Positions 1 to 64,000 of a DNA stretch of 64,000 nt are shown here, piece by piece (positions within the stretch are counted from its first letter, which is position 1; the number at the start of each line of letters is the position of its first letter). The translations under genes and the position numbers were made by a program. This DNA is from Anoxybacter fermentans (GTDB taxonomy: Bacteria > Bacillota > Halanaerobiia > DY22613). Under the pieces are notes generated by a model. It was given only the letters and a program-made list of their open reading frames with translations. It was not told the origin of the DNA and searched no databases. The DNA lies in assembly GCF_003991135.1 (NCBI RefSeq), contig NZ_CP016379.1, positions 1,364,001-1,428,000 on the forward strand, in the 5' to 3' direction.

Positions 1-515
1 TTGAATTCGGTGGCAGCACCAATTGGAATCACAACAGGTACTACATTTTGTCCGAAGTTTTCTTGTAATTCATCAATTGCCTTTCGAAAGTCAGCACTTT
101 CGCGATTCATCTTGTTGACAAATACAATCTTAGGCAATTCATATTCGTCAGCCATCCGCCAATATCTCTTTGTATCAATTTCAACACCAGAAGCTGCACA
201 GACTAAAATGATTACACCATCAGCAACACGTAAACTACCACGAACGTCACCGATAAAATCACTGTAACCAGGTGCATCAATAATGTTTATCTTATGATCT
301 TTATAAAGAACAGGCAAATAAGAAGCATTAATTGAAACCTTACGATTTTTCTCTTCAGGAGTCCAATCAGAAGCAGTTGTTCCATCATCTACTTTACCTA
401 AACGACTAACTACTCCACATCTGTAGAGCATAGCTTCTGTTAAGGAAGTTTTACCAGCTCCGCTATGAGAAACGAGAGCTATATTTCTAATTTGTTCAGT
501 TTTCTGTACTTTCAT
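1..515 (-). CDS. EF-G-like translational GTPase, N-terminal part (runs off the window)
   Basis: This is the first 171 codons of an elongation-factor-G-family GTPase, which drives ribosomal translocation or a related step. Reading from the ATG at 515, I see the P-loop SHSGAGKTS (residues 16-24), switch region DDGTTASDW, G3 motif DAPGYSDF and G4 motif NKMNRESADF. The DWTPEEKNRKVSI stretch is more like the EF-G-2 paralogue group than canonical fusA. The G4 motif reads NKMN where NKxD is expected. A GGACGGTGG ribosome-binding site precedes the start. The C-terminal domains lie outside the window, so the paralogue assignment is tentative. Confidence 0.9.
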   Translation of the reverse strand, partial: MKVQKTEQIRNIALVSHSGAGKTSLTEAMLYRCGVVSRLGKVDDGTTASDWTPEEKNRKVSINASYLPVLYKDHKINIIDAPGYSDFIGDVRGSLRVADGVIILVCAASGVEIDTKRYWRMADEYELPKIVFVNKMNRESADFRKAIDELQENFGQNVVPVVIPIGAATEF

Positions 516-781
516 AAACTTTACCACCGTCCTTTTTTAATTTGAAAGTTCAAAATATTATAATTGTTAAACTTGTACAGTGATCAAAGAGAACCAAATA
601 AAAGATAAAATCTTTCCCCCTTCCCTTCATTATCATAAGCTAAATTTTTTAAAACATTGACCTCCGGTCCAAAGTAAATATAGCTGAAATTTTTCGATAA
701 TTTAATATTCGGGGGAGTATGCTATTTTTCCTGCTTATATTTACAGAATTCTTTTAATTCTCCGTCATAAAATATGTCAAT

Positions 782-1099
782 TTACTTCTTACGTGTCCAG
801 CGTTCCGCATCCCGTGTTCGGTACTTATCCATCATCTTTTTAAATGCATCTTCTAAGTCAATATCCATCGAGTTAGCCATACAACAAAGGATAAAGAGGA
901 TATCAGCCAGTTCCAATGCTAGATTACCTTCTTTTTCTGTGGGCTTTTTAGGTTTTTCACCAAAAAGATGATTTATTTCCCGGGCCAGCTCTCCCACTTC
1001 TTCAGTTAACCGGGCCAGCATAGAAAGCGGATGCCAGTAACCCTCTTCAAATTGACTTATCCAACGGTCAACCTCAGCCTGAGCCTCTTTTATCTCCAT
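782..1099 (-). CDS. MazG-family nucleotide pyrophosphohydrolase
   Basis: A 105-residue all-alpha NTP pyrophosphohydrolase, expected to hydrolyse (d)NTPs to the monophosphate and pyrophosphate and so clean the nucleotide pool. The metal-binding pattern is visible as EEVGE (about residues 33-37) followed by ELADILF (about 63-69). The length fits single-domain MazG-like proteins rather than the tandem E. coli MazG. The ATG has a GAGAGGAGG site upstream. It is monocistronic, and the next gene on the plus strand is divergent. The exact substrate cannot be read from the sequence. Confidence 0.9.
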   Translation of the reverse strand: MEIKEAQAEVDRWISQFEEGYWHPLSMLARLTEEVGELAREINHLFGEKPKKPTEKEGNLALELADILFILCCMANSMDIDLEDAFKKMMDKYRTRDAERWTRKK

Positions 1100-1233
1100 A
1101 CTTTAAAATGACCCCTCCTCTCCCACTTTAAATTATCCCAAATTTTATCAATAAATTTATAGTGGTATTTAAATTTCAGATGATATTTTATAAATTCAGT
1201 CCTTATGAAGCTATTAGTTATCAACTAAAATAT

Positions 1234-1419
1234 AATTAAACTGCAAAAAGCTAATTTTGAGCGACATAGAAATTTTTCGTTAAACCATCTTAGTGAGATT
1301 TCAATCGAAATAAGGTCTCATCACAGGATGTAATGAGCCAATCAAGGGTCAGGATGACCCATTTCGATGGTTCGAAAAATTTCTCTTAAAGCGAAAAATT
1401 AGCTTTTTGTAGTAAAATC
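1234..1419 (+). repeat. Foldback MITE-like element R1 (186 bp)
   Basis: Ends AATTAAACTGC and GTAGTAAAATC, flanked directly by AAATAT (1228-1233) and AAATAT (1420-1425). It carries the TCATCAC hairpin but has lost part of the second hairpin and right arm. It lies in the divergent gap of about 430 bp between mazG and the hydantoinase-like gene. Nothing else recognisable lies in that gap. Confidence 0.9.
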
Positions 1420-1528
1420 AAATATTATTATTCTGTAAATCTATCCATTTTCCCTTTTTTTATTTGGAAAAATATATTATCATAATTAATGAACATGGGA
1501 AGAACCACTCCAGAAAGGAGAATTTTAG

Positions 1529-3238
1529 ATGATTATCGGAATTGATGTTGGTGGCACCCACACAGATGGAGTGCTGATTAAAAATGGACAGGTAACAAAA
1601 ACTGGAAAAGTGGTAACCAGACGTGATGATTTAAAGGAGAGTATCCTGGAAGTTTTAGATGAACTATTGGTTGGGCAGGATGAAAAAAAAATTGAACGGA
1701 TTGTATTCAGTACCACACTGACCACTAATTTAATAGCTCAGAGAAAATATCCACCAACCGGCCTTGTTCTCATTCCTGGACCCGGAATGAAACCTGATTG
1801 GTTAAAGCTTGGAACGATTAACTGGTTATTGAAAGGTTCTATTGACCATCGGGGCCGGAAGGTGATGGACTTAGAACAAAATGAGCTAAAAAGTTTTTTA
1901 GAAGAATTGGCTACTTCCGGTATTGTTGATCTGGCTATTGTGGGAAAGTTTTCAACCCGCAACCCTTCCTTGGAAGAGAAATTAGAATCCTTTATCCGTG
2001 AACATTTACCGGAAGTTGATAATGTCCAATTGGGAAGCCGGGTTGCACCGGTATTGAACTTTCCAAGAAGAGTACATACTACCTGGCTAAATACTGCAGT
2101 CTATCGTGAAAATACTATCTTCCTTAAAGAAGTACAGGATGCTGTCCATAAGCGCGGGATTAATGCTCAGTTATATTTGCTCAAGGCTGACGGTGGAACC
2201 ATGTTATTACAAGAAGGAATAAACTTTGGTGTTGAGACTATTAAATCTGGGCCAGCGGCAAGTATTATGGGATTTCTGGCTCTATCAGGTACTGAGAAGA
2301 GAACTTCTCTTTTGTTGGATGTGGGAGGAACCACTACCGATATTGCTCTGATAACAGGCGGTGTACCTCTTTTTGAACCTGAAGGTGTAGAGATTGAAGG
2401 CTATTTGACCTCTGTTAGAGGTTTATTAAATAGATCAATTCCCTATGGGGGTGACAGCCGTATAATTGTTGATAATGGACAGATTGGATTGGCTCCTGAA
2501 AGAGTTGGCCCTGCAGTAGCTTTTGGCGGCAGTGTACCTACATTAACCGATGCGTTGGTAGTCGCTGGTTTAGTAGAAAAAGGTGATCAAAAACAGGCAC
2601 GATTGGCCTTCGCCAAATTAGTTGAACATATTGAAGATAGTTTAGAAGAAGCGGCCCAAAAAATTATTGACCACTTTTACTTAAAAGTCAAGGAAGCTGT
2701 CGAAGAATTACTGATAGAGTTAAACAACCGACCTGTATACACCATTCACGAACTTTTAACAGATACTCGACTTGAACCGGAAGTTGTGATGATGATCGGT
2801 GGGCCTGCTAAAGCACTTCTGCCTGGATTGGCTGATAAATTGGGATTGGCTCCAATTTTACCAGATTATTATCATGTGGCCAATGCATTAGGTGCTGCAG
2901 TTGCCCGGCCAACACTTAGACAAACTCTTTATGCCGATACAGCACAAAAATTCTATAGACTATCAGGAATTATGGGTAAACAGCAAATTACTGGAAGATT
3001 TACCCTTAAAGATGCCCGACAAATTTTATTGGAACATATGAAATCTATGGTAAAACAAAATGGTGGATTGAATATTGATGATAAATTGATAGAGATTACC
3101 CATGAAGAGAGTTTTAATCTAGTGCGGGGCTTTTCAACCCAGGGCCAGATTTTAAGATTAAAAGCCCAGGTCAAACCCGGTATCGATCCCGCCCTGGGAG
3201 AACTGAAATTTCTAATGAAAGGTGAGATAAAACAATGA
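1529..3238 (+). CDS. Hydantoinase/oxoprolinase family protein
   Basis: A 569-residue member of the HyuA/oxoprolinase ASKHA superfamily, which uses ATP to open hydantoin or 5-oxoproline-like rings. The N-terminus has the phosphate-1 loop GIDVGGTHTDG. A second actin-like ATP motif, LLLDVGGTTTDIALI, lies near residue 265, and MMIGGPAKALLP near 420 fits the adenosine motif. AGAAAGGAG precedes the ATG. It overlaps the next gene by four bases (ATGA), so the two are probably translated together. No HyuB partner is present, so the substrate is open. Confidence 0.85.
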   Translation: MIIGIDVGGTHTDGVLIKNGQVTKTGKVVTRRDDLKESILEVLDELLVGQDEKKIERIVFSTTLTTNLIAQRKYPPTGLVLIPGPGMKPDWLKLGTINWLLKGSIDHRGRKVMDLEQNELKSFLEELATSGIVDLAIVGKFSTRNPSLEEKLESFIREHLPEVDNVQLGSRVAPVLNFPRRVHTTWLNTAVYRENTIFLKEVQDAVHKRGINAQLYLLKADGGTMLLQEGINFGVETIKSGPAASIMGFLALSGTEKRTSLLLDVGGTTTDIALITGGVPLFEPEGVEIEGYLTSVRGLLNRSIPYGGDSRIIVDNGQIGLAPERVGPAVAFGGSVPTLTDALVVAGLVEKGDQKQARLAFAKLVEHIEDSLEEAAQKIIDHFYLKVKEAVEELLIELNNRPVYTIHELLTDTRLEPEVVMMIGGPAKALLPGLADKLGLAPILPDYYHVANALGAAVARPTLRQTLYADTAQKFYRLSGIMGKQQITGRFTLKDARQILLEHMKSMVKQNGGLNIDDKLIEITHEESFNLVRGFSTQGQILRLKAQVKPGIDPALGELKFLMKGEIKQ

Positions 3239-4602
3239 AAAGTAATGTACCTGTAGCAAAAAATAGATTAGGACTGATCTTTTTTCCTGCTTATGACTGG
3301 GCCATAACTCCTGACCATCCTGAACGAGAAGAACGGCTTCTTTACACCCATGATCAGATTATAGAAGAAGGACTATTGGATGTGGAGGGAATTTACGAAT
3401 TTAAACCCGAATTGGCTACTGAAAAAGATGTGGCCAGGGTACATATTTGTGTACCAAATGTAAAAACTCTGGCAACTACTTCTCACCTCATTTCAGCAGG
3501 TGGAGCAATTACTGCTGCAAAAAAGTATATAGAAGGTGTAGTGGACAAGGCTTTTGCCCTGGTACGCCCACCAGGCCATCATGCTTTTCGAGTGGTCCAT
3601 GGAAATCGGGGATTTTGTAATATTAATAATGAAGCGATTATGGTTGAGTGGCTTAGAACCAACTATAATCCTGAACTAAAAGTAGTATTTATTGATACTG
3701 ATGCCCACCATGCTGATGGAACTCAGGATATTTATTATCATGATCCAAATGTACTCCATATCAGCATACATCAGGATGGCCGGACTCTCTATCCCGGAAC
3801 CGGTTTTACATGGGAATTAGGTGGGCCGGGGGCCATGGCAAAGACTTTGAATATTCCCCTCCCTCCCGGAACGACTGATGAGGGGTATCTGTATGTGATT
3901 GATGAACTAATACTGCCTATATTAGAAGAGTTTAAGCCTGATCTGATTATCAATTCTGCCGGACAGGATAATCATTACAGTGATCCTTTGACCAATATGG
4001 GTATCACTGCTCAAGGGTATGCGGAGTTAAATCATAGGTTAAATCCTCATCTGGCAGTTTTACAAGGTGGTTATAGTATTGAAGATGCACTACCATATAC
4101 TAATCTAGGAATTCTTCTGGCCATGGCCGGGCTGGACTATTCTAATTTAAAGGAACCTGATTATCATCCTTCCCGTTCAAGACAAGATTCCAGGACTATG
4201 GATCAGATTAAACAGATTGTTGAACAGGTACGGTACTATTGGGAAAATCGGGACAGATTGATTTCTGATGAGTTTGAAACTATTGGCAATGGTTATTATC
4301 AACGGGAGCGGGAAATTTTTTATGATACAGATTATATTTCAGAAAAGCAGAAGGAAACTGTTAAGGTCTGTAATACTCCCGACTGTCATGGACATATTTT
4401 CATTAAGTCCATTGGCACTCATTTGGGGATTTATAAAAAAAGAGTATCTATTGCAGCAGTGATTATTCCGCGACTGGTATGTAAGGAATGTCAGCAAATA
4501 GCAAGAGAGAAATATGAAGAATATTGTCAGAAAGGGCAATATCATTATGTATATTTGCAAAATCAGGTGAATGAGGAGTATTTAAGATGGGTGAGAGAAT
4601 AG
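3235..4602 (+). CDS. Histone-deacetylase-superfamily amidohydrolase with C-terminal Cys4 module
   Basis: A 455-residue zinc deacetylase-like protein of the AcuC/HDAC/acetylpolyamine amidohydrolase fold. The active-site histidines are in RPPGHHA (H115, H116). The zinc ligands read D156 and H158 in DTDAHHADGT and D245 in GQDNHYSDPL, and the glycine turn is LQGGYS. Beyond the catalytic domain is a tail of about 100 residues with C379-x4-C384 and C416-x2-C419, which looks like a zinc ribbon and is not usual for the family. It overlaps the hydantoinase-like gene by 4 bp, suggesting a shared catabolic or amide-cleaving pathway (inference). The substrate is unknown. Confidence 0.85.
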   Translation: MKSNVPVAKNRLGLIFFPAYDWAITPDHPEREERLLYTHDQIIEEGLLDVEGIYEFKPELATEKDVARVHICVPNVKTLATTSHLISAGGAITAAKKYIEGVVDKAFALVRPPGHHAFRVVHGNRGFCNINNEAIMVEWLRTNYNPELKVVFIDTDAHHADGTQDIYYHDPNVLHISIHQDGRTLYPGTGFTWELGGPGAMAKTLNIPLPPGTTDEGYLYVIDELILPILEEFKPDLIINSAGQDNHYSDPLTNMGITAQGYAELNHRLNPHLAVLQGGYSIEDALPYTNLGILLAMAGLDYSNLKEPDYHPSRSRQDSRTMDQIKQIVEQVRYYWENRDRLISDEFETIGNGYYQREREIFYDTDYISEKQKETVKVCNTPDCHGHIFIKSIGTHLGIYKKRVSIAAVIIPRLVCKECQQIAREKYEEYCQKGQYHYVYLQNQVNEEYLRWVRE

Positions 4603-4692
4603 TTAATTAACTTAAGAATATTAAGCCAGAATCTCTGTTACGGTCCCAGAGATCAGATAAACGATTGGATAACATCATAATATTTTATCAAT

Positions 4693-4913
4693 GGTTATAC
4701 TGCAAAAAGATAATTTTTTTCTTTAAGAGAAATTTTTGAAATCATCTGAAGCTCGATTTCAGTCGAAATAAGACTCACTAATCAAAGGGCCCTCCTGGCC
4801 CTTGATTAGCTCATCACCTCCTGTGATGAGGCTTTATTTCTCCTTCAATCTTGTTAAGATGGTCTAACCAAAAATTTCTATGTAACTTAAAATTAGCTTT
4901 TTGCAGTATAATC
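4693..4913 (-). repeat. Foldback MITE-like element R2 (221 bp)
   Basis: Ends GGTTATACTGC and GCAGTATAATC, flanked by ATCAAT on both sides (4687-4692 and 4914-4919). Full length and in reverse orientation. It sits in the convergent gap between the deacetylase-like gene and the secreted-protein gene. Confidence 0.9.
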
Positions 4914-4921
4914 ATCAATTT

Positions 4922-4997
4922 TATTTTATCAAGGAAAATTTTTTAATACTAAAGATGAAAGTCAACCATAATTTTATAATTTACTGGCATTACAAAT
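4922..4997 (+). repeat. Second small hairpin repeat, copy A
   Basis: About 75 bp closely resembling 46632-46705. The shared core is TTAATACYAARGATGAAAGT, followed later by TATAATTT and GGCATTA. The outer parts TAATACTAA and TTACTGGCATTA can pair into a stem. It is not related to the R1-R14 family, and I do not know its function. Confidence 0.55.
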
Positions 4998-5025
4998 ATT
5001 TCTATCCAACGATCCAGATAAAATC

Positions 5026-5062
5026 TCAGGCTGTTGACAAAATTAGAATGTCAACAGCCTGA
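5026..5062 (-). terminator. Stem-loop, likely terminator of the secreted-protein gene
   Basis: Perfect 14-bp stem TCAGGCTGTTGACA / TGTCAACAGCCTGA with a 9-nt loop, about 125 bp past the stop of the minus-strand gene at 5188. The following T-rich tract (GATTTTATCT) is weak, so it could instead be a bidirectional barrier between convergent genes. Confidence 0.65.
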
Positions 5063-5187
5063 ACTACTCTAATTTGGGATAGTTAATTTATTTTAACCAG
5101 GATTCAATGATCATCACTCTTTGGTGTTGGATGAACCGTACAAACAGAATCCACCCTTCCAATTTTACCCTGTGGGAGAGTATAGTT

Positions 5188-6513
5188 CTATTGCACACAT
5201 TCAGCATAAAAAGAGACAGCAGCTTCTCCGGTACTGGTCAACTGACCACTGCGGTAAATAGATTCCCCGGCATTCAATACAAATTCTATACTACCCATAA
5301 AATCATCACCAGAAGTTGAATCAGAATCATATACTTCAATTTCAATCAGACTCCCAGCAGGTTTAGCTATATAGATAGCATTTGTATCTCCATCATAAGT
5401 GGTTATCAGAGCATCATCTCTTCCCATTTTCACAGGATATGCAGTTCCCTTTACAGCATCATCATGTTTCCATAAACGTTCATCCCAATAGATTTGTCCA
5501 TCAACAAATATCTTCAAGTAAATATCACTTCCATTTCCAAAAGCATCACGATCAGCTAGACTGGTAACATCATACAGAACAATCTTATGTGTATATTGCG
5601 AATTGGAAACATAATTTCGACTCCAATTTCCTAATCCGGTAACATGAGTATCAATTAGGTGAGCTGGGTCTGACCAGGCAGAACCATTAAAGGCTGGGCC
5701 ATCGTCAGCATCATCCCAATACCAGGGAGTTTTTGCTGCATTTTCCTGATAAGTATCTCCTCTAAATACACCAAAGGCAGCATATGTTTCTACAAAATCA
5801 TACCTACGGTCCCAGAGGTCAGAAAAAGGTCTTAATGTATACGAATACTCATGTACCCAATTTCCACTTCCATCTGTTGGAACTTCAGCCCATCCACCAT
5901 AGTAATAAACAATTCCATCACCGCCAGGAGCATCTCTACCATCATAGGCTTTCCAACCATGTCCATTATTGTCCAGAGAACTGCCGTTAGCCTGAATATA
6001 AATTTCAGGACGACCATAACTGTCAAAAAGAATTCCTCCATTCACAGTTTCTTCTGCTCCCCGGATATTCGGATCATTTGTATAAACATTCCAATCATCA
6101 TGGGCCATTGTTATCATAACATGCAACGAACCATATGTAGAACCATCCTTTTTAATAGCCAAAACCGCTCCCTCAAAATCATTCTCATGCTGATCAAAGA
6201 GCGGCCCATCATCACGGGGATGAAAAGCATCATAGTTGATAAACCAGTGAGTTTCAGTCTCAACAACACTATAGTAAATATAAGAATATTTGGGATAATT
6301 ATATAAATTTTCCCAGTTATCTATTCCTTTCCAATTGCTATCATAATTAAATAGAGTAAAATACTCGGCTTCATAATCATAATTAACATTTGTATCATGA
6401 TAAAATCTAGGTGCCCAATGTTGAGCTAATTCATCATAAGTTATAGCCGCAACCGGCAAAGCCATACCCCACATCACTAAAAAAAGAATGATTAAAGGAC
6501 TAACTTTTCTCAT
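5188..6513 (-). CDS. Secreted protein of unknown function with C2-like C-terminus
   Basis: A 441-residue protein with a clear signal peptide (MRKVSPLIILFLVMWGMALPVAA, cleaved after about residue 23). The mature part is rich in Trp, Tyr and Asp. The stretch HWFINYDAFHPRDDG...DQHENDFEG (about 88-115) recalls the acidic/histidine centre of NPP1/Vps62-like extracellular proteins, but the similarity is only impressionistic. The last 90 residues contain IEIEVYDSDSTSGDDFMG, typical of a calcium-binding C2-type beta sandwich. ACAGGAGGAAAAGCT gives a strong ribosome-binding site. It is a single gene, probably acting outside the cell. Confidence 0.75.
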   Translation of the reverse strand: MRKVSPLIILFLVMWGMALPVAAITYDELAQHWAPRFYHDTNVNYDYEAEYFTLFNYDSNWKGIDNWENLYNYPKYSYIYYSVVETETHWFINYDAFHPRDDGPLFDQHENDFEGAVLAIKKDGSTYGSLHVMITMAHDDWNVYTNDPNIRGAEETVNGGILFDSYGRPEIYIQANGSSLDNNGHGWKAYDGRDAPGGDGIVYYYGGWAEVPTDGSGNWVHEYSYTLRPFSDLWDRRYDFVETYAAFGVFRGDTYQENAAKTPWYWDDADDGPAFNGSAWSDPAHLIDTHVTGLGNWSRNYVSNSQYTHKIVLYDVTSLADRDAFGNGSDIYLKIFVDGQIYWDERLWKHDDAVKGTAYPVKMGRDDALITTYDGDTNAIYIAKPAGSLIEIEVYDSDSTSGDDFMGSIEFVLNAGESIYRSGQLTSTGEAAVSFYAECVQ

Positions 6514-6773
6514 AGCTTTTCCTCCTGTTCTTTGATTTTTGATAGTTAAAAACTGATAAAGAATAAAAATTTATCCCCATTCTTGCCTCCTTTCTGTGTT
6601 TATTCTTTCTTTCTAATACTTTCCAGTCAATATAAGTATATAATATTTTCTTTGTTTTATCAAATAAAGTTGTAAAATACAACAAATAGCCTTTAAGGGT
6701 TTTTGGATAATAATTACAGCTATAGGTTAAGTAAATGAAAAGTTCTTTCTGTAGAAAAGGGCACTTTCAAGGC

Positions 6774-6818
6774 AAAAAAAAGGATTCTACCTAATGATTT
6801 AGGTAGAACCCCTTATTT
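6774..6818 (-). terminator. Rho-independent terminator downstream of the acetyltransferase gene
   Basis: Stem TTCTACCTAA / TTAGGTAGAA with a TGAT loop (6785-6808), followed on the minus strand by a run of eight Ts. The plus-strand side also has a T-rich tail. Element R3 lies between this terminator and the gene it seems to serve (7057-7533). Confidence 0.75.
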
Positions 6819-6872
6819 TGTATTACTTATTTTTCAAAACATAACCTCCCCGACTTTATCAGATATATAAAT

Positions 6873-7034
6873 GAACAAACTGCAAAAAGCTAACCATCTC
6901 AGTGAAATTGAAGGAGAAATAAGGTCTTATCATAGCTTTTGATAAACCAATCCATGGATTGCCCTGAAATCAATCTTTAGATGGTTCGAAAAATTTCTTT
7001 ATGAAGTGAAAAATTAGCTTTTTGCAGTAAGATC
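6873..7034 (+). repeat. Foldback MITE-like element R3 (162 bp, internally deleted)
   Basis: Ends GAACAAACTGC and GCAGTAAGATC, flanked by ATAAAT at 6867-6872 and 7035-7040. Most of the left arm between the terminal repeat and the CCATCT box is missing and the central hairpins are decayed, so this looks like an older copy. It lies 22 bp past the acetyltransferase stop. Confidence 0.85.
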
Positions 7035-7056
7035 ATAAATTTAATCAAAATTCCTC

Positions 7057-7533
7057 TTAGATTTTCTTTTGTAATACCAAAATTTCTACAGAATCATCTA
7101 AACTATCCTTATATCTCGATACTTCGATAAATCCGTGTTTTTTATAAAATTGACGTGTCCTATGAAATTGCGGATAATCAGAATTTTCTGCAAGAGTATT
7201 TACTTCAATTACTTCAATATTTTTTGATTTTAAGTAATTTTCAACTACTTTCAAAAGCTTTTTCCCAATTCCTCTATTTTGAAATTCTGGATGGACAGCC
7301 ATCCATGAAATCTTCCCATTATGATAATTTGATCTTCCTACTAAAAACGAGATAAATCCTACAAATTTATCATTTACAGTAGCAACATAACCATCATGTC
7401 TGCTGATATTATTCCTAACTGCCTCTAATGTCGGCTTAGAAAAATATTGAGGAAGTAATTCCAGTAACTTAATAATGTCTTGAGTATCTTTCTCTTCCTT
7501 CTTTCGTATTTCGATAGATATCCGATTATTCAT
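7057..7533 (-). CDS. GNAT-family N-acetyltransferase
   Basis: A 158-residue acetyl-CoA-dependent acetyltransferase of the GCN5-related fold. The CoA-binding motif A reads HPEFQNRGIGKKLL (about residues 81-94), preceded by the beta strand KISWMAV and followed by QFHRTRQFYKKHGFIEV, the usual C-terminal strand-helix. The start has AAGGGTGAG upstream. It is 26 bp downstream of the deacylase gene on the same strand, so the two may be co-transcribed. The acceptor substrate is unknown. Confidence 0.88.
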   Translation of the reverse strand: MNNRISIEIRKKEEKDTQDIIKLLELLPQYFSKPTLEAVRNNISRHDGYVATVNDKFVGFISFLVGRSNYHNGKISWMAVHPEFQNRGIGKKLLKVVENYLKSKNIEVIEVNTLAENSDYPQFHRTRQFYKKHGFIEVSRYKDSLDDSVEILVLQKKI

Positions 7534-7559
7534 AAAGCACTCACCCTTTTTTAGCCAAA

Positions 7560-8438
7560 TTATTCCAAAGGCGCCACACTAGCAACAGGCATTCCCTTAA
7601 AAACATAAGACGCTGGACGCACCATAATAGCAACACCATCTACCGGCGCCAAAATATCCTTTTCACCTATACGCCCTAAAAGATCACCGTTTTTAATTTC
7701 ATCGCCTGGCTTAACAGCAGGAATAAAAACACCATCCAGATCAGTTTTAACGGGCTGTAACTTACCATAAAAAGTAGGTTCTGGTTTGACATTTTTTCCT
7801 TTAATCATACCTAAATGACGCAATAAATTAATAAGTGATTGATAACATTCCTCTGCAGCTTCCAGGTTGATGACCCCATCTTCTCCTCCACCGGGCAGTT
7901 CGATAATAACCGCTGGAATACCTTTTTTACAGGCCTCAACAAAGAGTTGACCATTGGCACCCCAACTCTCAATAACACGTGGAATAGATAACATACCCGC
8001 TAACTCTTTTGCAAAATCATATTCTTGCCACAATGCCAGGGTATAACTTGAACCCCAAAGACCGCAACAATGCAAATCAACGATATAATCAACATTCTGG
8101 GCCTCTTCCCAAATCATATTAGCTACAGCCTGGCTTGGGCCAGAATCCCGGCTTCCCGGAAAAATGCGGTTCAAATCCTGTTCATCATAAGGCGATGTAC
8201 GCTTAAGCCGCCGAAAAGCAGTCGGATTGGAAATAGGTAGTACTTTAACCGACCCTTTTAACAGTTGGTTCTCTTCGAGAAAACTAATTACCTTATGAGC
8301 AACATAAATGCCTGTCGCTTCTCCACCATGAATTCCCCCGGTAAAGAAAACCTGAGGAGTTCCTTCACCAAAGACATGAAAAGTCAATTCTACTTTTACA
8401 AAATCATCAACTATACGGGTATAGGTACTCTTTTTCAT
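7560..8438 (-). CDS. Succinylglutamate desuccinylase/aspartoacylase-family zinc hydrolase
   Basis: A 292-residue M14-like zinc hydrolase of the AstE/AspA group, which cleaves N-acyl amino acids or related amides. Zinc ligands are visible in GGIHGGE (about residues 34-40) and in VDLHCCG (about 120), and the substrate-side arginine is in RLKRTSPYDEQDLNRIFPG. The last 80 residues (PAVKPGDEIKNGDLLGRIG...APVDGVAIM) form a barrel-sandwich, lipoyl-like domain seen in this family. AAAAGAGGTGATAC precedes the ATG. The substrate cannot be assigned. Confidence 0.85.
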   Translation of the reverse strand: MKKSTYTRIVDDFVKVELTFHVFGEGTPQVFFTGGIHGGEATGIYVAHKVISFLEENQLLKGSVKVLPISNPTAFRRLKRTSPYDEQDLNRIFPGSRDSGPSQAVANMIWEEAQNVDYIVDLHCCGLWGSSYTLALWQEYDFAKELAGMLSIPRVIESWGANGQLFVEACKKGIPAVIIELPGGGEDGVINLEAAEECYQSLINLLRHLGMIKGKNVKPEPTFYGKLQPVKTDLDGVFIPAVKPGDEIKNGDLLGRIGEKDILAPVDGVAIMVRPASYVFKGMPVASVAPLE

Positions 8439-8537
8439 GATGTATCACCTCTTTTAATATTGATATATTATAAAATTTTCCATTGCCTATAAAAAGTTAG
8501 AATAAACAGTAATATTTCTTTTGTTTTTATATTAGAT

Positions 8538-8759
8538 GATTAAACTGCAAAAAGCTAATTTTGAGCGACATAGAAATTTTTCGCCAAATCATCTTAGCGA
8601 GATTTCCGACGAAATAAGGCCTCATCACAGGAGGTGATGAGCTAATCAAAGGCCAGGAGGACCCGTTGATTAGGAAACCTTATTTCGGCGGAAATCGAGC
8701 TTTAGATAATTCGAAAAATTTCTATAAGAAGCGAAAAATTAGCTTTTTGCAGTTTAACC
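8538..8759 (+). repeat. Foldback MITE-like element R4 (222 bp)
   Basis: Ends GATTAAACTGC and GCAGTTTAACC. It is full length with both central hairpins (TCATCAC/GTGATGA and CTAATCAA/TTGATTAG). Flanks ATTAGAT and ATCAAAT match at only 5 of 7 positions. About 75 bp past the element match the sequence past R5 at 15111. Confidence 0.9.
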
Positions 8760-8838
8760 ATCAAATTCTTTTTGCTCTTATAATCTTATAATTTATAGAA
8801 CAATTTTGTCAGAAAAATTTTTAAAACTTAATTTTAAC
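8760..8838 (+). repeat. Direct repeat of the R5 flank (left border of the IS island)
   Basis: The segment beginning ATCAAATTC and running through TTTTGTCAGAAAAATTTT to AACTTAATTTTAA recurs at 15111-15180. The two differ mainly by an 8-bp CTTATAAT duplication here and a few substitutions. No other R copy has this flank, so this is a duplication of a locus and not part of the element. Confidence 0.8.
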
Positions 8839-8910
8839 TTAAATTCAGCAAGTAAAATGCCTAATACCTGATATTACGGACTTTGATAACATAAATTATT
8901 GAAAAATTTT

Positions 8911-10305
8911 GGGTCTATAATTAATGTTGTGAAGAAAAAATTATAAAAAATAAAAAGGCATTTGCTGGCTCCGTTGAATTAATTAGTTGCGAACTAAAAA
9001 CCAAAGAAAGGAGTCCAACAAATGCAATATAATAATATCATAAAATTTCTTGATTTGCCAGACATTATTGCAACTGAAATTATTTCAACGGAGGACAGAT
9101 ATATTTTTATCGCTGAAGCAAAGAAAAATCACATTGTGTGTCCTCAGTGTGGTAATATCACTAATAAAATCCATGATACAAAATGGCAAAATATTAGAGA
9201 CATCCCCATAAGAGGTAAACTAGTAATCATTAGACTTCTAAAGAAAAGATATCGTTGTCCTTATTGTCATAAGAGGGGTATCCCTGAAAAATATGAAAGT
9301 ATTGATAAATATGCCCGTAAAACCAAACGCTTTGATAAATATCTTGCTAAAGAAACTGTCAGCAAGGATTATTCTAAAGTTGCTAGAGAAAACGGGTTAA
9401 GTTATACAGCTGTTAATAATGCAGTTAAAAAAGTAGTTGACCCTCTCATTAAACAACAAGTTTCAAAACTTAGTCAATTAAAAGCCATCAGTATCGATGA
9501 ATTTGCAGTTTTAAAACGCCATAAATATGGAGTTAGCATTACAGATCCAATTAATCGGGAGTTAATTGACATTTTACCTACTCGCAAAAAGGATGATTTA
9601 ATTGACTACTTTAATTGTTGGGAAGATGAACAAAGACGACAGATTCAATCGATCTCTATGGATATGTGGCGGCCGTTCAAAGCAGTAGCAGATGCAGCAT
9701 TTACTCATGCAAAAATTGTTATAGATAAATTTCATCTTGTAACTTTAATGAACAGAGCCCTTGATGAAGTTAGAAAACAAGTTCAACAAACAGTAAATAA
9801 TCATCAGAGAAGAAAGTTTTTTCAAAGTCGTTTATTACTCCAAAAACGAGCTGAAGAATTGACAGATGAAGAACATGAAAAGCTCATCAAATTATTTGAA
9901 CTCAGTCCAGCTCTAGAAAAGGCCTGGGAATTAAAAGAGGAATTCAGAGACTTATTGCAGCTAGATGATGTGAAAGAAGCCACCAGAGCTCTAAAAAGGT
10001 GGTATAAAGAAGTAATAAAAAGCAAGCTGATGCCTTTTTACCAGGTAAAAAAGATAATACAAAGATGGGAAGAAAAAATACTAAATTATTTTAAGACTAA
10101 GATAACCAATGGCTTTGCTGAGGGTATCAATAACAAGATTAAATTGATCAAAAGGATTGGATATGGTGTTCCAAATGTTATGAATCTAAGGAGAAGAGTA
10201 TTTAATGCAATGTTAAGTTATTAAATTTAAATGTTTATTTCAAAATCAATTTACCAATCAATTCAACGGAGCCAACTTATCTTTCACAACATTTGACGGA
10301 GAGCC
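8911..10305 (+). mobile_element. Complete ISL3-family insertion sequence (1395 bp)
   Basis: The ends GGGTCTATAATTAATGTTGTGAA and, reverse complemented, GGCTCTCCGTCAAATGTTGTGAA form imperfect terminal inverted repeats. A second inverted pair, GGCTCCGTTGAATTRATT, lies inside at 8967-8984 and 10256-10273. The element is flanked by perfect 8-bp direct repeats AAAATTTT (8903-8910 and 10306-10313), the duplication size typical of ISL3. With an intact transposase this is a recent, probably active insertion next to an older IS ruin. Confidence 0.93.
9022..10224 (+). CDS. ISL3-family transposase
   Basis: A 400-residue DDE transposase that moves the surrounding IS. The N-terminal zinc ribbon reads CPQCGN...RYRCPYCHKRGIP (about residues 39-90) and is followed by a helix-turn-helix DNA-binding region. 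The catalytic triad is visible as D159 (SIDEFA), D214 (SMDMWRPF) and E367 (FAEGINNKIK). AGAAAGGAGTCCAACAA precedes the ATG. The length and all motifs are intact, so the protein is likely functional. Confidence 0.95.
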   Translation: MQYNNIIKFLDLPDIIATEIISTEDRYIFIAEAKKNHIVCPQCGNITNKIHDTKWQNIRDIPIRGKLVIIRLLKKRYRCPYCHKRGIPEKYESIDKYARKTKRFDKYLAKETVSKDYSKVARENGLSYTAVNNAVKKVVDPLIKQQVSKLSQLKAISIDEFAVLKRHKYGVSITDPINRELIDILPTRKKDDLIDYFNCWEDEQRRQIQSISMDMWRPFKAVADAAFTHAKIVIDKFHLVTLMNRALDEVRKQVQQTVNNHQRRKFFQSRLLLQKRAEELTDEEHEKLIKLFELSPALEKAWELKEEFRDLLQLDDVKEATRALKRWYKEVIKSKLMPFYQVKKIIQRWEEKILNYFKTKITNGFAEGINNKIKLIKRIGYGVPNVMNLRRRVFNAMLSY

Positions 10306-10328
10306 AAAATTTTTTGTAAAAAATAAAA

Positions 10329-10392
10329 GGGATAACTCCTCTTTTCTGGTAAATAATTTAGTAGGAAAAAAACATCCAGAAAAGAGTATCCC
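10329..10392. repeat. Imperfect inverted repeat at the head of the IS1380-like ruin
   Basis: GGGATAACTCCTCTTTTCTGG at 10329-10349 pairs with CCAGAAAAGAGTATCCC at 10376-10392. It may be the 5' hairpin that shields an IS transposase from read-through, or a remnant of the terminal inverted repeat. Confidence 0.5.
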
Positions 10393-11511
10393 TATTATAA
10401 GTTTACCAGAAAATTAAAGAAAGTAAATAGCTTAATCGCAAAAGTTTCATTTGATAATAAAACAGTGTCTTTACATGTAGCCTTCACATACATTGAAGCT
10501 TTTAAGAATATCATTGGTTTCAAAGATTTAATTGAGGATACGATATCATATAACAAGGCAACAAATTCTGTATTTTCTACTGCTGACATAATAGATTTTA
10601 TGGTTGATGCTGTAATACAGGGTTATTCAAGATTTTCACATATGGAATCTCTTAGAGAAGATCAAATTTATACTAACTTCTTTCAAAGAAAAGCTGGGAA
10701 TTATCGATAATACTAAATGAAATTCTTGACCTGACACTCGAAAATGGAAAACATCATACTAACCATAAATTTCTTGATTTCTTCAGAAGCTGTGAAGAAA
10801 TAGTTCCTTCTAACTGGTATATAAAGCGTATCCGTGGTGGCCGTGGTATATTTGACCAGAATAATTTCAAATACTTTGAAGAACAAGGATATGAATATGT
10901 TGTCAAAGCTAAAATGCAAAAGGGTGTTCAAAAGATAATTAATTTCGTTAACCAATATCCTGAACAGTATCCCTGGATTCCTATAAATAAAGTATTTAGT
11001 GTAACCGAAATAACAGTCCCATTGCCTTCCTGGGATAAGTCCAGAAGATTTATACTCGTAAGGAAAAGGCTTCCCCGCAGCAAAAATGGGCAGTTAGTCT
11101 TTAATATGGATGAGTTTAAATATGAATATCAAGCTATAGTCACTAATATTGATTATCTAACTGTGGAAGAAATTACGTTGTGATATTGAAAACAGGATTG
11201 ACGAACTAAAAGAAGGATTTGCCTTTTCCCAAAACAGTCAGCAAAATAAAAAGTGTAATGAACTCTTTCTGTTAATTAAAATGATAGCTTACAATCTCCA
11301 TAACTGGTTTAAACAGAGTATATTACCGGAAGACATGCAGAAGCATGAAATAACCACATTAAGAAGGATATCATATAATCTGCCAGGCAATCTGGTTGGT
11401 AATGGTTATTACCGACATATTAGATTTGCTCCAAGTAAATGGCTTGAAAGAGTAATCAATTATATCTGCCACAGGCTTAAATGCTTCTTTAAAACTGTTG
11501 TTTTTGCATAA
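10357..11511 (+). pseudogene. IS1380-like transposase pseudogene (frameshifts and deletion)
   Basis: Three reading-frame pieces line up as one decayed transposase. 10357-10710 runs from YKFTRKLKKV to the stop after KAGNYR. A second frame continues from about 10700 (ELSIILNEILDLTLENGK) to EEITL at 11183. A third starts near 11145 (WKKLRCDIENRIDELKEGFAFSQ) and ends with the typical tail LPGNLVGNGYYRHIRFAPSKWL. The expected RADSGF motif around the second catalytic Asp reads RGGRGIF, and the segment with the first Asp seems deleted. At roughly 385 codons it is shorter than usual and cannot be active. Family assignment is from the overall pattern. Confidence 0.75.
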
Positions 11512-11694
11512 AAGACAGTTGGACAATATTTATTTTTTTCAGTCCCGAAAGGAGGCTTAGTTTCTTGTACCCAAAAATCGCATCAATATGGACGTTTGCT
11601 TTACATTAGTTATTAATATGTAGTTTTTAAAGATCAAAAAGCGTAAAACTGGCTTTAGGACATCTGTTTAAGAGAGAATTTCATTTATTTTCGG

Positions 11695-11922
11695 CTATTT
11701 TCGGCCTACTTGCCGATTATAAGTTAAATATAGAAACACACTTCCTCCAAAAACAATAACAAAGATAATTATTTTATATAGTAAGTTTATCTGAAACAAA
11801 TCCATTTTAAATAACAGTAAATACGGAAGAAAAAAAATTAATGCGACAATGGCAGGAAGCAGTTCCTTTTTAATAATCGCGTAAACTATAAAGGCACCTA
11901 TTACAACAAGTAAACTGTCCAT
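11695..11922 (-). CDS. Small membrane protein of unknown function
   Basis: 75 residues with three hydrophobic stretches (about 4-18, 22-40 and 47-66) and a positively charged tail (YNRQVGRK). I do not recognise a family. The ATG follows a strong AGAAAGGAG site. It is the last gene of a three-gene minus-strand operon inside the IS island, 68 bp below the 118-residue gene. A small multi-pass protein beside a cationic small protein recalls bacteriocin-immunity pairs, but nothing in the sequence proves that. Confidence 0.6.
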   Translation of the reverse strand: MDSLLVVIGAFIVYAIIKKELLPAIVALIFFLPYLLLFKMDLFQINLLYKIIIFVIVFGGSVFLYLTYNRQVGRK

Positions 11923-11951
11923 ATTTTACACTCCTTTCTAATGATTAAATG

Positions 11952-11972
11952 TAAAAGTTAGTTTACAGAGCA
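11952..11972. repeat. 21-bp inverted repeat, left arm
   Basis: TAAAAGTTAGTTTACAGAGC plus A; its exact reverse complement lies at 12378-12398. The pair frames the 118-residue gene. An 8-bp direct repeat TCTAATGA lies just outside at 11937-11944 and 12403-12410, separated from the arms by 7 and 4 bp. Confidence 0.85.
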
Positions 11973-11990
11973 ATCCAAAAAGCATTTATT

Positions 11991-12347
11991 TTATTTACCA
12001 TACTGAGACCAACCACGTACAAAACCTTTACAAAATCTATAAATGTCCCCTATGTAACTGATTGGACCTCCGATGGTCTTCTTTATTCCCGCCTTGAGGG
12101 CAGCCTTAACACCCACTCTTCTTCCAATACTTCTCGTCGTATGATAAATTAATGCGCCACCTTTTTCTACAGCAACTTCATCTGGTTTAGAAGTATATGC
12201 TTTTCCAACTTCTCTTAAGCCTGATGCAATACTCTTACCTATTCTGGAATTGTTAAATCTTTTCATCTGGTTTGCACTTGAAAACCCAGGAACTTTAAAA
12301 TCTCCATTAATTTTGTTTGGATCCACATTCATATACGGATAAGGCAT
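11991..12347 (-). CDS. Cationic 118-residue protein of unknown function, framed by inverted repeats
   Basis: No family is recognised. The protein is strongly basic, rich in Gly, Lys and Arg, and has no signal peptide or confident membrane helix. The C-terminal part (AALKAGIKKTIGGPISYIG, ending GFVRGWSQYGK) could form an amphipathic helix with a glycine hinge. AAAGGAGAGATAGACAA precedes the ATG, so it is probably expressed. It is the middle gene of a three-gene operon, and perfect 21-bp inverted repeats lie in both intergenic gaps. That layout suggests a gene cassette or a structured, processed mRNA segment. Confidence 0.55.
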   Translation of the reverse strand: MPYPYMNVDPNKINGDFKVPGFSSANQMKRFNNSRIGKSIASGLREVGKAYTSKPDEVAVEKGGALIYHTTRSIGRRVGVKAALKAGIKKTIGGPISYIGDIYRFCKGFVRGWSQYGK

Positions 12348-12377
12348 TTGTCTATCTCTCCTTTCATAATCTTTTTA

Positions 12378-12398
12378 TGCTCTGTAAACTAACTTTTA
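12378..12398. repeat. 21-bp inverted repeat, right arm
   Basis: Exact reverse complement of 11952-11972. It ends immediately next to the stop codon (12399-12401) of the upstream gene in the operon. Confidence 0.85.
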
Positions 12399-13032
12399 TT
12401 ACTCTAATGAATCATGATGAATACCTTTAAACATCTTTTTCTGCTTGTTATATACATTTGTTTTCGAATTTTTGTTCACTAGATTAATAGTCTTTTCTAC
12501 CAGTACTTCTCCAGTTAAAAGAATAACACTAAGTTGTAAAGGTTGCAATTCTTTTAAATTCATAGTATGAGAAAAACTTAAATGATATGGTGGATTTGTT
12601 GAAGGTGGGATAATTTCCAAAAAAACTATATAAACATTGTTTTTCTTTGTTAAAAAGAGAGATATTAAGGGGCAAATAATCAATCATATTATTAAATTCC
12701 ATAAATAAAATCACATTTTCTTTTTTTATATCAAAATAACTTGTAAAATTACTGGGTTGAATTTGACCTTTTCTATTAACATAAGTTTCTAAACAGGTTA
12801 CAGCATTTAGCAGTTCTATTTCCCTATAAAGTTTAAGTAAGCTATTAAAGTCAAGTAACATAAGATCTTCTTTATTTACTTGTATCACAACTGGCTCAGA
12901 AAATAAGTCAACTTGATTCACTAAATCCGATAGTTGAATCCATCCATCTTTATTTTGAACAGGAAATATTTGATTTTGAACTTTAATAGAAATTTCCTCT
13001 TCAGCAAACATTGGGATATAAATAGTATTCAT
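12399..13032 (-). pseudogene. Unknown protein gene split by a frameshift
   Basis: The ATG at 13032 follows GGGAGGTTACATT and opens a frame reading MNTIYIPMFAEEEIS... to a stop at 12529. At the poly-T run near 12655-12660 an overlapping frame (LISLFLTKKNNVYIVFLEIIPP...) continues to 12399, and it looks like the natural C-terminus because ISLF is encoded in both frames there. Together they would give about 210 residues. One extra base would explain the break; a programmed +1 shift or a sequencing error are alternatives. No family is recognised. It is the first gene of the three-gene operon in the island. Confidence 0.55.
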
Positions 13033-13189
13033 AATGTAACCTCCCACGCTAAAGTCGTATTGTCAAAAGTTTTTTTTAGTTTTTGACCATAACCCCTTGA
13101 TATTACTAATTTTTTTATTTAAAACTTGCCACCCCCTTTTTTTGAGATATATTTTAAGTTAACTATATCAAAGAAAGGGGTAGCAAACC

Positions 13190-13546
13190 TTGATTAAATT
13201 AATTCAAATATTACTGTTATACATTCAAATTCAACAAAAAATCATTGTTTTTCTCATCAGCTCTTTGCCTGGTAAGCATATTACTCGTAAAGCTCATGAT
13301 AAATTGATTGACAAACACTACCGAAAACTTCAAGTTGATCAAATGCCCATTATTGAAATTCCTGAAAAACTAAACTTTAACCAACTTCTTATCGATTATC
13401 AAAACTCACATGGTAAACCTCTCAAACCTATCAAACGTCATAAAAACAAGAAAGTTAAAATTCCCAGTAACCTTGGTAACCTTATATGCCCACGATGTGG
13501 CGCTCCTCATCAATATCTATATAGCCCCGTAATAGGTTTAGAGATA
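13190..13546 (+). pseudogene. Truncated transposase N-terminus (family not identified)
   Basis: About 115 codons from TTG 13190: a basic N-terminal region followed by LICPRCGAPHQYLY, the first half of a zinc ribbon found near the N-terminus of some clostridial DDE transposases. The second CxxC and the whole catalytic domain are missing. The frame runs on into the IS3 orfA start by accident, so a chimeric open frame extends to 13801. Confidence 0.6.
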
Positions 13547-13588
13547 AAGTATGAAAATGATATAATAATGATAGAGAGGGTATTATTC

Positions 13589-13899
13589 ATGAAACGTAAA
13601 AAATATTCTGATGAACTCAAACAGCAAATAATTGAAGAATGTCGATTGATTGGTAATATTGCATTAGTTGCACGTCGCCATGAAATTTCAAGGCAAACTG
13701 TTTATAGTTGGATTAAATCCAGTCGTCAAAAAGGTTCTACAGAATCTCTTCCAAGAGACGAGAAAAAACAGTATTTGGAAGTTTTGAAAAAATTAGAATA
13801 AAAAGTACTGAGAATGATATGCTAAAAAAACTTCTTGCTGAGAAAGAATTAGAACTGGCAATTCTTAGGGACCTTAGAGATAAAGTAAACCCTCAATAG
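13589..13899 (+). pseudogene. IS3-like transposase OrfA with an internal frameshift
   Basis: The ATG at 13589 follows GAGAGGG and starts MKRKKYSDELKQQIIEE, the helix-turn-helix of IS3 OrfA. The frame stops at 13801 (KKLE), but after the six-A run at 13777-13782 the -1 frame continues as the leucine-zipper part (STENDMLKKLLAEKELELAI) to a TAG at 13897. Whether this is a slippery site or decay is unclear. The OrfB frame opens just upstream, overlapping the end as usual for IS3. Confidence 0.65.
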
Positions 13900-13928
13900 C
13901 CGACAAAGTTGCCATAGCAAAGAAATGG

Positions 13929-14843
13929 ATGGAACTTGGATATAAGACCAGCCTGGTTTTAGGCTTTGTCGGCTTATCCTCATCTACATATTATGAGAAC
14001 ATATCAAGAAAACCAAAAGAACAGGCTGATATTAGAAAACCTTCAGGAAGACCAATTCCTGGTTACTCTTTTACCAGTAAAGGTGTAAGAATCTTTGATG
14101 AGCAAATTAAGGAATGGTTATGTAAGTTGGTTGCTGGAGATGGGTTTGATTATGGATATCGTAAACTGACAGTATGTCTTCAGGAAGACTATGATCTTCA
14201 AATTAATCATAAAAAGGTTTATAGGCTATGCAAAGAATTGAATATCTTAAGGCCACAGAGAAAAATTAAACAAAGATATCCTCGTCGGTTAGCAAAAAGA
14301 GAAAAGATACATTCACAAAATCAATTATGGGAAATGAATATAAAATATGGATATATTTATGGAACTGATCAATTTTTCTTTCAACTATCACTCATAGACG
14401 TTTTCGACCGTTCAATAATAAATTATCATTTAGGATTATCTTGTAAAGCAAAAGATGCTTGTAAAGTTTTAAAAAATGCATTAAGAAAAAGGTGTATAGT
14501 AAAAGGAATGGACATGCCAAAAGTAAGGACAGATAATGGTCCTCAGTTTATTTCGCATAAATTTAATAGCTTATGTAAGGAATTAGGTATAGAATATGAA
14601 AGAATTCCTGTAAAAACCCCGAATATGAATGCACATATAGAGGCATTTCATTCAATATTGGAAGAAGAATGTTATAGTCGTAATGAATTTAAAAGTTTTA
14701 TGGAAGTATATGACATAGTAAGTAATTATATGAAGTATTATAATGAGAGAAGAAGGCATGGAAGTATCCGAAATATGCCTCCGGCAAAGTTTTATGAAGC
14801 ATTTAAAAATAATTCTGTGAAAATGGAATCTTTTATAGCATAA
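13929..14843 (+). CDS. IS3-family transposase OrfB, probably inactive (first catalytic Asp is Asn)
   Basis: 304 residues from the ATG at 13929; the frame is open further upstream to about 13886, so translation may begin by frameshifting from OrfA. The integrase core is clear: HTH_21-like region FDYGYRKLT, then LWEMNIKYGYI, LIDVFDRSI, VRTDNGPQF and HIEAFHSILEEE. The DDE residues align to N137, D202 and E238, with the standard 35-residue spacing between the last two. The first position is Asn instead of Asp, which should abolish catalysis. Confidence 0.85.
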   Translation: MELGYKTSLVLGFVGLSSSTYYENISRKPKEQADIRKPSGRPIPGYSFTSKGVRIFDEQIKEWLCKLVAGDGFDYGYRKLTVCLQEDYDLQINHKKVYRLCKELNILRPQRKIKQRYPRRLAKREKIHSQNQLWEMNIKYGYIYGTDQFFFQLSLIDVFDRSIINYHLGLSCKAKDACKVLKNALRKRCIVKGMDMPKVRTDNGPQFISHKFNSLCKELGIEYERIPVKTPNMNAHIEAFHSILEEECYSRNEFKSFMEVYDIVSNYMKYYNERRRHGSIRNMPPAKFYEAFKNNSVKMESFIA

Positions 14844-14909
14844 TCTCCAATATTAAGGGGTTAGCCCGTTTAGTTTTTAAGGAGATTTATCAAAAGCTAT
14901 CTTATATAT

Positions 14910-15110
14910 GATTAAACTGCAAAAAGCTAATTTTAAGCGCTATTGAAATTTTTCGTTAAACCATCTTAGTGAGATTTCAGTCGAAATAAGGTCTCATCAC
15001 AGGATGTGATGAGCTAATCAAGGGCCAGGAGGGCCCTTTGATTAGTGTGCCTTATTTCGACTGAAATCGAACTTTAGATGGTTCGAAAAATTTATTTTTA
15101 CAGTTTAACC
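14910..15110 (+). repeat. Foldback MITE-like element R5 (201 bp)
   Basis: Ends GATTAAACTGC and ACAGTTTAACC. Both central hairpins are intact; about 20 bp of the right terminal arm are missing. The left flank (TATATAT) does not match the right flank (ATCAAAT), unlike most copies, but the right flank matches that of R4. Confidence 0.9.
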
Positions 15111-15180
15111 ATCAAATTCGTTTTGCTCTTATAATTTATAGATTAATTTTGTCAGAAAAATTTTTAAAACTTAATTTTAA
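15111..15180 (+). repeat. Direct repeat of the R4 flank (right border of the IS island)
   Basis: Matches 8760-8838 as described there. With R4 and R5 it forms direct repeats of about 280-300 bp around the 6.1-kb island. Confidence 0.8.
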
Positions 15181-15248
15181 AAAGGTAATTTTCTCTTTTT
15201 GTCTAAAATAAATTAAGGTAAAAATTTGCATTGAAAGGAGTTGACAAC

Positions 15249-15950
15249 ATGATAGAAAAATTTGAAAAGGTAATTGACCAGATATGCAAAGAACTGCAAC
15301 AGCGTGATAATTTAGTAGGCATTATTCTATTTGGATCTCTAGCTAAAGGTAATTACCATAAAGGAAGTGATATAGACCTTTATGTGGTGGGAGAAGATGA
15401 AAAAGATCGAGTTACTTTCTTTTACAGAGAAGGAATTCCTGTACAGCTGCTGTGGCGATCTGTCGAAGATTTTAAAAAGAAAATATTAAAACCAACTAGA
15501 GATATCCCTATGGGATTGATTGGTAAAATACTCTATGATCCTACAGGCATGATACAAAAATATATGGAAAAATCCAGAAAGCTAGCAGATCAAGGACCTA
15601 AACCTTTAACCGATCATGAAAAGATAATGATTAGAGCAACCCTCTCGCAGGATATGGAAATTATCAACGGATTATTAGACAAAGGCAAAACTGCTGAAGC
15701 AGTTATTTTAATGAACGATTTACTATTAGAAGCAATCAGTGCCTATTATGATATTAAAAAATGGTGGATGCCTAAACGCAAACACCTTATTTCTGATCTC
15801 AAAAACCATCACCCGGACCTTGGAACTCTTGCTGAAAAAATTATTCTGGAAACTAATCCAAAAGAAAAGTTCAAGAAACTCTATAAATTAAGAAATATAG
15901 TTCTGGATTTAATGGGAGGTGAATTGAAAGAATTTGAAATAATCTTTTAA
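15249..15950 (+). CDS. Nucleotidyltransferase-domain protein with helical C-terminus
   Basis: 233 residues. The start is set at the ATG at 15249 because AAAGGAGTTGACAAC sits directly before it; a TTG at 15231 lies upstream of that site. The N-terminal half has the minimal nucleotidyltransferase signature LFGSLAKGNYHKGSDIDLYV (GSxxxG...DxD), which binds the NTP and two metal ions. The C-terminal 120 residues are alpha-helical with a possible HEPN-like bundle, so it may be a fused MNT-HEPN protein or an antibiotic-type nucleotidyltransferase. It stands alone, so its target is unknown. Confidence 0.75.
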   Translation: MIEKFEKVIDQICKELQQRDNLVGIILFGSLAKGNYHKGSDIDLYVVGEDEKDRVTFFYREGIPVQLLWRSVEDFKKKILKPTRDIPMGLIGKILYDPTGMIQKYMEKSRKLADQGPKPLTDHEKIMIRATLSQDMEIINGLLDKGKTAEAVILMNDLLLEAISAYYDIKKWWMPKRKHLISDLKNHHPDLGTLAEKIILETNPKEKFKKLYKLRNIVLDLMGGELKEFEIIF

Positions 15951-16030
15951 ACCCAGTACAGGATTCCCTGCCGCCATGGAGTTTACTATATTTTTATCTT
16001 TGAAAGTTTTTAAAAAAAAAATAAGGTACA

Positions 16031-16129
16031 CCTGCTGAACGGACAATCGAAAATGGCAAGATTGTCGGGCATGTTAAAGAGGCAGCCATTGGTATAAATA
16101 TATATGAGATCTTTAAAAATAATGTTTAA
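16031..16129 (+). pseudogene. Possible remnant of a TldD-like C-terminus
   Basis: A 32-codon stretch, PAERTIENGKIVGHVKEAAI and on to a TAA, resembles the end of TldD/PmbA peptidases (IENGKI..PVKGATLIGN). No start or upstream domain is visible in the 370-bp gap. Weak evidence. Confidence 0.3.
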
Positions 16130-16164
16130 AGGATGTCAATATCATAGTATAAGACTTCAGATTC

Positions 16165-16199
16165 AGTAAAAAAATTATGGGGCAATTTATTCGCCCCAA
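16165..16199 (-). terminator. Likely terminator downstream of the DUF401 gene
   Basis: Stem TGGGGC / GCCCCA (16178-16198), followed on the minus strand by TAATTTTTTT. Two further small hairpins lie closer to the stop codon, at 16241-16264 and 16291-16313. I see no gene in 16130-16321. Confidence 0.55.
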
Positions 16200-16321
16200 C
16201 AGAAAAAATTGAACTTTTATGGTTAATGAAAATTACTGATACCTGGAAGTTCTGTTTTCCAGGTGCTCAAATTTCATTTAACTAAAGGAGAGAACATAAC
16301 TTATCTATGTTCTGGTAAATA

Positions 16322-17527
16322 TTAATAAATAAAGAATAGTATTACCATCATTCCAATACCTGCAAGAGTAGGCCAGAACAGCTCTTTATAGGTATCCTTT
16401 AAAGTCACTCCAAAATATTCAGCAGTCAAAATTAAACAAAAATGTACAGGTGATATATAATAGCTAAAAAAGGCAGAACCGTACATCAAAACTACATATC
16501 CCATATCAATCTGGTTTCCACTAATAAATGGAATCAAAAGTGGAAAAGTAATTCCGATAGCACCTGATGTAGAACCAGTGAGAAATCCTACTAATCCAGG
16601 CAAAACCACTGCTAAAAACCAGATAGGCATTCCAGCATTTATAATACTCTCCGCTAACTGATATAAGGCATCCAGGTTGTTTATAAATTCCCTAAAGACC
16701 ATAATTCCTAAAATACCAAGACTTAATTTCCACTCAATACTCTGCCAGATCATCTGAAATTCTATTTTGTCCCACTTATAAATCACAAGAATAACTATAC
16801 CTATAGATAATGCACCCCAAAATGGTAAAGGTGTAAAAAAAGGAAGTAAAATACCAACTAAAAGTGGCAGCAGCGCTAGAAAAAGTTCTTTGACTGCCCG
16901 TCTTTTAACAACAGCTTTTGCTTCTTTTATAGAAGAATTCTCCATCCCGCGGAAAAGGGTAATAAAACCTACTACACCTAATACAATGGTCAGCGGAGCC
17001 AGATGTCGAATTAAGTAAAATACATCTCTTCCAAGTAATCCAGCAGCCAAAATCAGTCCCGGAGTAAAAGGAAAAACAAAATACCAAATATGCCGGAAAA
17101 GCAAATTAATTGCCATTTTTTTACGATTACTTAAATTCAAATCTTTTGCAATAGAATTAACCATTGGCGCAGATAACATTGCACCACCGGGAATGGCAAG
17201 AGCACCCATCACAGATGGTACCACAGCAAGAATTATTTGAAACTTACGAAACAGGGTTGATAATGCACCAATCATTTGATCCACCAAGCCGGTTTTATCC
17301 ATCAAATTAGCAATAATTCCAATATTAATAATTACTAACACCAATTCCAATGTAGTCTTACTAAAAAGTCCAGCACTTAGAAATTCAAAAAAGTGGGTTA
17401 ACCCAATCTTCGGTGAAGTTAAACCAATAATTATCGAACCCGTAAACATTGCAATCCCTAAATTAATTCTTTTCATGACCATACCTATAATCACAACAAA
17501 TGCGATTAATAGCCCTATGATTTCCAC
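16322..17527 (-). CDS. DUF401-family integral membrane protein
   Basis: 401 residues with ten or more hydrophobic segments, resembling the DUF401 (TIGR00529) family of permease-like proteins. The start is taken as GTG at 17527 (VEIIGLLIAF) because AAGGAGGAATAATATTA lies just upstream; an ATG 13 codons further up lacks this. Motifs include MGALAIPGGAMLSAPMV (about residues 105-121), and GFLTGSTSGAIGITFPLLIP near 330, an ion-transporter-like pair of re-entrant regions. The substrate is unknown. Element R6 separates it from the next gene. Confidence 0.8.
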   Translation of the reverse strand: MEIIGLLIAFVVIIGMVMKRINLGIAMFTGSIIIGLTSPKIGLTHFFEFLSAGLFSKTTLELVLVIINIGIIANLMDKTGLVDQMIGALSTLFRKFQIILAVVPSVMGALAIPGGAMLSAPMVNSIAKDLNLSNRKKMAINLLFRHIWYFVFPFTPGLILAAGLLGRDVFYLIRHLAPLTIVLGVVGFITLFRGMENSSIKEAKAVVKRRAVKELFLALLPLLVGILLPFFTPLPFWGALSIGIVILVIYKWDKIEFQMIWQSIEWKLSLGILGIMVFREFINNLDALYQLAESIINAGMPIWFLAVVLPGLVGFLTGSTSGAIGITFPLLIPFISGNQIDMGYVVLMYGSAFFSYYISPVHFCLILTAEYFGVTLKDTYKELFWPTLAGIGMMVILFFIY

Positions 17528-17571
17528 TAATATTATTCCTCCTTGATCTCTATAAAAATAAAGCAAAAACT

Positions 17572-17742
17572 GATCTTACTGCAAAAAACTAATTTTTCAC
17601 TTCATAAAGAAATTTTTCGAACCATCTAAAGTTCGATTTCGGTAACTTGATTAGCTCATCACATTCTGTGATGAGGCCTTATTTGACTGAAATCTCACTA
17701 AGATCGTTTAACAACTCAAAATTAGCTTTTTACAATTTAATC
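17572..17742 (-). repeat. Foldback MITE-like element R6 (171 bp, internally deleted)
   Basis: Ends GATCTTACTGC and TACAATTTAATC, with perfect 7-bp direct repeats AAAAACT at 17565-17571 and 17743-17749. The arm around CGATTTCAGTCGAAATAAGG and one hairpin are missing. It lies 22 bp past the stop of the metalloenzyme gene. Confidence 0.92.
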
Positions 17743-17763
17743 AAAAACTTTTTTACAATAAAC

Positions 17764-18630
17764 TTAATCCATCAAAGACAGGAGAGCTGGTGTAATATCT
17801 ACCAGCTCTTTTATTTTATTTCCTATCTTATCTTTCCCACATCCTATTAGAATAGTAGGAACTGGGTTACAGGTATGAGTCTTTATTGAAAGATCCTCAA
17901 TATTACCATGATCACTGGAAAGAACCACCAATGTCTCTGTTAAATCCAAATCAGATAATACCTGTCCAATAAATCGGTCCAGTTCTTCGAGCAAAGAGAC
18001 GGCAAATTCCATATCCTGTCTATGCCCTGCAATATCTGTAAGAAAATATTCATATAGAGTAAAATCATGTTCCTTAACAATCCGAGCCAGGTTTTGCCCT
18101 GCTTCCTCCGGCTTCATCAAGGGTAAATTAAGTCCCTGCTTGATAAGAAGCCGGTTGGTAAAATCCTGATAAACCGCTTTCCCTTTGGGAATCTGATCTG
18201 TTAAGCGAAAAGGTAAATTTGAAGTCAGCACAGAAACTGTGGTTACTGAACCTTTAATTTTTCCTGCATGAATACCTTTTACATAATCCTCAGTATAAGC
18301 ATTTGCAAAGGTGGCTTTTTTTTCTCTGGCTTTCATCTGTTTTAGAATGTTCTTTTCAGCGATAATCTTTCTTAATGTTGGCCCTGGAAAACCATTCACA
18401 TGCCGCCCTATAATCTGTGAGGCCTGTACACCTGTTAAAAGAGCAGTCTGACCAGTAGCACTCTGGGGGATTCCTTTAACTCCCTGACTTGCATCTGTAG
18501 GAATTACAATACTGTCCCCACCTTTAAAAAGCCAATCGAAGGTTGGTGTATCTGCAGCTACAATCGGATTTACTTTTGAATCATCTGGGCCAATCCCAAA
18601 TCCATCAATAAATAAAAACAAAATCCTCAT
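17764..18630 (-). CDS. Phosphoglycerate-mutase-like metalloenzyme (alkaline phosphatase superfamily)
   Basis: 288 residues. The N-terminus MRILFLFIDGFGIG carries the first metal-binding Asp (D9), PQSATGQTALLTG (about 56-68) supplies the probable nucleophile, and VVLSSDHGNIED (about 233) plus a following THTCN supply the remaining metal ligands. This resembles the metal-binding core of cofactor-independent phosphoglycerate mutase and phosphopentomutase. At 288 residues it is much shorter than the 510-residue GpmI, so it is a core-only family member, possibly a phosphatase or phosphotransferase. The exact reaction is open. Confidence 0.75.
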   Translation of the reverse strand: MRILFLFIDGFGIGPDDSKVNPIVAADTPTFDWLFKGGDSIVIPTDASQGVKGIPQSATGQTALLTGVQASQIIGRHVNGFPGPTLRKIIAEKNILKQMKAREKKATFANAYTEDYVKGIHAGKIKGSVTTVSVLTSNLPFRLTDQIPKGKAVYQDFTNRLLIKQGLNLPLMKPEEAGQNLARIVKEHDFTLYEYFLTDIAGHRQDMEFAVSLLEELDRFIGQVLSDLDLTETLVVLSSDHGNIEDLSIKTHTCNPVPTILIGCGKDKIGNKIKELVDITPALLSLMD

Positions 18631-18739
18631 CAGTGTCGCATCCCCTGTAAATCTTTTATCCTTTACTCATTTACTAACATTAATATATTCATTGTATATC
18701 CTGAAAATCCTGCTTTTCTTTCATAAAAACTTCGTATTG

Positions 18740-18893
18740 CTAAATTTTTAAAAAAAGCACACTAATCAATGGGTCCTTATGTCTCTTGATTAGCTCATCA
18801 CCTCCTGTGATGAGACCATTCTTTTCAATCTCACTAAGATGGCTAAACGAAGAATTTCAATAGCGTTCAAAATTAGTTTTTTGCAGTTTAATC
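18740..18893 (-). repeat. Foldback MITE-like element R7 (partial)
   Basis: The right terminal repeat GCAGTTTAATC ends at 18893 and the two hairpins and right arm are readable. Most of the left arm is lost (GCTAAATTTTT runs straight into GCACACTAATCAAT). Its last two bases form part of the pyrE stop codon. Confidence 0.85.
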
Positions 18894-19473
18894 ATCTATT
18901 AATAAATCTACTTCCCGGCTTAGTTACAGCTACCCCTGCTTTACAGAAAGGACATTCTTCCGGCATGTAGGTCTTTAAATCCAGAGTCAATAATGCTTTA
19001 AATTTCACACCGTCAAAATCAGCTTTACCACCACTCCGATCAATAAATGAACCGATTCCAACAATTTTACCACTTAAATTCCTCACTACCTCCATCACTT
19101 CCCGAACTGATTTACCTGTAGTCACAACATCTTCCACAATTAGCACCTTTTCCCCCGGTTGAATATAGAAATTGCGGCGCAAACGCATTTGGCCATTTTC
19201 CCGTTCGGTAAATATGGCCCGTTTTTTCAGAGCACGGCCAACACCATTGGAAATAAGAACTCCTCCCATTGCCGGAGCAATAATCAAATCAATCTCTCTA
19301 TCATTAAATAGATTTGCTAAAGCAGTGCAAAATTTATCCAGATACCAGGGATATTGAAGAATTTGAGCACATTGAACATAAGCTTCACTGTGTCGTCCTG
19401 AAGATAATTGAAAGTGTCCTTTTAAAAGAGCACCTGTTTCCTCTAAAATTCGAAGCAGTTCTTCACGTTTCAT
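18892..19473 (-). CDS. pyrE: Orotate phosphoribosyltransferase
   Basis: 193 residues. It transfers ribose-5-phosphate from PRPP to orotate to give OMP, the fifth step of UMP synthesis. The PRPP-binding signature VLIVEDVVTTGKS lies near residue 113 and the flexible catalytic-loop region ERENGQMRLRR near 90-100. CPFCKAG near the C-terminus is a feature of some clostridial PyrE proteins. It is the last gene of the pyr operon, 16 bp after pyrD. The stop TGA is formed by one flanking base plus the terminal GA of element R7. Confidence 0.95.
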   Translation of the reverse strand: MKREELLRILEETGALLKGHFQLSSGRHSEAYVQCAQILQYPWYLDKFCTALANLFNDREIDLIIAPAMGGVLISNGVGRALKKRAIFTERENGQMRLRRNFYIQPGEKVLIVEDVVTTGKSVREVMEVVRNLSGKIVGIGSFIDRSGGKADFDGVKFKALLTLDLKTYMPEECPFCKAGVAVTKPGSRFINR

Positions 19474-19489
19474 CTCTAATCAACCTCCC

Positions 19490-20407
19490 TTAAGATCTCC
19501 TCAGCGCAAGACCTATAATGTCTTTCCAATCAGTTATGTTGTTCTGCTTACAATATTCATCTAAATCCCGAACCAATCGGGATGGCAGAGTAGGATCAAT
19601 CATAGTTCCTGTTCCAATAGCAACTGCTGAGGCTCCTGCCATAAGCATTTCTACCACATCTTCAATATTTCTTATTCCCCCCATACCAATAATGGGAATC
19701 TTAACAACCTGAGCTGTCTGATAGACCATTCTTACTGCAATAGGCCTAATGGCCGGCCCAGAAAGACCACCCATGATATTTCCCAATGCCGGACGGCCCG
19801 TTTTGATATCTATCTTCATTCCAAGTAAAGTATTAATCATTGAAATGGCATCTGCCCCTGCTCTTTCCACGGCCAGAGCAATCTCCCGAATATCTGTCAC
19901 ATTAGGACTAAGTTTAGCAATAACAGGAACAGTACTTTTTTCAACCACATGCCGAACTACTTTATATGCTTCTTTCGGATCAGTGCCAAAGACTATCCCA
20001 CCCTTTTTTACATTGGGACAGGAGATATTTACCTCAATAGCACTAATTTCAGGAAGTTGGCTAAGCTCCTCTGCAAGTATCCCGTATTCTTCAATGGTAT
20101 TGCCAGAAATATTGGCAATCAAACAGGTATTTATATTGCATAATTTTGGCAAAACATCCTCTTTGAATTGCCTCAATCCCGGATTCTGTAAACCTATGGA
20201 ATTAAGAATACCGGCTGGAGTTTCTGCAATCCGGGGAGTTGGATTGCCTTTCCGCTCCTCTAAAGTAAGCCCCTTTAAAACAATGGCACCGGGGAGTTCC
20301 TGAAGAAATGGGATCAGTTCATAGCCAAATCCACAGGTGCCAGAAGCAGTAAGAATTGGATTTTTTAAAATCAATCTCCCCAATTTTATACTCAAATCTC
20401 TACTCAT
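19490..20407 (-). CDS. pyrD: Dihydroorotate dehydrogenase, class 1B catalytic subunit
   Basis: 305 residues, an FMN-containing TIM barrel that oxidises dihydroorotate to orotate and passes electrons to PyrK. The catalytic loop EVNISCPNVKKGG (about residue 130) has the class-1 Cys. The C-terminal GMGGIRNIEDVVEMLMAGA binds the FMN phosphate. The start is the ATG at 20407, with GAGGTGATC upstream; the TTG just before it is less likely. It overlaps the end of pyrK by 8 bp, consistent with co-translation of the PyrD-PyrK complex. Confidence 0.95.
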   Translation of the reverse strand: MSRDLSIKLGRLILKNPILTASGTCGFGYELIPFLQELPGAIVLKGLTLEERKGNPTPRIAETPAGILNSIGLQNPGLRQFKEDVLPKLCNINTCLIANISGNTIEEYGILAEELSQLPEISAIEVNISCPNVKKGGIVFGTDPKEAYKVVRHVVEKSTVPVIAKLSPNVTDIREIALAVERAGADAISMINTLLGMKIDIKTGRPALGNIMGGLSGPAIRPIAVRMVYQTAQVVKIPIIGMGGIRNIEDVVEMLMAGASAVAIGTGTMIDPTLPSRLVRDLDEYCKQNNITDWKDIIGLALRRS

Positions 20408-21197
20408 CAAAGATCACCTCTTCCCCTTTAAAAACTGGCCCGCGGATACAGATTCGTTCATAATTCCACTTTCCTGCCTCTTTCTTATCCTTTATTTTAC
20501 AGGTACAGGAAAAACATAACCCAAGTCCGCATCCCATCTTTTCCTCCATGGAAAATTGCGTATTTCTAACCATATCACCTAACATTTTCTGTAATGATTT
20601 TAACATGGGCTTCGGTCCACAGGCGTAAATCTGATCAAAATGAGATGAAGCCAACTCCTCCCTAACCAGGTCAGTAACCGGGCCCTGCCGTTCCTTTTGA
20701 TTTCCCTTCATCAAAATCCACTTTGGGACAAATTCATTCATTACTTTAGCTAAAACCAGATCTTCATCATCTGTCAATCCTAGAAGTAAAGTTATCTTAT
20801 TTTGAAGTTGAGATAAGCTGGTTGCTAATTGATATAAAGGAGCGGTGCCGATTCCACCTCCAATAAGCAGTGCAGATTGGTTTTTGATAAGAGTAAAACC
20901 ATTACCTAAAGGTCCCAGAACTTCTAGAGTCGTGCCCGGCTGAGACTCACTGAGAATTCGTGTGCCTTTACCAACAATTTTGAATAAAATGTAAACAATC
21001 CCTCTATAGCTATCAACTTTATGAATACTAAAGGGGCGTTTTAAAATTAGATCATTACTACCGGTTGGAATCTGTAAATTTATAAACTGGCCTGGTTTTA
21101 CTTCTGCTGCGATCTCAGGTGAGTGAATCCCCAAAAGACAGTATTTTTTATTCAGCCGTTTTTTGTTAACAATCAGACTAAATCTATAAACAGTCAC
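20400..21197 (-). CDS. pyrK: Dihydroorotate dehydrogenase electron-transfer subunit
   Basis: 265 residues. This FAD/[2Fe-2S] protein accepts electrons from PyrD and reduces NAD. Visible are the flavin motif RPFSI (about 55), the nucleotide-binding GGGIGTAPL (about 110), and the iron-sulfur cysteines in MGCGLGLCFSCTCK and ERICIRGPVF near the C-terminus. The start is GTG 21197 because AAGGAGGCTATAAA precedes it. That site lies inside the last codons of carB, whose stop is one base away, so translation is probably coupled. Confidence 0.94.
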   Translation of the reverse strand: MTVYRFSLIVNKKRLNKKYCLLGIHSPEIAAEVKPGQFINLQIPTGSNDLILKRPFSIHKVDSYRGIVYILFKIVGKGTRILSESQPGTTLEVLGPLGNGFTLIKNQSALLIGGGIGTAPLYQLATSLSQLQNKITLLLGLTDDEDLVLAKVMNEFVPKWILMKGNQKERQGPVTDLVREELASSHFDQIYACGPKPMLKSLQKMLGDMVRNTQFSMEEKMGCGLGLCFSCTCKIKDKKEAGKWNYERICIRGPVFKGEEVIFDE

Positions 21198-21198
21198 T

Positions 21199-24100
21199 TT
21201 ATAGCCTCCTTTCAATAGCACAAAGGGAGATAGGTTCTAATGTCCAACCTAATTTTAGTGCATGTTCCAACGCTTCTGAAAAAGCCTGAATACTATCCAG
21301 ATTGGTGAAAATCGGAATACCAAATTCCACCGCTTTCCTGCGAATCCGATATCCATCTATAAGTTGGCCTGTCTCTCCATTCTTAGAAGGAGTATTAAAA
21401 ATATAATCAATCTTCTGTTCCTGAATCAAATCAATGATATCTTTTTCCCCTTTTCCCACTTTCTCTACAATAGTGTTATCAATTCCATTTTGTCTCAAAA
21501 AAAATCCCGTTCCCCGGGTTGCATAGATTTTAAATCCTAGTTGATATAATTTTCGTATCCAGGGCAGTATCTGTTCTTTATCTTCATCTCCTATTGTTAC
21601 CAACAGGGCTTTAGTTTCAGGTTGAAATTTACCTGTTCCCTCCAGTGCTTTCAATAATGCCTCTGCCATATCTTTACCCAATCCCATAACTTCACCTGTA
21701 GATTTCATCTCCGGGCCAAGGACCGGATCTAGTCCATCTAATTTGGCAAAAGAAAACACCGGAGCTTTAACAGCAGTAATTTCCGGTTCTTTTAAAATTC
21801 CGGTTCCATAACCCAATTCCCTTAATTTTGCTCCTAAAATGACCTGAGTGGCAATTTGAACCATGGGAACCCCTGTAACCTTACTTAGAAATGGGACCGT
21901 TCGGCTAGAACGGGGATTCACTTCCAGAATATATACTTCCTCATCCGGGGTAACAATAAACTGAATATTATATATGCCCTTAATTTTAAGTCCTTTACCA
22001 ACCAGTATGGTCATCTCTGCAATGCGCTTTTTAACTCTGCTACTGAGCCTTTTTCCTGGAAAGACTGTAATACTATCTCCCGAATGGATTCCTGCTCTTT
22101 CTATATGCTCCATGATTCCCGGAATCAATACATCTTTACTATCACAGACAGCATCAACTTCTACTTCTATCCCAGTGATATATGGATCAAGAAGGAGGGG
22201 TAATCCCGGTTTAAACTCATACTTCTGTAGATATTCCTCTAATTTTTGAGGAGTTTCTATAACCTCCATTGCCTGCCCGCCCAGAACATATGAAGGCCTT
22301 ACAAGCACCGGATAACCAACAGTATCCATCTGTTTCCAGACTTGATCAGCATTATATGCAACCTTTCCTTTGGGTACCGGAATTTGCAATTCTTCCATCA
22401 GCTGATAAAACTTTTCTCTGTCTTCACAGATGTTAATCTGAGTAACATCTGTTCCCAGGATGGGAACTCCATGTTTGTATAAATCTTCTGCCAGATTAAT
22501 TGCAGTCTGACCTCCAAACTGAATGATAATTCCTTCAGGTTTTTCAAGTTGAACGACATTCAACACATCTTCCAGAGTAAGGGGTTCAAAATAAAGACGA
22601 TCTGATACATCAAAATCAGTACTAACTGTCTCAGGATTGTTATTAATCACCAATGCTGTATAACCTAATTTCCTCGCTGTCATAATTGCATGAACCGAAC
22701 AGTAATCAAATTCTATTCCCTGTCCAATTCGAATAGGCCCGGAGCCAATTACTAATATTTTTCTTTCTCCTGAAACCTCAACTTCATTTTCATCTTCATA
22801 TGTGGAGTAAAAGTAAGGAGTCGTCGCTTTGAACTCACCTGCACAGGTATCAACCATTTTATAAACCGGCTCTATATTCTCTTTTTTACGCAAAGCCCGG
22901 ATCTCTGTCTCATTTTTTCCCGTCAAAACCCCGATTTCCCAATCTGTAAAACCTGCAACTTTTGCTTCCTTAAGAAGTTGCCCGGTCAATTTCTCTCTTT
23001 TCAACCTCTTTTCCATCCGCACCAGGAAATCAATGTGGGTGAGAAAGAAGGGATTGATTCCTGTTAATTGATTCAACCGTTCCAGACTCCAACCTCTACG
23101 AAATCCTTCAGCTAAAGCAAATATTCTTTCATCATCTGGATTTTTCAGTTTATCTAATAACTTTCTATCCTCCAATTGATGAATCTTTTTTGAATATAGT
23201 CCAATAAAACCTGAATCAAGAGAACGGACCGCTTTCATCAATGCTGAGGCAAAATTTCTTCCGATTGCCATTACTTCCCCTGTAGCTTTCATCTGTGTGC
23301 CGAGATTTCGATTGGCAGAATCAAATTTATCAAAAGGCCATCTTGGAATTTTACAAACTACATAATCGAGACTGGGTTCAAAACAGGCTGTTGTTTTACC
23401 TGTGATAGGATTGGTGATCTGGTCCAAATTAAGCCCTATAGCAATTAATGCAGCAACTTTTGCAATTGGATAACCGGTAGCCTTTGAAGCCAGTGCACTG
23501 GAACGACTCACCCTTGTATTTACCTCAATCACATAATATTGATTACTATTAGGATCCAGAGCAAACTGAACATTACACGCTCCCCGAATCGCTAAGGCAC
23601 GTACAATTTTAATAGCTGCCCGGCGAAGCATTTGATATTCCTGATCGGAAAGGGTTTGACTGGGAGCAACTACTATGCTGTCCCCAGTATGAATTCCAAC
23701 CGGGTCAATATTTTCCATATTACATATGGTAATACAGTTATCATTATTATCCCGGACAACTTCATATTCAATCTCTTTCCAACCAATAATACTTTTTTCA
23801 ATTAAAATCTGTCCTAGAGGACTTTGTGAGAAACCCTTTTTTGCAATCTCGATAAGCTCTTCTTTGTTTGAAGCGGTTCCACCTCCACTTCCTCCGAGAG
23901 TATAGGCTGGACGTACAATAACCGGATATCCAATCTTTTCAGCAGCCCACAAAACATCTTGAAGTTCACTTACATTATAACTTTCCAGTACCGGTTCTTG
24001 AATTTTATGCATCAATTGGCGAAATTTTTCTCGATCCTCTGCCTGTTGAATACTCATTAAAGACGTACCGAGAACTTTAACATTATATTTCTTTAAAATC

Positions 24101-24411
24101 CCTTGACTACCCAGTTCTACTAATAAATTTAAGCCTATCTGTCCCCCCAGAGTACCCAGTATTCCATCAGGTCGTTCTATTTCAATAATTCTTTTCAAAG
24201 TTTTGAGATTCAAAGGTTCTATATAGATTTTATCTGCAATTTCCCGATCAGTCATTACAGTAGCCGGATTACTATTTATCAAAATCACCTGATATCCCTG
24301 TTCCTTTAAAGCCCGACAGGCCTGTGTTCCGGCATAATCAAACTCTGCTGCCTGTCCAATAACAATGGGACCTGATCCGATTACAAGAATTTTTTCCAAT
24401 TTACGCTTCAT
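21199..24411 (-). CDS. carB: Carbamoyl-phosphate synthase large subunit
   Basis: 1070 residues, full length. It makes carbamoyl phosphate from ammonia delivered by CarA, bicarbonate and two ATP. Two homologous ATP-grasp halves are visible, each starting with a Rossmann-type motif (KILVIGSGPIVIGQAAEFDYAGTQ from residue 7 and, near 553, KILVIGSGPIRIGQGIEFDY). The C-terminal MGS-like allosteric domain (GFKIYATRGTGFFLRQNG) spans about 935-1070. AAAGGAGGCCAAAGTAA precedes the ATG. Element R8 now separates it from carA by about 250 bp, an unusual gap for this pair. Confidence 0.97.
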   Translation of the reverse strand: MKRKLEKILVIGSGPIVIGQAAEFDYAGTQACRALKEQGYQVILINSNPATVMTDREIADKIYIEPLNLKTLKRIIEIERPDGILGTLGGQIGLNLLVELGSQGILKKYNVKVLGTSLMSIQQAEDREKFRQLMHKIQEPVLESYNVSELQDVLWAAEKIGYPVIVRPAYTLGGSGGGTASNKEELIEIAKKGFSQSPLGQILIEKSIIGWKEIEYEVVRDNNDNCITICNMENIDPVGIHTGDSIVVAPSQTLSDQEYQMLRRAAIKIVRALAIRGACNVQFALDPNSNQYYVIEVNTRVSRSSALASKATGYPIAKVAALIAIGLNLDQITNPITGKTTACFEPSLDYVVCKIPRWPFDKFDSANRNLGTQMKATGEVMAIGRNFASALMKAVRSLDSGFIGLYSKKIHQLEDRKLLDKLKNPDDERIFALAEGFRRGWSLERLNQLTGINPFFLTHIDFLVRMEKRLKREKLTGQLLKEAKVAGFTDWEIGVLTGKNETEIRALRKKENIEPVYKMVDTCAGEFKATTPYFYSTYEDENEVEVSGERKILVIGSGPIRIGQGIEFDYCSVHAIMTARKLGYTALVINNNPETVSTDFDVSDRLYFEPLTLEDVLNVVQLEKPEGIIIQFGGQTAINLAEDLYKHGVPILGTDVTQINICEDREKFYQLMEELQIPVPKGKVAYNADQVWKQMDTVGYPVLVRPSYVLGGQAMEVIETPQKLEEYLQKYEFKPGLPLLLDPYITGIEVEVDAVCDSKDVLIPGIMEHIERAGIHSGDSITVFPGKRLSSRVKKRIAEMTILVGKGLKIKGIYNIQFIVTPDEEVYILEVNPRSSRTVPFLSKVTGVPMVQIATQVILGAKLRELGYGTGILKEPEITAVKAPVFSFAKLDGLDPVLGPEMKSTGEVMGLGKDMAEALLKALEGTGKFQPETKALLVTIGDEDKEQILPWIRKLYQLGFKIYATRGTGFFLRQNGIDNTIVEKVGKGEKDIIDLIQEQKIDYIFNTPSKNGETGQLIDGYRIRRKAVEFGIPIFTNLDSIQAFSEALEHALKLGWTLEPISLCAIERRL

Positions 24412-24464
24412 TTACTTTGGCCTCCTTTACTGTATCTGAGATGACTTATAGATTTTCAATAAAT

Positions 24465-24685
24465 GATTAAACTGCAAAAAGCTAATTTTGAGCGACATAG
24501 AAATTTTTCGTTAAACCATCTTAGTGAGATTTCAGTCGAAATAAGGCCTCATCACAGGATGTGATGAGCTAATCAAGGGCCAGGAGGGACCGTTGATTAG
24601 TGTGCCTTATTTCGACTGAAATCGAACTTTAGATGGTTCGAAAAATTTCTTTTGAAGCGAAAAATTAGCTTTTTGCAGTAAAATC
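24465..24685 (+). repeat. Foldback MITE-like element R8 (221 bp) between carA and carB
   Basis: Ends GATTAAACTGC and GCAGTAAAATC, with perfect 7-bp direct repeats AATAAAT at 24458-24464 and 24686-24692. Full length with both hairpins. The element contributes the last codons and the stop of carA. Confidence 0.95.
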
Positions 24686-25735
24686 AATAAATGCTTTGAA
24701 CAAATAGTTAGAATCATATGGCCCCGGTGCAGCTTCAGGGTGGTATTGAACAGTCTGTATATTGTAATCCGGGTAACTAAGTCCTTCAATGGTATTATCG
24801 TTCAAATTGATATGGGTAATTTTCGCTGACCTGGGTAAGGTTTTAGCATCTACAACATAACCGTGATTCTGTGAAGTAATATAGACCTTTTGGGTACGGA
24901 GATCTTTAATCGGATGATTTACTCCCCGATGACCATATTTCAGCTTATAAGTCTTAGCACCAAAGGCCAGGGCTGTCAATTGATGCCCCAGACATATTCC
25001 AAATATCGGAACTCTCCCTATCAATGATTTAATATTTTCAACATAGGGTAATTTTGCCGGATCTCCGGGGCCATTGCTAAGAACTAACCCATCCGGTTTC
25101 ATGGCAAGAACAACTTCAGGATCAGTCCATGCCGGGAAAATGAAAATTTTGCAATTAAGAGCTTTTAAATTACGAATGATATTGGATTTCACACCAAAAT
25201 CCAGGACAGCAATCCTTTTTCCCTCTCCTTTAATAACGTGAGGTTTCTTAGTTGTAACCTGCGCCACAGGATTTTCATCCATCTGAAAAGCACGAATTTT
25301 TATCAGATATTTTTCAATATTAGAAGATACCCATTGGCCATTAACGATAACACCAAACATGGTTCCCTTTTCCCGCAATTTTTTAACCAATGCTCTGGTA
25401 TCAATTTGCTCAATCCCTATCACCTGATTTTTAACCAGATATTGCTGTAAACTTGATTTAGCTTGCCAATTACTGTAATGATTTGTTATTTCTCTAGCGA
25501 TTATACCTTTGACCTGAATTTTATTAGATTCCTGACTACTATCATTAACTCCATAATTTCCAATCAACGGATAAGTAAAGGTAATAATCTGACCATAATA
25601 GGAAGGATCTGTCAATATCTCTTGATAACCTGTCATTCCTGTATTAAAAACTACTTCACCGATTGTCTCTCCTTTTATACCAATTCCCTTACCATGAAAT
25701 ACTGTTCCATCTTCTAAAATCAAACTGGCTTTCAT
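24665..25735 (-). CDS. carA: Carbamoyl-phosphate synthase small subunit (C-terminus altered by element R8)
   Basis: 356 residues, the glutaminase subunit that releases ammonia for CarB. The N-terminal CPSase domain is followed by a class I amidotransferase domain with the nucleophile in GICLGHQLT (about residue 240) and the His-Glu pair in QYHPEAAPGP. The ATG at 25735 shares one base with the pyrF stop (TGATG). The last residues, DFTAKS and the TAA, are encoded by R8. Joining the flanks at the target duplication predicts an original end of FIENL-stop, so the change is small and the enzyme is probably functional. Confidence 0.95.
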   Translation of the reverse strand: MKASLILEDGTVFHGKGIGIKGETIGEVVFNTGMTGYQEILTDPSYYGQIITFTYPLIGNYGVNDSSQESNKIQVKGIIAREITNHYSNWQAKSSLQQYLVKNQVIGIEQIDTRALVKKLREKGTMFGVIVNGQWVSSNIEKYLIKIRAFQMDENPVAQVTTKKPHVIKGEGKRIAVLDFGVKSNIIRNLKALNCKIFIFPAWTDPEVVLAMKPDGLVLSNGPGDPAKLPYVENIKSLIGRVPIFGICLGHQLTALAFGAKTYKLKYGHRGVNHPIKDLRTQKVYITSQNHGYVVDAKTLPRSAKITHINLNDNTIEGLSYPDYNIQTVQYHPEAAPGPYDSNYLFKAFIDFTAKS

Positions 25736-26658
25736 CAAGTTCTGCCTCCTCGTATGGTATTGATCTTTTGTTTCATCTTTAGCACAGCTCTTCTGGCTGC
25801 CGATTTATAATCTTCACCATCTTTTTTTCTAGCAAAGATTATCCCCCGGGAAGAATTGACAATACCACCCAATCCATCAGGATTAAAAAAGTGCTCTAAT
25901 TCTGCCGCAACCGCACCTTGAGCTCCATAACCTGGAATCAGGAAGAATGTACGTGGAAGCATCTTTCGCAGTCTGGCTGCAGCTTCGGGGTAAGTGGCTC
26001 CTACTACCATGCCCAGGTTGGAATATCCACTCTCACCGCACCAGTTTGTCCCAAGTTCCTGTAATTGCAGAGCCAGCCGCTCATAGACCTTCTCACCGCT
26101 AGCAAGAGTCAAATCCTGCAAATCCCCTGAAGAAGGATTGGAGGTTTTTAACAACACCCATACTCCTTTATCATACTTTTGCGCTACTTCAATAAATGGT
26201 TCAAGCCCATCTTTTCCTAGATACGGATTAACCGTCATGCTATCCAGATCATAGATAAACTCTTCTCTTCCCCATAGATTCACCTTTCCCAGATAGCCAT
26301 CTGCATAAGCTTTAGCTGTAGAAGAAATATCATTACGTTTGGCATCGAGAATGATTTCAAACCCCATTTCCCGGGAAATTTTACATGATTCTATCAATGC
26401 TTTCAGACCCGCAGGACCATATTGTTCATAAAAACTTATCTGAAACTTCACTACGGGCGCATAAGGTTCTACTGCTTCCAGAATGCCATAATTAAAATTG
26501 ATAAGAACCTGGGCAAGACCCTCCAGGGTCTCACCCATCTTTTCTTTTATTGGCTTTTTCACCTCTTCAGGAATCCGTTCAAACCGGGGATCTAACCCAA
26601 CACAGACACAGCTATTCTTTTCTTCAATCTTTGCAATTAACCGATCAATTGCCTGCAT
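25735..26658 (-). CDS. pyrF: Orotidine-5'-phosphate decarboxylase, type 2
   Basis: 307 residues. It decarboxylates OMP to UMP. The catalytic Lys-Asp motif is DAKRNDI (about residue 105), the N-terminus has CVCVGLDPR, and FLIPGYGAQG near 240 closes the phosphate site. The length is typical of the longer type-2 form. The start is the ATG at 26658 with GGAGTGGTTTCA upstream; this overlaps the end of pyrC by 14 bp. A start eight codons upstream is possible but has no better ribosome site. Confidence 0.94.
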   Translation of the reverse strand: MQAIDRLIAKIEEKNSCVCVGLDPRFERIPEEVKKPIKEKMGETLEGLAQVLINFNYGILEAVEPYAPVVKFQISFYEQYGPAGLKALIESCKISREMGFEIILDAKRNDISSTAKAYADGYLGKVNLWGREEFIYDLDSMTVNPYLGKDGLEPFIEVAQKYDKGVWVLLKTSNPSSGDLQDLTLASGEKVYERLALQLQELGTNWCGESGYSNLGMVVGATYPEAAARLRKMLPRTFFLIPGYGAQGAVAAELEHFFNPDGLGGIVNSSRGIIFARKKDGEDYKSAARRAVLKMKQKINTIRGGRT

Positions 26659-27943
26659 TGAAACCACTCCGCTGATAGACAATTTTACCTTTTACCATAG
26701 TCATTACCGGCCAACCGATCAGTTTCCAACCAATAAACGGATTATTCTTACCTTTACTTACCAGGTCTTTTACTCTTACTTCCTCTTCCCATTCTAAATC
26801 TACAACTACCAGATCAGCCTCCTGACCTTCACCAATTCCACCTACGGATAAGTCTAGAATCTGTGCAGGCTTCGTACTCATTTTTTTCACAACATCCATT
26901 AGGCTTAATTTACCATCTTTAACAAGGGTGGTAATAATCACAGGTAGAGCAGTTTCTAAGCCCGCAATCCCAAAGGGAGCCCACTGAAATTCTACCATCT
27001 TTTCTTCATAGGCATGAGGTGCATGGTCGGTAGCTATAATGTCAATAGTACCATCCTGTAAGCCTTCAATTAAAGCAGCCTGATCCTCTTTACTTCTAAG
27101 AGGTGGATTTACTTTGAAGTTGGTATCATAACTAAGTACATCTTCTTCACAGAGAACCAGATGATGAGGAGTTACTTCAGCAGTTATAGATACCCCCCTG
27201 GCTTTAGCCTGTCTTATGAGTTCGACCCCACCTTTAGTGGTAACGTGGGCAATGTGCAATTTAGCTCCTGTAAGTTCAGCCAACTTAATATCCCTGGCAA
27301 TGATAATCTCTTCGGCTTCAGCAGGATACCCGGGCAGTCCAGTCATCATAGAAGCATAGCCTTCATTAACCATACCGTTATCAACCAGGTTGTGATCTTC
27401 ACAGTGAGTGATGAATGTCAGATCAAAAGGAGTTGCATATTCCATGGCGCGTCGCATTACTCCACTATTCATGACAGTACGGCCATCATCAGAGAGAGCT
27501 ACAACTCCTGCTTCTTTCAGCATTCCAATCTCTGCAATTTCCTCTCCTTTGGACCCTTTGGTAATAGCACCAATCGGGAAGACTCTTATCACTCCTTCTT
27601 CCGCTGACCGGTGCTGGATATATCGAATAACTGATGGATTATCTGCAACAGGATCAGTATTGGGCATACAGCAAATACTGGTAAATCCTCCCTTAGCTGC
27701 TGCCCTTGTTCCTGTTGCAATTGTCTCTTTATGCTCAAAACCCGGTTCCCGTAAGTGAACATGAAGATCAACCAGACCTGGAAGAACATACTTACCTGTT
27801 ACATCGATGATCTTTACATCTTCTGTTTCTTCAATCTTCTCTGCAATCCGGACAATCTTTCCATTCTCGATTAGAATATCTAATTTTTCCTTCCGTCCTC
27901 TCTCTGGATCTACGACAATTCCGTTCTTAATTAATTTTTTCAT
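26645..27943 (-). CDS. pyrC: Dihydroorotase (class I)
   Basis: 432 residues, a zinc amidohydrolase cyclising carbamoyl aspartate to dihydroorotate. Metal ligands are in [10 protein letters not shown] (about residue 59) with further histidines in FITHCED and LHIAHVTT, and the catalytic Asp is in ATDHAPH (about 305). The length fits the class I (allantoinase-like) bacterial enzymes. AAAGGGGGAACCAAA precedes the ATG. The gene overlaps pyrB by 17 bp and pyrF by 14 bp. Confidence 0.96.
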
Positions 27944-28871
27944 TTTGGTTCCCCCTTCCAGCTAGTAGATAGAATAATGCCATCCGTACTGCTACTCCAT
28001 TGGTTACCTGTTCTTCAATCACAGCCCGATCATCCAGGGCAATAATCGGATCAATCTCTACACCCTGATTCATTGGCCCGGGATGAAGAATCAGTACATC
28101 ATCTTTTAAAAGAGATATAATCCTTTCATTCATCCCGTAAAATCTGTGGTATTCCCTGATAGATGGGAAAAGTCCTTTCTTTTGACGCTCTCGCTGTATT
28201 CTTAAAATATTTACTACATCTGCTCCTTTTAGGGCTTCATCTAAGGAGTAATAAACTTCAACCCCCAGATTTTTTAAATCCTTTGGAATCAGGGTTGCAG
28301 GACCTACAACACGTACATTAGCCCCCATAGTCTTTAAACCAAAGATATTTGAACGGGCTACCCGGCTGTGTAAAATATCACCAACAATTAACACATTTAA
28401 ACCTTCAATTCTTCCTTTTTTTTCTTTTATAGTAAACATATCTAACAAAGCCTGGGTTGGATGTTCATGAGCCCCATCACCTGCATTGATGATGGAAGCA
28501 TTGACATAACGGGCCAATAAATGGGGAGCACCAGGTGCCGAATGGCGAATCACAATAATATCTGCCCCCATTGCTTCTAAAGTTTTTCCAGTGTCAATTA
28601 GACTCTCACCTTTAGCCACACTGCTGGACGATCCAGAAAGACTCAACATATTGGCACTTAACATCTTTCCTGCCAGATCAAAAGATGCTTTTGTCCGGGT
28701 GCTGGGTTCAAAAAAGAAGCTAACTACCGTTTTCCCTGTCAAAGTAGGAACCTTTTTTACTTTCCGGGTGAAGACCTCCTTCATGGCTTCTGCAGTATCC
28801 AGGATCAATGAAATCTCTTCTTTTGAAACATCAGCCAATCCCAACAGGTGTTTTCTTTTTAAGCGGCTCAT
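27927..28871 (-). CDS. pyrB: Aspartate carbamoyltransferase catalytic subunit
   Basis: 314 residues. It condenses carbamoyl phosphate with aspartate. The carbamoyl-phosphate loop [12 protein letters not shown] lies near residue 53, [12 protein letters not shown] near 132, and the aspartate-side [10 protein letters not shown] near 265. No pyrI regulatory subunit follows, which fits Firmicute-type control by transcription attenuation. It is the first enzyme gene after the second PyrR attenuator. Confidence 0.96.
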
Positions 28872-28924
28872 TTAATTACCTCCTTAATATAGAATATTTG
28901 GAATACCATAACTACCCTGGCCAT

Positions 28925-29062
28925 AAAAAAATCCCTTCCGGTCCGAAAACCGAAAGGGATTAATTACCTACTATCATTAGGATACTCCTATAGATAGGGC
29001 CAATGATAGATCAGGCTTAACACTTCCCTTTTCGGCCTCACTGGACCGATTTAAAGGTTCTG
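28925..29062 (-). promoter_or_regulatory. PyrR-dependent attenuator between pyrR and pyrB
   Basis: On the minus strand GGTCCAGTGAGGCCGAAAAG (about 29028-29047) matches the PyrR-binding loop (GUCCAGAGAGGCU type). About 70 nt later comes the terminator stem ATCCCTTTCGG / CCGGAAGGGAT (28931-28960) followed by seven Ts. Known mechanism: PyrR with UMP binds the loop and favours the terminator, shutting off the downstream pyr genes. Confidence 0.9.
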
Positions 29063-29079
29063 TAACTGTTAAAATTTTA

Positions 29080-29670
<591 letters not shown>

Positions 29671-29671
29671 T

Positions 29672-29790
29672 TAAAAAACCTTCTTACTGTAGACCAGTAA
29701 GAAGGTTCTAATCTATAGAGATAAGCTACTACTTATCTTCTATTATGTTTCTTCACCTCTTACTAGCCTCACAGGACTAATTTAAAGGGT
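29672..29790 (-). promoter_or_regulatory. PyrR-dependent attenuator upstream of pyrR
   Basis: On the minus strand AGTCCTGTGAGGCTAG (29763-29778) is a PyrR-binding loop. It is followed by the terminator AACCTTCTTACTG / CAGTAAGAAGGTT (29677-29707) with a T run. It sits between the promoter at 29822-29850 and the pyrR start. Confidence 0.9.
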
Positions 29791-29821
29791 GAATCTTATT
29801 TTTTATTTTTCATTTTATTTA

Positions 29822-29850
29822 ACTTTATCAAAAAAACATGCTTCTGTCAA
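29822..29850 (-). promoter_or_regulatory. Sigma-A-type promoter of the pyr operon
   Basis: Minus-strand TTGACA (29850-29845), a 17-bp spacer, then TAAAGT (29827-29822). The -35 box overlaps the stop region of rluD. Predicted transcription starts near 29815, just before the first attenuator. Confidence 0.75.
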
Positions 29851-30776
29851 GGGAATATAGTATTATTTTTTCTCAATTCAACAAGAATTTTTTCCATATC
29901 TTCAGGGATAGGGGCAGTAAAAGTTTTCTTCTCTCCGGTCCGCGGATGAGTAATGGTCAGCTGATAAGCATGGAGCATCTGTCTTTTCACCGGCAAACTC
30001 TCTTTGTAACCATATTTATCATCACCCACCACCGGATATCCTATATACCTGAAATGAACCCTGATCTGATGAGTCCTACCTGTCTCTAAATTGACCTTCA
30101 CTAAGGTATAATCGCGGAAACGCTGTTTAACCTCAAATCGTGTAAGGGCAGGTTTACTGTTCTCCTTTACCACCGCCATCTTTTTTCGATCCTTAGGGTC
30201 ACGACCGATCGGTGCATCTATTTTACCTTTGTCATATGGTAAAAACCCTTTGACCAAAGCCAGGTATATTTTTTCAATTTCCCGTCTTTTAAATTGTTCT
30301 ACCAATATCCGATGGGCCATATCCGTTTTGGCAACAACCAGAACTCCCGATGTATCTTTATCCAAACGGTGAACAATTCCCGGCCTTATTATGCCATTAA
30401 TCCCTGATAGATTCTTACAATGGTATAGGAGAGCATTGACTAAAGTTCCGCTCTCATTCCCGGGTGCCGGATGTACTACCATATCCCAGGGTTTATTAAT
30501 AACAACTATATCATCATCTTCATAAATGATATCTAATGGAATTGCTTCCGGTTTAACCTCTAACTCAGTTGCTTCCGGAACCTCAAAAACTATTTCATCT
30601 CCGGCTTTAACTTTATAACTGGCTTTTTCTACCCTACCATTTACTTTTACCCTACCTTCATCAATTAATTGTTTGATATAGGAACGGCTAAAATCATCAT
30701 TTACCTCAGCCAGATATTTATCAAGACGCATATTTTCATCACTACTGGCTATATCAAACTCACGAATTTCGAGCAT
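29847..30776 (-). CDS. RluD-type 23S rRNA pseudouridine synthase
   Basis: 309 residues. It isomerises uridines in 23S rRNA (the RluA/RluD family). An S4 RNA-binding domain (MRLDKYLAEVNDDFSRSYIKQLIDEGRVKVNG) occupies about residues 16-60, and the catalytic motif HRLDKDTSGVLVVAK lies near 135. The start is the ATG at 30776, with GGGGAGATGGAAG upstream. The open frame continues into element R9, which should not be counted as coding. Before R9 inserted, this start would have overlapped the end of lspA. Confidence 0.9.
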   Translation of the reverse strand: MLEIREFDIASSDENMRLDKYLAEVNDDFSRSYIKQLIDEGRVKVNGRVEKASYKVKAGDEIVFEVPEATELEVKPEAIPLDIIYEDDDIVVINKPWDMVVHPAPGNESGTLVNALLYHCKNLSGINGIIRPGIVHRLDKDTSGVLVVAKTDMAHRILVEQFKRREIEKIYLALVKGFLPYDKGKIDAPIGRDPKDRKKMAVVKENSKPALTRFEVKQRFRDYTLVKVNLETGRTHQIRVHFRYIGYPVVGDDKYGYKESLPVKRQMLHAYQLTITHPRTGEKKTFTAPIPEDMEKILVELRKNNTIFP

Positions 30777-30808
30777 CTTCCATCTCCCCTGTTTTATTTT
30801 CATTAAAT

Positions 30809-31029
30809 GGCTATATTGCAAAAAGCTAATTTTGAGCGATATAGAAAATTTTCGATAAACCATCTTAGCGAGATTGAAGTCGAAATAAGGCCTCATATGA
30901 AGATGTGATGAGCTAATCAAGGGCCAGGAAGGCCCTTTGATTAGGAAGTCTTATTTCGATTGAAATCGAACTTCAAATGATTCGAAAAATTTCTCCTTAA
31001 GAGAAAAATTAGCTTTTTGCAGTATAATC
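30809..31029 (+). repeat. Foldback MITE-like element R9 (221 bp) between lspA and rluD
   Basis: Ends GGCTATATTGC and GCAGTATAATC, with perfect 7-bp direct repeats ATTAAAT at 30802-30808 and 31030-31036. Full length. It supplies the last residues and the stop of lspA. Confidence 0.95.
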
Positions 31030-31446
31030 ATTAAATAAAATCCATGCAAACAAGGCCATCCCTATTACAATGGCTGAATCAGCAATATTAAAGATAGGCC
31101 AGACCTGAAAATCAAAAAAGTCAATCACATACCCCAATCTTAATCGATCCACCAAATTGCCAATTGTTCCACCTAAAGCCAGGCCCAGAGCCAGTCTTGA
31201 AATCCTGTCTTTAGGTAATTGCTTATAAAAATAGATTATAAAAGCAAGTACTACAATAGCGACCAGGATAAATAGTTCCCGCCGGCCTTGCAAGATACCA
31301 AAAGCTGCTCCATAGTTATGTACATAAGTCAAATAAAAGATCTTGGGTATGATTGGAATCGATTCCAGATAGTGAAAGTTATGACTTACCAGGTATTTAG
31401 TCAATTGATCCACGGCAAAAGTTAAAAGTATAACAATCCAGATCAT
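31009..31446 (-). CDS. lspA: Lipoprotein signal peptidase (C-terminus altered by element R9)
   Basis: 145 residues, a membrane aspartyl protease that removes signal peptides from prolipoproteins. Four membrane segments are visible. The family motifs are NYGAAFG (about 42-48), GGTIGNLVDRLRLGYVIDFFDF (about 96-117, first catalytic Asp) and FNIADSAI (second Asp). The start is the ATG at 31446, with GGGGGAGATTATA upstream. The last residues, DYTAKS plus the stop, come from R9; without it the frame would continue about 14 codons into rluD. Both catalytic motifs are intact. Confidence 0.94.
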   Translation of the reverse strand: MIWIVILLTFAVDQLTKYLVSHNFHYLESIPIIPKIFYLTYVHNYGAAFGILQGRRELFILVAIVVLAFIIYFYKQLPKDRISRLALGLALGGTIGNLVDRLRLGYVIDFFDFQVWPIFNIADSAIVIGMALFAWILFNDYTAKS

Positions 31447-31523
31447 TATAATCTCCCCCTCATCCTTTAGATATAAACCGTATAACATTTATTTTAGCAC
31501 ATATTATACCAATTAGCAACAAA

Positions 31524-31556
31524 AAGGAAAGCTTCTCCGGAATCCAGAGAAGCTTG
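31524..31556 (-). terminator. Rho-independent terminator after the TraR/DksA-type gene
   Basis: Stem AAGCTTCTC / GAGAAGCTT (31529-31555), followed on the minus strand by TCCTTTTTG. It separates the upstream gene from lspA. Confidence 0.75.
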
Positions 31557-31569
31557 TGAAAAGGTCAAA

Positions 31570-32274
31570 TTACTCTTCCCGGTATTCTCCTCGACTTCGA
31601 CGGCGCGGGTTTCCGGTATGAACATCTTCAATAAATTCTTCAGTAAACCCGGTATCTTCAATCCCATCACCCCAGTCTACTTCACCATGCCGTTCATCTG
31701 CATCATAAAATGCATCATCAGAAGTAATAGCACCTGGGACATCCTGGGGTGTATTTGAGGTACCGTACCGGGCCACTTTCTGCCAGGCATCTTCGCCATC
31801 AAAGGCTACATTTTCAGTATCATCAGTAAAGGTACGATTATATGGTGAAGAGAGGAATTCTTCTTCAACCGGTCTTTCCCTGGGTGGGTCATAATTCTCC
31901 CATGTTTCTTTACAACCCTTACACATCGTGGTATATGGAAATGCTTCTAACCTTTCTTCCGGTATCTCTTTTCCACAGCGGTCACAATATCCGTATGTTC
32001 CATTATCAATTTTTTCCAGTGCATCGTCAATTAAATCTAAAAGAAGTCTGTAATTGTCGCGAAGAGCAATATCTTTCCCCCGTTCAAAGGTAATATCACC
32101 GTGATCAGCAGGGTGGTTATCATAACCGGATAATTCTCCTACAGAATCGAGAAAACTTTTATTTAATCCACCATATCCTTTAACCCCATCTTCTATTTGC
32201 TTAATCTGCTGGATAATTCGCTTTTTTTCATCTATAAGAATTTTCTGATAATGGTTCAACTTTACCTGTTCCAT
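31570..32274 (-). CDS. TraR/DksA-type zinc-finger protein, YteA-like
   Basis: 234 residues. The N-terminal half is a predicted coiled coil (YQKILIDEKKRIIQQIKQIED). The C4 zinc finger reads CDRCGKEIPEERLEAFPYTTMCKGC (about residues 98-123), as in DksA/TraR and the sporulation-associated YteA proteins of Firmicutes. The acidic C-terminal 100 residues are variable. It probably binds RNA polymerase or a sporulation target; the role is inferred from the family. AAGGAGGAAATTTTA precedes the ATG. Confidence 0.85.
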   Translation of the reverse strand: MEQVKLNHYQKILIDEKKRIIQQIKQIEDGVKGYGGLNKSFLDSVGELSGYDNHPADHGDITFERGKDIALRDNYRLLLDLIDDALEKIDNGTYGYCDRCGKEIPEERLEAFPYTTMCKGCKETWENYDPPRERPVEEEFLSSPYNRTFTDDTENVAFDGEDAWQKVARYGTSNTPQDVPGAITSDDAFYDADERHGEVDWGDGIEDTGFTEEFIEDVHTGNPRRRSRGEYREE

Positions 32275-32305
32275 TAAAATTTCCTCCTTACGTATCTTTT
32301 GTTAA

Positions 32306-32525
32306 GATTATACTGTAAAAAGCTAATTTTGAGTGACATAGAAATTTTTGCCAAATCATCTTAGCGAGATTTCCAACGAAATAAGGCCTCATCACAGGAG
32401 GTGATGAGCTAATCAAGGGCCAGGAGGGCCCTTTGATTAAAAAACCTTATTTCGGCGGAAATCAAGCTTTAGATGATTCGAAAAATTTCTCAAGAAGCGA
32501 AAAATTAGCTTTTTGCAGTTTAACC
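32306..32525 (+). repeat. Foldback MITE-like element R10 (220 bp)
   Basis: Ends GATTATACTGT and GCAGTTTAACC, with perfect 7-bp direct repeats TTGTTAA at 32299-32305 and 32526-32532. The nitroreductase stop codon lies inside the right duplication, so the target was the very end of that gene. Confidence 0.95.
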
Positions 32526-32528
32526 TTG

Positions 32529-33050
32529 TTAATGAATAATTTTAACCACTTCGCTTAAAGTTTTATGAACAGCAGGACGTTCTTCATTTTCTACAGGATA
32601 TCCCAATGGGATAATAGCCACAGGCTTTTGCTCTTCGGGAATTTGAAGTATTTGCTTTACTTTTTGGTCATCAAAATCTCCAACCCAGCAGCTACCAATT
32701 CCATAACCGTGGGCAGCAAGAAGCATATTTTGAGTAGCGGCAGCGGTGTCCTGAAGTACATAAAGATCCCGGCCCCGTTCCCCATATCTTTTCATTACCT
32801 GATCATAATCAGCAACGACTACGATTAATACCGGTGCATTTTCAATCCAGGATTCTGAACATTGGGCTAGTTTATGCTTTATATCATTATTTTTTACCAC
32901 ATAAAAAAACCAGGGTTCAATATTTCCCGCACTTGGAGCCATTCTTCCACAATCCAGAATCCGACCAATAGTAGGATCTGGTATAGGGTCAGGCTTAAAC
33001 TTACGCACACTTCGGCGTCTCTGAATAGCATCAATCAAATCTTTAGTCAT
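32529..33050 (-). CDS. Nitroreductase-family flavoprotein
   Basis: 173 residues, an FMN-dependent NAD(P)H oxidoreductase. The N-terminal FMN-binding RRRSVRKFKPDPIP (about 11-24), APSAGNIEPWFFYVV (about 38-52) and the later AAHGYGIGSCWVG (about 113-125) are typical of small nitroreductases. It could reduce nitro compounds, quinones or a flavin substrate. GAGGTGATTAG precedes the ATG. R10 inserted exactly at the stop codon without changing the protein. Confidence 0.9.
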   Translation of the reverse strand: MTKDLIDAIQRRRSVRKFKPDPIPDPTIGRILDCGRMAPSAGNIEPWFFYVVKNNDIKHKLAQCSESWIENAPVLIVVVADYDQVMKRYGERGRDLYVLQDTAAATQNMLLAAHGYGIGSCWVGDFDDQKVKQILQIPEEQKPVAIIPLGYPVENEERPAVHKTLSEVVKIIH

Positions 33051-33069
33051 CTAATCACCTCATTTTGGT

Positions 33070-33363
33070 CTAAAGATAGGTTTGAACAATTTTAACAATT
33101 TTAGCGATAAAAAAACCTATTAAAGGTACATTGAGTTCAGCCAGGCGGAATAGGATCATCAGAACAATTGCTCCTAAAATAGTAGCTCCAATAGCCACAC
33201 CTAATCCACGGGCCAACCCAGAGATAAAGTTGATTAAAAGCATATACCTGGGTGACCGTATCAATTCAATGTATTCGGCAATATTTATTTTATTAATATT
33301 CTCTGCCAATTCCTCAACTTTATTTGCAAGTTGTCCTAAAAGCCGTTTCTCTTCTACATTCAT
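33070..33363 (-). CDS. DUF5665-type small membrane protein
   Basis: 97 residues: an N-terminal amphipathic/coiled-coil stretch (LLGQLANKVEELAENINKINI), a glycine-rich hydrophobic segment (LARGLGVAIGATILGAIVLMILF, about 49-72) and a second hydrophobic tail. This matches the DUF5665 pattern common in clostridia. The function is unknown. It lies 19 bp upstream of the nitroreductase gene and is probably co-transcribed with it. AAAGGGTGACTTTAA precedes the ATG. Confidence 0.75.
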   Translation of the reverse strand: MNVEEKRLLGQLANKVEELAENINKINIAEYIELIRSPRYMLLINFISGLARGLGVAIGATILGAIVLMILFRLAELNVPLIGFFIAKIVKIVQTYL

Positions 33364-33451
33364 TTAAAGTCACCCTTTCTCCATCTTATCAATAATTTAC
33401 CCAACTCTCTCTTTTTTTATCTCTTAGTATCTTCAGATTAAATATACGAAA

Positions 33452-33673
33452 AATTTTACTGCAAAAAGCTAATTTTTCGCTTCAAAAGAAATTTTTCAAA
33501 CCATCTAAAGTTCGATTTCAGTCAAAATAAGGCACACTAATCAATAGATCCTCCTGGCCCTTGATTAGCTCATCACATCCTCATATGAGGCCTTATTTCG
33601 ACTGAAATCGAACTTTAGATGGTTTAACAAAAAATTTCTATAGCACTCAAAATTAGATTTTTGCAGTTTAATC
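33452..33673 (-). repeat. Foldback MITE-like element R11 (222 bp)
   Basis: Ends AATTTTACTGC and GCAGTTTAATC. Full length, reverse orientation. I see no convincing flanking duplication here, so it may be older or have recombined. It lies upstream of the DUF5665 gene. Confidence 0.9.
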
Positions 33674-33687
33674 TTTATCTAAATTTA

Positions 33688-33725
33688 AAAAAGGTAGAGA
33701 AAATAATCCCTCTACCTTTAAATTA
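33688..33725 (-). terminator. Terminator, probably the original end of the divIVA operon
   Basis: Stem AAAGGTAGAG / CTCTACCTTT with a 10-nt loop, followed on the minus strand by TTTTTTAAATTT. Today the IS1182 element lies between it and divIVA. The stretch 33726-33853 holds nothing I recognise. Confidence 0.65.
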
Positions 33726-33853
33726 GTTAAAATATAGCTTCTCCTATATTTTCTAACAAGAATGCTGTTTGTTTTGACCTGGCTTCAGTAGTATCTTATT
33801 TCTAAAACATCTTTAATTTAAAAAATACTTTTCAAAATAATATAAACACACCT

Positions 33854-33912
33854 AAAAAAGGGGCTGTCCCAAAAGTAATTGATTACTTTTGGGCATGGCC
33901 CCTTTTTTCATT
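33854..33912. terminator. Bidirectional terminator-like hairpin at the IS1182 end
   Basis: GGGGCTGTCCCAAAAGTAA pairs with TTACTTTTGGGCATGGCCCC around a 4-nt loop, with A/T runs on both sides. It includes the terminal inverted repeat and would stop transcripts in both directions. Confidence 0.75.
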
Positions 33913-33973
33913 GTTCATTTCAAATTCATTGAAAATTTTTCTGTTAAGAAAATAAAAACCCATACCTGACATT

Positions 33974-35530
33974 CTATACTGTTGCCAGTTTAGCCAGGTT
34001 ATGGGCTATACACAGTAAACCCCATTCAATTTTTACTTTCTCAAGGCCACGAAGCAGAAATCTCCTGAATGACCAATTGCCTTTGATCCTTCCAAAGACA
34101 GATTCCGCTTCAATTGCTCTTTGAGAACGGAGTTTCATACCTTTATCGGAACAAAGGTTTTCCTTTACCTTTTGCTTATATTCACGTAATTTAAAATTTA
34201 TTCTTATTACTCGATCACCTTTGGCCCTGGTACAATTTTCTTTTAACTCACACCCATCACAATTTTCGCATTTGTAATATCTAATTTGTTTAGTATATCC
34301 ATTTTCAGTCTTAATTTCTTTTGTCTTACAGTAAATGAGTCTTCTTTGAGCAGGACAAATAAACTCGTCGTTTTCTTTATCATACGGCCAGTTTTCTACT
34401 TTAAATATATCATTTTTAAACTTCTTCTTTTGTTCTTTATGAAAAGTATTATACTTAACATAAATATTAGTATTAGCTTTCTCTAAGTAATCATAATTTT
34501 CCTCACTACCATAACCTGAATCAGCTATCACATTCTCCGGAATCTTACCTGTAATTTCTTTTACTTTTTCTAAATGAGGTATTAAGCATCTTGAATCTGC
34601 CGGCCTTTGATGAATACTATAACCAACTACAAACTGATTCTCTGTACCTATCTGAACATTATATGCGGGCTTCAATTGCCCATTTTTCATGTGGTCTTCT
34701 TTCATTCTCATAAAAGTTGCATCAGTATCTGTTTTAGAATAACTGTTTCGTCCATTTAAAATCTCTTCCTGTTGCTCATATTTTTTCATTCTGGGAAGAT
34801 ATTTGCTCTTAAGTTCTTTAATTGTTTTTTTCAACTTTCTATTTTTGGAGTTCTTTTCTAGACGTTCTTCAAGTTCCTTAATTTTTTCTTCGAGTTTCTT
34901 TGAATCTATTTCTTTTCCTTCACCCATCTCCTCCAGATCATTATCCCCATACAATCTATTCTCTTCTTCGTTGGTTTTCTCAATCTCTTTTAAAAGTTCA
35001 TTAATTTTTGCCCTGAGCCTTGCTTTGTACTTCTTTGTCGCTTTTCCCCAGACAAAGCTATATTTGTTTGCATTAGCTTCTATTTTTGTACCATCTAAAA
35101 AGTAATTCTCTAACTTTACATATCCTTCTTCTATAAGAAGTTCCAATACTGATGTAAATACCTCATCAATAACATCTTTCATGATCTCTGATCTGAATCG
35201 GTTTATCGTCCGAAAATCAGGTTTATTGTTACCACTAAGCCACATAAAATAAATATTTTCCCGAAGTGCCTTGGCAATCCGTCTTGATGAATATATTCTC
35301 TGAGTATAGGCATATACTATAACCTTAAGCATCATTTTCGGATGGTAGCTGCTTCTACCCCCACCTTTATATTTTTCAAGCAGGGGTTCAATATTCATCC
35401 TTTCTATAGCTGAATTTACCACCCTTACTAAATGATTCTCAGGAATAAACACATCAAAACTCAAAGGCAACATTGTCTGATTCATATTATATTCAATAAA
35501 TGTCTTTTTATTATGGTTTTTCCTCTTCAT
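33974..35530 (-). CDS. IS1182-family transposase
   Basis: 518 residues, intact. The N-terminal DUF772-like region (HPKMMLKVIVYAYTQRIYSSRRIAKALREN) is followed by the DDE domain: DGTKIEANANKYSF (first Asp, about residue 145), VIADSGYGSEENYDYL (second Asp, about 348) and AIEAESVFGRIKGNWSFRRF (Glu, near 485). A cysteine cluster (CENCDGCELKENC) lies between the last two. A long coiled coil (about 170-250) separates the first two motifs. No frameshift is seen, so the element may be active. Confidence 0.95.
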   Translation of the reverse strand: MKRKNHNKKTFIEYNMNQTMLPLSFDVFIPENHLVRVVNSAIERMNIEPLLEKYKGGGRSSYHPKMMLKVIVYAYTQRIYSSRRIAKALRENIYFMWLSGNNKPDFRTINRFRSEIMKDVIDEVFTSVLELLIEEGYVKLENYFLDGTKIEANANKYSFVWGKATKKYKARLRAKINELLKEIEKTNEEENRLYGDNDLEEMGEGKEIDSKKLEEKIKELEERLEKNSKNRKLKKTIKELKSKYLPRMKKYEQQEEILNGRNSYSKTDTDATFMRMKEDHMKNGQLKPAYNVQIGTENQFVVGYSIHQRPADSRCLIPHLEKVKEITGKIPENVIADSGYGSEENYDYLEKANTNIYVKYNTFHKEQKKKFKNDIFKVENWPYDKENDEFICPAQRRLIYCKTKEIKTENGYTKQIRYYKCENCDGCELKENCTRAKGDRVIRINFKLREYKQKVKENLCSDKGMKLRSQRAIEAESVFGRIKGNWSFRRFLLRGLEKVKIEWGLLCIAHNLAKLATV

Positions 35531-35550
35531 ATTTATATTTTACCATAAAA

Positions 35551-35590
35551 GAAAGGTGTTGTCTTTATAAAAATTCGGACAACACCTTTC
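35551..35590. terminator. Hairpin in the IS1182 leader
   Basis: GAAAGGTGTTGTC (35551-35563) pairs perfectly with GACAACACCTTTC (35578-35590) and is followed by T-rich tracts on both strands. It lies between the IS end and the transposase ATG and should block read-through from divIVA into the transposase. Confidence 0.7.
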
Positions 35591-35645
35591 TTTTAATATT
35601 TACTTTTGGGGGTTATAAAGGGACTTTTGGGACAGCCCCTTCAGG

Positions 35646-36218
35646 TTATTCTCCGGGCTGACTTTCTTCAGTCTTAACATTACCCCAACTTTCAACTTCA
35701 TCATCTGTTGTATCTTCATAACTTACAGCCAATTCTTTTTTCAAAGTTTCAATCTCTTCAGGCCTTTCAATCTGGCTTTCATTCAAAAGCTGTAAATGCG
35801 AATCTATTAGAGATTTAAGCCTAATGCGAAAAAACTGTTCATATTCCTCAAGCTGACGGAATTGTCTCATTCGCTCTTTTACCTTTTCTTTAGCCTCAGC
35901 CATAATCTCTCTGGCTTTATTTTTGGCAGTTTCAATGATTAACTCAGCTTCCCTTTCAGCCTGTTCTTTCCGCTCTTTCACAGTTTCCTGAGCCACTACC
36001 ATAGTCTCCTGAAGGGTACGCTCCATTTCCTGATATTTGCTCAGTTCAGACCTCAATTGCTCATTTTCTTCTTTAAGCTGTTTCATCTCTTTTAGGAGCT
36101 TTTCATAAGAAGCAGCAACATGATCTAAAAATTCATCCACCTCTTTCCCATCATAGGCCCAGAGAGAAAACTTTTTACGAAACTCCTTATTATATATATC
36201 CAGTGGTGTGATTTTCAT
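35646..36218 (-). CDS. divIVA: DivIVA-domain protein
   Basis: 190 residues, a coiled-coil polarity/curvature-sensing protein that organises division or pole factors. The membrane-binding N-terminus ITPLDIYNKEFRKKFSLWAYDGKEVDEFLD (residues 3-32) is the conserved DivIVA crossing region, followed by a long coiled coil (about 35-150) and an acidic tail. AAAGGAGGAAAGAAGG precedes the ATG. It is the last gene of the ylm cluster, with an IS1182 copy immediately downstream. Confidence 0.92.
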   Translation of the reverse strand: MKITPLDIYNKEFRKKFSLWAYDGKEVDEFLDHVAASYEKLLKEMKQLKEENEQLRSELSKYQEMERTLQETMVVAQETVKERKEQAEREAELIIETAKNKAREIMAEAKEKVKERMRQFRQLEEYEQFFRIRLKSLIDSHLQLLNESQIERPEEIETLKKELAVSYEDTTDDEVESWGNVKTEESQPGE

Positions 36219-36242
36219 CCTTCTTTCCTCCTTTGAAATTTT

Positions 36243-37034
36243 TCAATAATAACGTTGTAAAGTAAGTTTTATTCGACCTTTGCGGGTCTCCCCTTCAATT
36301 TCTTTTATTTCAACCCTTCCACGCCCCCGAATAGAGATTACATCATCCGGTTTAATCATCCTGGCTGGATTGGTCTCAATCTGAAAATTAACTTTCACTT
36401 TCTCATTTTTTATCTCCTTTGCCATCTTTGAACGGGATGTGGAAAATCCGGCACTGGCCACAGAGTCCAACCTTAGTGAAGCAACAGTAGTACTGATCTC
36501 TTTAATTCTTTCTTCGGGTAGTTTTAATTCCTCTTTCTCAATTTCACGAACCTTTACAGGAACCTGATGTACCCTGGTTAAATTCAAACAGATGGTATCT
36601 TTAACCTCCAAAGCAGCAATCAGATGACAGCCGCCATCTTTTAAAACCAGAATATCTCCCAACATCTCGCGGCGAAGCCCCAGGGCCAGAAGACTTCCAA
36701 GATAATCCCGATGGGAAACCTGTTGAAAAGAAAAGTTACCTTCAATTTCTAAAAAAGCCAAAGGTTCCTCAATCATCTCCCAGAGCATGTACTCAGGGAT
36801 TAAAAGAAGCCGTTTTCTTTCTGCGCGATCATATCCTCCTACAAACCGATATTTGACCTCCGGAATTTGCCGGATTATTCCCTCTACCACTTCCTGTTGA
36901 TGAGGATCTAAAAAATTAGTATAAGCAAGATCAGCTCCCCTCAATACACTTTCAGCTTTATCCAGAGTATGTGCAGCAATCATTTTATCATCTTCAGACT
37001 TTAGATGTGACAACATTTTCTCCCGGTTCAACAT
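36243..37034 (-). CDS. ylmH: S4-domain RNA-binding protein YlmH
   Basis: 263 residues. YlmH proteins bind RNA/ribosomes and are found next to cell-division genes in Firmicutes. The C-terminal S4 domain (about residues 183-245) reads LRLDSVASAGFSTSRSKMAKEIKNEKVKVN. The start is taken as ATG 37034, preceded by GAGGTGGCAG; the GTG at 37046 would leave no room for a ribosome site. It lies 22 bp from yggT and 24 bp from divIVA. Confidence 0.88.
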   Translation of the reverse strand: MLNREKMLSHLKSEDDKMIAAHTLDKAESVLRGADLAYTNFLDPHQQEVVEGIIRQIPEVKYRFVGGYDRAERKRLLLIPEYMLWEMIEEPLAFLEIEGNFSFQQVSHRDYLGSLLALGLRREMLGDILVLKDGGCHLIAALEVKDTICLNLTRVHQVPVKVREIEKEELKLPEERIKEISTTVASLRLDSVASAGFSTSRSKMAKEIKNEKVKVNFQIETNPARMIKPDDVISIRGRGRVEIKEIEGETRKGRIKLTLQRYY

Positions 37035-37056
37035 TCCATCTGCCACCTCTTCTTAA

Positions 37057-37317
37057 TTAAAACAGAATACTTAACAGAATATTTTTTATAATAGATAAGA
37101 AGATCAGCGCAACAAATGGCGAAAAATCGATTCCAATTCCGGTAGGCATATATCGACGAATTGGCTCCAGGATTGGTTCCGTTAACTCATATAATAAACG
37201 CAGTGCCTTATAATAACGCGGATCTCTAATAGCCGGACGAATCCAGGATATAATCACACGAATAATAATTAGCCAGTAGAGTATATCAAAAAAAGTATCT
37301 ATCAAACGATATAACAT
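37057..37317 (-). CDS. YggT-family membrane protein (YlmG)
   Basis: 86 residues with two membrane helices (about 8-25 and 66-85) joined by a loop holding the family motif [20 protein letters not shown]...[13 protein letters not shown]. In Firmicutes the gene sits in the ylm division cluster and its product is implicated in membrane or division organisation. The precise role is not established. AAGGAGGTAAAAAA precedes the ATG. Confidence 0.9.
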
Positions 37318-37380
37318 TTTTTTACCTCCTTATTATCAAATAATATTATCATTCGTTACTTTTATGAAAAAATCCTTCTA

Positions 37381-38073
37381 TTATTTTCTTGGCCCAAAGA
37401 TAGCGGACCCAATCCTCACCATAGTAGCACCCTCTTCAATAGCAACTTCAAAATCATTAGTCATTCCCATCGAAAGTTCAGCCATCTCAACCCCGGGTAT
37501 AGCTGCTTTACGAATCTCTTCTGAAAGTTCTTTTAATCTGCGGAAATAAGGTCTCACTTCTTCTGGATCATCCACTTCAGGTACAATGGTCATAAGACCC
37601 TTTACTTTAACTCTATCAAATTCAGCAACCTTTTTTACAAACTCCAGGGCTTCCCCACTTAAAATACCAAATTTAGCATCATCATTGGCAACATTAACCT
37701 GAACTAAAATATCCATTGTCGTATCTTCTAACTCACAGCGACGCTGAATCTCTTGAACTAGACGCAGATTATCCACAGAATGGATCAGTTTACAGTTAGG
37801 CATTCTAACTACATATTTGACTTTGTTCCGTTGCAAATGTCCAATCAAATGCCAATTTACATCTTTCGGCAATTGGGATTGTTTTTCCCTAAGTTCCTGA
37901 ACCCTGCTTTCCCCAAAATCATAAATCCCTGCTTTTAGTAAAGTCTGTATCTTCTCAATGGAGTGATATTTACTGACAGGAATCAGCTTTATCTCTTCCG
38001 GATTCCGATTAACTCGCTCTGCAGCAAGCCGAATCCTTCTTTGAACATCTGCTAACCGTTCAAGTAAACCCAA
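37381..38073 (-). CDS. PLP-homeostasis protein, YggS/YlmE family
   Basis: 230 residues. This pyridoxal-phosphate-binding TIM-barrel protein regulates free PLP. The PLP lysine is in [14 protein letters not shown] (about residue 35), with [15 protein letters not shown] (about 77-91), and [28 protein letters not shown] near the C-terminus binds the phosphate. The start is TTG 38073 with AGGGGG upstream. In related genomes sepF normally follows; here the next gene is yggT after a 63-bp gap. Confidence 0.93.
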
Positions 38074-38093
38074 AGTTAACTACCCCCTATTGA

Positions 38094-39068
38094 TTATTTC
38101 GAATATTTTACCAGGTCCTTTTCAGGATTAGCCAGAATTTCAACACCTCGTCCAATTCCTGTCACCACTACATAAAGTTCATTACCGCCTTTCTGGCTTA
38201 TAGGATAAAAGACAGGAGTATCATCCACCACTCGATACACTCCAAACTCATCACCCTTTTTCGTGATGGCTTTTCTAGGCACATATACTCCAGTATAAGC
38301 ATTGGTCATTATAGTTACATCCACCCAGCGTTTATTAATCATCTCGATAGGAAAACGTTCCAATTTTATTATAAATAGATTCTGATGATCCAATATTTTT
38401 GTAATCCAACCGACAATTGTAAGACCATCAAAAGTTGCCCAGATTTTTTCTCCCACTTCATAGCGAAAAACCTGACTTGCCGGGGCTTCAACTAAAAGAT
38501 AAAGAATAAAATTATCTACAATCTTAAAAAGAGGCCGGCCAGCATTGACCCTGTCCCCATCTGTAATCTTAATTAACTTACCGCGAAAATATTTATAATC
38601 CTGTTCAACAATATCATCTAATATATCGGGATTTAAAGTATTCTCCAGACCATCCACCTGATAACTAATAACTCCCGCTTTTCTAGAATAAAAAGTTTTT
38701 ACTCCACCAGAACCTTCCAGCCTTAAAATCGGCCTTTCAGCCGGACACCGTTCTCCTTCTTTGACAAAAAGGGTTACCCTTCCCGGGTAAGGAGCATAGA
38801 TAACCTCTTCAGATCTAACCAAAAGACCCTTTCCGCTAAATTCATCCGCTATCCGGCCATAGCGGGTGAGGATAATCTCAGGGCCGCCCCTTATAAGAAT
38901 AGCCATATATATACAAAAAATAAATACCAAAAGCAAAATAAAAAGAATACCTTTTTTTAGTAATTCTCTACGATTTTTTTTCTTATCATCTTTTTTTGGT
39001 TTCAGTACTTGTCCACTTTGATGTATATCTGATCTTATCAGATTCTTCTTTCCGTAATCCTTAACCAT
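38094..39068 (-). CDS. HlyD-like membrane-anchored protein
   Basis: 324 residues with a cytoplasmic basic N-terminus, one membrane helix (about 38-58), and an extracytoplasmic part resembling HlyD/membrane-fusion adaptors. This includes biotinyl-lipoyl-like halves (EVIYAPYPGRVTLFVKEGERC... and KITDGDRVNAGRPLFKIVD) and a beta-barrel end. No transporter gene is adjacent. Its position between pgeF and yggS in the ylm cluster recurs in clostridia and suggests an envelope or division role (inference). Confidence 0.75.
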   Translation of the reverse strand: MVKDYGKKNLIRSDIHQSGQVLKPKKDDKKKNRRELLKKGILFILLLVFIFCIYMAILIRGGPEIILTRYGRIADEFSGKGLLVRSEEVIYAPYPGRVTLFVKEGERCPAERPILRLEGSGGVKTFYSRKAGVISYQVDGLENTLNPDILDDIVEQDYKYFRGKLIKITDGDRVNAGRPLFKIVDNFILYLLVEAPASQVFRYEVGEKIWATFDGLTIVGWITKILDHQNLFIIKLERFPIEMINKRWVDVTIMTNAYTGVYVPRKAITKKGDEFGVYRVVDDTPVFYPISQKGGNELYVVVTGIGRGVEILANPEKDLVKYSK

Positions 39069-39166
39069 TTATCTCTCCCCTTAAAGGGCTTTTTTACTAA
39101 ATAATTAACCAATTTTTATCTGATACTAATCTAATATTCTATATTTCTCATATAATATCCTGCTCT

Positions 39167-39982
39167 TTAATTATCTTTAAGCATTATAATACTTGCCATT
39201 CGACCAGTTTTACCACCTTCAGCCCGATATGAAAAAAACAAATCAGTGCGACAGGAAGTACATAGACCACTTGTTTCAATCTGTTCCGGCTTCACTCCGG
39301 TTTCAATAAAAACCCGCCGATTAATCTCCCAGAGATTCAGATTCCATCGGCCATTTTCTTTAACTTCCACTAGCTCCTCCCAATAGGGAAATTCTACCCT
39401 TAAGGGGTTAATCACATGTTCATCCACTTCATAACAACATGGCCCTATAGATGGACCAATACCAATAAGACAGTCTTCCGCTCTCGTTCCAAAATTTTTA
39501 GACATTGCTTCAATAATCCTGGCTCCTATCCGCTTGACTGTACCTTTCCAGCCAGCATGGGCCAGTCCAACCGCTTTCTGGATAGGATCCAGAATATAAA
39601 GCGGGACACAATCTGCGTAATAGGAACTCAATACAACTCCAGGCTCATTGGTAATAAATCCATCTGTACAAGGAAAAGCAGTATCATATTCAAAGGCTCC
39701 TGAGCCTCGATCTTTACCAGTCACTACCCGGATTTTATCACCGTGCACCTGTTCCCCCGCAGTCAAATCCTTTAATTGAAGACCAAGGACCTGACAAAAT
39801 CTTTTACGGTTTTCTATTACCGCTTTTGGATCATCTCCTACATGAAAGGCCAGATTTAAAGTTATAAAGGGGGGATTACTCACACCTCCAATCCGGGTTG
39901 AAAAACCGTGAACCACAAAATCATATTTTGCAAAATGTTCAAAAATAAGCCACTGAACCCCATCTTTTTTGAGTAACTTCAA
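39167..39982 (-). CDS. pgeF: Peptidoglycan editing factor PgeF (YlmD, laccase-domain family)
   Basis: 271 residues of the DUF152/multicopper-oxidase-like fold. PgeF enzymes correct mis-incorporated L-Ser in muropeptide precursors. Signature motifs are LAFHVGDDPKAVIENRKRF (about 44-62), SYYADCVPLYI (about 118-128), GLAHAGWKGTVKRI (about 137-150) and IGIGPSIGPCCYEV (about 170-183), supplying the His/Cys metal ligands. The start is TTG 39982 behind GGGGAGG. It lies 18 bp downstream of nrdR. Confidence 0.92.
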   Translation of the reverse strand: MKLLKKDGVQWLIFEHFAKYDFVVHGFSTRIGGVSNPPFITLNLAFHVGDDPKAVIENRKRFCQVLGLQLKDLTAGEQVHGDKIRVVTGKDRGSGAFEYDTAFPCTDGFITNEPGVVLSSYYADCVPLYILDPIQKAVGLAHAGWKGTVKRIGARIIEAMSKNFGTRAEDCLIGIGPSIGPCCYEVDEHVINPLRVEFPYWEELVEVKENGRWNLNLWEINRRVFIETGVKPEQIETSGLCTSCRTDLFFSYRAEGGKTGRMASIIMLKDN

Positions 39983-39999
39983 CTTTTTATGCCTCCCCT

Positions 40000-40452
40000 T
40001 TAACTTTCCAATAGTTTTTCCAACTCTTGCTTAAAGATATTAATATCTTTAAACTGGCGGTAGACAGAAGCAAAACGTACATAGGCCACTTCATCTACAT
40101 TTTTAAGCCTTTCCATTACCATCTCGCCAATTTCTTCACTTTTCACTTCCGTCTCCATCCTATTTCTCAGTTCACGTTCAATATCTTTAACTAAATCTTC
40201 CAAAACTTTACGAGGAATAGGCCTTTTTTCACAGGCTTTCAAAATTCCGGTTAAAAGTTTGTTTCGGTCAAAAAACTCCTGACTACCACCTTTTTTAATC
40301 ACCATCAAAGGCAGTTCTTCTATCCGTTCATAAGTAGTAAATCTCTCACCACATTTTAGACATTCTCTTCGCCGCCGGATTGATGTATTTTCTTCTGTAG
40401 AACGTGAATCGACCACTTTACTTTCATTATAATTACAATAGGGACACTTCAT
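40000..40452 (-). CDS. nrdR: Transcriptional repressor NrdR
   Basis: 150 residues, the usual length. It represses ribonucleotide reductase genes in response to ATP/dATP. The N-terminal zinc ribbon is [18 protein letters not shown]...[16 protein letters not shown], followed by the ATP-cone ([20 protein letters not shown]). The start is set at ATG 40452, where AAAGGAGGACTCTTTTTCG precedes the zinc-ribbon methionine; the open frame begins 22 codons earlier. No NrdR box is evident nearby. Confidence 0.95.
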
Positions 40453-40552
40453 CGAAAAAGAGTCCTCCTTTTTTGAATAATCTAAACTTATTATATCGAC
40501 TTGTCCCTGATTTTGCAATAGAATTACAAAATTCTCCGAAAAACTTTGGATT

Positions 40553-40825
40553 TTATCTATTTTGCCGTTTCTGATGATCTGGTTCTAAAAAGTTCTCTAC
40601 TTTAACCAGAATCACATCTTCACCGATCTTTTCAATCTGATTCCACTCAATCACAAGGTCCTGAGTCCCTCCAAAAAATCCTAACAGACCAGACCGTCCG
40701 GGAATGATAACAGAATCAATCTTCCCCACCTTCAAATTTATCTCCACATCTTCAATCATTCCTAATTTCCGCCCATCCACTACATTAATAACCTCTTTTG
40801 ACCATAACTCAGAAGTTTTAATCAT
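40553..40825 (-). CDS. YlmC/YmxH-family sporulation protein
   Basis: 90 residues with a PRC-barrel fold: [27 protein letters not shown], then [36 protein letters not shown]. YlmC/YmxH proteins are small sporulation-associated PRC-barrel proteins of Firmicutes whose biochemical role is not settled. GAGGGGGGATTTTGA precedes the ATG. It is upstream of nrdR on the same strand. Confidence 0.88.
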
Positions 40826-41003
40826 TCAAAATCCCCCCTCAAGCTGGGATAGCAAATTCCGCCTTATAAATATTATATGTTTGAGGAAGAAAGAATGTGC
40901 ATAAAATTGCTATATTTAGTCAAAGAAACTTTAAATATTCATGATCAGACTTTTGAAAAAATGCATGGACAAGTCTTTAAAAAAGTTTGTCAACAAACTC
41001 TAT

Positions 41004-41093
41004 TCATGATGAAGCCTTATTTCAGCAAAAATCGAGCTTTAGATGGTTCGAAAAATTTCTCTTAAGCGAAAAATTAGCTTTCTATATTTAAAT
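41004..41093 (+). repeat. Foldback MITE-like element R12 (remnant, right arm only)
   Basis: CCTTATTTC, then ATCGAGCTTTAGATGGTTCG, AAAAATTTCT and GCGAAAAATTAGCTTT match the right arm of the forward copies. The left arm, both hairpins and the last terminal bases are gone. The rest of the 330-bp divergent gap holds no gene I recognise. A TATAAT at 41110-41115 may serve the next gene, but its -35 (TTTAAA) is poor. Confidence 0.75.
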
Positions 41094-41158
41094 ATTTATT
41101 CTAATTTGTTATAATGGATGATATAAAAAATATCAAAGAGAAACAGGGAGATGAGAAT

Positions 41159-42556
41159 GTGAAAAGAAAATGGTTATCTAAACATAGTTTTAAAATATTA
41201 CTATTTATTCTTCTTCTTTTGGTCATCAACATAACATCCGTGATCGCTCAGGAAGGTGAGGAAGAATCTGAAAAACTTCTTCCACCTGAAAAGTTACAGG
41301 AGGATCTGAATTTTATAATTTCAACACTCCGTGACGTACATCCAGCCTTGAATGAGGGGCCTTTACTTAATGCTTTTAATGAACGAGCAAAAGCAGCACT
41401 GGCACATATTAATCACCCCATGACACGGTTTGATTTCTATCTTCTAGCTGGAGATTTAGTAAATTCACTTAAAGATGCTCATACTTTACTATGGATAAAG
41501 TCAAATCGTCGTTTACCTTTAATGTTTCGTTGGGTCAATGATGGTATAGTTATTGTCGGTAAGCCAGGTTTACCAATACAAAAAGGTGACCAACTAATTC
41601 GTCTAGGAGGTCTGGCCCCGGAAGAACTCCTTGAAAAATTGCGAATTTTAATCCCGGCTGAAAACGATTTCTGGATAAAACGTATGGGTGAACGGTATCT
41701 AATTTCTGACTTTTTCTTAAAAAGTTTTAAATTACTTACACCTGATGAAACAGTAAAACTTACTTTAAAGCACGCAAACGGAGAAATCTATACCATTGAA
41801 CTACCGCTAAAGACTACACAGGCAAAATTAAATTATAAACCAAAAAGGCATTGGTTCGGCTGGAAACTTAATACTGAATATGGTTATGGACTATTCTGGC
41901 TTGATAAATGTGAAAATACTCCCGAATATAAAAAAGCTGTAGATGAGTTTTTTACTGCCGTTAAAGAGTCTGGAATAAAACGAATTGCAATTGATGTACG
42001 GTACAACTCAGGTGGAAATTCCAGAGTAATTAACGCTTTTCTTAAGTATTTGCCTGCTAAGACTATCCATGAGTTTAGATCAGAAATTCGCTTTTCTCCT
42101 CAGGCCATAGAAAAACGGGGCTATTCTAAATTATTTCCTTTATTCAGAGCTATATATAAACTTCTCTGGAATAATAAGAGTAATACACCAAGACCTTCAG
42201 ACCCCAATCTAATCTTTAATGGTAAAGTCTTTGTCCTCACTTCCTGGCAAACCTTTAGCTCCGGTAATTGGATTGCAGTACTTTTAAAGGATAATAAATT
42301 AGCTACCATAGTTGGAGAACCTACTGGTAATGCTCCATCCTCTTTTGGAGACATTTTAATTTTTGAAACACCTAATCTGCAACTAAAATTCAGCGTATCA
42401 CATAAATACTTTGCCCGGCCCAATCCTAAAGCTGATTTTGCAAATACTCTAAAACCCGATGTTTTTATCCCAACAACAATAAATGATATTCGCAAAGGTC
42501 GTGATCCTCAATTGGAATGGTTAGTAAATTTTGCTACAGAAAAAGATAATCAATAA
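41159..42556 (+). CDS. S41-family (C-terminal processing) peptidase, exported
   Basis: 465 residues from GTG 41159, chosen because GGGAGATGAGAAT precedes it. A basic N-terminus and hydrophobic segment (about 9-29, ending SVIAQ) form a signal peptide or anchor. The tail-specific-protease core is visible: LVNSLKDAHTLLW (about 100), IAIDVRYNSGGNSRVI (about 279-294), and the nucleophile region VFVLTSWQTFSSGNWIAVLL (about 356-375). I see no clear PDZ domain. It is the only plus-strand gene between 15.9 and 64 kb, inserted between ymxH and spoIIR, so it may be a later arrival. Confidence 0.85.
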   Translation: MKRKWLSKHSFKILLFILLLLVINITSVIAQEGEEESEKLLPPEKLQEDLNFIISTLRDVHPALNEGPLLNAFNERAKAALAHINHPMTRFDFYLLAGDLVNSLKDAHTLLWIKSNRRLPLMFRWVNDGIVIVGKPGLPIQKGDQLIRLGGLAPEELLEKLRILIPAENDFWIKRMGERYLISDFFLKSFKLLTPDETVKLTLKHANGEIYTIELPLKTTQAKLNYKPKRHWFGWKLNTEYGYGLFWLDKCENTPEYKKAVDEFFTAVKESGIKRIAIDVRYNSGGNSRVINAFLKYLPAKTIHEFRSEIRFSPQAIEKRGYSKLFPLFRAIYKLLWNNKSNTPRPSDPNLIFNGKVFVLTSWQTFSSGNWIAVLLKDNKLATIVGEPTGNAPSSFGDILIFETPNLQLKFSVSHKYFARPNPKADFANTLKPDVFIPTTINDIRKGRDPQLEWLVNFATEKDNQ

Positions 42557-42571
42557 ATTACCATATAAAAT

Positions 42572-42606
42572 AAAGCTGTAGGATAAACCCCCACAGCTTT
42601 TTTCTT
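42572..42606. terminator. Bidirectional terminator between the S41 gene and spoIIR
   Basis: Stem AAAGCTGT / ACAGCTTT (extended imperfectly inward), with T6 on the plus strand and TTTATTTTAT on the minus strand. It lies in the convergent gap of about 50 bp. Confidence 0.75.
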
Positions 42607-42608
42607 AA

Positions 42609-43289
42609 TTAATCCTCATTTCCCCGAACCATTGCAGCATTGCTTCCCATTACCGCTAATCTCAAAATCTCAAGATAATTCATCTTCACCCATTGAGGAA
42701 TCTCTTCTAAAGTATCTAAAATTTTAAACCTATACTTCACTTCTAAATCTCTTTTATTTCTGGTAAATGCCAATGCCATTAACTGCCTTTCATCATCTTC
42801 ATTATCCAGACATAATGGTGGAAAGAGTACACACCACCAGTTATTTCCTTCACCTTTACCTAGCACTACTCTTAGGGCCTGATACTCGCCTTCAGGTAAA
42901 GTCATATTACCGTAGGTGCGGGTAGGAAACTCAAATCTACCTATCTCCAATTTTACTGAATAATTTTTGCCTTGACTTTGCAAATAATCTTCAATCTTCC
43001 GCTTAAGATTTGGCAGATTTGTACTGGTTACTTCTACTGCTCTGTCAAGGCTCGGAATGTCCTTAAAAAATCCGCTGGTTTCTTTTAAAATCAGATTTCG
43101 TACCTGGCGCTTTAAATACTGATCTTCCGGTGAACTACTATTGGCCAGGATATGCAATCTTAAAAGGTTATTTGAGCGATAAGCATATTCCGTACTTCCA
43201 TTGGTAAGAACAAATGCTTGAGAAGCATTAAATCCTAAACAGATCAAAATTACTATTGTTACTATGATTAGAATGTATAAACGTTTCAT
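42609..43289 (-). CDS. spoIIR: Stage II sporulation protein R
   Basis: 226 residues. SpoIIR is the forespore-secreted signal that triggers SpoIIGA to process pro-SigE in the mother cell. An N-terminal signal/anchor helix (about 4-25) is followed by the family core LLRLHILANSSSPEDQYLKRQVRNLIL (about 43-69) and GEGNNWWCVLFPPLC (about 149-163). AAGGAGGAATTATCT precedes the ATG. It lies close to sigG, sigE and spoIIGA, giving a compact signalling locus. Confidence 0.93.
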   Translation of the reverse strand: MKRLYILIIVTIVILICLGFNASQAFVLTNGSTEYAYRSNNLLRLHILANSSSPEDQYLKRQVRNLILKETSGFFKDIPSLDRAVEVTSTNLPNLKRKIEDYLQSQGKNYSVKLEIGRFEFPTRTYGNMTLPEGEYQALRVVLGKGEGNNWWCVLFPPLCLDNEDDERQLMALAFTRNKRDLEVKYRFKILDTLEEIPQWVKMNYLEILRLAVMGSNAAMVRGNED

Positions 43290-43306
43290 AGATAATTCCT
43301 CCTTCT

Positions 43307-44086
43307 CTAATCCTCCATTACATAACGTTTTAGATGCTTTAGTGCAGCTTTTTCCAATCTGGATACCTGAGCCTGCGAAATTCCTATTATTTCTGCAACT
43401 TCCATCTGAGTCTTGCCTTCATAAAATCTGAGAGTTAGAATTAATTTTTCCCTATCATTTAGTCTCCGCAAAGCCTCCCGCACAGCAATTCCTTCTAACC
43501 AATTCTCATCTTCATTCTTCTCATCACTGATTTGATCCATCACATAAATGGGATCTCCTCCATCATGATATATAGGCTCGAATAACGAAATCGGATCCTG
43601 AATTGCATCAAGTGCATAAACAATTTCTTCTCGCGGAATTCCCAGTTCTACAGCAATCTCCCCAATAGTCGGTTCTTTTGATTTCTTATTCATTAAAGCT
43701 TCTTTGACCTGTAATGCACGGTAAGCAGTATCCCGCAATGAACGACTTACACGAATAGGATTATTATCTCTCAGATAACGACGTATCTCTCCTATAATCA
43801 TCGGTACAGCATAAGTGGAAAATCTTACATTCTGACCAAGATCAAAATTGTCAATAGCTTTCATCAATCCTATACAGCCAACCTGAAAAAGATCATCTAC
43901 ATGTTCACCGCGGTTATTAAAACGCTGAATCACACTTAATACCAGACGTAAATTTCCTCCGACAATCTTATTTCTGACCTCTTTATCTCCTTCCTGCATT
44001 CTCCGAAACAGAATCCGCATTTCCTCATTGGACAGGACTGGTAACTCTGACGTATTGACCCCACAAATTTCTACTTTGTTTGCCAC
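43307..44086 (-). CDS. sigG: RNA polymerase sporulation sigma factor SigG
   Basis: 259 residues. It directs late forespore transcription. The N-terminal NKVEICGVNTSELPVLSNEEM is the diagnostic SigG leader; region 2 reads VDDLFQVGCIGLMKAIDNFD and region 4 ends in TQMEVAEIIGISQAQVSRLEKAAL. The start is GTG 44086, with GGGAGGGGCAATCGA upstream, giving the normal length; the longer ATG frame has no comparable site. Element R13 lies between sigG and sigE. Confidence 0.94.
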   Translation of the reverse strand: MANKVEICGVNTSELPVLSNEEMRILFRRMQEGDKEVRNKIVGGNLRLVLSVIQRFNNRGEHVDDLFQVGCIGLMKAIDNFDLGQNVRFSTYAVPMIIGEIRRYLRDNNPIRVSRSLRDTAYRALQVKEALMNKKSKEPTIGEIAVELGIPREEIVYALDAIQDPISLFEPIYHDGGDPIYVMDQISDEKNEDENWLEGIAVREALRRLNDREKLILTLRFYEGKTQMEVAEIIGISQAQVSRLEKAALKHLKRYVMED

Positions 44087-44256
44087 TCGATTGCCCCTCC
44101 CACTTATTGCCATTTTTACTTTTCCTATTTACATTATTACCACCGTTAAATTCCTTTATACATGCAATTTTTTCATAAAAGGTTATAAAAATTTGTTGAA
44201 TGAGAAATCATAGAATTTTGAAATAATTTTTACCTAATTTGCAGAAAACTATACAT

Positions 44257-44439
44257 GGTTAAACTGCAAAAAGCTAATTTTTCACTTCTTAAGAAATTTT
44301 TCGAATCATCTAAAGGGCCCTCCTGGCCCTTGATTAGCTCATCACCTCCTGTGATGAAACCTTATTTCGTCGGAAATCTCGCAAAGATTTGGCGAAAAAA
44401 TTTCTATGTCGCTCAAAATTAGCTTTTTGCAGTAAAATC
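44257..44439 (-). repeat. Foldback MITE-like element R13 (183 bp) between sigE and sigG
   Basis: Ends GGTTAAACTGC and GCAGTAAAATC, flanked by ATACAT at 44251-44256 and 44440-44445. Part of the left arm is deleted; both hairpins partly remain. Confidence 0.9.
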
Positions 44440-44446
44440 ATACATA

Positions 44447-44481
44447 AAAAAAGACTGATTCACAAAAAGCGAATCAGTCAA
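44447..44481 (-). terminator. Rho-independent terminator after sigE
   Basis: Stem GACTGATTC / GAATCAGTC (44453-44479), followed on the minus strand by TTTTTTATG. It lies 17 bp past the sigE stop and just before R13, so the spoIIGA-sigE transcript should end here, leaving sigG to its own promoter. Confidence 0.8.
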
Positions 44482-44497
44482 TACTAAATTTTTAAGC

Positions 44498-45226
44498 TTA
44501 TTCCATCTTTTTTACTTCATATTTCAATTTTTTGATAATTCGTTTCTCCAGACGGGAAATATAGGATTGGGAGATTCCCAATAAATCTGCCACCTCTTTT
44601 TGAGTCCTGGTATCTCCCTTTGACTTTAAGCCAAACCGCAAAATCAAAATTTTTCTCTCTCTTTCACTCAACTTTTCCATAGCTTCTTTTAGCAGTTCTT
44701 TATCTACTTCTTCTTCTATGTATTTATAGATTAAATCCGCTTCAGTACCCAATACATCTGATAACTTTAACTCATTTCCATCCCAATCAATGTTTAAGGG
44801 TTCATCAAAACTGACCTCTGAACGTTTTTTATTATTTCTCCGTAAATACATCAAAATCTCATTTTCGATACAACGGGAAGCATATGTTGCCAATTTGATA
44901 TTTTTGCTAACATCAAAGGTATTTACTGCCTTAATTAACCCTATGGTACCTATAGAAACCAGATCCTCAATATCAATCCCGGTATTTTCAAACTTACGAG
45001 CAATATACACAACCAATCGGAGATTGCGTTCGATCAAAATACTTCTTACTGCTTTATCTCCTTCACCTAATTTTTCCAGAAAATATTTCTCCTCATCAGA
45101 AGTTAAAGGCGGTGGTAAGGCTTCACTACTGCCAATATAAAAGATTCGTGGTTGGTAAAGGCCTAAATATTGCAGGATACGGATTTTTAATAACTGTAAA
45201 AATAAAGGTAGATAAGACAACTTCAC
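44498..45226 (-). CDS. sigE: RNA polymerase sporulation sigma factor SigE (pro-form)
   Basis: 242 residues. It drives early mother-cell transcription. The hydrophobic/basic pro-sequence (about residues 1-27, [20 protein letters not shown]) is the part removed by SpoIIGA, with the processing region near [11 protein letters not shown]. Region 2 reads [22 protein letters not shown], and region 4 includes [11 protein letters not shown] and [22 protein letters not shown]. The start is GTG 45226 with AAGGGGG upstream. It follows spoIIGA, the classic order. Confidence 0.95.
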
Positions 45227-45257
45227 AGATAAACCCCCTTATGAATTTTTAGTCATA

Positions 45258-46190
45258 CTACACCATCTCAAGTAATTCGGGGTGAAGTAATGCCTGGTAG
45301 TCACCCTCTTTATCCAGTACACCCTGATATAATGCCAGAATAATCCGTCCAACCTCACGAATCTCTTTACCTACTATCTCCACCCGATCAGGCCGGCATC
45401 CAATCATTAAACCTCCTTCCGTACCCAATGATGAAAAGGGAATGACTTGAAATCTATGAAACCACTTTGATTGCAATAATTTTTCTACCTTATCAATTAA
45501 ATCTAACTCTTCATCTCCCAAAATGGTCCTGATCTCTGTGGGAAATAGTCCCATCAAAGCATCTATTTCCATTACAATTACTGGCAGATTAGTTAAAGGA
45601 TCGCGAAGTAGATTACCTGTATCCATCAATCCCAAAACCTGAACCATCTGTTCATCAATCCAGACCCGGAATTTAAGTGAATACTTTTCTTTATAAAACC
45701 GCTCCCGAATCAAATTCCAGCCATGTCTACCTACAATCAATGCAACTCCTATCGCAGCCAAATAAAGCCATCCGTACACATTACCCATCTCAATCCAGCT
45801 GGATACCCATTGGGCTGGAGAAGAACCAACAACAAAATAAATGCTCAACGCAGCTCCTCCAGCCAGAAAAGTAATCAAATAAAAGTAACCCAAAGTTTTA
45901 ATAAACTTCTTCCATTTCATCAAACCAAAGGCAATCCGGATCATTAGAGATGCTACAGTCAGGTTTAACAACAGATGTAAAAAAATATAAAGTGAATCTG
46001 ATAAACCGCTAAAGAGGGGTAAAACCAGGATAACTGTATAAAGAGAGCCGACTATACCACTTATAAAAAGAGGTCCAAAACGTACTCTTAAACCTGAAAA
46101 TCTGGCAGTAGCCCAAAGTAAGACCAGGGTCATCACCAGATCATTTAAAAATAATACATCCAGATTTATAACTAATTTCTGAGTTCCCAT
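45258..46190 (-). CDS. spoIIGA: Sigma-E processing peptidase SpoIIGA
   Basis: 310 residues: an N-terminal membrane domain of about five helices starting VINLDVLFLNDLVMTLVLL, then a cytoplasmic aspartyl-protease-like domain with VLGLMDTGNLLRDPLTNLPVIVME, whose D-T-G triplet is the catalytic motif. It cleaves pro-SigE on the SpoIIR signal. The start ATG 46190 (GGGGGCGGCCA upstream) fits the family N-terminus better than the methionines 11-14 codons upstream. Confidence 0.92.
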   Translation of the reverse strand: MGTQKLVINLDVLFLNDLVMTLVLLWATARFSGLRVRFGPLFISGIVGSLYTVILVLPLFSGLSDSLYIFLHLLLNLTVASLMIRIAFGLMKWKKFIKTLGYFYLITFLAGGAALSIYFVVGSSPAQWVSSWIEMGNVYGWLYLAAIGVALIVGRHGWNLIRERFYKEKYSLKFRVWIDEQMVQVLGLMDTGNLLRDPLTNLPVIVMEIDALMGLFPTEIRTILGDEELDLIDKVEKLLQSKWFHRFQVIPFSSLGTEGGLMIGCRPDRVEIVGKEIREVGRIILALYQGVLDKEGDYQALLHPELLEMV

Positions 46191-46302
46191 TGGCCGCCCC
46201 CGGTTTTCAAAAAATTTGTACATACTCACCATATATAACTATATGAGTTGAGCCCTAAGAAGTATACCTGTTTTTTGATTTTTTAGATAAAAATTATTAG
46301 AT

Positions 46303-46519
46303 GATTCTTCTGCATAAAGCTAATTTTTCACTTCAAAAGAAATTTTTCAAACTATCCAAAGTTCGATTTCAGTCGAAATAAGGCACACTAATCAATAGGC
46401 CCTCCGGGCCCTTGATTAACTCATCACATCCTGTGATGGGACCATTTTTTTCACTCTCACCAAGATAGTTAAACAAAAAATTTCTCTGGCGCTCAAAATT
46501 AGCTTTTTACAGTTTAATC
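46303..46519 (-). repeat. Foldback MITE-like element R14 (217 bp) between ftsZ and spoIIGA
   Basis: Ends GATTCTTCTGC and ACAGTTTAATC, flanked by ATTAGAT (46296-46302) and ATTAGAG (46520-46526), 6 of 7 matching. Nearly full length. Confidence 0.9.
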
Positions 46520-46574
46520 ATTAGAGATTTTCAGGAAAGAAGACCGAATTTGTCAAATGCCCCTAAAAGTAAGA

Positions 46575-46604
46575 AAATCCCGATGCTTTGAGACATCGAG
46601 ATCT
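46575..46604 (-). terminator. Terminator-like stem-loop downstream of ftsZ
   Basis: On the minus strand ATCTCGATG pairs with CATCGGGAT (one G-U) around TCTCAAAG, followed by TTTTCTT. It lies about 105 bp past the ftsZ stop. Confidence 0.6.
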
Positions 46605-46631
46605 TTTTAAAACAAATTGGCCTCGGCTATA

Positions 46632-46705
46632 AGACTTTATAAGAAAAATTTGTTAATACCAAGGATGAAAGTTATCCACAAATGTATAATTTCCTTGGCA
46701 TTAAA
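46632..46705 (+). repeat. Second small hairpin repeat, copy B
   Basis: Counterpart of 4922-4997. TAATACCAAGGA and TCCTTGGCATTA form a good stem around ATGAAAGTTATCCACAAATG. It ends just before the ftsZ stop codon. Confidence 0.55.
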
Positions 46706-46707
46706 AA

Positions 46708-47763
46708 TCATTTTTTTCTCCGGCGCAGAAAAGCTGGAATATCCAGATCATCATCACCAAAAGAACGAATATCAAAATCTGGTTCATATTTTGTCTCCAC
46801 AGCATTAGGTTTTTGATCAAAACCAGTAGCAATCACAGTTACCTTAACTTGATCTTTTAAATTCTCATCGATAACTGCACCCAGAATAATATTAGCATCG
46901 GGATCAGCTACTTCTGATATAATCCTTACAGCTTCATTAGCTTCATGAAGTCCCAGATCTGAACCACCGGTAATATTTATAAGAACACCTTTTGCACCCT
47001 CTATAGAAGCCTCCAAAAGTGGTGATTCGATAGCTTTTTTAGCTGCTTCAACCGCCCGGTTCTCACCACTGGCAATACCAATTCCCATCAATGCAGAACC
47101 GGCATTTGTCATAATCGTCTTAACATCAGCAAAATCCAGGTTAATCAGACCCGTCTGGGTAATCAGATCAGAGATGCCCTGAACACCCTGTCGCAAGACA
47201 TCATCCGCTGTCTTGAAAGCCTCTAATATACTGGTCTGTTTTTCAACAACCTGGAGAAGGCGATCATTGGGAATAATAATCAAGGTATCAACCCGTTCTT
47301 TTAAATTAGCAATACCCCGTTCGGCCTTTTCCATTCTCTGACGGCCTTCAACAGTAAAAGGCTTGGTAACTACACCAACAGTCAGAGCCCCGGATTCTTT
47401 GGCAATCTCAGCCACAATAGGAGCAGCACCGGTTCCAGTTCCGCCTCCCATCCCAGCTGTAATAAACACCATATCTGCACCCTGTACAGCCTCTTTTATG
47501 GCTTCCCGACTCTCTTCGGCTGCTTTTTCTCCTATCTCCGGGTTGGCGCCTGCCCCTAATCCCCTGGTCAATTTTTCACCTATTTGTAGTGTCGAATGAG
47601 CATTTGAAGATAACAAAGCTTGAGCATCTGTGTTAATTGCGATAAATTCAACGCCCTCTAATCCTTCAGCAATCATTCGATTAACAGCGTTGTTTCCACC
47701 ACCACCAACACCGATTACTTTTATTTTCGCAAATTGTTGCATTTCAGCTCCGAATTCAAACAT
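46708..47763 (-). CDS. ftsZ: Cell division protein FtsZ
   Basis: 351 residues. This tubulin-like GTPase forms the Z ring. The N-terminal nucleotide-binding [13 protein letters not shown] lies near residue 17, the tubulin signature [14 protein letters not shown] near 106-119, and the T7 loop [11 protein letters not shown] near 205. The C-terminal [13 protein letters not shown] is the conserved peptide that binds FtsA and other partners. It follows ftsA by 26 bp at the end of the dcw cluster. Confidence 0.97.
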
Positions 47764-47789
47764 AGTGTTTATTCCCTCCCCTTATGGCA

Positions 47790-49070
47790 TTAGAAAAATT
47801 CTTTTATCCAACCACGTATTCGTCCGAAGAGGTTTTCCATTAGGTTATTTTCTTTTTCCATATTTTCTCCATAGAAAATTTGATTAGCTCCATAACGGAG
47901 TAGACCAACAGCTGTTGCAAAAACTGCGGTATTAAAATTATTTATATCAGGTTGGAAACGATATAAATCTTCATCTAAAAAATCAACTAAACCATGAATA
48001 TTTTCAGGAGTACCTAATCTGGTAGGCAAGCCCAGTACTTCACTTGCTAACTCTAGATTTCCTTCCATTAAAGAAGCCCCACCTGTAAGTACAGCACCAG
48101 CAGGAAGGAGACCCTCATATCCAGCTTTAACTATCTCTTTTTGAACCAGAGAAAATATCTCATGCATCCTGGGCTCAATGATTTCACATAAGTACCTGCG
48201 GGGAATTTCATACTTCTTTTTTCCGCTGGCAGCCATCACTTCCACACTTTCATCCTCCGGAATCATATCTGCAATCGCACATCCTTTTTTAATTTTAATT
48301 TCTTCTGCTTTGATATGCGAACATTTAAGACCATAAGCGATATCATAAGTCACATGATCACCGCCTACAGGTAAAACTGATGTGTAGGCTATGTTACCCT
48401 CTTGAAAAATTGCGATATCTGTAGTTCCACCACCAATATCAATAAGTACTACTCCCAATTCCCGTTCATCATCATTTAAAACGGCTTCGCTGGCAGCCAG
48501 CGGTTCTAAAACCACATGATCTTCAGTTATATTAATTCCGGCCTTCTGAACACTTTTAACCAGATTTTGTACAGATGTAACCAAACCTGTCACAATATGG
48601 GTCTCAACTTCTAAACGGGTACCTGACATCCCCAGCGGATCTTTAATTCCCCGGCAACCGTCAACAATAAATTCCCGAGGTAAAACATGTATTATATGAC
48701 GATCCGGAGGAAGATTTATAAATTGTGCAGCTTCCACCACACGGATAATATCACTTTCTTTTATCTCTTTCTCTGGCCCGGTAACAGCAACTACACCGTG
48801 ACTATTAATAGAATTGATGTGAGCTCCTGCAATTCCTACAAAAGCTGTATCTATCTGAACTCCTGCCATCCTTTCTGCTTTTCCAGCAGCATCTAAAATA
48901 CTCCGGACCGTTTGGTCAATATCTACAACTACCCCTTTGCGTAAACCTAACGAAGGGCTAGTCCCTATTCCAATTACTTCCAATAATCCATCTTCCGATG
49001 ATTCTGCGATAATAACACATATTTTAGTTGTTCCAATATCCAGGCCGGTTATAATTCTCTTTTGAGCCAC
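47790..49070 (-). CDS. ftsA: Cell division protein FtsA
   Basis: 426 residues, an actin-like ATPase tethering FtsZ to the membrane. Phosphate-1 GLDIGTTKICVII lies at residues 9-21, the SHS2/1C domain follows, and phosphate-2 VVLIDIGGGTTDIAIF lies near 206. The C-terminal amphipathic helix (NLFGRIRGWIKEFF) is the membrane anchor. The start is GTG 49070 behind GGGGAG. Confidence 0.96.
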   Translation of the reverse strand: MAQKRIITGLDIGTTKICVIIAESSEDGLLEVIGIGTSPSLGLRKGVVVDIDQTVRSILDAAGKAERMAGVQIDTAFVGIAGAHINSINSHGVVAVTGPEKEIKESDIIRVVEAAQFINLPPDRHIIHVLPREFIVDGCRGIKDPLGMSGTRLEVETHIVTGLVTSVQNLVKSVQKAGINITEDHVVLEPLAASEAVLNDDERELGVVLIDIGGGTTDIAIFQEGNIAYTSVLPVGGDHVTYDIAYGLKCSHIKAEEIKIKKGCAIADMIPEDESVEVMAASGKKKYEIPRRYLCEIIEPRMHEIFSLVQKEIVKAGYEGLLPAGAVLTGGASLMEGNLELASEVLGLPTRLGTPENIHGLVDFLDEDLYRFQPDINNFNTAVFATAVGLLRYGANQIFYGENMEKENNLMENLFGRIRGWIKEFF

Positions 49071-49171
49071 TCTCTGTTGCTCCCCTTTCTTAACAAAACC
49101 TTCATAAAAGTAGAATTCAACATCAAAGTTTAATCTCCTCTTTTTTAAAAATTTTTTAACCTGATAAGAAT

Positions 49172-49864
49172 CTACTTTAATTTAATAACCGGTTTTCCCT
49201 CATATCGTAAATCAATATATTCAATTTTTTTATTTTGTATCTCCTCCCAAATAGATCGGAAGACAGTTACTTTCTTTTCTAAATTTACTGCTTCACCTAA
49301 ATATAGGGTAGTCCCGGAATGGAATATAATTTTAATATTCTCAGGATAATAACTGACCTCACTCATCTTTTTTTGTAAAGGAAAAAGAGCCTTTAAAAGA
49401 ACAAGCAAATCTGCCAACTCATCTGTCATCTCTACATTATTACCATCAGTTTTTACCTGAAGTCCTTCTACCACTGGTAAATCTGGTCGGGAATTATTTT
49501 TATAGATCCCTAAAATTAGACCATCCTTACTGATTTCAACCCAATTATTATTCAAATCCCGAAAGAGAGCAAGCCCATATCGCTCATTGACCCGGATTAT
49601 TAAAGTATCGGGAAGTTTTCGCTCAAGTTTTACACCTTTAATTCGGACATGATTCATCAATCTATTGACAATTTTCCTTCCGGGAACAAGGAAAATGTTC
49701 TGTCCTTTAAAATTACCCACAATCTTTAATATCTCAGCAGTACTTAATTGATGATTTCCGACCACCATAATCTGTTTTACTTCAAAATAAGAGGAGTGTA
49801 TTATTAAAACCAATCCTATTACCATTAATAGCAATGTTGATAATATAAAAATTCCCCTATTCAC
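49172..49864 (-). CDS. ftsQ: Cell division protein FtsQ/DivIB
   Basis: 230 residues: a short cytoplasmic N-terminus, one membrane helix (about 5-24), then the POTRA domain FEVKQIMVVGNHQLSTAEILKIVG (about 27-50) and the FtsQ beta domain (LPDTLIIRVNERYGLALFRD). It is part of the FtsQLB divisome complex. GTG start with GAGAGGGGT upstream. It lies between murA and ftsA in the standard dcw order. Confidence 0.92.
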   Translation of the reverse strand: MNRGIFILSTLLLMVIGLVLIIHSSYFEVKQIMVVGNHQLSTAEILKIVGNFKGQNIFLVPGRKIVNRLMNHVRIKGVKLERKLPDTLIIRVNERYGLALFRDLNNNWVEISKDGLILGIYKNNSRPDLPVVEGLQVKTDGNNVEMTDELADLLVLLKALFPLQKKMSEVSYYPENIKIIFHSGTTLYLGEAVNLEKKVTVFRSIWEEIQNKKIEYIDLRYEGKPVIKLK

Positions 49865-49896
49865 AACAGCACACCCCTCTCAGTTGAATTTATAAT

Positions 49897-51150
49897 TTAG
49901 TCATTTAATAGGTGAATTTGTCCGCCCAATTGAGTGATCTTTTTTTCTAAGTTTTCATAACCACGTTGGATATGTTCTACACCATAAACGGTAGTTTTAC
50001 CTTCTGCAGCTAAACCTGCAATTACAAGGGCCGCACCTGCTCTTAAATCAGTAGCTTCTACCGCTGCTCCTGTCAAACTAGGAACACCATTAATAATGGC
50101 AGTATGGCCCTCGACCCAAATACTAGCCCCCATCCGCCTCAGTTCTTCCGCATGTTTAAGCCGATTTTCAAAGATGGTCTCGGTAATAATACTGGTTCCC
50201 TCAGCAATTGTAAGAGCAGTCATCATTTGTGGTTGTAAATCTGTCGGGTAACCCGGATAAGGTAAAGTTTTGATCTCTAAAGCTTTAAGACGACCATTAC
50301 CCTGAATATGGATTTTATCATCCTGACAGGTAACTTTTACTTCAGCTTCATTTAACTTTGCAATCAAAGGTTCTACATGTTCAGGAATGGTATTCTCAAG
50401 GACCACATCTCCACCTGTAACAGCTGCAGCAATCATAAATGTACCTGTTTCAATCCGGTCAGGAATCACCGTGTAATCTGTAGTCTTTAATTCTTTTACA
50501 CCTTCTATTTTGATCACATCAGTTCCTGCTCCCCTGATTTTAGCTCCCATACCATTTAGAAAATTCTGTAAATCTACAATTTCCGGTTCTTTAGCAGCAT
50601 TTCGAATCCAGGTTGTTCCTTCAGCTAAAACTGCCCCCATCATAATATTTTCAGTAGTTCCCACACTGGGAAAATCCAGATGAATCTCATTACCCTTTAA
50701 TTTTTTTACCTGACCAGATATATAACCATATCCTTCTTTAAATTCAACATTAAGGCTTTTCAAGCCCTTGATATGCCAATTAATCGGTCGAGGTCCAATG
50801 CTACAGCCTCCAGGTTGAAAAATTTTAACCTTTCCAAACCTGCCCAATAAAGGCCCCATCAAAAATACAGTGGCCCTCATTTTACGCATAAGATGATCCG
50901 GAACTTCATTGACTGTTATGTCTGTTGTATCAACTTCTAATACACTTCCTTCAAAGCAAACTTTAGCCCCCAGATACTTTAAAACTTCAATCATCACTTC
51001 TACATCTTTTAAATGAGGTACATCGCGAATAATATTCTTACCTTTAGAAAGCACAGTCGCTGCCAGAATTGGTAAGACAGCATTTTTAGCACCACTAATC
51101 CGGATCCGACCTTTTAGTTTTTTACCACCGATGATCTCATATTTTAACAT
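49897..51150 (-). CDS. murA: UDP-N-acetylglucosamine 1-carboxyvinyltransferase
   Basis: 417 residues. It adds enolpyruvate from PEP to UDP-GlcNAc, the first committed step of peptidoglycan synthesis and the target of fosfomycin. SGAKNAVLPILAATVL lies at residues 19-34. The active-site loop GGCSIGPRPINWHIKGL (about 114-130) keeps the catalytic Cys, so a fosfomycin-sensitive type is expected. AAAGGAGGTGATCCG precedes the ATG, which overlaps the murB-like gene by 7 bp. Confidence 0.97.
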   Translation of the reverse strand: MLKYEIIGGKKLKGRIRISGAKNAVLPILAATVLSKGKNIIRDVPHLKDVEVMIEVLKYLGAKVCFEGSVLEVDTTDITVNEVPDHLMRKMRATVFLMGPLLGRFGKVKIFQPGGCSIGPRPINWHIKGLKSLNVEFKEGYGYISGQVKKLKGNEIHLDFPSVGTTENIMMGAVLAEGTTWIRNAAKEPEIVDLQNFLNGMGAKIRGAGTDVIKIEGVKELKTTDYTVIPDRIETGTFMIAAAVTGGDVVLENTIPEHVEPLIAKLNEAEVKVTCQDDKIHIQGNGRLKALEIKTLPYPGYPTDLQPQMMTALTIAEGTSIITETIFENRLKHAEELRRMGASIWVEGHTAIINGVPSLTGAAVEATDLRAGAALVIAGLAAEGKTTVYGVEHIQRGYENLEKKITQLGGQIHLLND

Positions 51151-52058
51151 CGGATCACCTCCTTTGTCTGCAATAGAGACAATCCTATCCTAAACTTCAA
51201 ATCCGTCAACTTAGTTACTCTTTCTTTTATTTCCTCAAGAAGATCTAATACTTCATCATATTCTGTTCCCCCCAGATTTGCTACATATCCATTCCCAATT
51301 CCTAAAAAAGCTGCCCGACCTTTATGCAAACTCAAAATCCCGGTTTTTATAAAAACCTCTGTCAAATCCTTATAATGGGTCAAAAAGACCGGCCCAGCCA
51401 TTGGTAAACAAATCTGGGTCAAAAACTCCCATTCTACCTGCCTTGCGGTAATTTTATTGGCAGTTCCTTCACTATCTCCAGGCTTTAATTGAAAGACCAC
51501 TTCAATTATTACTCGTTTTATAATATTTGAATTATCTTCAACAAAAAGTTGAGAAGGTTCTATCCAGCGGGTAATAGAACCATCGGGTTCCATCACATAA
51601 ACCTCCTGAATTAGATAGTCCAATTCAGGTGCCTGTGCCATACCCATCCTGATTAACCACCCACCAATTGATGAGGGTACTCCCCACCATCTTTCCAGCC
51701 CAGTCAATCTATGATTTATGGCCTGACGTAATAATGCTGTCATGGTTGCACCCGCTCCAGCATAAATTCGGTGACCCTCAATCCGAATATGATTTAAAAC
51801 ATTCACCAATTTAATAACCAACCCATCATATCCGTCATGGTGAGCCAACACTGAAGTACCATTCCCAATCACCCGGTAAGGAATCTTTTCCCTTCCCGCC
51901 CAGACAATGGCCCGACGTAAATCCTCAATTCCTTTTGGAATCAGCATCAACCGGGCCGGCCCCCCTATTCTAAATCCCGTATGAAATTTCAATAGTTCAT
52001 TTTCCCGAATTTCACCTATAAAATACGATTGCAAATTATCCAGTAAAAAAGAGTTCAT
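51144..52058 (-). CDS. Degenerate MurB-like protein lacking the catalytic residues
   Basis: 304 residues, in the murB slot of the dcw cluster between murC and murA. The N-terminal FAD-binding part is recognisable: NTGFRIGGPA-like FHTGFRIGGPARLMLIP, GNGTSVLAHHDGYDGLVIKL and the weakened GVPSSIGGWLIRMGMA (normally GIPGSVGGA..NAGAYG). The MurB motif GSVFKNP reads GPVFLTH, putting Pro223 in place of the catalytic Ser. The YRxSxF region is absent, and the final LEPEV Glu is not seen (LKFRIGLS). It is therefore unlikely to reduce UDP-GlcNAc-enolpyruvate and may have a structural or regulatory role. It is intact, with a strong ribosome site (AAGGGAGGTAACTG). Confidence 0.8.
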   Translation of the reverse strand: MNSFLLDNLQSYFIGEIRENELLKFHTGFRIGGPARLMLIPKGIEDLRRAIVWAGREKIPYRVIGNGTSVLAHHDGYDGLVIKLVNVLNHIRIEGHRIYAGAGATMTALLRQAINHRLTGLERWWGVPSSIGGWLIRMGMAQAPELDYLIQEVYVMEPDGSITRWIEPSQLFVEDNSNIIKRVIIEVVFQLKPGDSEGTANKITARQVEWEFLTQICLPMAGPVFLTHYKDLTEVFIKTGILSLHKGRAAFLGIGNGYVANLGGTEYDEVLDLLEEIKERVTKLTDLKFRIGLSLLQTKEVIRC

Positions 52059-52074
52059 CAGTTACCTCCCTTTT

Positions 52075-53481
52075 TTAACATCCTACATCCGATCCGGTTT
52101 TTAACGATAGATTAGAATTACTTAAAATATCCAATAATTTTTCTCCAACCAAATAAACATCTCCTGCACCCAAAGTTAAGACCAGATCGCCCGGTTGAAC
52201 CAATTCAGCCAGATACTCTGCAATTCCTTCCAGGCATGGGAAATATTTAACCGGTCGTTTTTCATATCTTTCAGTTAATTGAGCCAATTTATAACCATCT
52301 ACGCCAGGAATAGGCTTTTCTCCAGCACTGTAAATTCCTGTCATAATAATTATATCTGCATCACTGAAAGATTTACTAAATTCTTCTTTTAAGTGAAGGG
52401 TCCGGGTATAACGATGGGGTTGAAAGACACAGATTATTCGTTTCGCTCCTCTCTGACGGGCAGCTTTTAAAGTAGCTTTGATCTCGGTTGGGTGGTGACC
52501 GTAATCATCAACCACTAAAACACCATTGATAAGACCTTTTTTTTCAAAACGCCGATGTACTCCACAGAATTGATTCAAATATTTCGCTACCTGCTCAAAT
52601 GAAAGGCCCAGGTAATATCCGACACCAAGGGCAGCCATACTATTGTAAACATTATGCATTCCCGGTACATTAAGGATTAACCGTCCCTGGTCTTCTCCAT
52701 TTAAAGATACCTCTACTTCAGTATGCTGGGGTAGTAATTTAACTCTTTTGATTTGAATATTACAATCATCACGTGTACCATACGTGATCAGATTTCTGTC
52801 TTGAGAATTGACCAGAGAACGAATCACCGGATCATCCCAACAGACAATCTTCGCTCCGTGAGCTGGAACTTTTTCTAAAAATTGTGAAAAAGCCTGTTTC
52901 AGTTTTTCCTCAGTTTCATAGTAATCCATATGATCAGATTCAATATTGGTAACAATAGAGATAAGAGGTTCAAAATATAAAAAGGAACCATCACTCTCAT
53001 CTGCTTCAGTGACCAGGTATTCACCTTGACCTAATTTGGCATTCCCACCGATATCATTCAATTCTCCACCTAAAAGTACCGTAGGATCCAGACCGGCCTT
53101 TTCTAAAATTAACGAAACCATAGATGTTGTGGTAGTTTTACCGTGAGTTCCTGCAATAGCTATCCCTTTTTTATATTTCATCAACCGCGCAATCATTTGC
53201 GCACGTTTAATAATGGGAATCCCCAATTCCCGGGCTTTTTGTAACTCAACATTGTTAGGTGGAATAGCAGCAGTTACCACCACTTCATCAGGGTGATCTA
53301 AATTAGCAGCATCATGACCGATATAAATCCTGGCACCTTTCTTTTTAAGTTCTCTAAGAAGAGGAGAATCTTTTAAATCTGATCCACTGACTTGATATCC
53401 CATATCAAGAAGAATACTGGCTATTCCGCTCATTGAAATACCACCAATACCGATAAAATGAATCTTTCTTCTAAAACCCAT
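52075..53481 (-). CDS. murC: UDP-N-acetylmuramate--L-alanine ligase
   Basis: 468 residues. This ATP-dependent ligase adds L-Ala to UDP-MurNAc. The N-terminal Rossmann motif HFIGIGGISMSGIASIL and the P-loop AIAGTHGKTTTTSMV (about residue 107) are clear, followed by EADESDGSF and the C-terminal ligase domain (DDYGHHPTEIKATL). The start is ATG 53481, preceded by AAAGGAGTGAAAATA; an upstream GTG overlaps that site. Confidence 0.96.
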   Translation of the reverse strand: MGFRRKIHFIGIGGISMSGIASILLDMGYQVSGSDLKDSPLLRELKKKGARIYIGHDAANLDHPDEVVVTAAIPPNNVELQKARELGIPIIKRAQMIARLMKYKKGIAIAGTHGKTTTTSMVSLILEKAGLDPTVLLGGELNDIGGNAKLGQGEYLVTEADESDGSFLYFEPLISIVTNIESDHMDYYETEEKLKQAFSQFLEKVPAHGAKIVCWDDPVIRSLVNSQDRNLITYGTRDDCNIQIKRVKLLPQHTEVEVSLNGEDQGRLILNVPGMHNVYNSMAALGVGYYLGLSFEQVAKYLNQFCGVHRRFEKKGLINGVLVVDDYGHHPTEIKATLKAARQRGAKRIICVFQPHRYTRTLHLKEEFSKSFSDADIIIMTGIYSAGEKPIPGVDGYKLAQLTERYEKRPVKYFPCLEGIAEYLAELVQPGDLVLTLGAGDVYLVGEKLLDILSNSNLSLKTGSDVGC

Positions 53482-53592
53482 TATTTTCACTCCTTTACAT
53501 ACCCGGAACTGCTACTTATCTCATCTTATGCTTAATAATTTTAATGTGTGCAGCGTTTCCGGCATGTCCATATTTATGAGAAAAGTTTAACC

Positions 53593-54696
53593 CTATTTAT
53601 TTAATATTTCCTTAATTATATTAATTATTCGTTCTTCAGCATCTGGTCTTCCCAATTTTAAACTAGCCTCTTTCATTCTTTTAATTAAGCCCTGAGTAGA
53701 AAAAATCTCATTTACCATCTCTGCCAGCTTATCACCGGTTAATTGATGATCTAAAATCACCCGTGCTGCCCCTTTTTTCTCCAAAGTTCGGGCATTATGT
53801 TCCTGATGATTTTCAGTAGCATAAGGGAAAGGGATCAAAATCGCAGGAATCCCCCGGGCTGTAATTTCAGCTAAAGTAATTGCACCAGCCCGCCCTATAA
53901 TCAAATCAGCTACTGCATAAGCATCTTCTATTTGATAAAGATATTCTTCTATCCGTATGCGCGGACTTAATTCAATACCTCGCTCTTTTATCTCTTTAAG
54001 ATGTTCTTTATAATCACGTTTTCCAGTTACATGAATTAGCTGGAAATCAGGATTTTTCTGAATAAACTTGTAAAAATCTAACATAGCCTGATTAAGACTC
54101 TTTGCTCCACCACTTCCCCCAAAGACCAAAAGAGTCTTCTTATTTCTATCAAGTTGAAGATTTTTATAACCTTCATTCCTGGTACGGGTCAATATCTCTT
54201 TTCTTATGGGATTCCCCGTATGCGTTATTTTTTTCCCTTTAAAATATTTCTTTGACTCTTCAAAACTTATGGCGATATGATCAACATATTTGCTGATCAA
54301 CCGATTGGTTAATCCCGGATAAGCATTCTGCTCATGAATAAGTGTAGATTTTCCCAAAAGAATTGCAGCTAGCATTACTGGACCAGCTACAAAACCACCT
54401 GTTCCTATTACCAGATCAGGTTTAAAACGTTTTATAATGACAATAGACTGACCAACTCCATAAAGTGTTCTCAATAATGTTTTTAGATTATCAAAAGATA
54501 TTTTACGGCTTAAACCGGAAGCTTGAATAAATTCAATGGGATAACCGGCTCTCGGTACTACCTCTTTTTCCAGACCCGATCTGGTGCCTATATATAAAAT
54601 TTCCGGATTATCAAATTCTTTTTTCAATCCTTCTGCAATTGAGAGAGCAGGATAAATATGCCCTCCTGTTCCTCCACCTGTTATTATAAATCTCAT
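53593..54696 (-). CDS. murG: Lipid II synthase glycosyltransferase MurG
   Basis: 367 residues of the GT-B fold. It transfers GlcNAc from UDP-GlcNAc to lipid I on the inner membrane face. The N-terminal G-loop ITGGGTGGHIYPALSIAE (4-21), GFVAGPVMLAAILLGKSTLIHEQNAYPGLTNR (about 97-128), GGSGGAKSLNQAM (about 189) and GRAGAITLAEITARGIPAILIPFPYATENHQ near 265-295 match the family. It lies between ftsW and murC; a 110-bp gap to murC shows no feature. Confidence 0.96.
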   Translation of the reverse strand: MRFIITGGGTGGHIYPALSIAEGLKKEFDNPEILYIGTRSGLEKEVVPRAGYPIEFIQASGLSRKISFDNLKTLLRTLYGVGQSIVIIKRFKPDLVIGTGGFVAGPVMLAAILLGKSTLIHEQNAYPGLTNRLISKYVDHIAISFEESKKYFKGKKITHTGNPIRKEILTRTRNEGYKNLQLDRNKKTLLVFGGSGGAKSLNQAMLDFYKFIQKNPDFQLIHVTGKRDYKEHLKEIKERGIELSPRIRIEEYLYQIEDAYAVADLIIGRAGAITLAEITARGIPAILIPFPYATENHQEHNARTLEKKGAARVILDHQLTGDKLAEMVNEIFSTQGLIKRMKEASLKLGRPDAEERIINIIKEILNK

Positions 54697-54717
54697 TCTT
54701 CAACCATCTCCTATATA

Positions 54718-55815
54718 CTAAAGATCCCTGATATGTCGAGAGATATTTAATAATATTCCCACCGCCGATAACATAATACAAAGAGATGATCCTCCATAAC
54801 TGATAAAGGGGAGTGTAATCCCGGTTACCGGCATTGCACCTGTAACTACTGCAATATTAATTATTGCCTGCAAAATGATCATACATGTCAATCCTACAGC
54901 TAAAAGTGAGCCAAATAAGTCATCACACTTTAGTGCAATTTGAAATCCCCGCCAGGCCAATGCAAAAAAGAGCAAAAGAATAAAAGCTGTTCCTAATAAT
55001 CCTAGCTCTTCTCCAATTACCGCAAAGATAAAATCTGTATTCGGTTCAGGCAGATAATAAAACTTCTGCCTACTATGACCTAAGCCTACTCCAAATATAC
55101 CTCCTGAACCAAGTGCAAGAAGGGATTGAATAATGTGATATCCATTTCCCAAAGGATCTGCCCAGGGATTTAAAAAAGCTAAAATTCTGGCCTTACGGTA
55201 GGCATATTCCTCTGAAAATATGAAGTATAGTACACCGGGAATACCCATCATGACTAAACTGATAAGAACCCTCATGGGTACACCTACTGCAAAAAGCATT
55301 AAAAAGACAGTACCGGCAATGGTAACAGCAGTTCCTAAATCTTCAATCAAAATCAACAAACATACTATTCCTGAAATAATCAGAGGTAGGATTAAAGATA
55401 AGATTTTTGTTCGCATTTTCTCAGAACGGAGGGCCATATAATGGGCCAGAAAAATAACCAATGCAAATTTGGCAATTTCAGAGGGTTGAAACCTAAAAGA
55501 ACCAAATCCCAACCACCGTCTAGAACCATTAACCACAATCCCCACTCCGGGAATCAAGACCAGGATCAGACCAATAATGGAACCTAAAAGAATCCATCCG
55601 GACATCTTCCTGTATCTATGATAATCAAAGTTCATAAAAAAGATCATACCCATTATACCAATTACAGCCCAGAGCAATTGGCGGTTTAAATAACGAAAAC
55701 CTTCTCGAACCGCACTGGCGCTGTATACCATCACTAGTCCAATCCCCAATAGAATCATCACTATCAAAAAAATAAGAATATCTGGTGAAGATTTCTCTTT
55801 AGTTAACTTCATCAT
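54718..55815 (-). CDS. ftsW: FtsW/SpoVE-type peptidoglycan glycosyltransferase
   Basis: 365 residues of the SEDS family with about ten membrane helices. It polymerises lipid II at the septum together with a class B PBP. Characteristic parts are VMVYSASAVREGFRYLNRQLLW (about 28-49), the RWLGFGSFRFQPSEIAKFALVIFLAHY region (about 99-125), and the C-terminal ITLPFISYGGSSL (about 334-346). Whether it acts in vegetative division (FtsW) or in spore cortex formation (SpoVE) cannot be decided, since the neighbouring PBP is SpoVD-like. Confidence 0.93.
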   Translation of the reverse strand: MMKLTKEKSSPDILIFLIVMILLGIGLVMVYSASAVREGFRYLNRQLLWAVIGIMGMIFFMNFDYHRYRKMSGWILLGSIIGLILVLIPGVGIVVNGSRRWLGFGSFRFQPSEIAKFALVIFLAHYMALRSEKMRTKILSLILPLIISGIVCLLILIEDLGTAVTIAGTVFLMLFAVGVPMRVLISLVMMGIPGVLYFIFSEEYAYRKARILAFLNPWADPLGNGYHIIQSLLALGSGGIFGVGLGHSRQKFYYLPEPNTDFIFAVIGEELGLLGTAFILLLFFALAWRGFQIALKCDDLFGSLLAVGLTCMIILQAIINIAVVTGAMPVTGITLPFISYGGSSLCIMLSAVGILLNISRHIRDL

Positions 55816-55838
55816 TCACCTCCTCCCTACCCAGAAAA

Positions 55839-57197
55839 TTATAAGCTCCGTACATATTCTTTAAATAAACATCCCCGCTCAGCATAGCTTTCAAACATAT
55901 CCCAACTGGCACAGGCAGGTGATAAAAGCACCACATCCCCAGGCTCACTAAACTTCTGGGCCAGTTGTACTGCTTCTTTTAGTTCCTCAGTTATCTCAAT
56001 CCTGCCGCTAAAACCGTACTCTAAAGCCAGCTTTTTCAGCTTTTCTCTAGTCTCACCTATAAGAATTAATGCCTTAACCTTTTTTACTACTAGTTTTATA
56101 AACTCTGTAAAATCCAGTTTTCGATCCAATCCTCCGGCAATCAAAACCACCGGTTCATGAAAGGCAGTAAGTGCCTTCATCGAAGCATCAGGATTTGTAG
56201 CTTTAGAATCATTATAATACTGTACCCCCCGATGAGTCAGTACATATTCCAGAGTATGTTCCTGACCTTTGAAATTTCTAAGACTCTCTCTAATGTCTGA
56301 CAAAGAAATACCCTTTAAAACTGCTGCCGCTGAAGCAGCCAGAGCATTTTCTACATTATGATCACCACGAATCTTTAACTCATCAATTAACAAAAGTTCC
56401 TCAGGTTTTTCACTCATATGGCAGACCATCATATTTCCATCCAGATACATTCCGGGTAATCTTTTCTTTTGGCGGCTGAACCAGATTATTTTAGACGGTA
56501 CTTCAGATGCAATTTTACATAAAGTCTGATCATCTGCATTTAAAATAATATAGTCTTCTTCTGTCTGATTCTTAAATATATTCATTTTGGCCTTAAGATA
56601 TGCTTCAATGCTTTTATGACGATCTAAATGGTCCTGGGTAAAGTTTAAAAAGAGAGCAATCTCTGGGTGAAACTCTTTTACAGTTTCCAGTTGAAAAGAA
56701 CTAACTTCTGCCACCACCAGATCATTTGGTTTAAGATTTAAGATTTCTCCAATCAGAGGACGGCCTATATTTCCACCAACAAATACCCGATGTGGATAGG
56801 TCTTTAAAAGTTGGCCCAGTAGAGATGTGGTTGTAGTCTTGCCATTTGTCCCGGTAATAGCGATAAAGGGAGCTTTAGATAAACGATAGGAAAGTTCAAT
56901 CTCACCAATTACTTCAATCCCCCGTTTCTTTGCCTCCTTTAAAATAGGAATCTCTAAAGGTACCCCGGGACTAACCAATATCAAATCCACATCCAGAACT
57001 TTTTCGGTGTGTCCTCCCAAATCATAACTAATTCCAGAAATTCCTCTTAATAAGTCCAGCTCTTCTTTTAGCTTATGAGCAGGTTTTACATCACTGACAA
57101 CAACCTGTGCACCCATTTTAACAAGGACTTTAGCACTCACCACACCGGTTCTTTTACCCAGACCAATTATTCCAATTCGTTTACCCTTTAATTCCAT
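55839..57197 (-). CDS. murD: UDP-N-acetylmuramoylalanine--D-glutamate ligase
   Basis: 452 residues. It adds D-Glu to UDP-MurNAc-L-Ala. The N-terminal RIGIIGLGKRTGV, P-loop AITGTNGKTTTTSLLGQLL (about 108), LNFTQDHLDRH and the C-terminal YNDSKATNPDASMKAL are diagnostic. The start is ATG 57197, chosen because GGAGGTTTA sits before it; an ATG eight codons upstream has no good site. It follows mraY by 20 bp. Confidence 0.96.
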   Translation of the reverse strand: MELKGKRIGIIGLGKRTGVVSAKVLVKMGAQVVVSDVKPAHKLKEELDLLRGISGISYDLGGHTEKVLDVDLILVSPGVPLEIPILKEAKKRGIEVIGEIELSYRLSKAPFIAITGTNGKTTTTSLLGQLLKTYPHRVFVGGNIGRPLIGEILNLKPNDLVVAEVSSFQLETVKEFHPEIALFLNFTQDHLDRHKSIEAYLKAKMNIFKNQTEEDYIILNADDQTLCKIASEVPSKIIWFSRQKKRLPGMYLDGNMMVCHMSEKPEELLLIDELKIRGDHNVENALAASAAAVLKGISLSDIRESLRNFKGQEHTLEYVLTHRGVQYYNDSKATNPDASMKALTAFHEPVVLIAGGLDRKLDFTEFIKLVVKKVKALILIGETREKLKKLALEYGFSGRIEITEELKEAVQLAQKFSEPGDVVLLSPACASWDMFESYAERGCLFKEYVRSL

Positions 57198-57217
57198 TAA
57201 ACCTCCAACCCCTTTTA

Positions 57218-58180
57218 TCAAACAAATTGCATATATCCAATCATTCCGATAACAGAAAGTAAAATAGAGATTATCACAAATCTACTAACTACCTGAGGTT
57301 CTCGCCAACCACTCAATTCAAAATGATGGTGAATTGGAGCCATCTTAAAGACTCTTTTTCCGCCTGTTAATCTAAAATAAATCACCTGAAGCATTACAGA
57401 GATAGCATTTATTACATAAATACCGCCTATGATCACCAAAAAAAGTTCAGTTCGACTAAAGATAGATATTGCCGCCAATGCTCCTCCCAAAGCAAAAGAA
57501 CCTGTATCACCCATAAAAACCTGGGCCGGATGGGAATTAAACCAGGCAAAACCTACACATGCACCGGCCAGTATCAGGGCAAAGCCCGCCAATTCCATAT
57601 TTCCCTGTAATACCAACATCAAAGTAAAAGTTAAAGAAACTACGATGGTTACTCCTGCTGCTAAACCATCCAACCCATCGGTCAAATTTACAGCATTAAC
57701 AGTTCCAATTACTACAAAAATGACAAAAGGTAACATCAAAAAACCCAAATTTAAAGTCTGACGGGTAAAGGGAATCATTATCTCCATCAACTCCGGCTCT
57801 CCAATCACATAAAATGCTAAAAGACTACTTAAAATAAGCTGACCTACAATTTTTTGCCACGCTTTTAATCCAAGAGACCTTTTAGCCACAATTTTGATCA
57901 AATCATCTAAAAATCCGATCAATCCAAACCCCAGGGTTAGAAAAAGAGACCAGAGAATCTGGTCTGTAAGTTGGACAATCAGAAATGTAGATACTAAAAT
58001 GGCCAATATAATCATTACTCCACCCATTGTTGGAGTACCCTGTTTCATAAGATGACTTTTAGGTCCAACTTCACGAATCTGCTGACCAAATTTGAGACGA
58101 TATAAAATACGAATTAATCCAGGACCTGTTATAATTGTTATCAAAAAAGAAAGACCCAATGCATACAACAGCTTTATCAT
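57218..58180 (-). CDS. mraY: Phospho-N-acetylmuramoyl-pentapeptide transferase
   Basis: 320 residues with ten membrane helices. It makes lipid I from UDP-MurNAc-pentapeptide and undecaprenyl phosphate. Catalytic aspartates are in GFLDDLIKI (about 88-96) and in NAVNLTDGLDGLAAG (about 160-174), and the cytoplasmic HHH loop KMAPIHHHFELSGW lies near 280. It begins one base after the murF stop, indicating translational coupling. Confidence 0.97.
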   Translation of the reverse strand: MIKLLYALGLSFLITIITGPGLIRILYRLKFGQQIREVGPKSHLMKQGTPTMGGVMIILAILVSTFLIVQLTDQILWSLFLTLGFGLIGFLDDLIKIVAKRSLGLKAWQKIVGQLILSSLLAFYVIGEPELMEIMIPFTRQTLNLGFLMLPFVIFVVIGTVNAVNLTDGLDGLAAGVTIVVSLTFTLMLVLQGNMELAGFALILAGACVGFAWFNSHPAQVFMGDTGSFALGGALAAISIFSRTELFLVIIGGIYVINAISVMLQVIYFRLTGGKRVFKMAPIHHHFELSGWREPQVVSRFVIISILLSVIGMIGYMQFV

Positions 58181-58181
58181 C

Positions 58182-59561
58182 TCATTCTGCCTCCCTTGTC
58201 AAGGCTTTTACAATCTCTTCCATAGCCATTCCCCGGGAACCTTTAACGAGAACTGTATCTCCGGGTTGAACCATATCAAGTAACTGGTTAGCCATTTCTT
58301 TATTATTTTCAAAGATAAATACCTGATCAGCATTAAACCCAGCTTTCAGGGCACCCTCGGCCACTATCTTACTATAGTCACCTTTGATTAATAAAAGGTC
58401 AATCCCTAACTCTGCAGCAAAACGGCCTATCTCACGATGAGCCTCCCCGGCAAATTCTCCTAACTCCAGCATATCTCCCAAAATAGCGATTTTCCGCCCA
58501 GAACAGTCTGCTAAAACTTTCAAACTAGCCCGCATAGAGTCAGGATTAGCATTATACGAATCATCCAGAACAGTCAAACCCTGAGATAATTTAAGAATGT
58601 TCATCCTCATCTTTGATGGTCTGAATTTAAGAAGCCCTTCCTGAATTTGAGAAAAACTCACACCCAACGCCCGTCCTGTAGCAATGGCAGCAAGGGCATT
58701 ATATACATTATGTTTACCGGGCAACGGAATTTGTATTGGGATTTTCTGATTTTCAGCCTTTAAAACTATTTCCATCCCGTTAAGCCCTTTCTCTTTAACC
58801 TTCACTGCCCGATAATCAGCTTCTTCACCCATTCCAAAAAAGATCACCTTATCTGTCAGTTCAGACATTTTATAAACCCGTGGATCATCGGCATTTAAAA
58901 TAGCCACTCTTTTCCCAATCAAATTCTTAATTAATTCCTGTTTTCCTTTTGCCACATTATCCAGGGTTTTTAAATATTCAAGATGACTGTATCCTACATT
59001 TGTTACAACCCCAAATTCAGGTTCTGCCAGTTTAGCCAAAAGTTCAATCTCTTTTAATCTACTCATTCCCATTTCAACCACAAGTGCTTCATGCTCCGAC
59101 TTTAATTGAAAAAGAGTTAAAGGCAGACCATAATAATTATTTAAATTCCCCTCTGTTTTAAGTGTATTATACTTTTCAGAAAGGACTGCAGCAATCATAT
59201 CTTTTGTGGTTGTTTTTCCCACACTTCCGGTAATCCCCACTACTTTCAAATCAAATTTTTTCCGATAATAATGGGCCAGTTTCTGAAGGGCTTTAGTTGT
59301 ATCTTCTACTTTTATAATAAATTGTCCCTCTTTTAAGGAAATATCCATTTCACGATCAACTACTGCTCCAGCTCCCCCTTTTTTTAATGCACTTTCAACA
59401 AATTGATGACCATCCAATCTTTCACCGATAATGGCAAAAAAGAGCTGACCTGATTCAATTTTTCTACTATCAATACTAACTCCTTTAAAATCCCCAAAAA
59501 TTCCGGAGATTAAATTTCCATTAACTGCTCGACAGAGTTCTGCCGCATTCATTTGTATCAT
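58182..59561 (-). CDS. murF: UDP-N-acetylmuramoyl-tripeptide--D-alanyl-D-alanine ligase
   Basis: 459 residues. It adds D-Ala-D-Ala to the UDP-MurNAc-tripeptide. The P-loop VVGITGSVGKTTTKDMIAAVL (about 106-126), NNYYGLPLTLF, VVEMGMSRLKEIELLA and LDDSYNANPDSMRASL are as in MurF. AGGAGGTATAACC precedes the ATG. It is 11 bp after murE. Confidence 0.96.
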   Translation of the reverse strand: MIQMNAAELCRAVNGNLISGIFGDFKGVSIDSRKIESGQLFFAIIGERLDGHQFVESALKKGGAGAVVDREMDISLKEGQFIIKVEDTTKALQKLAHYYRKKFDLKVVGITGSVGKTTTKDMIAAVLSEKYNTLKTEGNLNNYYGLPLTLFQLKSEHEALVVEMGMSRLKEIELLAKLAEPEFGVVTNVGYSHLEYLKTLDNVAKGKQELIKNLIGKRVAILNADDPRVYKMSELTDKVIFFGMGEEADYRAVKVKEKGLNGMEIVLKAENQKIPIQIPLPGKHNVYNALAAIATGRALGVSFSQIQEGLLKFRPSKMRMNILKLSQGLTVLDDSYNANPDSMRASLKVLADCSGRKIAILGDMLELGEFAGEAHREIGRFAAELGIDLLLIKGDYSKIVAEGALKAGFNADQVFIFENNKEMANQLLDMVQPGDTVLVKGSRGMAMEEIVKALTREAE

Positions 59562-59572
59562 GGTTATACCTC

Positions 59573-61042
59573 CTATAAACTCATAATAGCCTCTTTTGCC
59601 ACTTCCCGGTCATCAAAAGGGATGGTATAATCTTTGAAAATTTGATACGTTTCATGTCCTTTACCCATAATAATTACCAGATCATTTTCTCTAGCTTCCC
59701 TCACCGCATAAAAGATGGCCTCTCGCCGATCTTCAATAATCCGGTAATTTACAGGTTGATCCAATTCAAGCAAGCCCTTTTCAATATCCCTAAGAATTTG
59801 CATGGGATCTTCAGTTCTAGGATTATCGGAAGTGAGAATACAGAGATCGCAATATTTAGCAGCTATTTTCCCCATAATTGGCCGCTTACCCCGATCCCGG
59901 TCTCCTCCACACCCAAAAACAATAATCTTTCTTCCTCTGGCAATCTGTTGAGCCGTCTTTAAAATATTTTCCATTCCGTCAGGAGTATGGGCATAATCAA
60001 CAATAACGCCAAAATTTTGCCCGCAGTCCACCTGTTCAAACCGGCCGGTAACTCCCGTTAAACTCTCTAAACCCTCCTTAATAATTTCCAGCGGAATATT
60101 TAAAGCAAGCCCACTTCCTATAGCAGCAAGAGAGTTATATACATTAAAATATCCTGTCAATTTTAGCTTTAATCGTATCTCACCTACCGGAGTAGTGACA
60201 TGATAAGAAACACCATTTACATTAACTTTTATCTCTGAACCGCGAATTTCTGCATGTTTGTTATTGATACCATATGTTAAAACTCGACCTTTACACCTTT
60301 CAATCATATATTCTCCTGAAGGATCATCAATATTAATTACACCAACTCCATCTAAAGTAAGAGCCTGAAAAAGTTTGCTTTTTGCCTGCCTATAGTTTTC
60401 CAGTGTAGTATGAAAATCAAGATGATCCTGTGTTATATTGGTAAAAACCCCCACCTTAAAATTAAAATTCTGTACCCGTTTCAGTTCCAGAGCATGGGAA
60501 CTGACTTCCATTACAGTATGGGTTACCCCTGCCTTAACCATTCTGGCAAATAGTTCCTGTAAATCAGAAGATTCAGGAGTTGTGCGCTTGGCAGGAAAAA
60601 CTTCATCACATATTTTATTCCGAATGGTACCTATCAAACCTGTTTTAATATTGGCTTTCCGTAAAATAGACTCTATCATATAGGTTGTCGTAGTCTTGCC
60701 ATTTGTTCCTGTAACTCCAATCAAATTTAGCTTACGGCTGGCAAAATCATAATAAGCTTCACTAAGTCTGCTTAAAGCATCCCGGGAATCCTTTACTTTG
60801 ATATAGGTTATTCCCGGTTTACGCGGCACATCTTTCTCTATCACAATAACCCGTGCACCATTACCGATAGCATCTTCTATAAAATCATGTCCATCCTTCT
60901 GAAAGCCCTGAATGCAAACAAAAATATAACCTGGTTTCACCTGTCGCGAATCATATGTAATTCCCTTTACCTCAGTGGGGAAATGAGATTCCAGAACCTC
61001 AAATTCTATTAAATTTTCCAGGAGTTTTTCTAATTTCGCCAT
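59573..61042 (-). CDS. murE: UDP-N-acetylmuramoyl-tripeptide synthetase, meso-diaminopimelate type
   Basis: 489 residues. It adds the third amino acid of the stem peptide. The P-loop LIGVTGTNGKTTTTYMIESI lies near 107, and the selectivity motif DNPRTEDP (about 407-414) is the signature for meso-diaminopimelate rather than lysine, indicating DAP-type peptidoglycan. The last domain holds GKGHETYQ. CGGAGGATGAAATAAA precedes the ATG. Confidence 0.96.
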   Translation of the reverse strand: MAKLEKLLENLIEFEVLESHFPTEVKGITYDSRQVKPGYIFVCIQGFQKDGHDFIEDAIGNGARVIVIEKDVPRKPGITYIKVKDSRDALSRLSEAYYDFASRKLNLIGVTGTNGKTTTTYMIESILRKANIKTGLIGTIRNKICDEVFPAKRTTPESSDLQELFARMVKAGVTHTVMEVSSHALELKRVQNFNFKVGVFTNITQDHLDFHTTLENYRQAKSKLFQALTLDGVGVINIDDPSGEYMIERCKGRVLTYGINNKHAEIRGSEIKVNVNGVSYHVTTPVGEIRLKLKLTGYFNVYNSLAAIGSGLALNIPLEIIKEGLESLTGVTGRFEQVDCGQNFGVIVDYAHTPDGMENILKTAQQIARGRKIIVFGCGGDRDRGKRPIMGKIAAKYCDLCILTSDNPRTEDPMQILRDIEKGLLELDQPVNYRIIEDRREAIFYAVREARENDLVIIMGKGHETYQIFKDYTIPFDDREVAKEAIMSL

Positions 61043-61094
61043 TTTATTTCATCCTCCGATATCAATTATTATGTTCATAGTAATATTTTCTATA

Positions 61095-63185
61095 CTATTT
61101 TACGAATATCTTCACCTCTGTTCCAGAATCCACTCTGGTATAAGGTGCAGGAATCTGATTTATTACTTTTCCTTGATTTGTAGAATATTGAATCCTTAAA
61201 CCCAATTCTGCCAGAAGCTGAGCTGCTTCTTTAACAGACATTCCTTTAAGATCCGGTACCGTTACTCGATATCGTATCATCTCATCCATACCATCTTCAG
61301 CAAAGAGAATCACCGTACTCTTCTCTTCCATAATTGCTCCGGGTTTTGGCACCTGATCAATAACTTTTTCTTTATTACCCTCTACTTTGACCATAAATCC
61401 TTTCTTTAAAAGAATCTCTCTGGCCTCTTCTATAGGCTGGTTCCTCAAATCAGGAACCTCCAGTTTTTTAGAACGAACTTGACTTTTATTATCCTTTTCT
61501 ATTTTTTGCTGGGGCGGGATTTCCAAATAACGTAAAACGTTTTTGGCCACTCTTTGAAAGATTGGAGCTGCAGTCTGTGAGCCAAAGTGAGGATAGCTGG
61601 TTACATTATAAAGTACCACAAGAATCACCAATTTTGGGTCATCTACCGGTACAAAACCGATAAAGGAAGAATCATAAGCCCTTTTATCCCCATAATGTTG
61701 GGCAGTTCCCGTCTTTCCCCCAATTTCATAACCTTCAATCTGGGCATTTTTTCCAGTTCCTTCTTCCACAACATTACTCAATAACTGACGTACCAGGCGT
61801 GCTGTTTCTTTTGAAATAACCTGGCGAATGGGTTCGGGCTTAAAAACTTTGATAAGATTACCCTTAGAATCCCTTACTTCTTTGACCAACTGAGGTCTTA
61901 ATAAAAGTCCATCATTGGCAATAGCACTGATAGCAGTAATTAACTGAATAGGAGTTACACTGATACTGTGCCCAAAAGAGATAGTTGCCAGTTCAACAGG
62001 GCCAATATCCTCTAATGCATAGCGAATTCCAATTGCCTCTCCCGGAAGGGTTATGCCAGTTTTTTTGCCGAAACCGAAAGCATCAATATACTTATATAAA
62101 GTTTCAGCCCCAATCCTCTGTCCTACCTGGACAAAACCGGGATTACAGGAGTTTTGCACTACTTCAGCAAAAGTCTGACTTCCATGACCACCATCTTTCC
62201 AACAGTGAATAGTTCTACCGGCCACAACAATAGACCCCTTACAGAAAAAGCGGTCATTAACACTGACCACACCTTCTTCTAAGGCAGTCACAGCTGTTAT
62301 TATTTTAAAAGTAGAACCTGGTTCATATGTATTGGAAACAGCTATATTCCGCCATAAAGCCGGTGAATAACGGGTAAAGTAATTGGGGTCATAGGCAGGT
62401 CTATTGGCCAGGGCCAAAATTTCCCCGGTCTTTGGATTCATTACAATTACAGTCCCCGCATCAGCCTTAATGGTGGTTAAAGCTCGCTCCAACTCCCGTT
62501 CGGCCAGATATTGGATCACTTCATCTATCGTCAAATATACATTATAACCATTTTCTGGCGGAAAATACTTCTGAATTCCATTGGGCAATGACCTATTTGT
62601 CGCATCCCGCTCCACAGCAATTCTTCCCGGTACACCTCTAAGATAATGATCCAAAGTCAATTCCAGTCCATCCAATCCCTGATTATCAATTCCTGCAAAA
62701 CCCAGAATATGGGCTGCCAATTCTCCCTTTGGGTAATAACGTTTGCTTTCCTCAATAAAAGTAATTCCTTTGAGGTTAAGTGCTTTAATCTTTGCCGCTA
62801 TTTCATCATCAATTTTCCGCTTCACATAAACACTTGCCCGATCTTTTGTAATTCGGTTATAGACCTCTTCTTCTTTCATAACAAGAAGTTCTGCCAATAT
62901 TTTCGCCGTTTTTTCCGGATCTTCAATTTCGGCAGGGTTAGCGACTACAGTCTCTGCTGTTCCACTAACCGCCAATTCTTTTCCATTTCTATCATAAATA
63001 ATTCCCCTTTTTGGTTCAACTTTCAATTCGCGGAGCCTCTGATCTAAAGCTTCCTTTTGATAGTAACTGCTATGAATCACCTGAACCCAGATCAGGCGTC
63101 CAAATAGTCCCAACATAATAAAAACTACAATAAGAAAAAGAGTTGTAATTCTTTTTCTTATGTGCAGTTTCAAATAATTCGCCAT
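61095..63185 (-). CDS. Class B penicillin-binding protein with two PASTA domains (SpoVD/FtsI type)
   Basis: 696 residues: a short cytoplasmic tail, a membrane helix (about 13-33), a PBP dimerisation domain (RGIIYDRNGKELA), and a transpeptidase domain with the nucleophile Ser291 in SNTYEPGSTFKI, SxN in VQNSCNPGF and KTGTAQ. Two PASTA repeats follow (about 570-630 and 636-696). It cross-links septal or cortex peptidoglycan with the SEDS protein encoded downstream. PASTA domains favour SpoVD or Pbp2B-type proteins over E. coli-type FtsI, but the exact role cannot be read. Confidence 0.93.
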   Translation of the reverse strand: MANYLKLHIRKRITTLFLIVVFIMLGLFGRLIWVQVIHSSYYQKEALDQRLRELKVEPKRGIIYDRNGKELAVSGTAETVVANPAEIEDPEKTAKILAELLVMKEEEVYNRITKDRASVYVKRKIDDEIAAKIKALNLKGITFIEESKRYYPKGELAAHILGFAGIDNQGLDGLELTLDHYLRGVPGRIAVERDATNRSLPNGIQKYFPPENGYNVYLTIDEVIQYLAERELERALTTIKADAGTVIVMNPKTGEILALANRPAYDPNYFTRYSPALWRNIAVSNTYEPGSTFKIITAVTALEEGVVSVNDRFFCKGSIVVAGRTIHCWKDGGHGSQTFAEVVQNSCNPGFVQVGQRIGAETLYKYIDAFGFGKKTGITLPGEAIGIRYALEDIGPVELATISFGHSISVTPIQLITAISAIANDGLLLRPQLVKEVRDSKGNLIKVFKPEPIRQVISKETARLVRQLLSNVVEEGTGKNAQIEGYEIGGKTGTAQHYGDKRAYDSSFIGFVPVDDPKLVILVVLYNVTSYPHFGSQTAAPIFQRVAKNVLRYLEIPPQQKIEKDNKSQVRSKKLEVPDLRNQPIEEAREILLKKGFMVKVEGNKEKVIDQVPKPGAIMEEKSTVILFAEDGMDEMIRYRVTVPDLKGMSVKEAAQLLAELGLRIQYSTNQGKVINQIPAPYTRVDSGTEVKIFVK

Positions 63186-63217
63186 TCTAATCCCTCCACA
63201 TAATTTGAGGGCCCAGG

Positions 63218-63721
63218 CTAATCATCCAGGGTTCCGGCCTCAACTGATGTAAGGTTTTTAAACCAGTCAGCCACCCCCTGGACAAATAGTATAACATCCT
63301 TCTCTTTTGAATCTAATTGAGAAGACCTACTCTCGCCAGTAGTTTCACTCTTAAGTGTAATATAATAAACATTCTCAGGATCTACCATTCCGAATCGTTC
63401 CCGGGCCTTCTCCTCAATCTTTTTTAAAGATTTATTTTGGGCTATCTCAAGACGGATTTTTTCATTCTCTGCTTTTAACTGAGCCAGTTCCCTTTTTAAA
63501 GTCTCAATTTGATAATTTGTTCTGCTAATTTGCACATATTGATGAATATAAAGAATTACAATTAGACCAAACAAAAATATTATACAACCAATTCCTACTG
63601 CTTTCAACACAAATGGAATTTGTCTCTTCTTATCTTTCTTGATTTTTAATCTATTTTCCTGCTTAGATCGAAAACCCTTTGAATCATATTTATATTGAGG
63701 CTTATTTTTTGCTAATATCAA
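63218..63721 (-). CDS. FtsL-like cell division protein
   Basis: About 167 residues: a basic N-terminal region of about 45 residues, one membrane helix (about 47-67), then a leucine-rich coiled coil (YQIETLKRELAQLKAENEKIRLEIAQ) typical of FtsL/DivIC proteins. It lies between rsmH and the class B PBP, the usual ftsL position. The start is taken as TTG 63721, giving proper spacing to AAGGGG; a GTG three codons upstream overlaps that site. Sequence conservation in the family is low, so the call rests on topology and position. Confidence 0.85.
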   Translation of the reverse strand: MILAKNKPQYKYDSKGFRSKQENRLKIKKDKKRQIPFVLKAVGIGCIIFLFGLIVILYIHQYVQISRTNYQIETLKRELAQLKAENEKIRLEIAQNKSLKKIEEKARERFGMVDPENVYYITLKSETTGESRSSQLDSKEKDVILFVQGVADWFKNLTSVEAGTLDD

Positions 63722-63763
63722 TGTATTCACCCCTTCTTATAATTAGAACTATCTTAGGGCACC

Positions 63764-64000
<237 letters not shown>

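Follow-up and report, generated by a model that had tools for sequence, protein, structure and literature searches.

The lspA gene of Anoxybacter fermentans ends in codons for the tetrapeptide TAKS that are read from the end of a short palindromic repeat, R9, and carA ends in the same four residues at another copy of the repeat. The locus raises the question whether such a repeat seeks out gene ends in this frame, adds a functional tail to proteins, or persists where its insertion does little harm. We addressed this in a window of 64,000 nucleotides (contig NZ_CP016379.1, positions 1,364,001 to 1,428,000) and in further stretches of the genome. R9 is an insertion that truncated LspA (Table 1). 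As the original prediction held, the lspA tail is repeat-encoded and in the same frame as in carA: all of the last 21 bases of lspA (GATTATACTGCAAAAAGCTAA; 21/21) lie within the R9 end, where the minus strand reads GAT TAT ACT GCA AAA AGC TAA, i.e., D-Y-T-A-K-S-stop, and LspA ends in LFN-DYTAKS-stop. The segment 31009-31036 singled out by that prediction comprises this tail and the right target-site duplication. R9 is 87-91% identical to other repeat copies.

Table 1. Features of the lspA-rluD locus and of carA, in window coordinates.
Feature	Position	Strand	Basis or remark
lspA, encoding signal peptidase II (159 aa after truncation by R9)	31009..31488	-	PF01252 E 1.4e-42; TIGR00077 above cut-off
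Repeat-encoded DYTAKS tail and TAA stop of lspA	31009..31029	-	Sequence and translation
R9, 221-bp palindromic MITE-like repeat	30809..31029	.	Inverted ends GGCTATATTGCAAAAAGCTAATTTT / GATTATACTGCAAAAAGCTAATTTT
Target-site duplication ATTAAAT, left copy	30802..30808	.	7/7 match to 31030-31036
Target-site duplication ATTAAAT, right copy	31030..31036	.	Exact; 6-7 bp duplication across the repeat family
rluD, RluA-family pseudouridine synthase, ATG at 30776	29847..30776	-	TIGR00005 above cut-off; N-terminus matches RluD of the relative genome G001
GGGGAG, probable ribosome-binding site of rluD	30784..30789	-	Sequence; preserved between R9 and the rluD ATG
carA, ending DFTAKS-stop; rejoined end ENL-stop	24665..25738	-	TIGR01368; other repeat copy at 24465-24685

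Removal of R9 and one ATTAAAT rejoins the flanks into an empty site, a reconstruction from which lspA would encode 166 residues ending in WILFN-ENKTGEMEDARNS-stop, 13 codons past the part shared with the present protein, with its stop 17 nt inside rluD (ATGCTCGAAATTCGTGA), i.e., a 17-nt overlap with respect to the rluD ATG. Both values are within one of the approximately 14 codons and 16 bp predicted. R9 swapped the final 13 residues for six repeat-encoded ones. In relatives, the LspA C-terminus beyond the last membrane segment is variable in both length and sequence. LspA lost 13 non-conserved residues and gained six, and the effect of R9 on the protein is probably minor. The present lspA stop lies 232 nt from the rluD start, and R9 would, as anticipated, have moved the two genes apart by abolishing an earlier overlap. 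Among about 29 cases in relatives, roughly one third have overlapping lspA and rluD; in the others the two genes lie up to 152 nt apart, with rluD starts that are approximate in this comparison. Since tails and spacing both differ among relatives, neither the LspA tail nor the lspA/rluD overlap is conserved.

The core end of the repeat (CTGCAAAAAGCTAATTTT), scored over the 3.56-Mb genome at up to two mismatches, occurs 1,122 times versus 0 for the reversed control pattern, and so is not a chance match. The family comprises about 560 copies of approximately 221 bp and makes up about 3% of the genome. Its structure was analyzed in evenly spaced stretches of 1.64 Mb that include the window and in a further, held-out 0.8 Mb, together 2.44 Mb or 69% of the genome; these contained 257 and 115 inverted pairs of 25-bp ends, respectively. 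The core-to-core distance has its mode at 207 bp, corresponding to 221 bp for a complete copy; smaller classes lie near 172 and 121 bp. In 131 pairs, the repeat starts from the outside with the seven bases G-A-T-T-W-W-A, and the adjoining duplication spans 6-7 bp, is AT-rich and mostly ends in AT beside the repeat. The end sequence, (AT)GATTWWACTGCAAAAAGCTAATTTT, is the same at both ends, and 120 full copies have a median identity of 92% to the 221-bp consensus. The family thus shows the terminal inverted repeats, target-site duplication, short length without a transposase gene and numerous dispersed copies of a MITE. The repeat was found neither in one relative genome of the same order (G001) nor in the plasmids, phages and viral contigs searched; the literature searched contains no description of it, and no MITEs of Halanaerobiales turned up there either. 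Very probably, the family is a very abundant, genus-restricted MITE-like transposon, a grading that includes the account of its survival proposed below.

The consensus forms, at a predicted -119 kcal/mol, a single long hairpin whose apex carries two stem-loops, each with an AGGAG loop. This loop, which occurs once in the context CACAGGAGGTG, is reminiscent of a CsrA-binding loop. A hairpin of such stability could have been kept in the lspA-rluD interval because it regulates or processes the operon transcript. Paired positions co-vary above shuffled controls (173 versus 88 +/- 6 two-sided compensating changes), yet the shuffles ignore the relatedness of the copies, which leaves the compensating changes suggestive. 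Moreover, copies are not enriched by gene orientation and no Rfam match was found at the R9 site, and we regard a regulatory reason for the retention of R9 as unlikely.

What a gene gains from the repeat depends on the frame in which it enters. In phase 1, a TGA usually arises at the junction from the final T of the target and the GA of the repeat. In phase 0, the repeat reads GAT TAA (D-stop) or GAT TAT/TTT ACT GCA AAA AGC TAA (DY/DF-TAKS-stop), with the TAA after one or six codons. Phase 2 is open, with no stop for at least 12 codons. Because both repeat ends are identical, a gene entering from either side meets stops in two of the three frames. The search for further TAKS-ending proteins at element ends, proposed with the original prediction, showed that CarA and LspA are not an isolated pair: riboflavin kinase/FAD synthetase (RibF, L284) carries its native end plus DITAKS, a sugar epimerase (L273) ends in GYTAKS, and near-variants terminate RecJ (GYTAES, L101) and MscS (DYITKS, L214). 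The same tetrapeptide on CarA, LspA, RibF and the epimerase might be read as a functional C-terminal tag added to proteins, but the carriers are unrelated, the variants TAES, ITKS, TAQS and TTKN occur, and D-stop or G-stop is about as common: seven of 13 TAKS-frame (phase 0) ends have TAKS-type tails and six have D-stop or G-stop. As this share (7/13) fits the approximately 59% of repeat ends that lack an early TAA and can spell TAKS, the tetrapeptide itself is not selected, and we consider a tag extremely improbable. TAKS reads as what phase 0 spells in repeat copies without an earlier TAA.

For the frames themselves, we counted as read-in ends those repeat ends into which an open frame of 90 or more codons runs, and derived expected frames from a position-weight target-site model applied to the final 20 codons of 1,254 genes. 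The model expects 0.35/0.32/0.33 for phases 0/1/2. The first sample (1.64 Mb) yielded 9/11/1 and the held-out 0.8 Mb, with the rule fixed beforehand, 5/3/0 (P = 0.04 alone), where two read-in ends with three mismatches were judged spurious. In total, 14 of 29 read-in ends in 2.44 Mb were in phase 0, 14 in phase 1 and a single one in phase 2. The probability of at most one phase-2 end is 1.2e-4 for all 29 and 3.7e-4 after two poor ends and one duplicate are dropped (26 left); it is 0.003-0.005 for genes with a Pfam hit and 0.028 without insertions into native stop codons, whose count is approximate as some have imperfect duplications. The frame bias is real but modest, with 26-29 ends behind it. 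Target-site preference was examined as its source and is unsupported by the position-weight model, which expects about one third per frame. The comparison of observed with expected frames bears out one half of the proposal that insertion in the TAKS frame is tolerated or preferred: the frame is tolerated and the open frame is depleted, whereas a special preference for the TAKS frame is contradicted by its equally common neighbour. In several phase-1 cases, rejoining shows that zero codons were lost, the repeat having entered the native stop codon after its T to give TGA; phase-0 cases mostly lost 0 to 19 codons.

These numbers also bear on the possibility of active targeting, in which the repeat would seek out gene 3' ends in the TAKS frame much as a site-specific element exploits translation-stop contexts. 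The TAKS frame in 14 of 29 read-in ends and an excess of stop-codon insertions over the target model would agree with such targeting. However, the frame with TGA at the junction is just as frequent, no frame is favored by the AT-rich target pattern, and copies occupy tandem, convergent and divergent gaps (160/23/32, n = 215) in proportion to gap length (75/11/14% of gap bp). The excess behind genes or in convergent gaps that an intrinsic terminator or regulatory repeat should show was not seen among these copies, and a long rejoined frame is interrupted by only seven of 219 copies versus 71% of random positions. As insertions follow intergenic length, gene ends are not a target, and active 3'-end targeting appears highly improbable.

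We therefore favor, with high confidence, a MITE-like insertion into a dispensable lspA end and survival under selection of those copies that lie in stopping frames. Insertion would have been broad, at AT-rich sites, with harmful copies lost afterwards; selection would have spared copies that hit the final codons or the stop codon of a gene in a stopping frame and removed others. At lspA, R9 would have entered dispensable C-terminal codons with its 7-bp AT-rich duplication, and the copy would have stayed as the end was dispensable and the frame supplied a stop. rluD would have kept its start and ribosome-binding site, now 232 nt off behind a large hairpin, and R9 may be without large fitness effect. 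Purifying selection is our proposed cause of the frame bias; an insertion bias outside the target model could produce it as well. It could further be proposed that the repeat ends evolved as host-sparing stop cassettes, in which each end supplies stops in two of three frames, so that landing in gene ends costs less, which helped the family to reach about 560 copies. A 108-bp repeat from a genome of the same class (G047, L240-L253; core end GGTTNNNCTGCAAAAAG), which resembles the R9 family and has a 6-bp duplication in one copy checked by eye, is shorter, lacks in-frame stops at its ends and is much rarer (about 20 ends found). Even so, we consider evolution as stop cassettes improbable. The G047 repeat is also a lead to the transposase family.

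As no autonomous partner was found, transposition of R9 is inferred from its ends and duplications, and R9 would have been mobilized by a transposase acting in trans. No gene of the IS1182, IS1634 or IS240 type that we examined was found between repeat ends. An IS1182-family transposase gene (NF033551) lies in the window at 33974-35530 and is one of about 19 copies; the 12 compared are 97-99% identical, so the element was apparently active recently. Its unit boundaries were located, and no repeat-type end pair surrounds IS1182 in the sample. Remnants of IS1634-family transposase genes (L255-L258) are fragmented or contain stop codons and have no matching ends nearby. Next to the IS240-type remnants (L097/L107, counted once) a repeat lies downstream, in the wrong orientation to be the end of the gene, and other repeat copies run past the junction without an IS240-type gene. 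One long pair of repeat ends in the sample is a copy that holds an inserted, putative IS110-type gene (VGIDVSLKENQLQCLDADG; L191, 16636-18816, genome 1952636-1954816), named from its sequence. The mobilizing enzyme may reside in the unsampled 31% of the genome or may have been lost.

Gene-end remodeling by short mobile repeats is already known, since tails or stops supplied by QMITE1 and 3'-end extensions by RU repeats have been described. QMITE1 of Coxiella burnetii endows several genes with either a stop alone or tails like AQTHRRQLKGAR; QMITE2, which lies mostly in 3' regions, has duplications of 7-11 nt and serves IS1111 as a landing site (PMC5896051). Enterobacterial RU-1/RU-2, likewise small and mobile, are repeats that have become fused to the 3' ends of genes, once adding four residues (PMC2759123). 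Like QMITE1 and QMITE2, the R9 family overlaps the 3' ends of unrelated genes and supplies a stop or short tail, a likeness in behavior only, and the IS110-type open reading frame inside one copy resembles IS1111 in QMITE2; in contrast, the QMITEs have about 50 copies each versus about 560 here, their tails differ, and the available part of that account contains no frame test (PMC5896051). Unlike RU-1/RU-2, whose open reading frames give long fusions, R9-family ends stop two of three frames at once (PMC2759123). RUP of Streptococcus pneumoniae and Correia/NEMIS are short MITEs too, present in many copies between genes; RUP, all six frames of which contain stops, is linked to the resident IS630-Spn1, whereas no partner IS was found for the R9 family (PMC2229807). 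What is new here is the repeat family together with its frame statistics. The lspA tail is an unremarkable side effect of a repeat that is very abundant and has stops in two of three frames, and the approximately 26 gene-end insertions in 69% of the genome make a clean, countable case in which such a repeat remodels protein C-termini yet spares gene function.

Between 1943 and 1982 kb of the genome (L191, L254, L192), at least 12 full repeat copies spaced by about 2 kb alternate with Rhs-type C-terminal cassettes, whose open reading frames begin with MTDGTGKVVWEQDYLPFGEDLHKPG and adjoin open reading frames of 3262 and 2649 aa; the repeat copies may provide homology for cassette exchange. In the window, two PyrR-binding RNA leaders (Rfam RF00515) lie beside pyrimidine genes on the minus strand, at 28923-29061 and 29670-29792.
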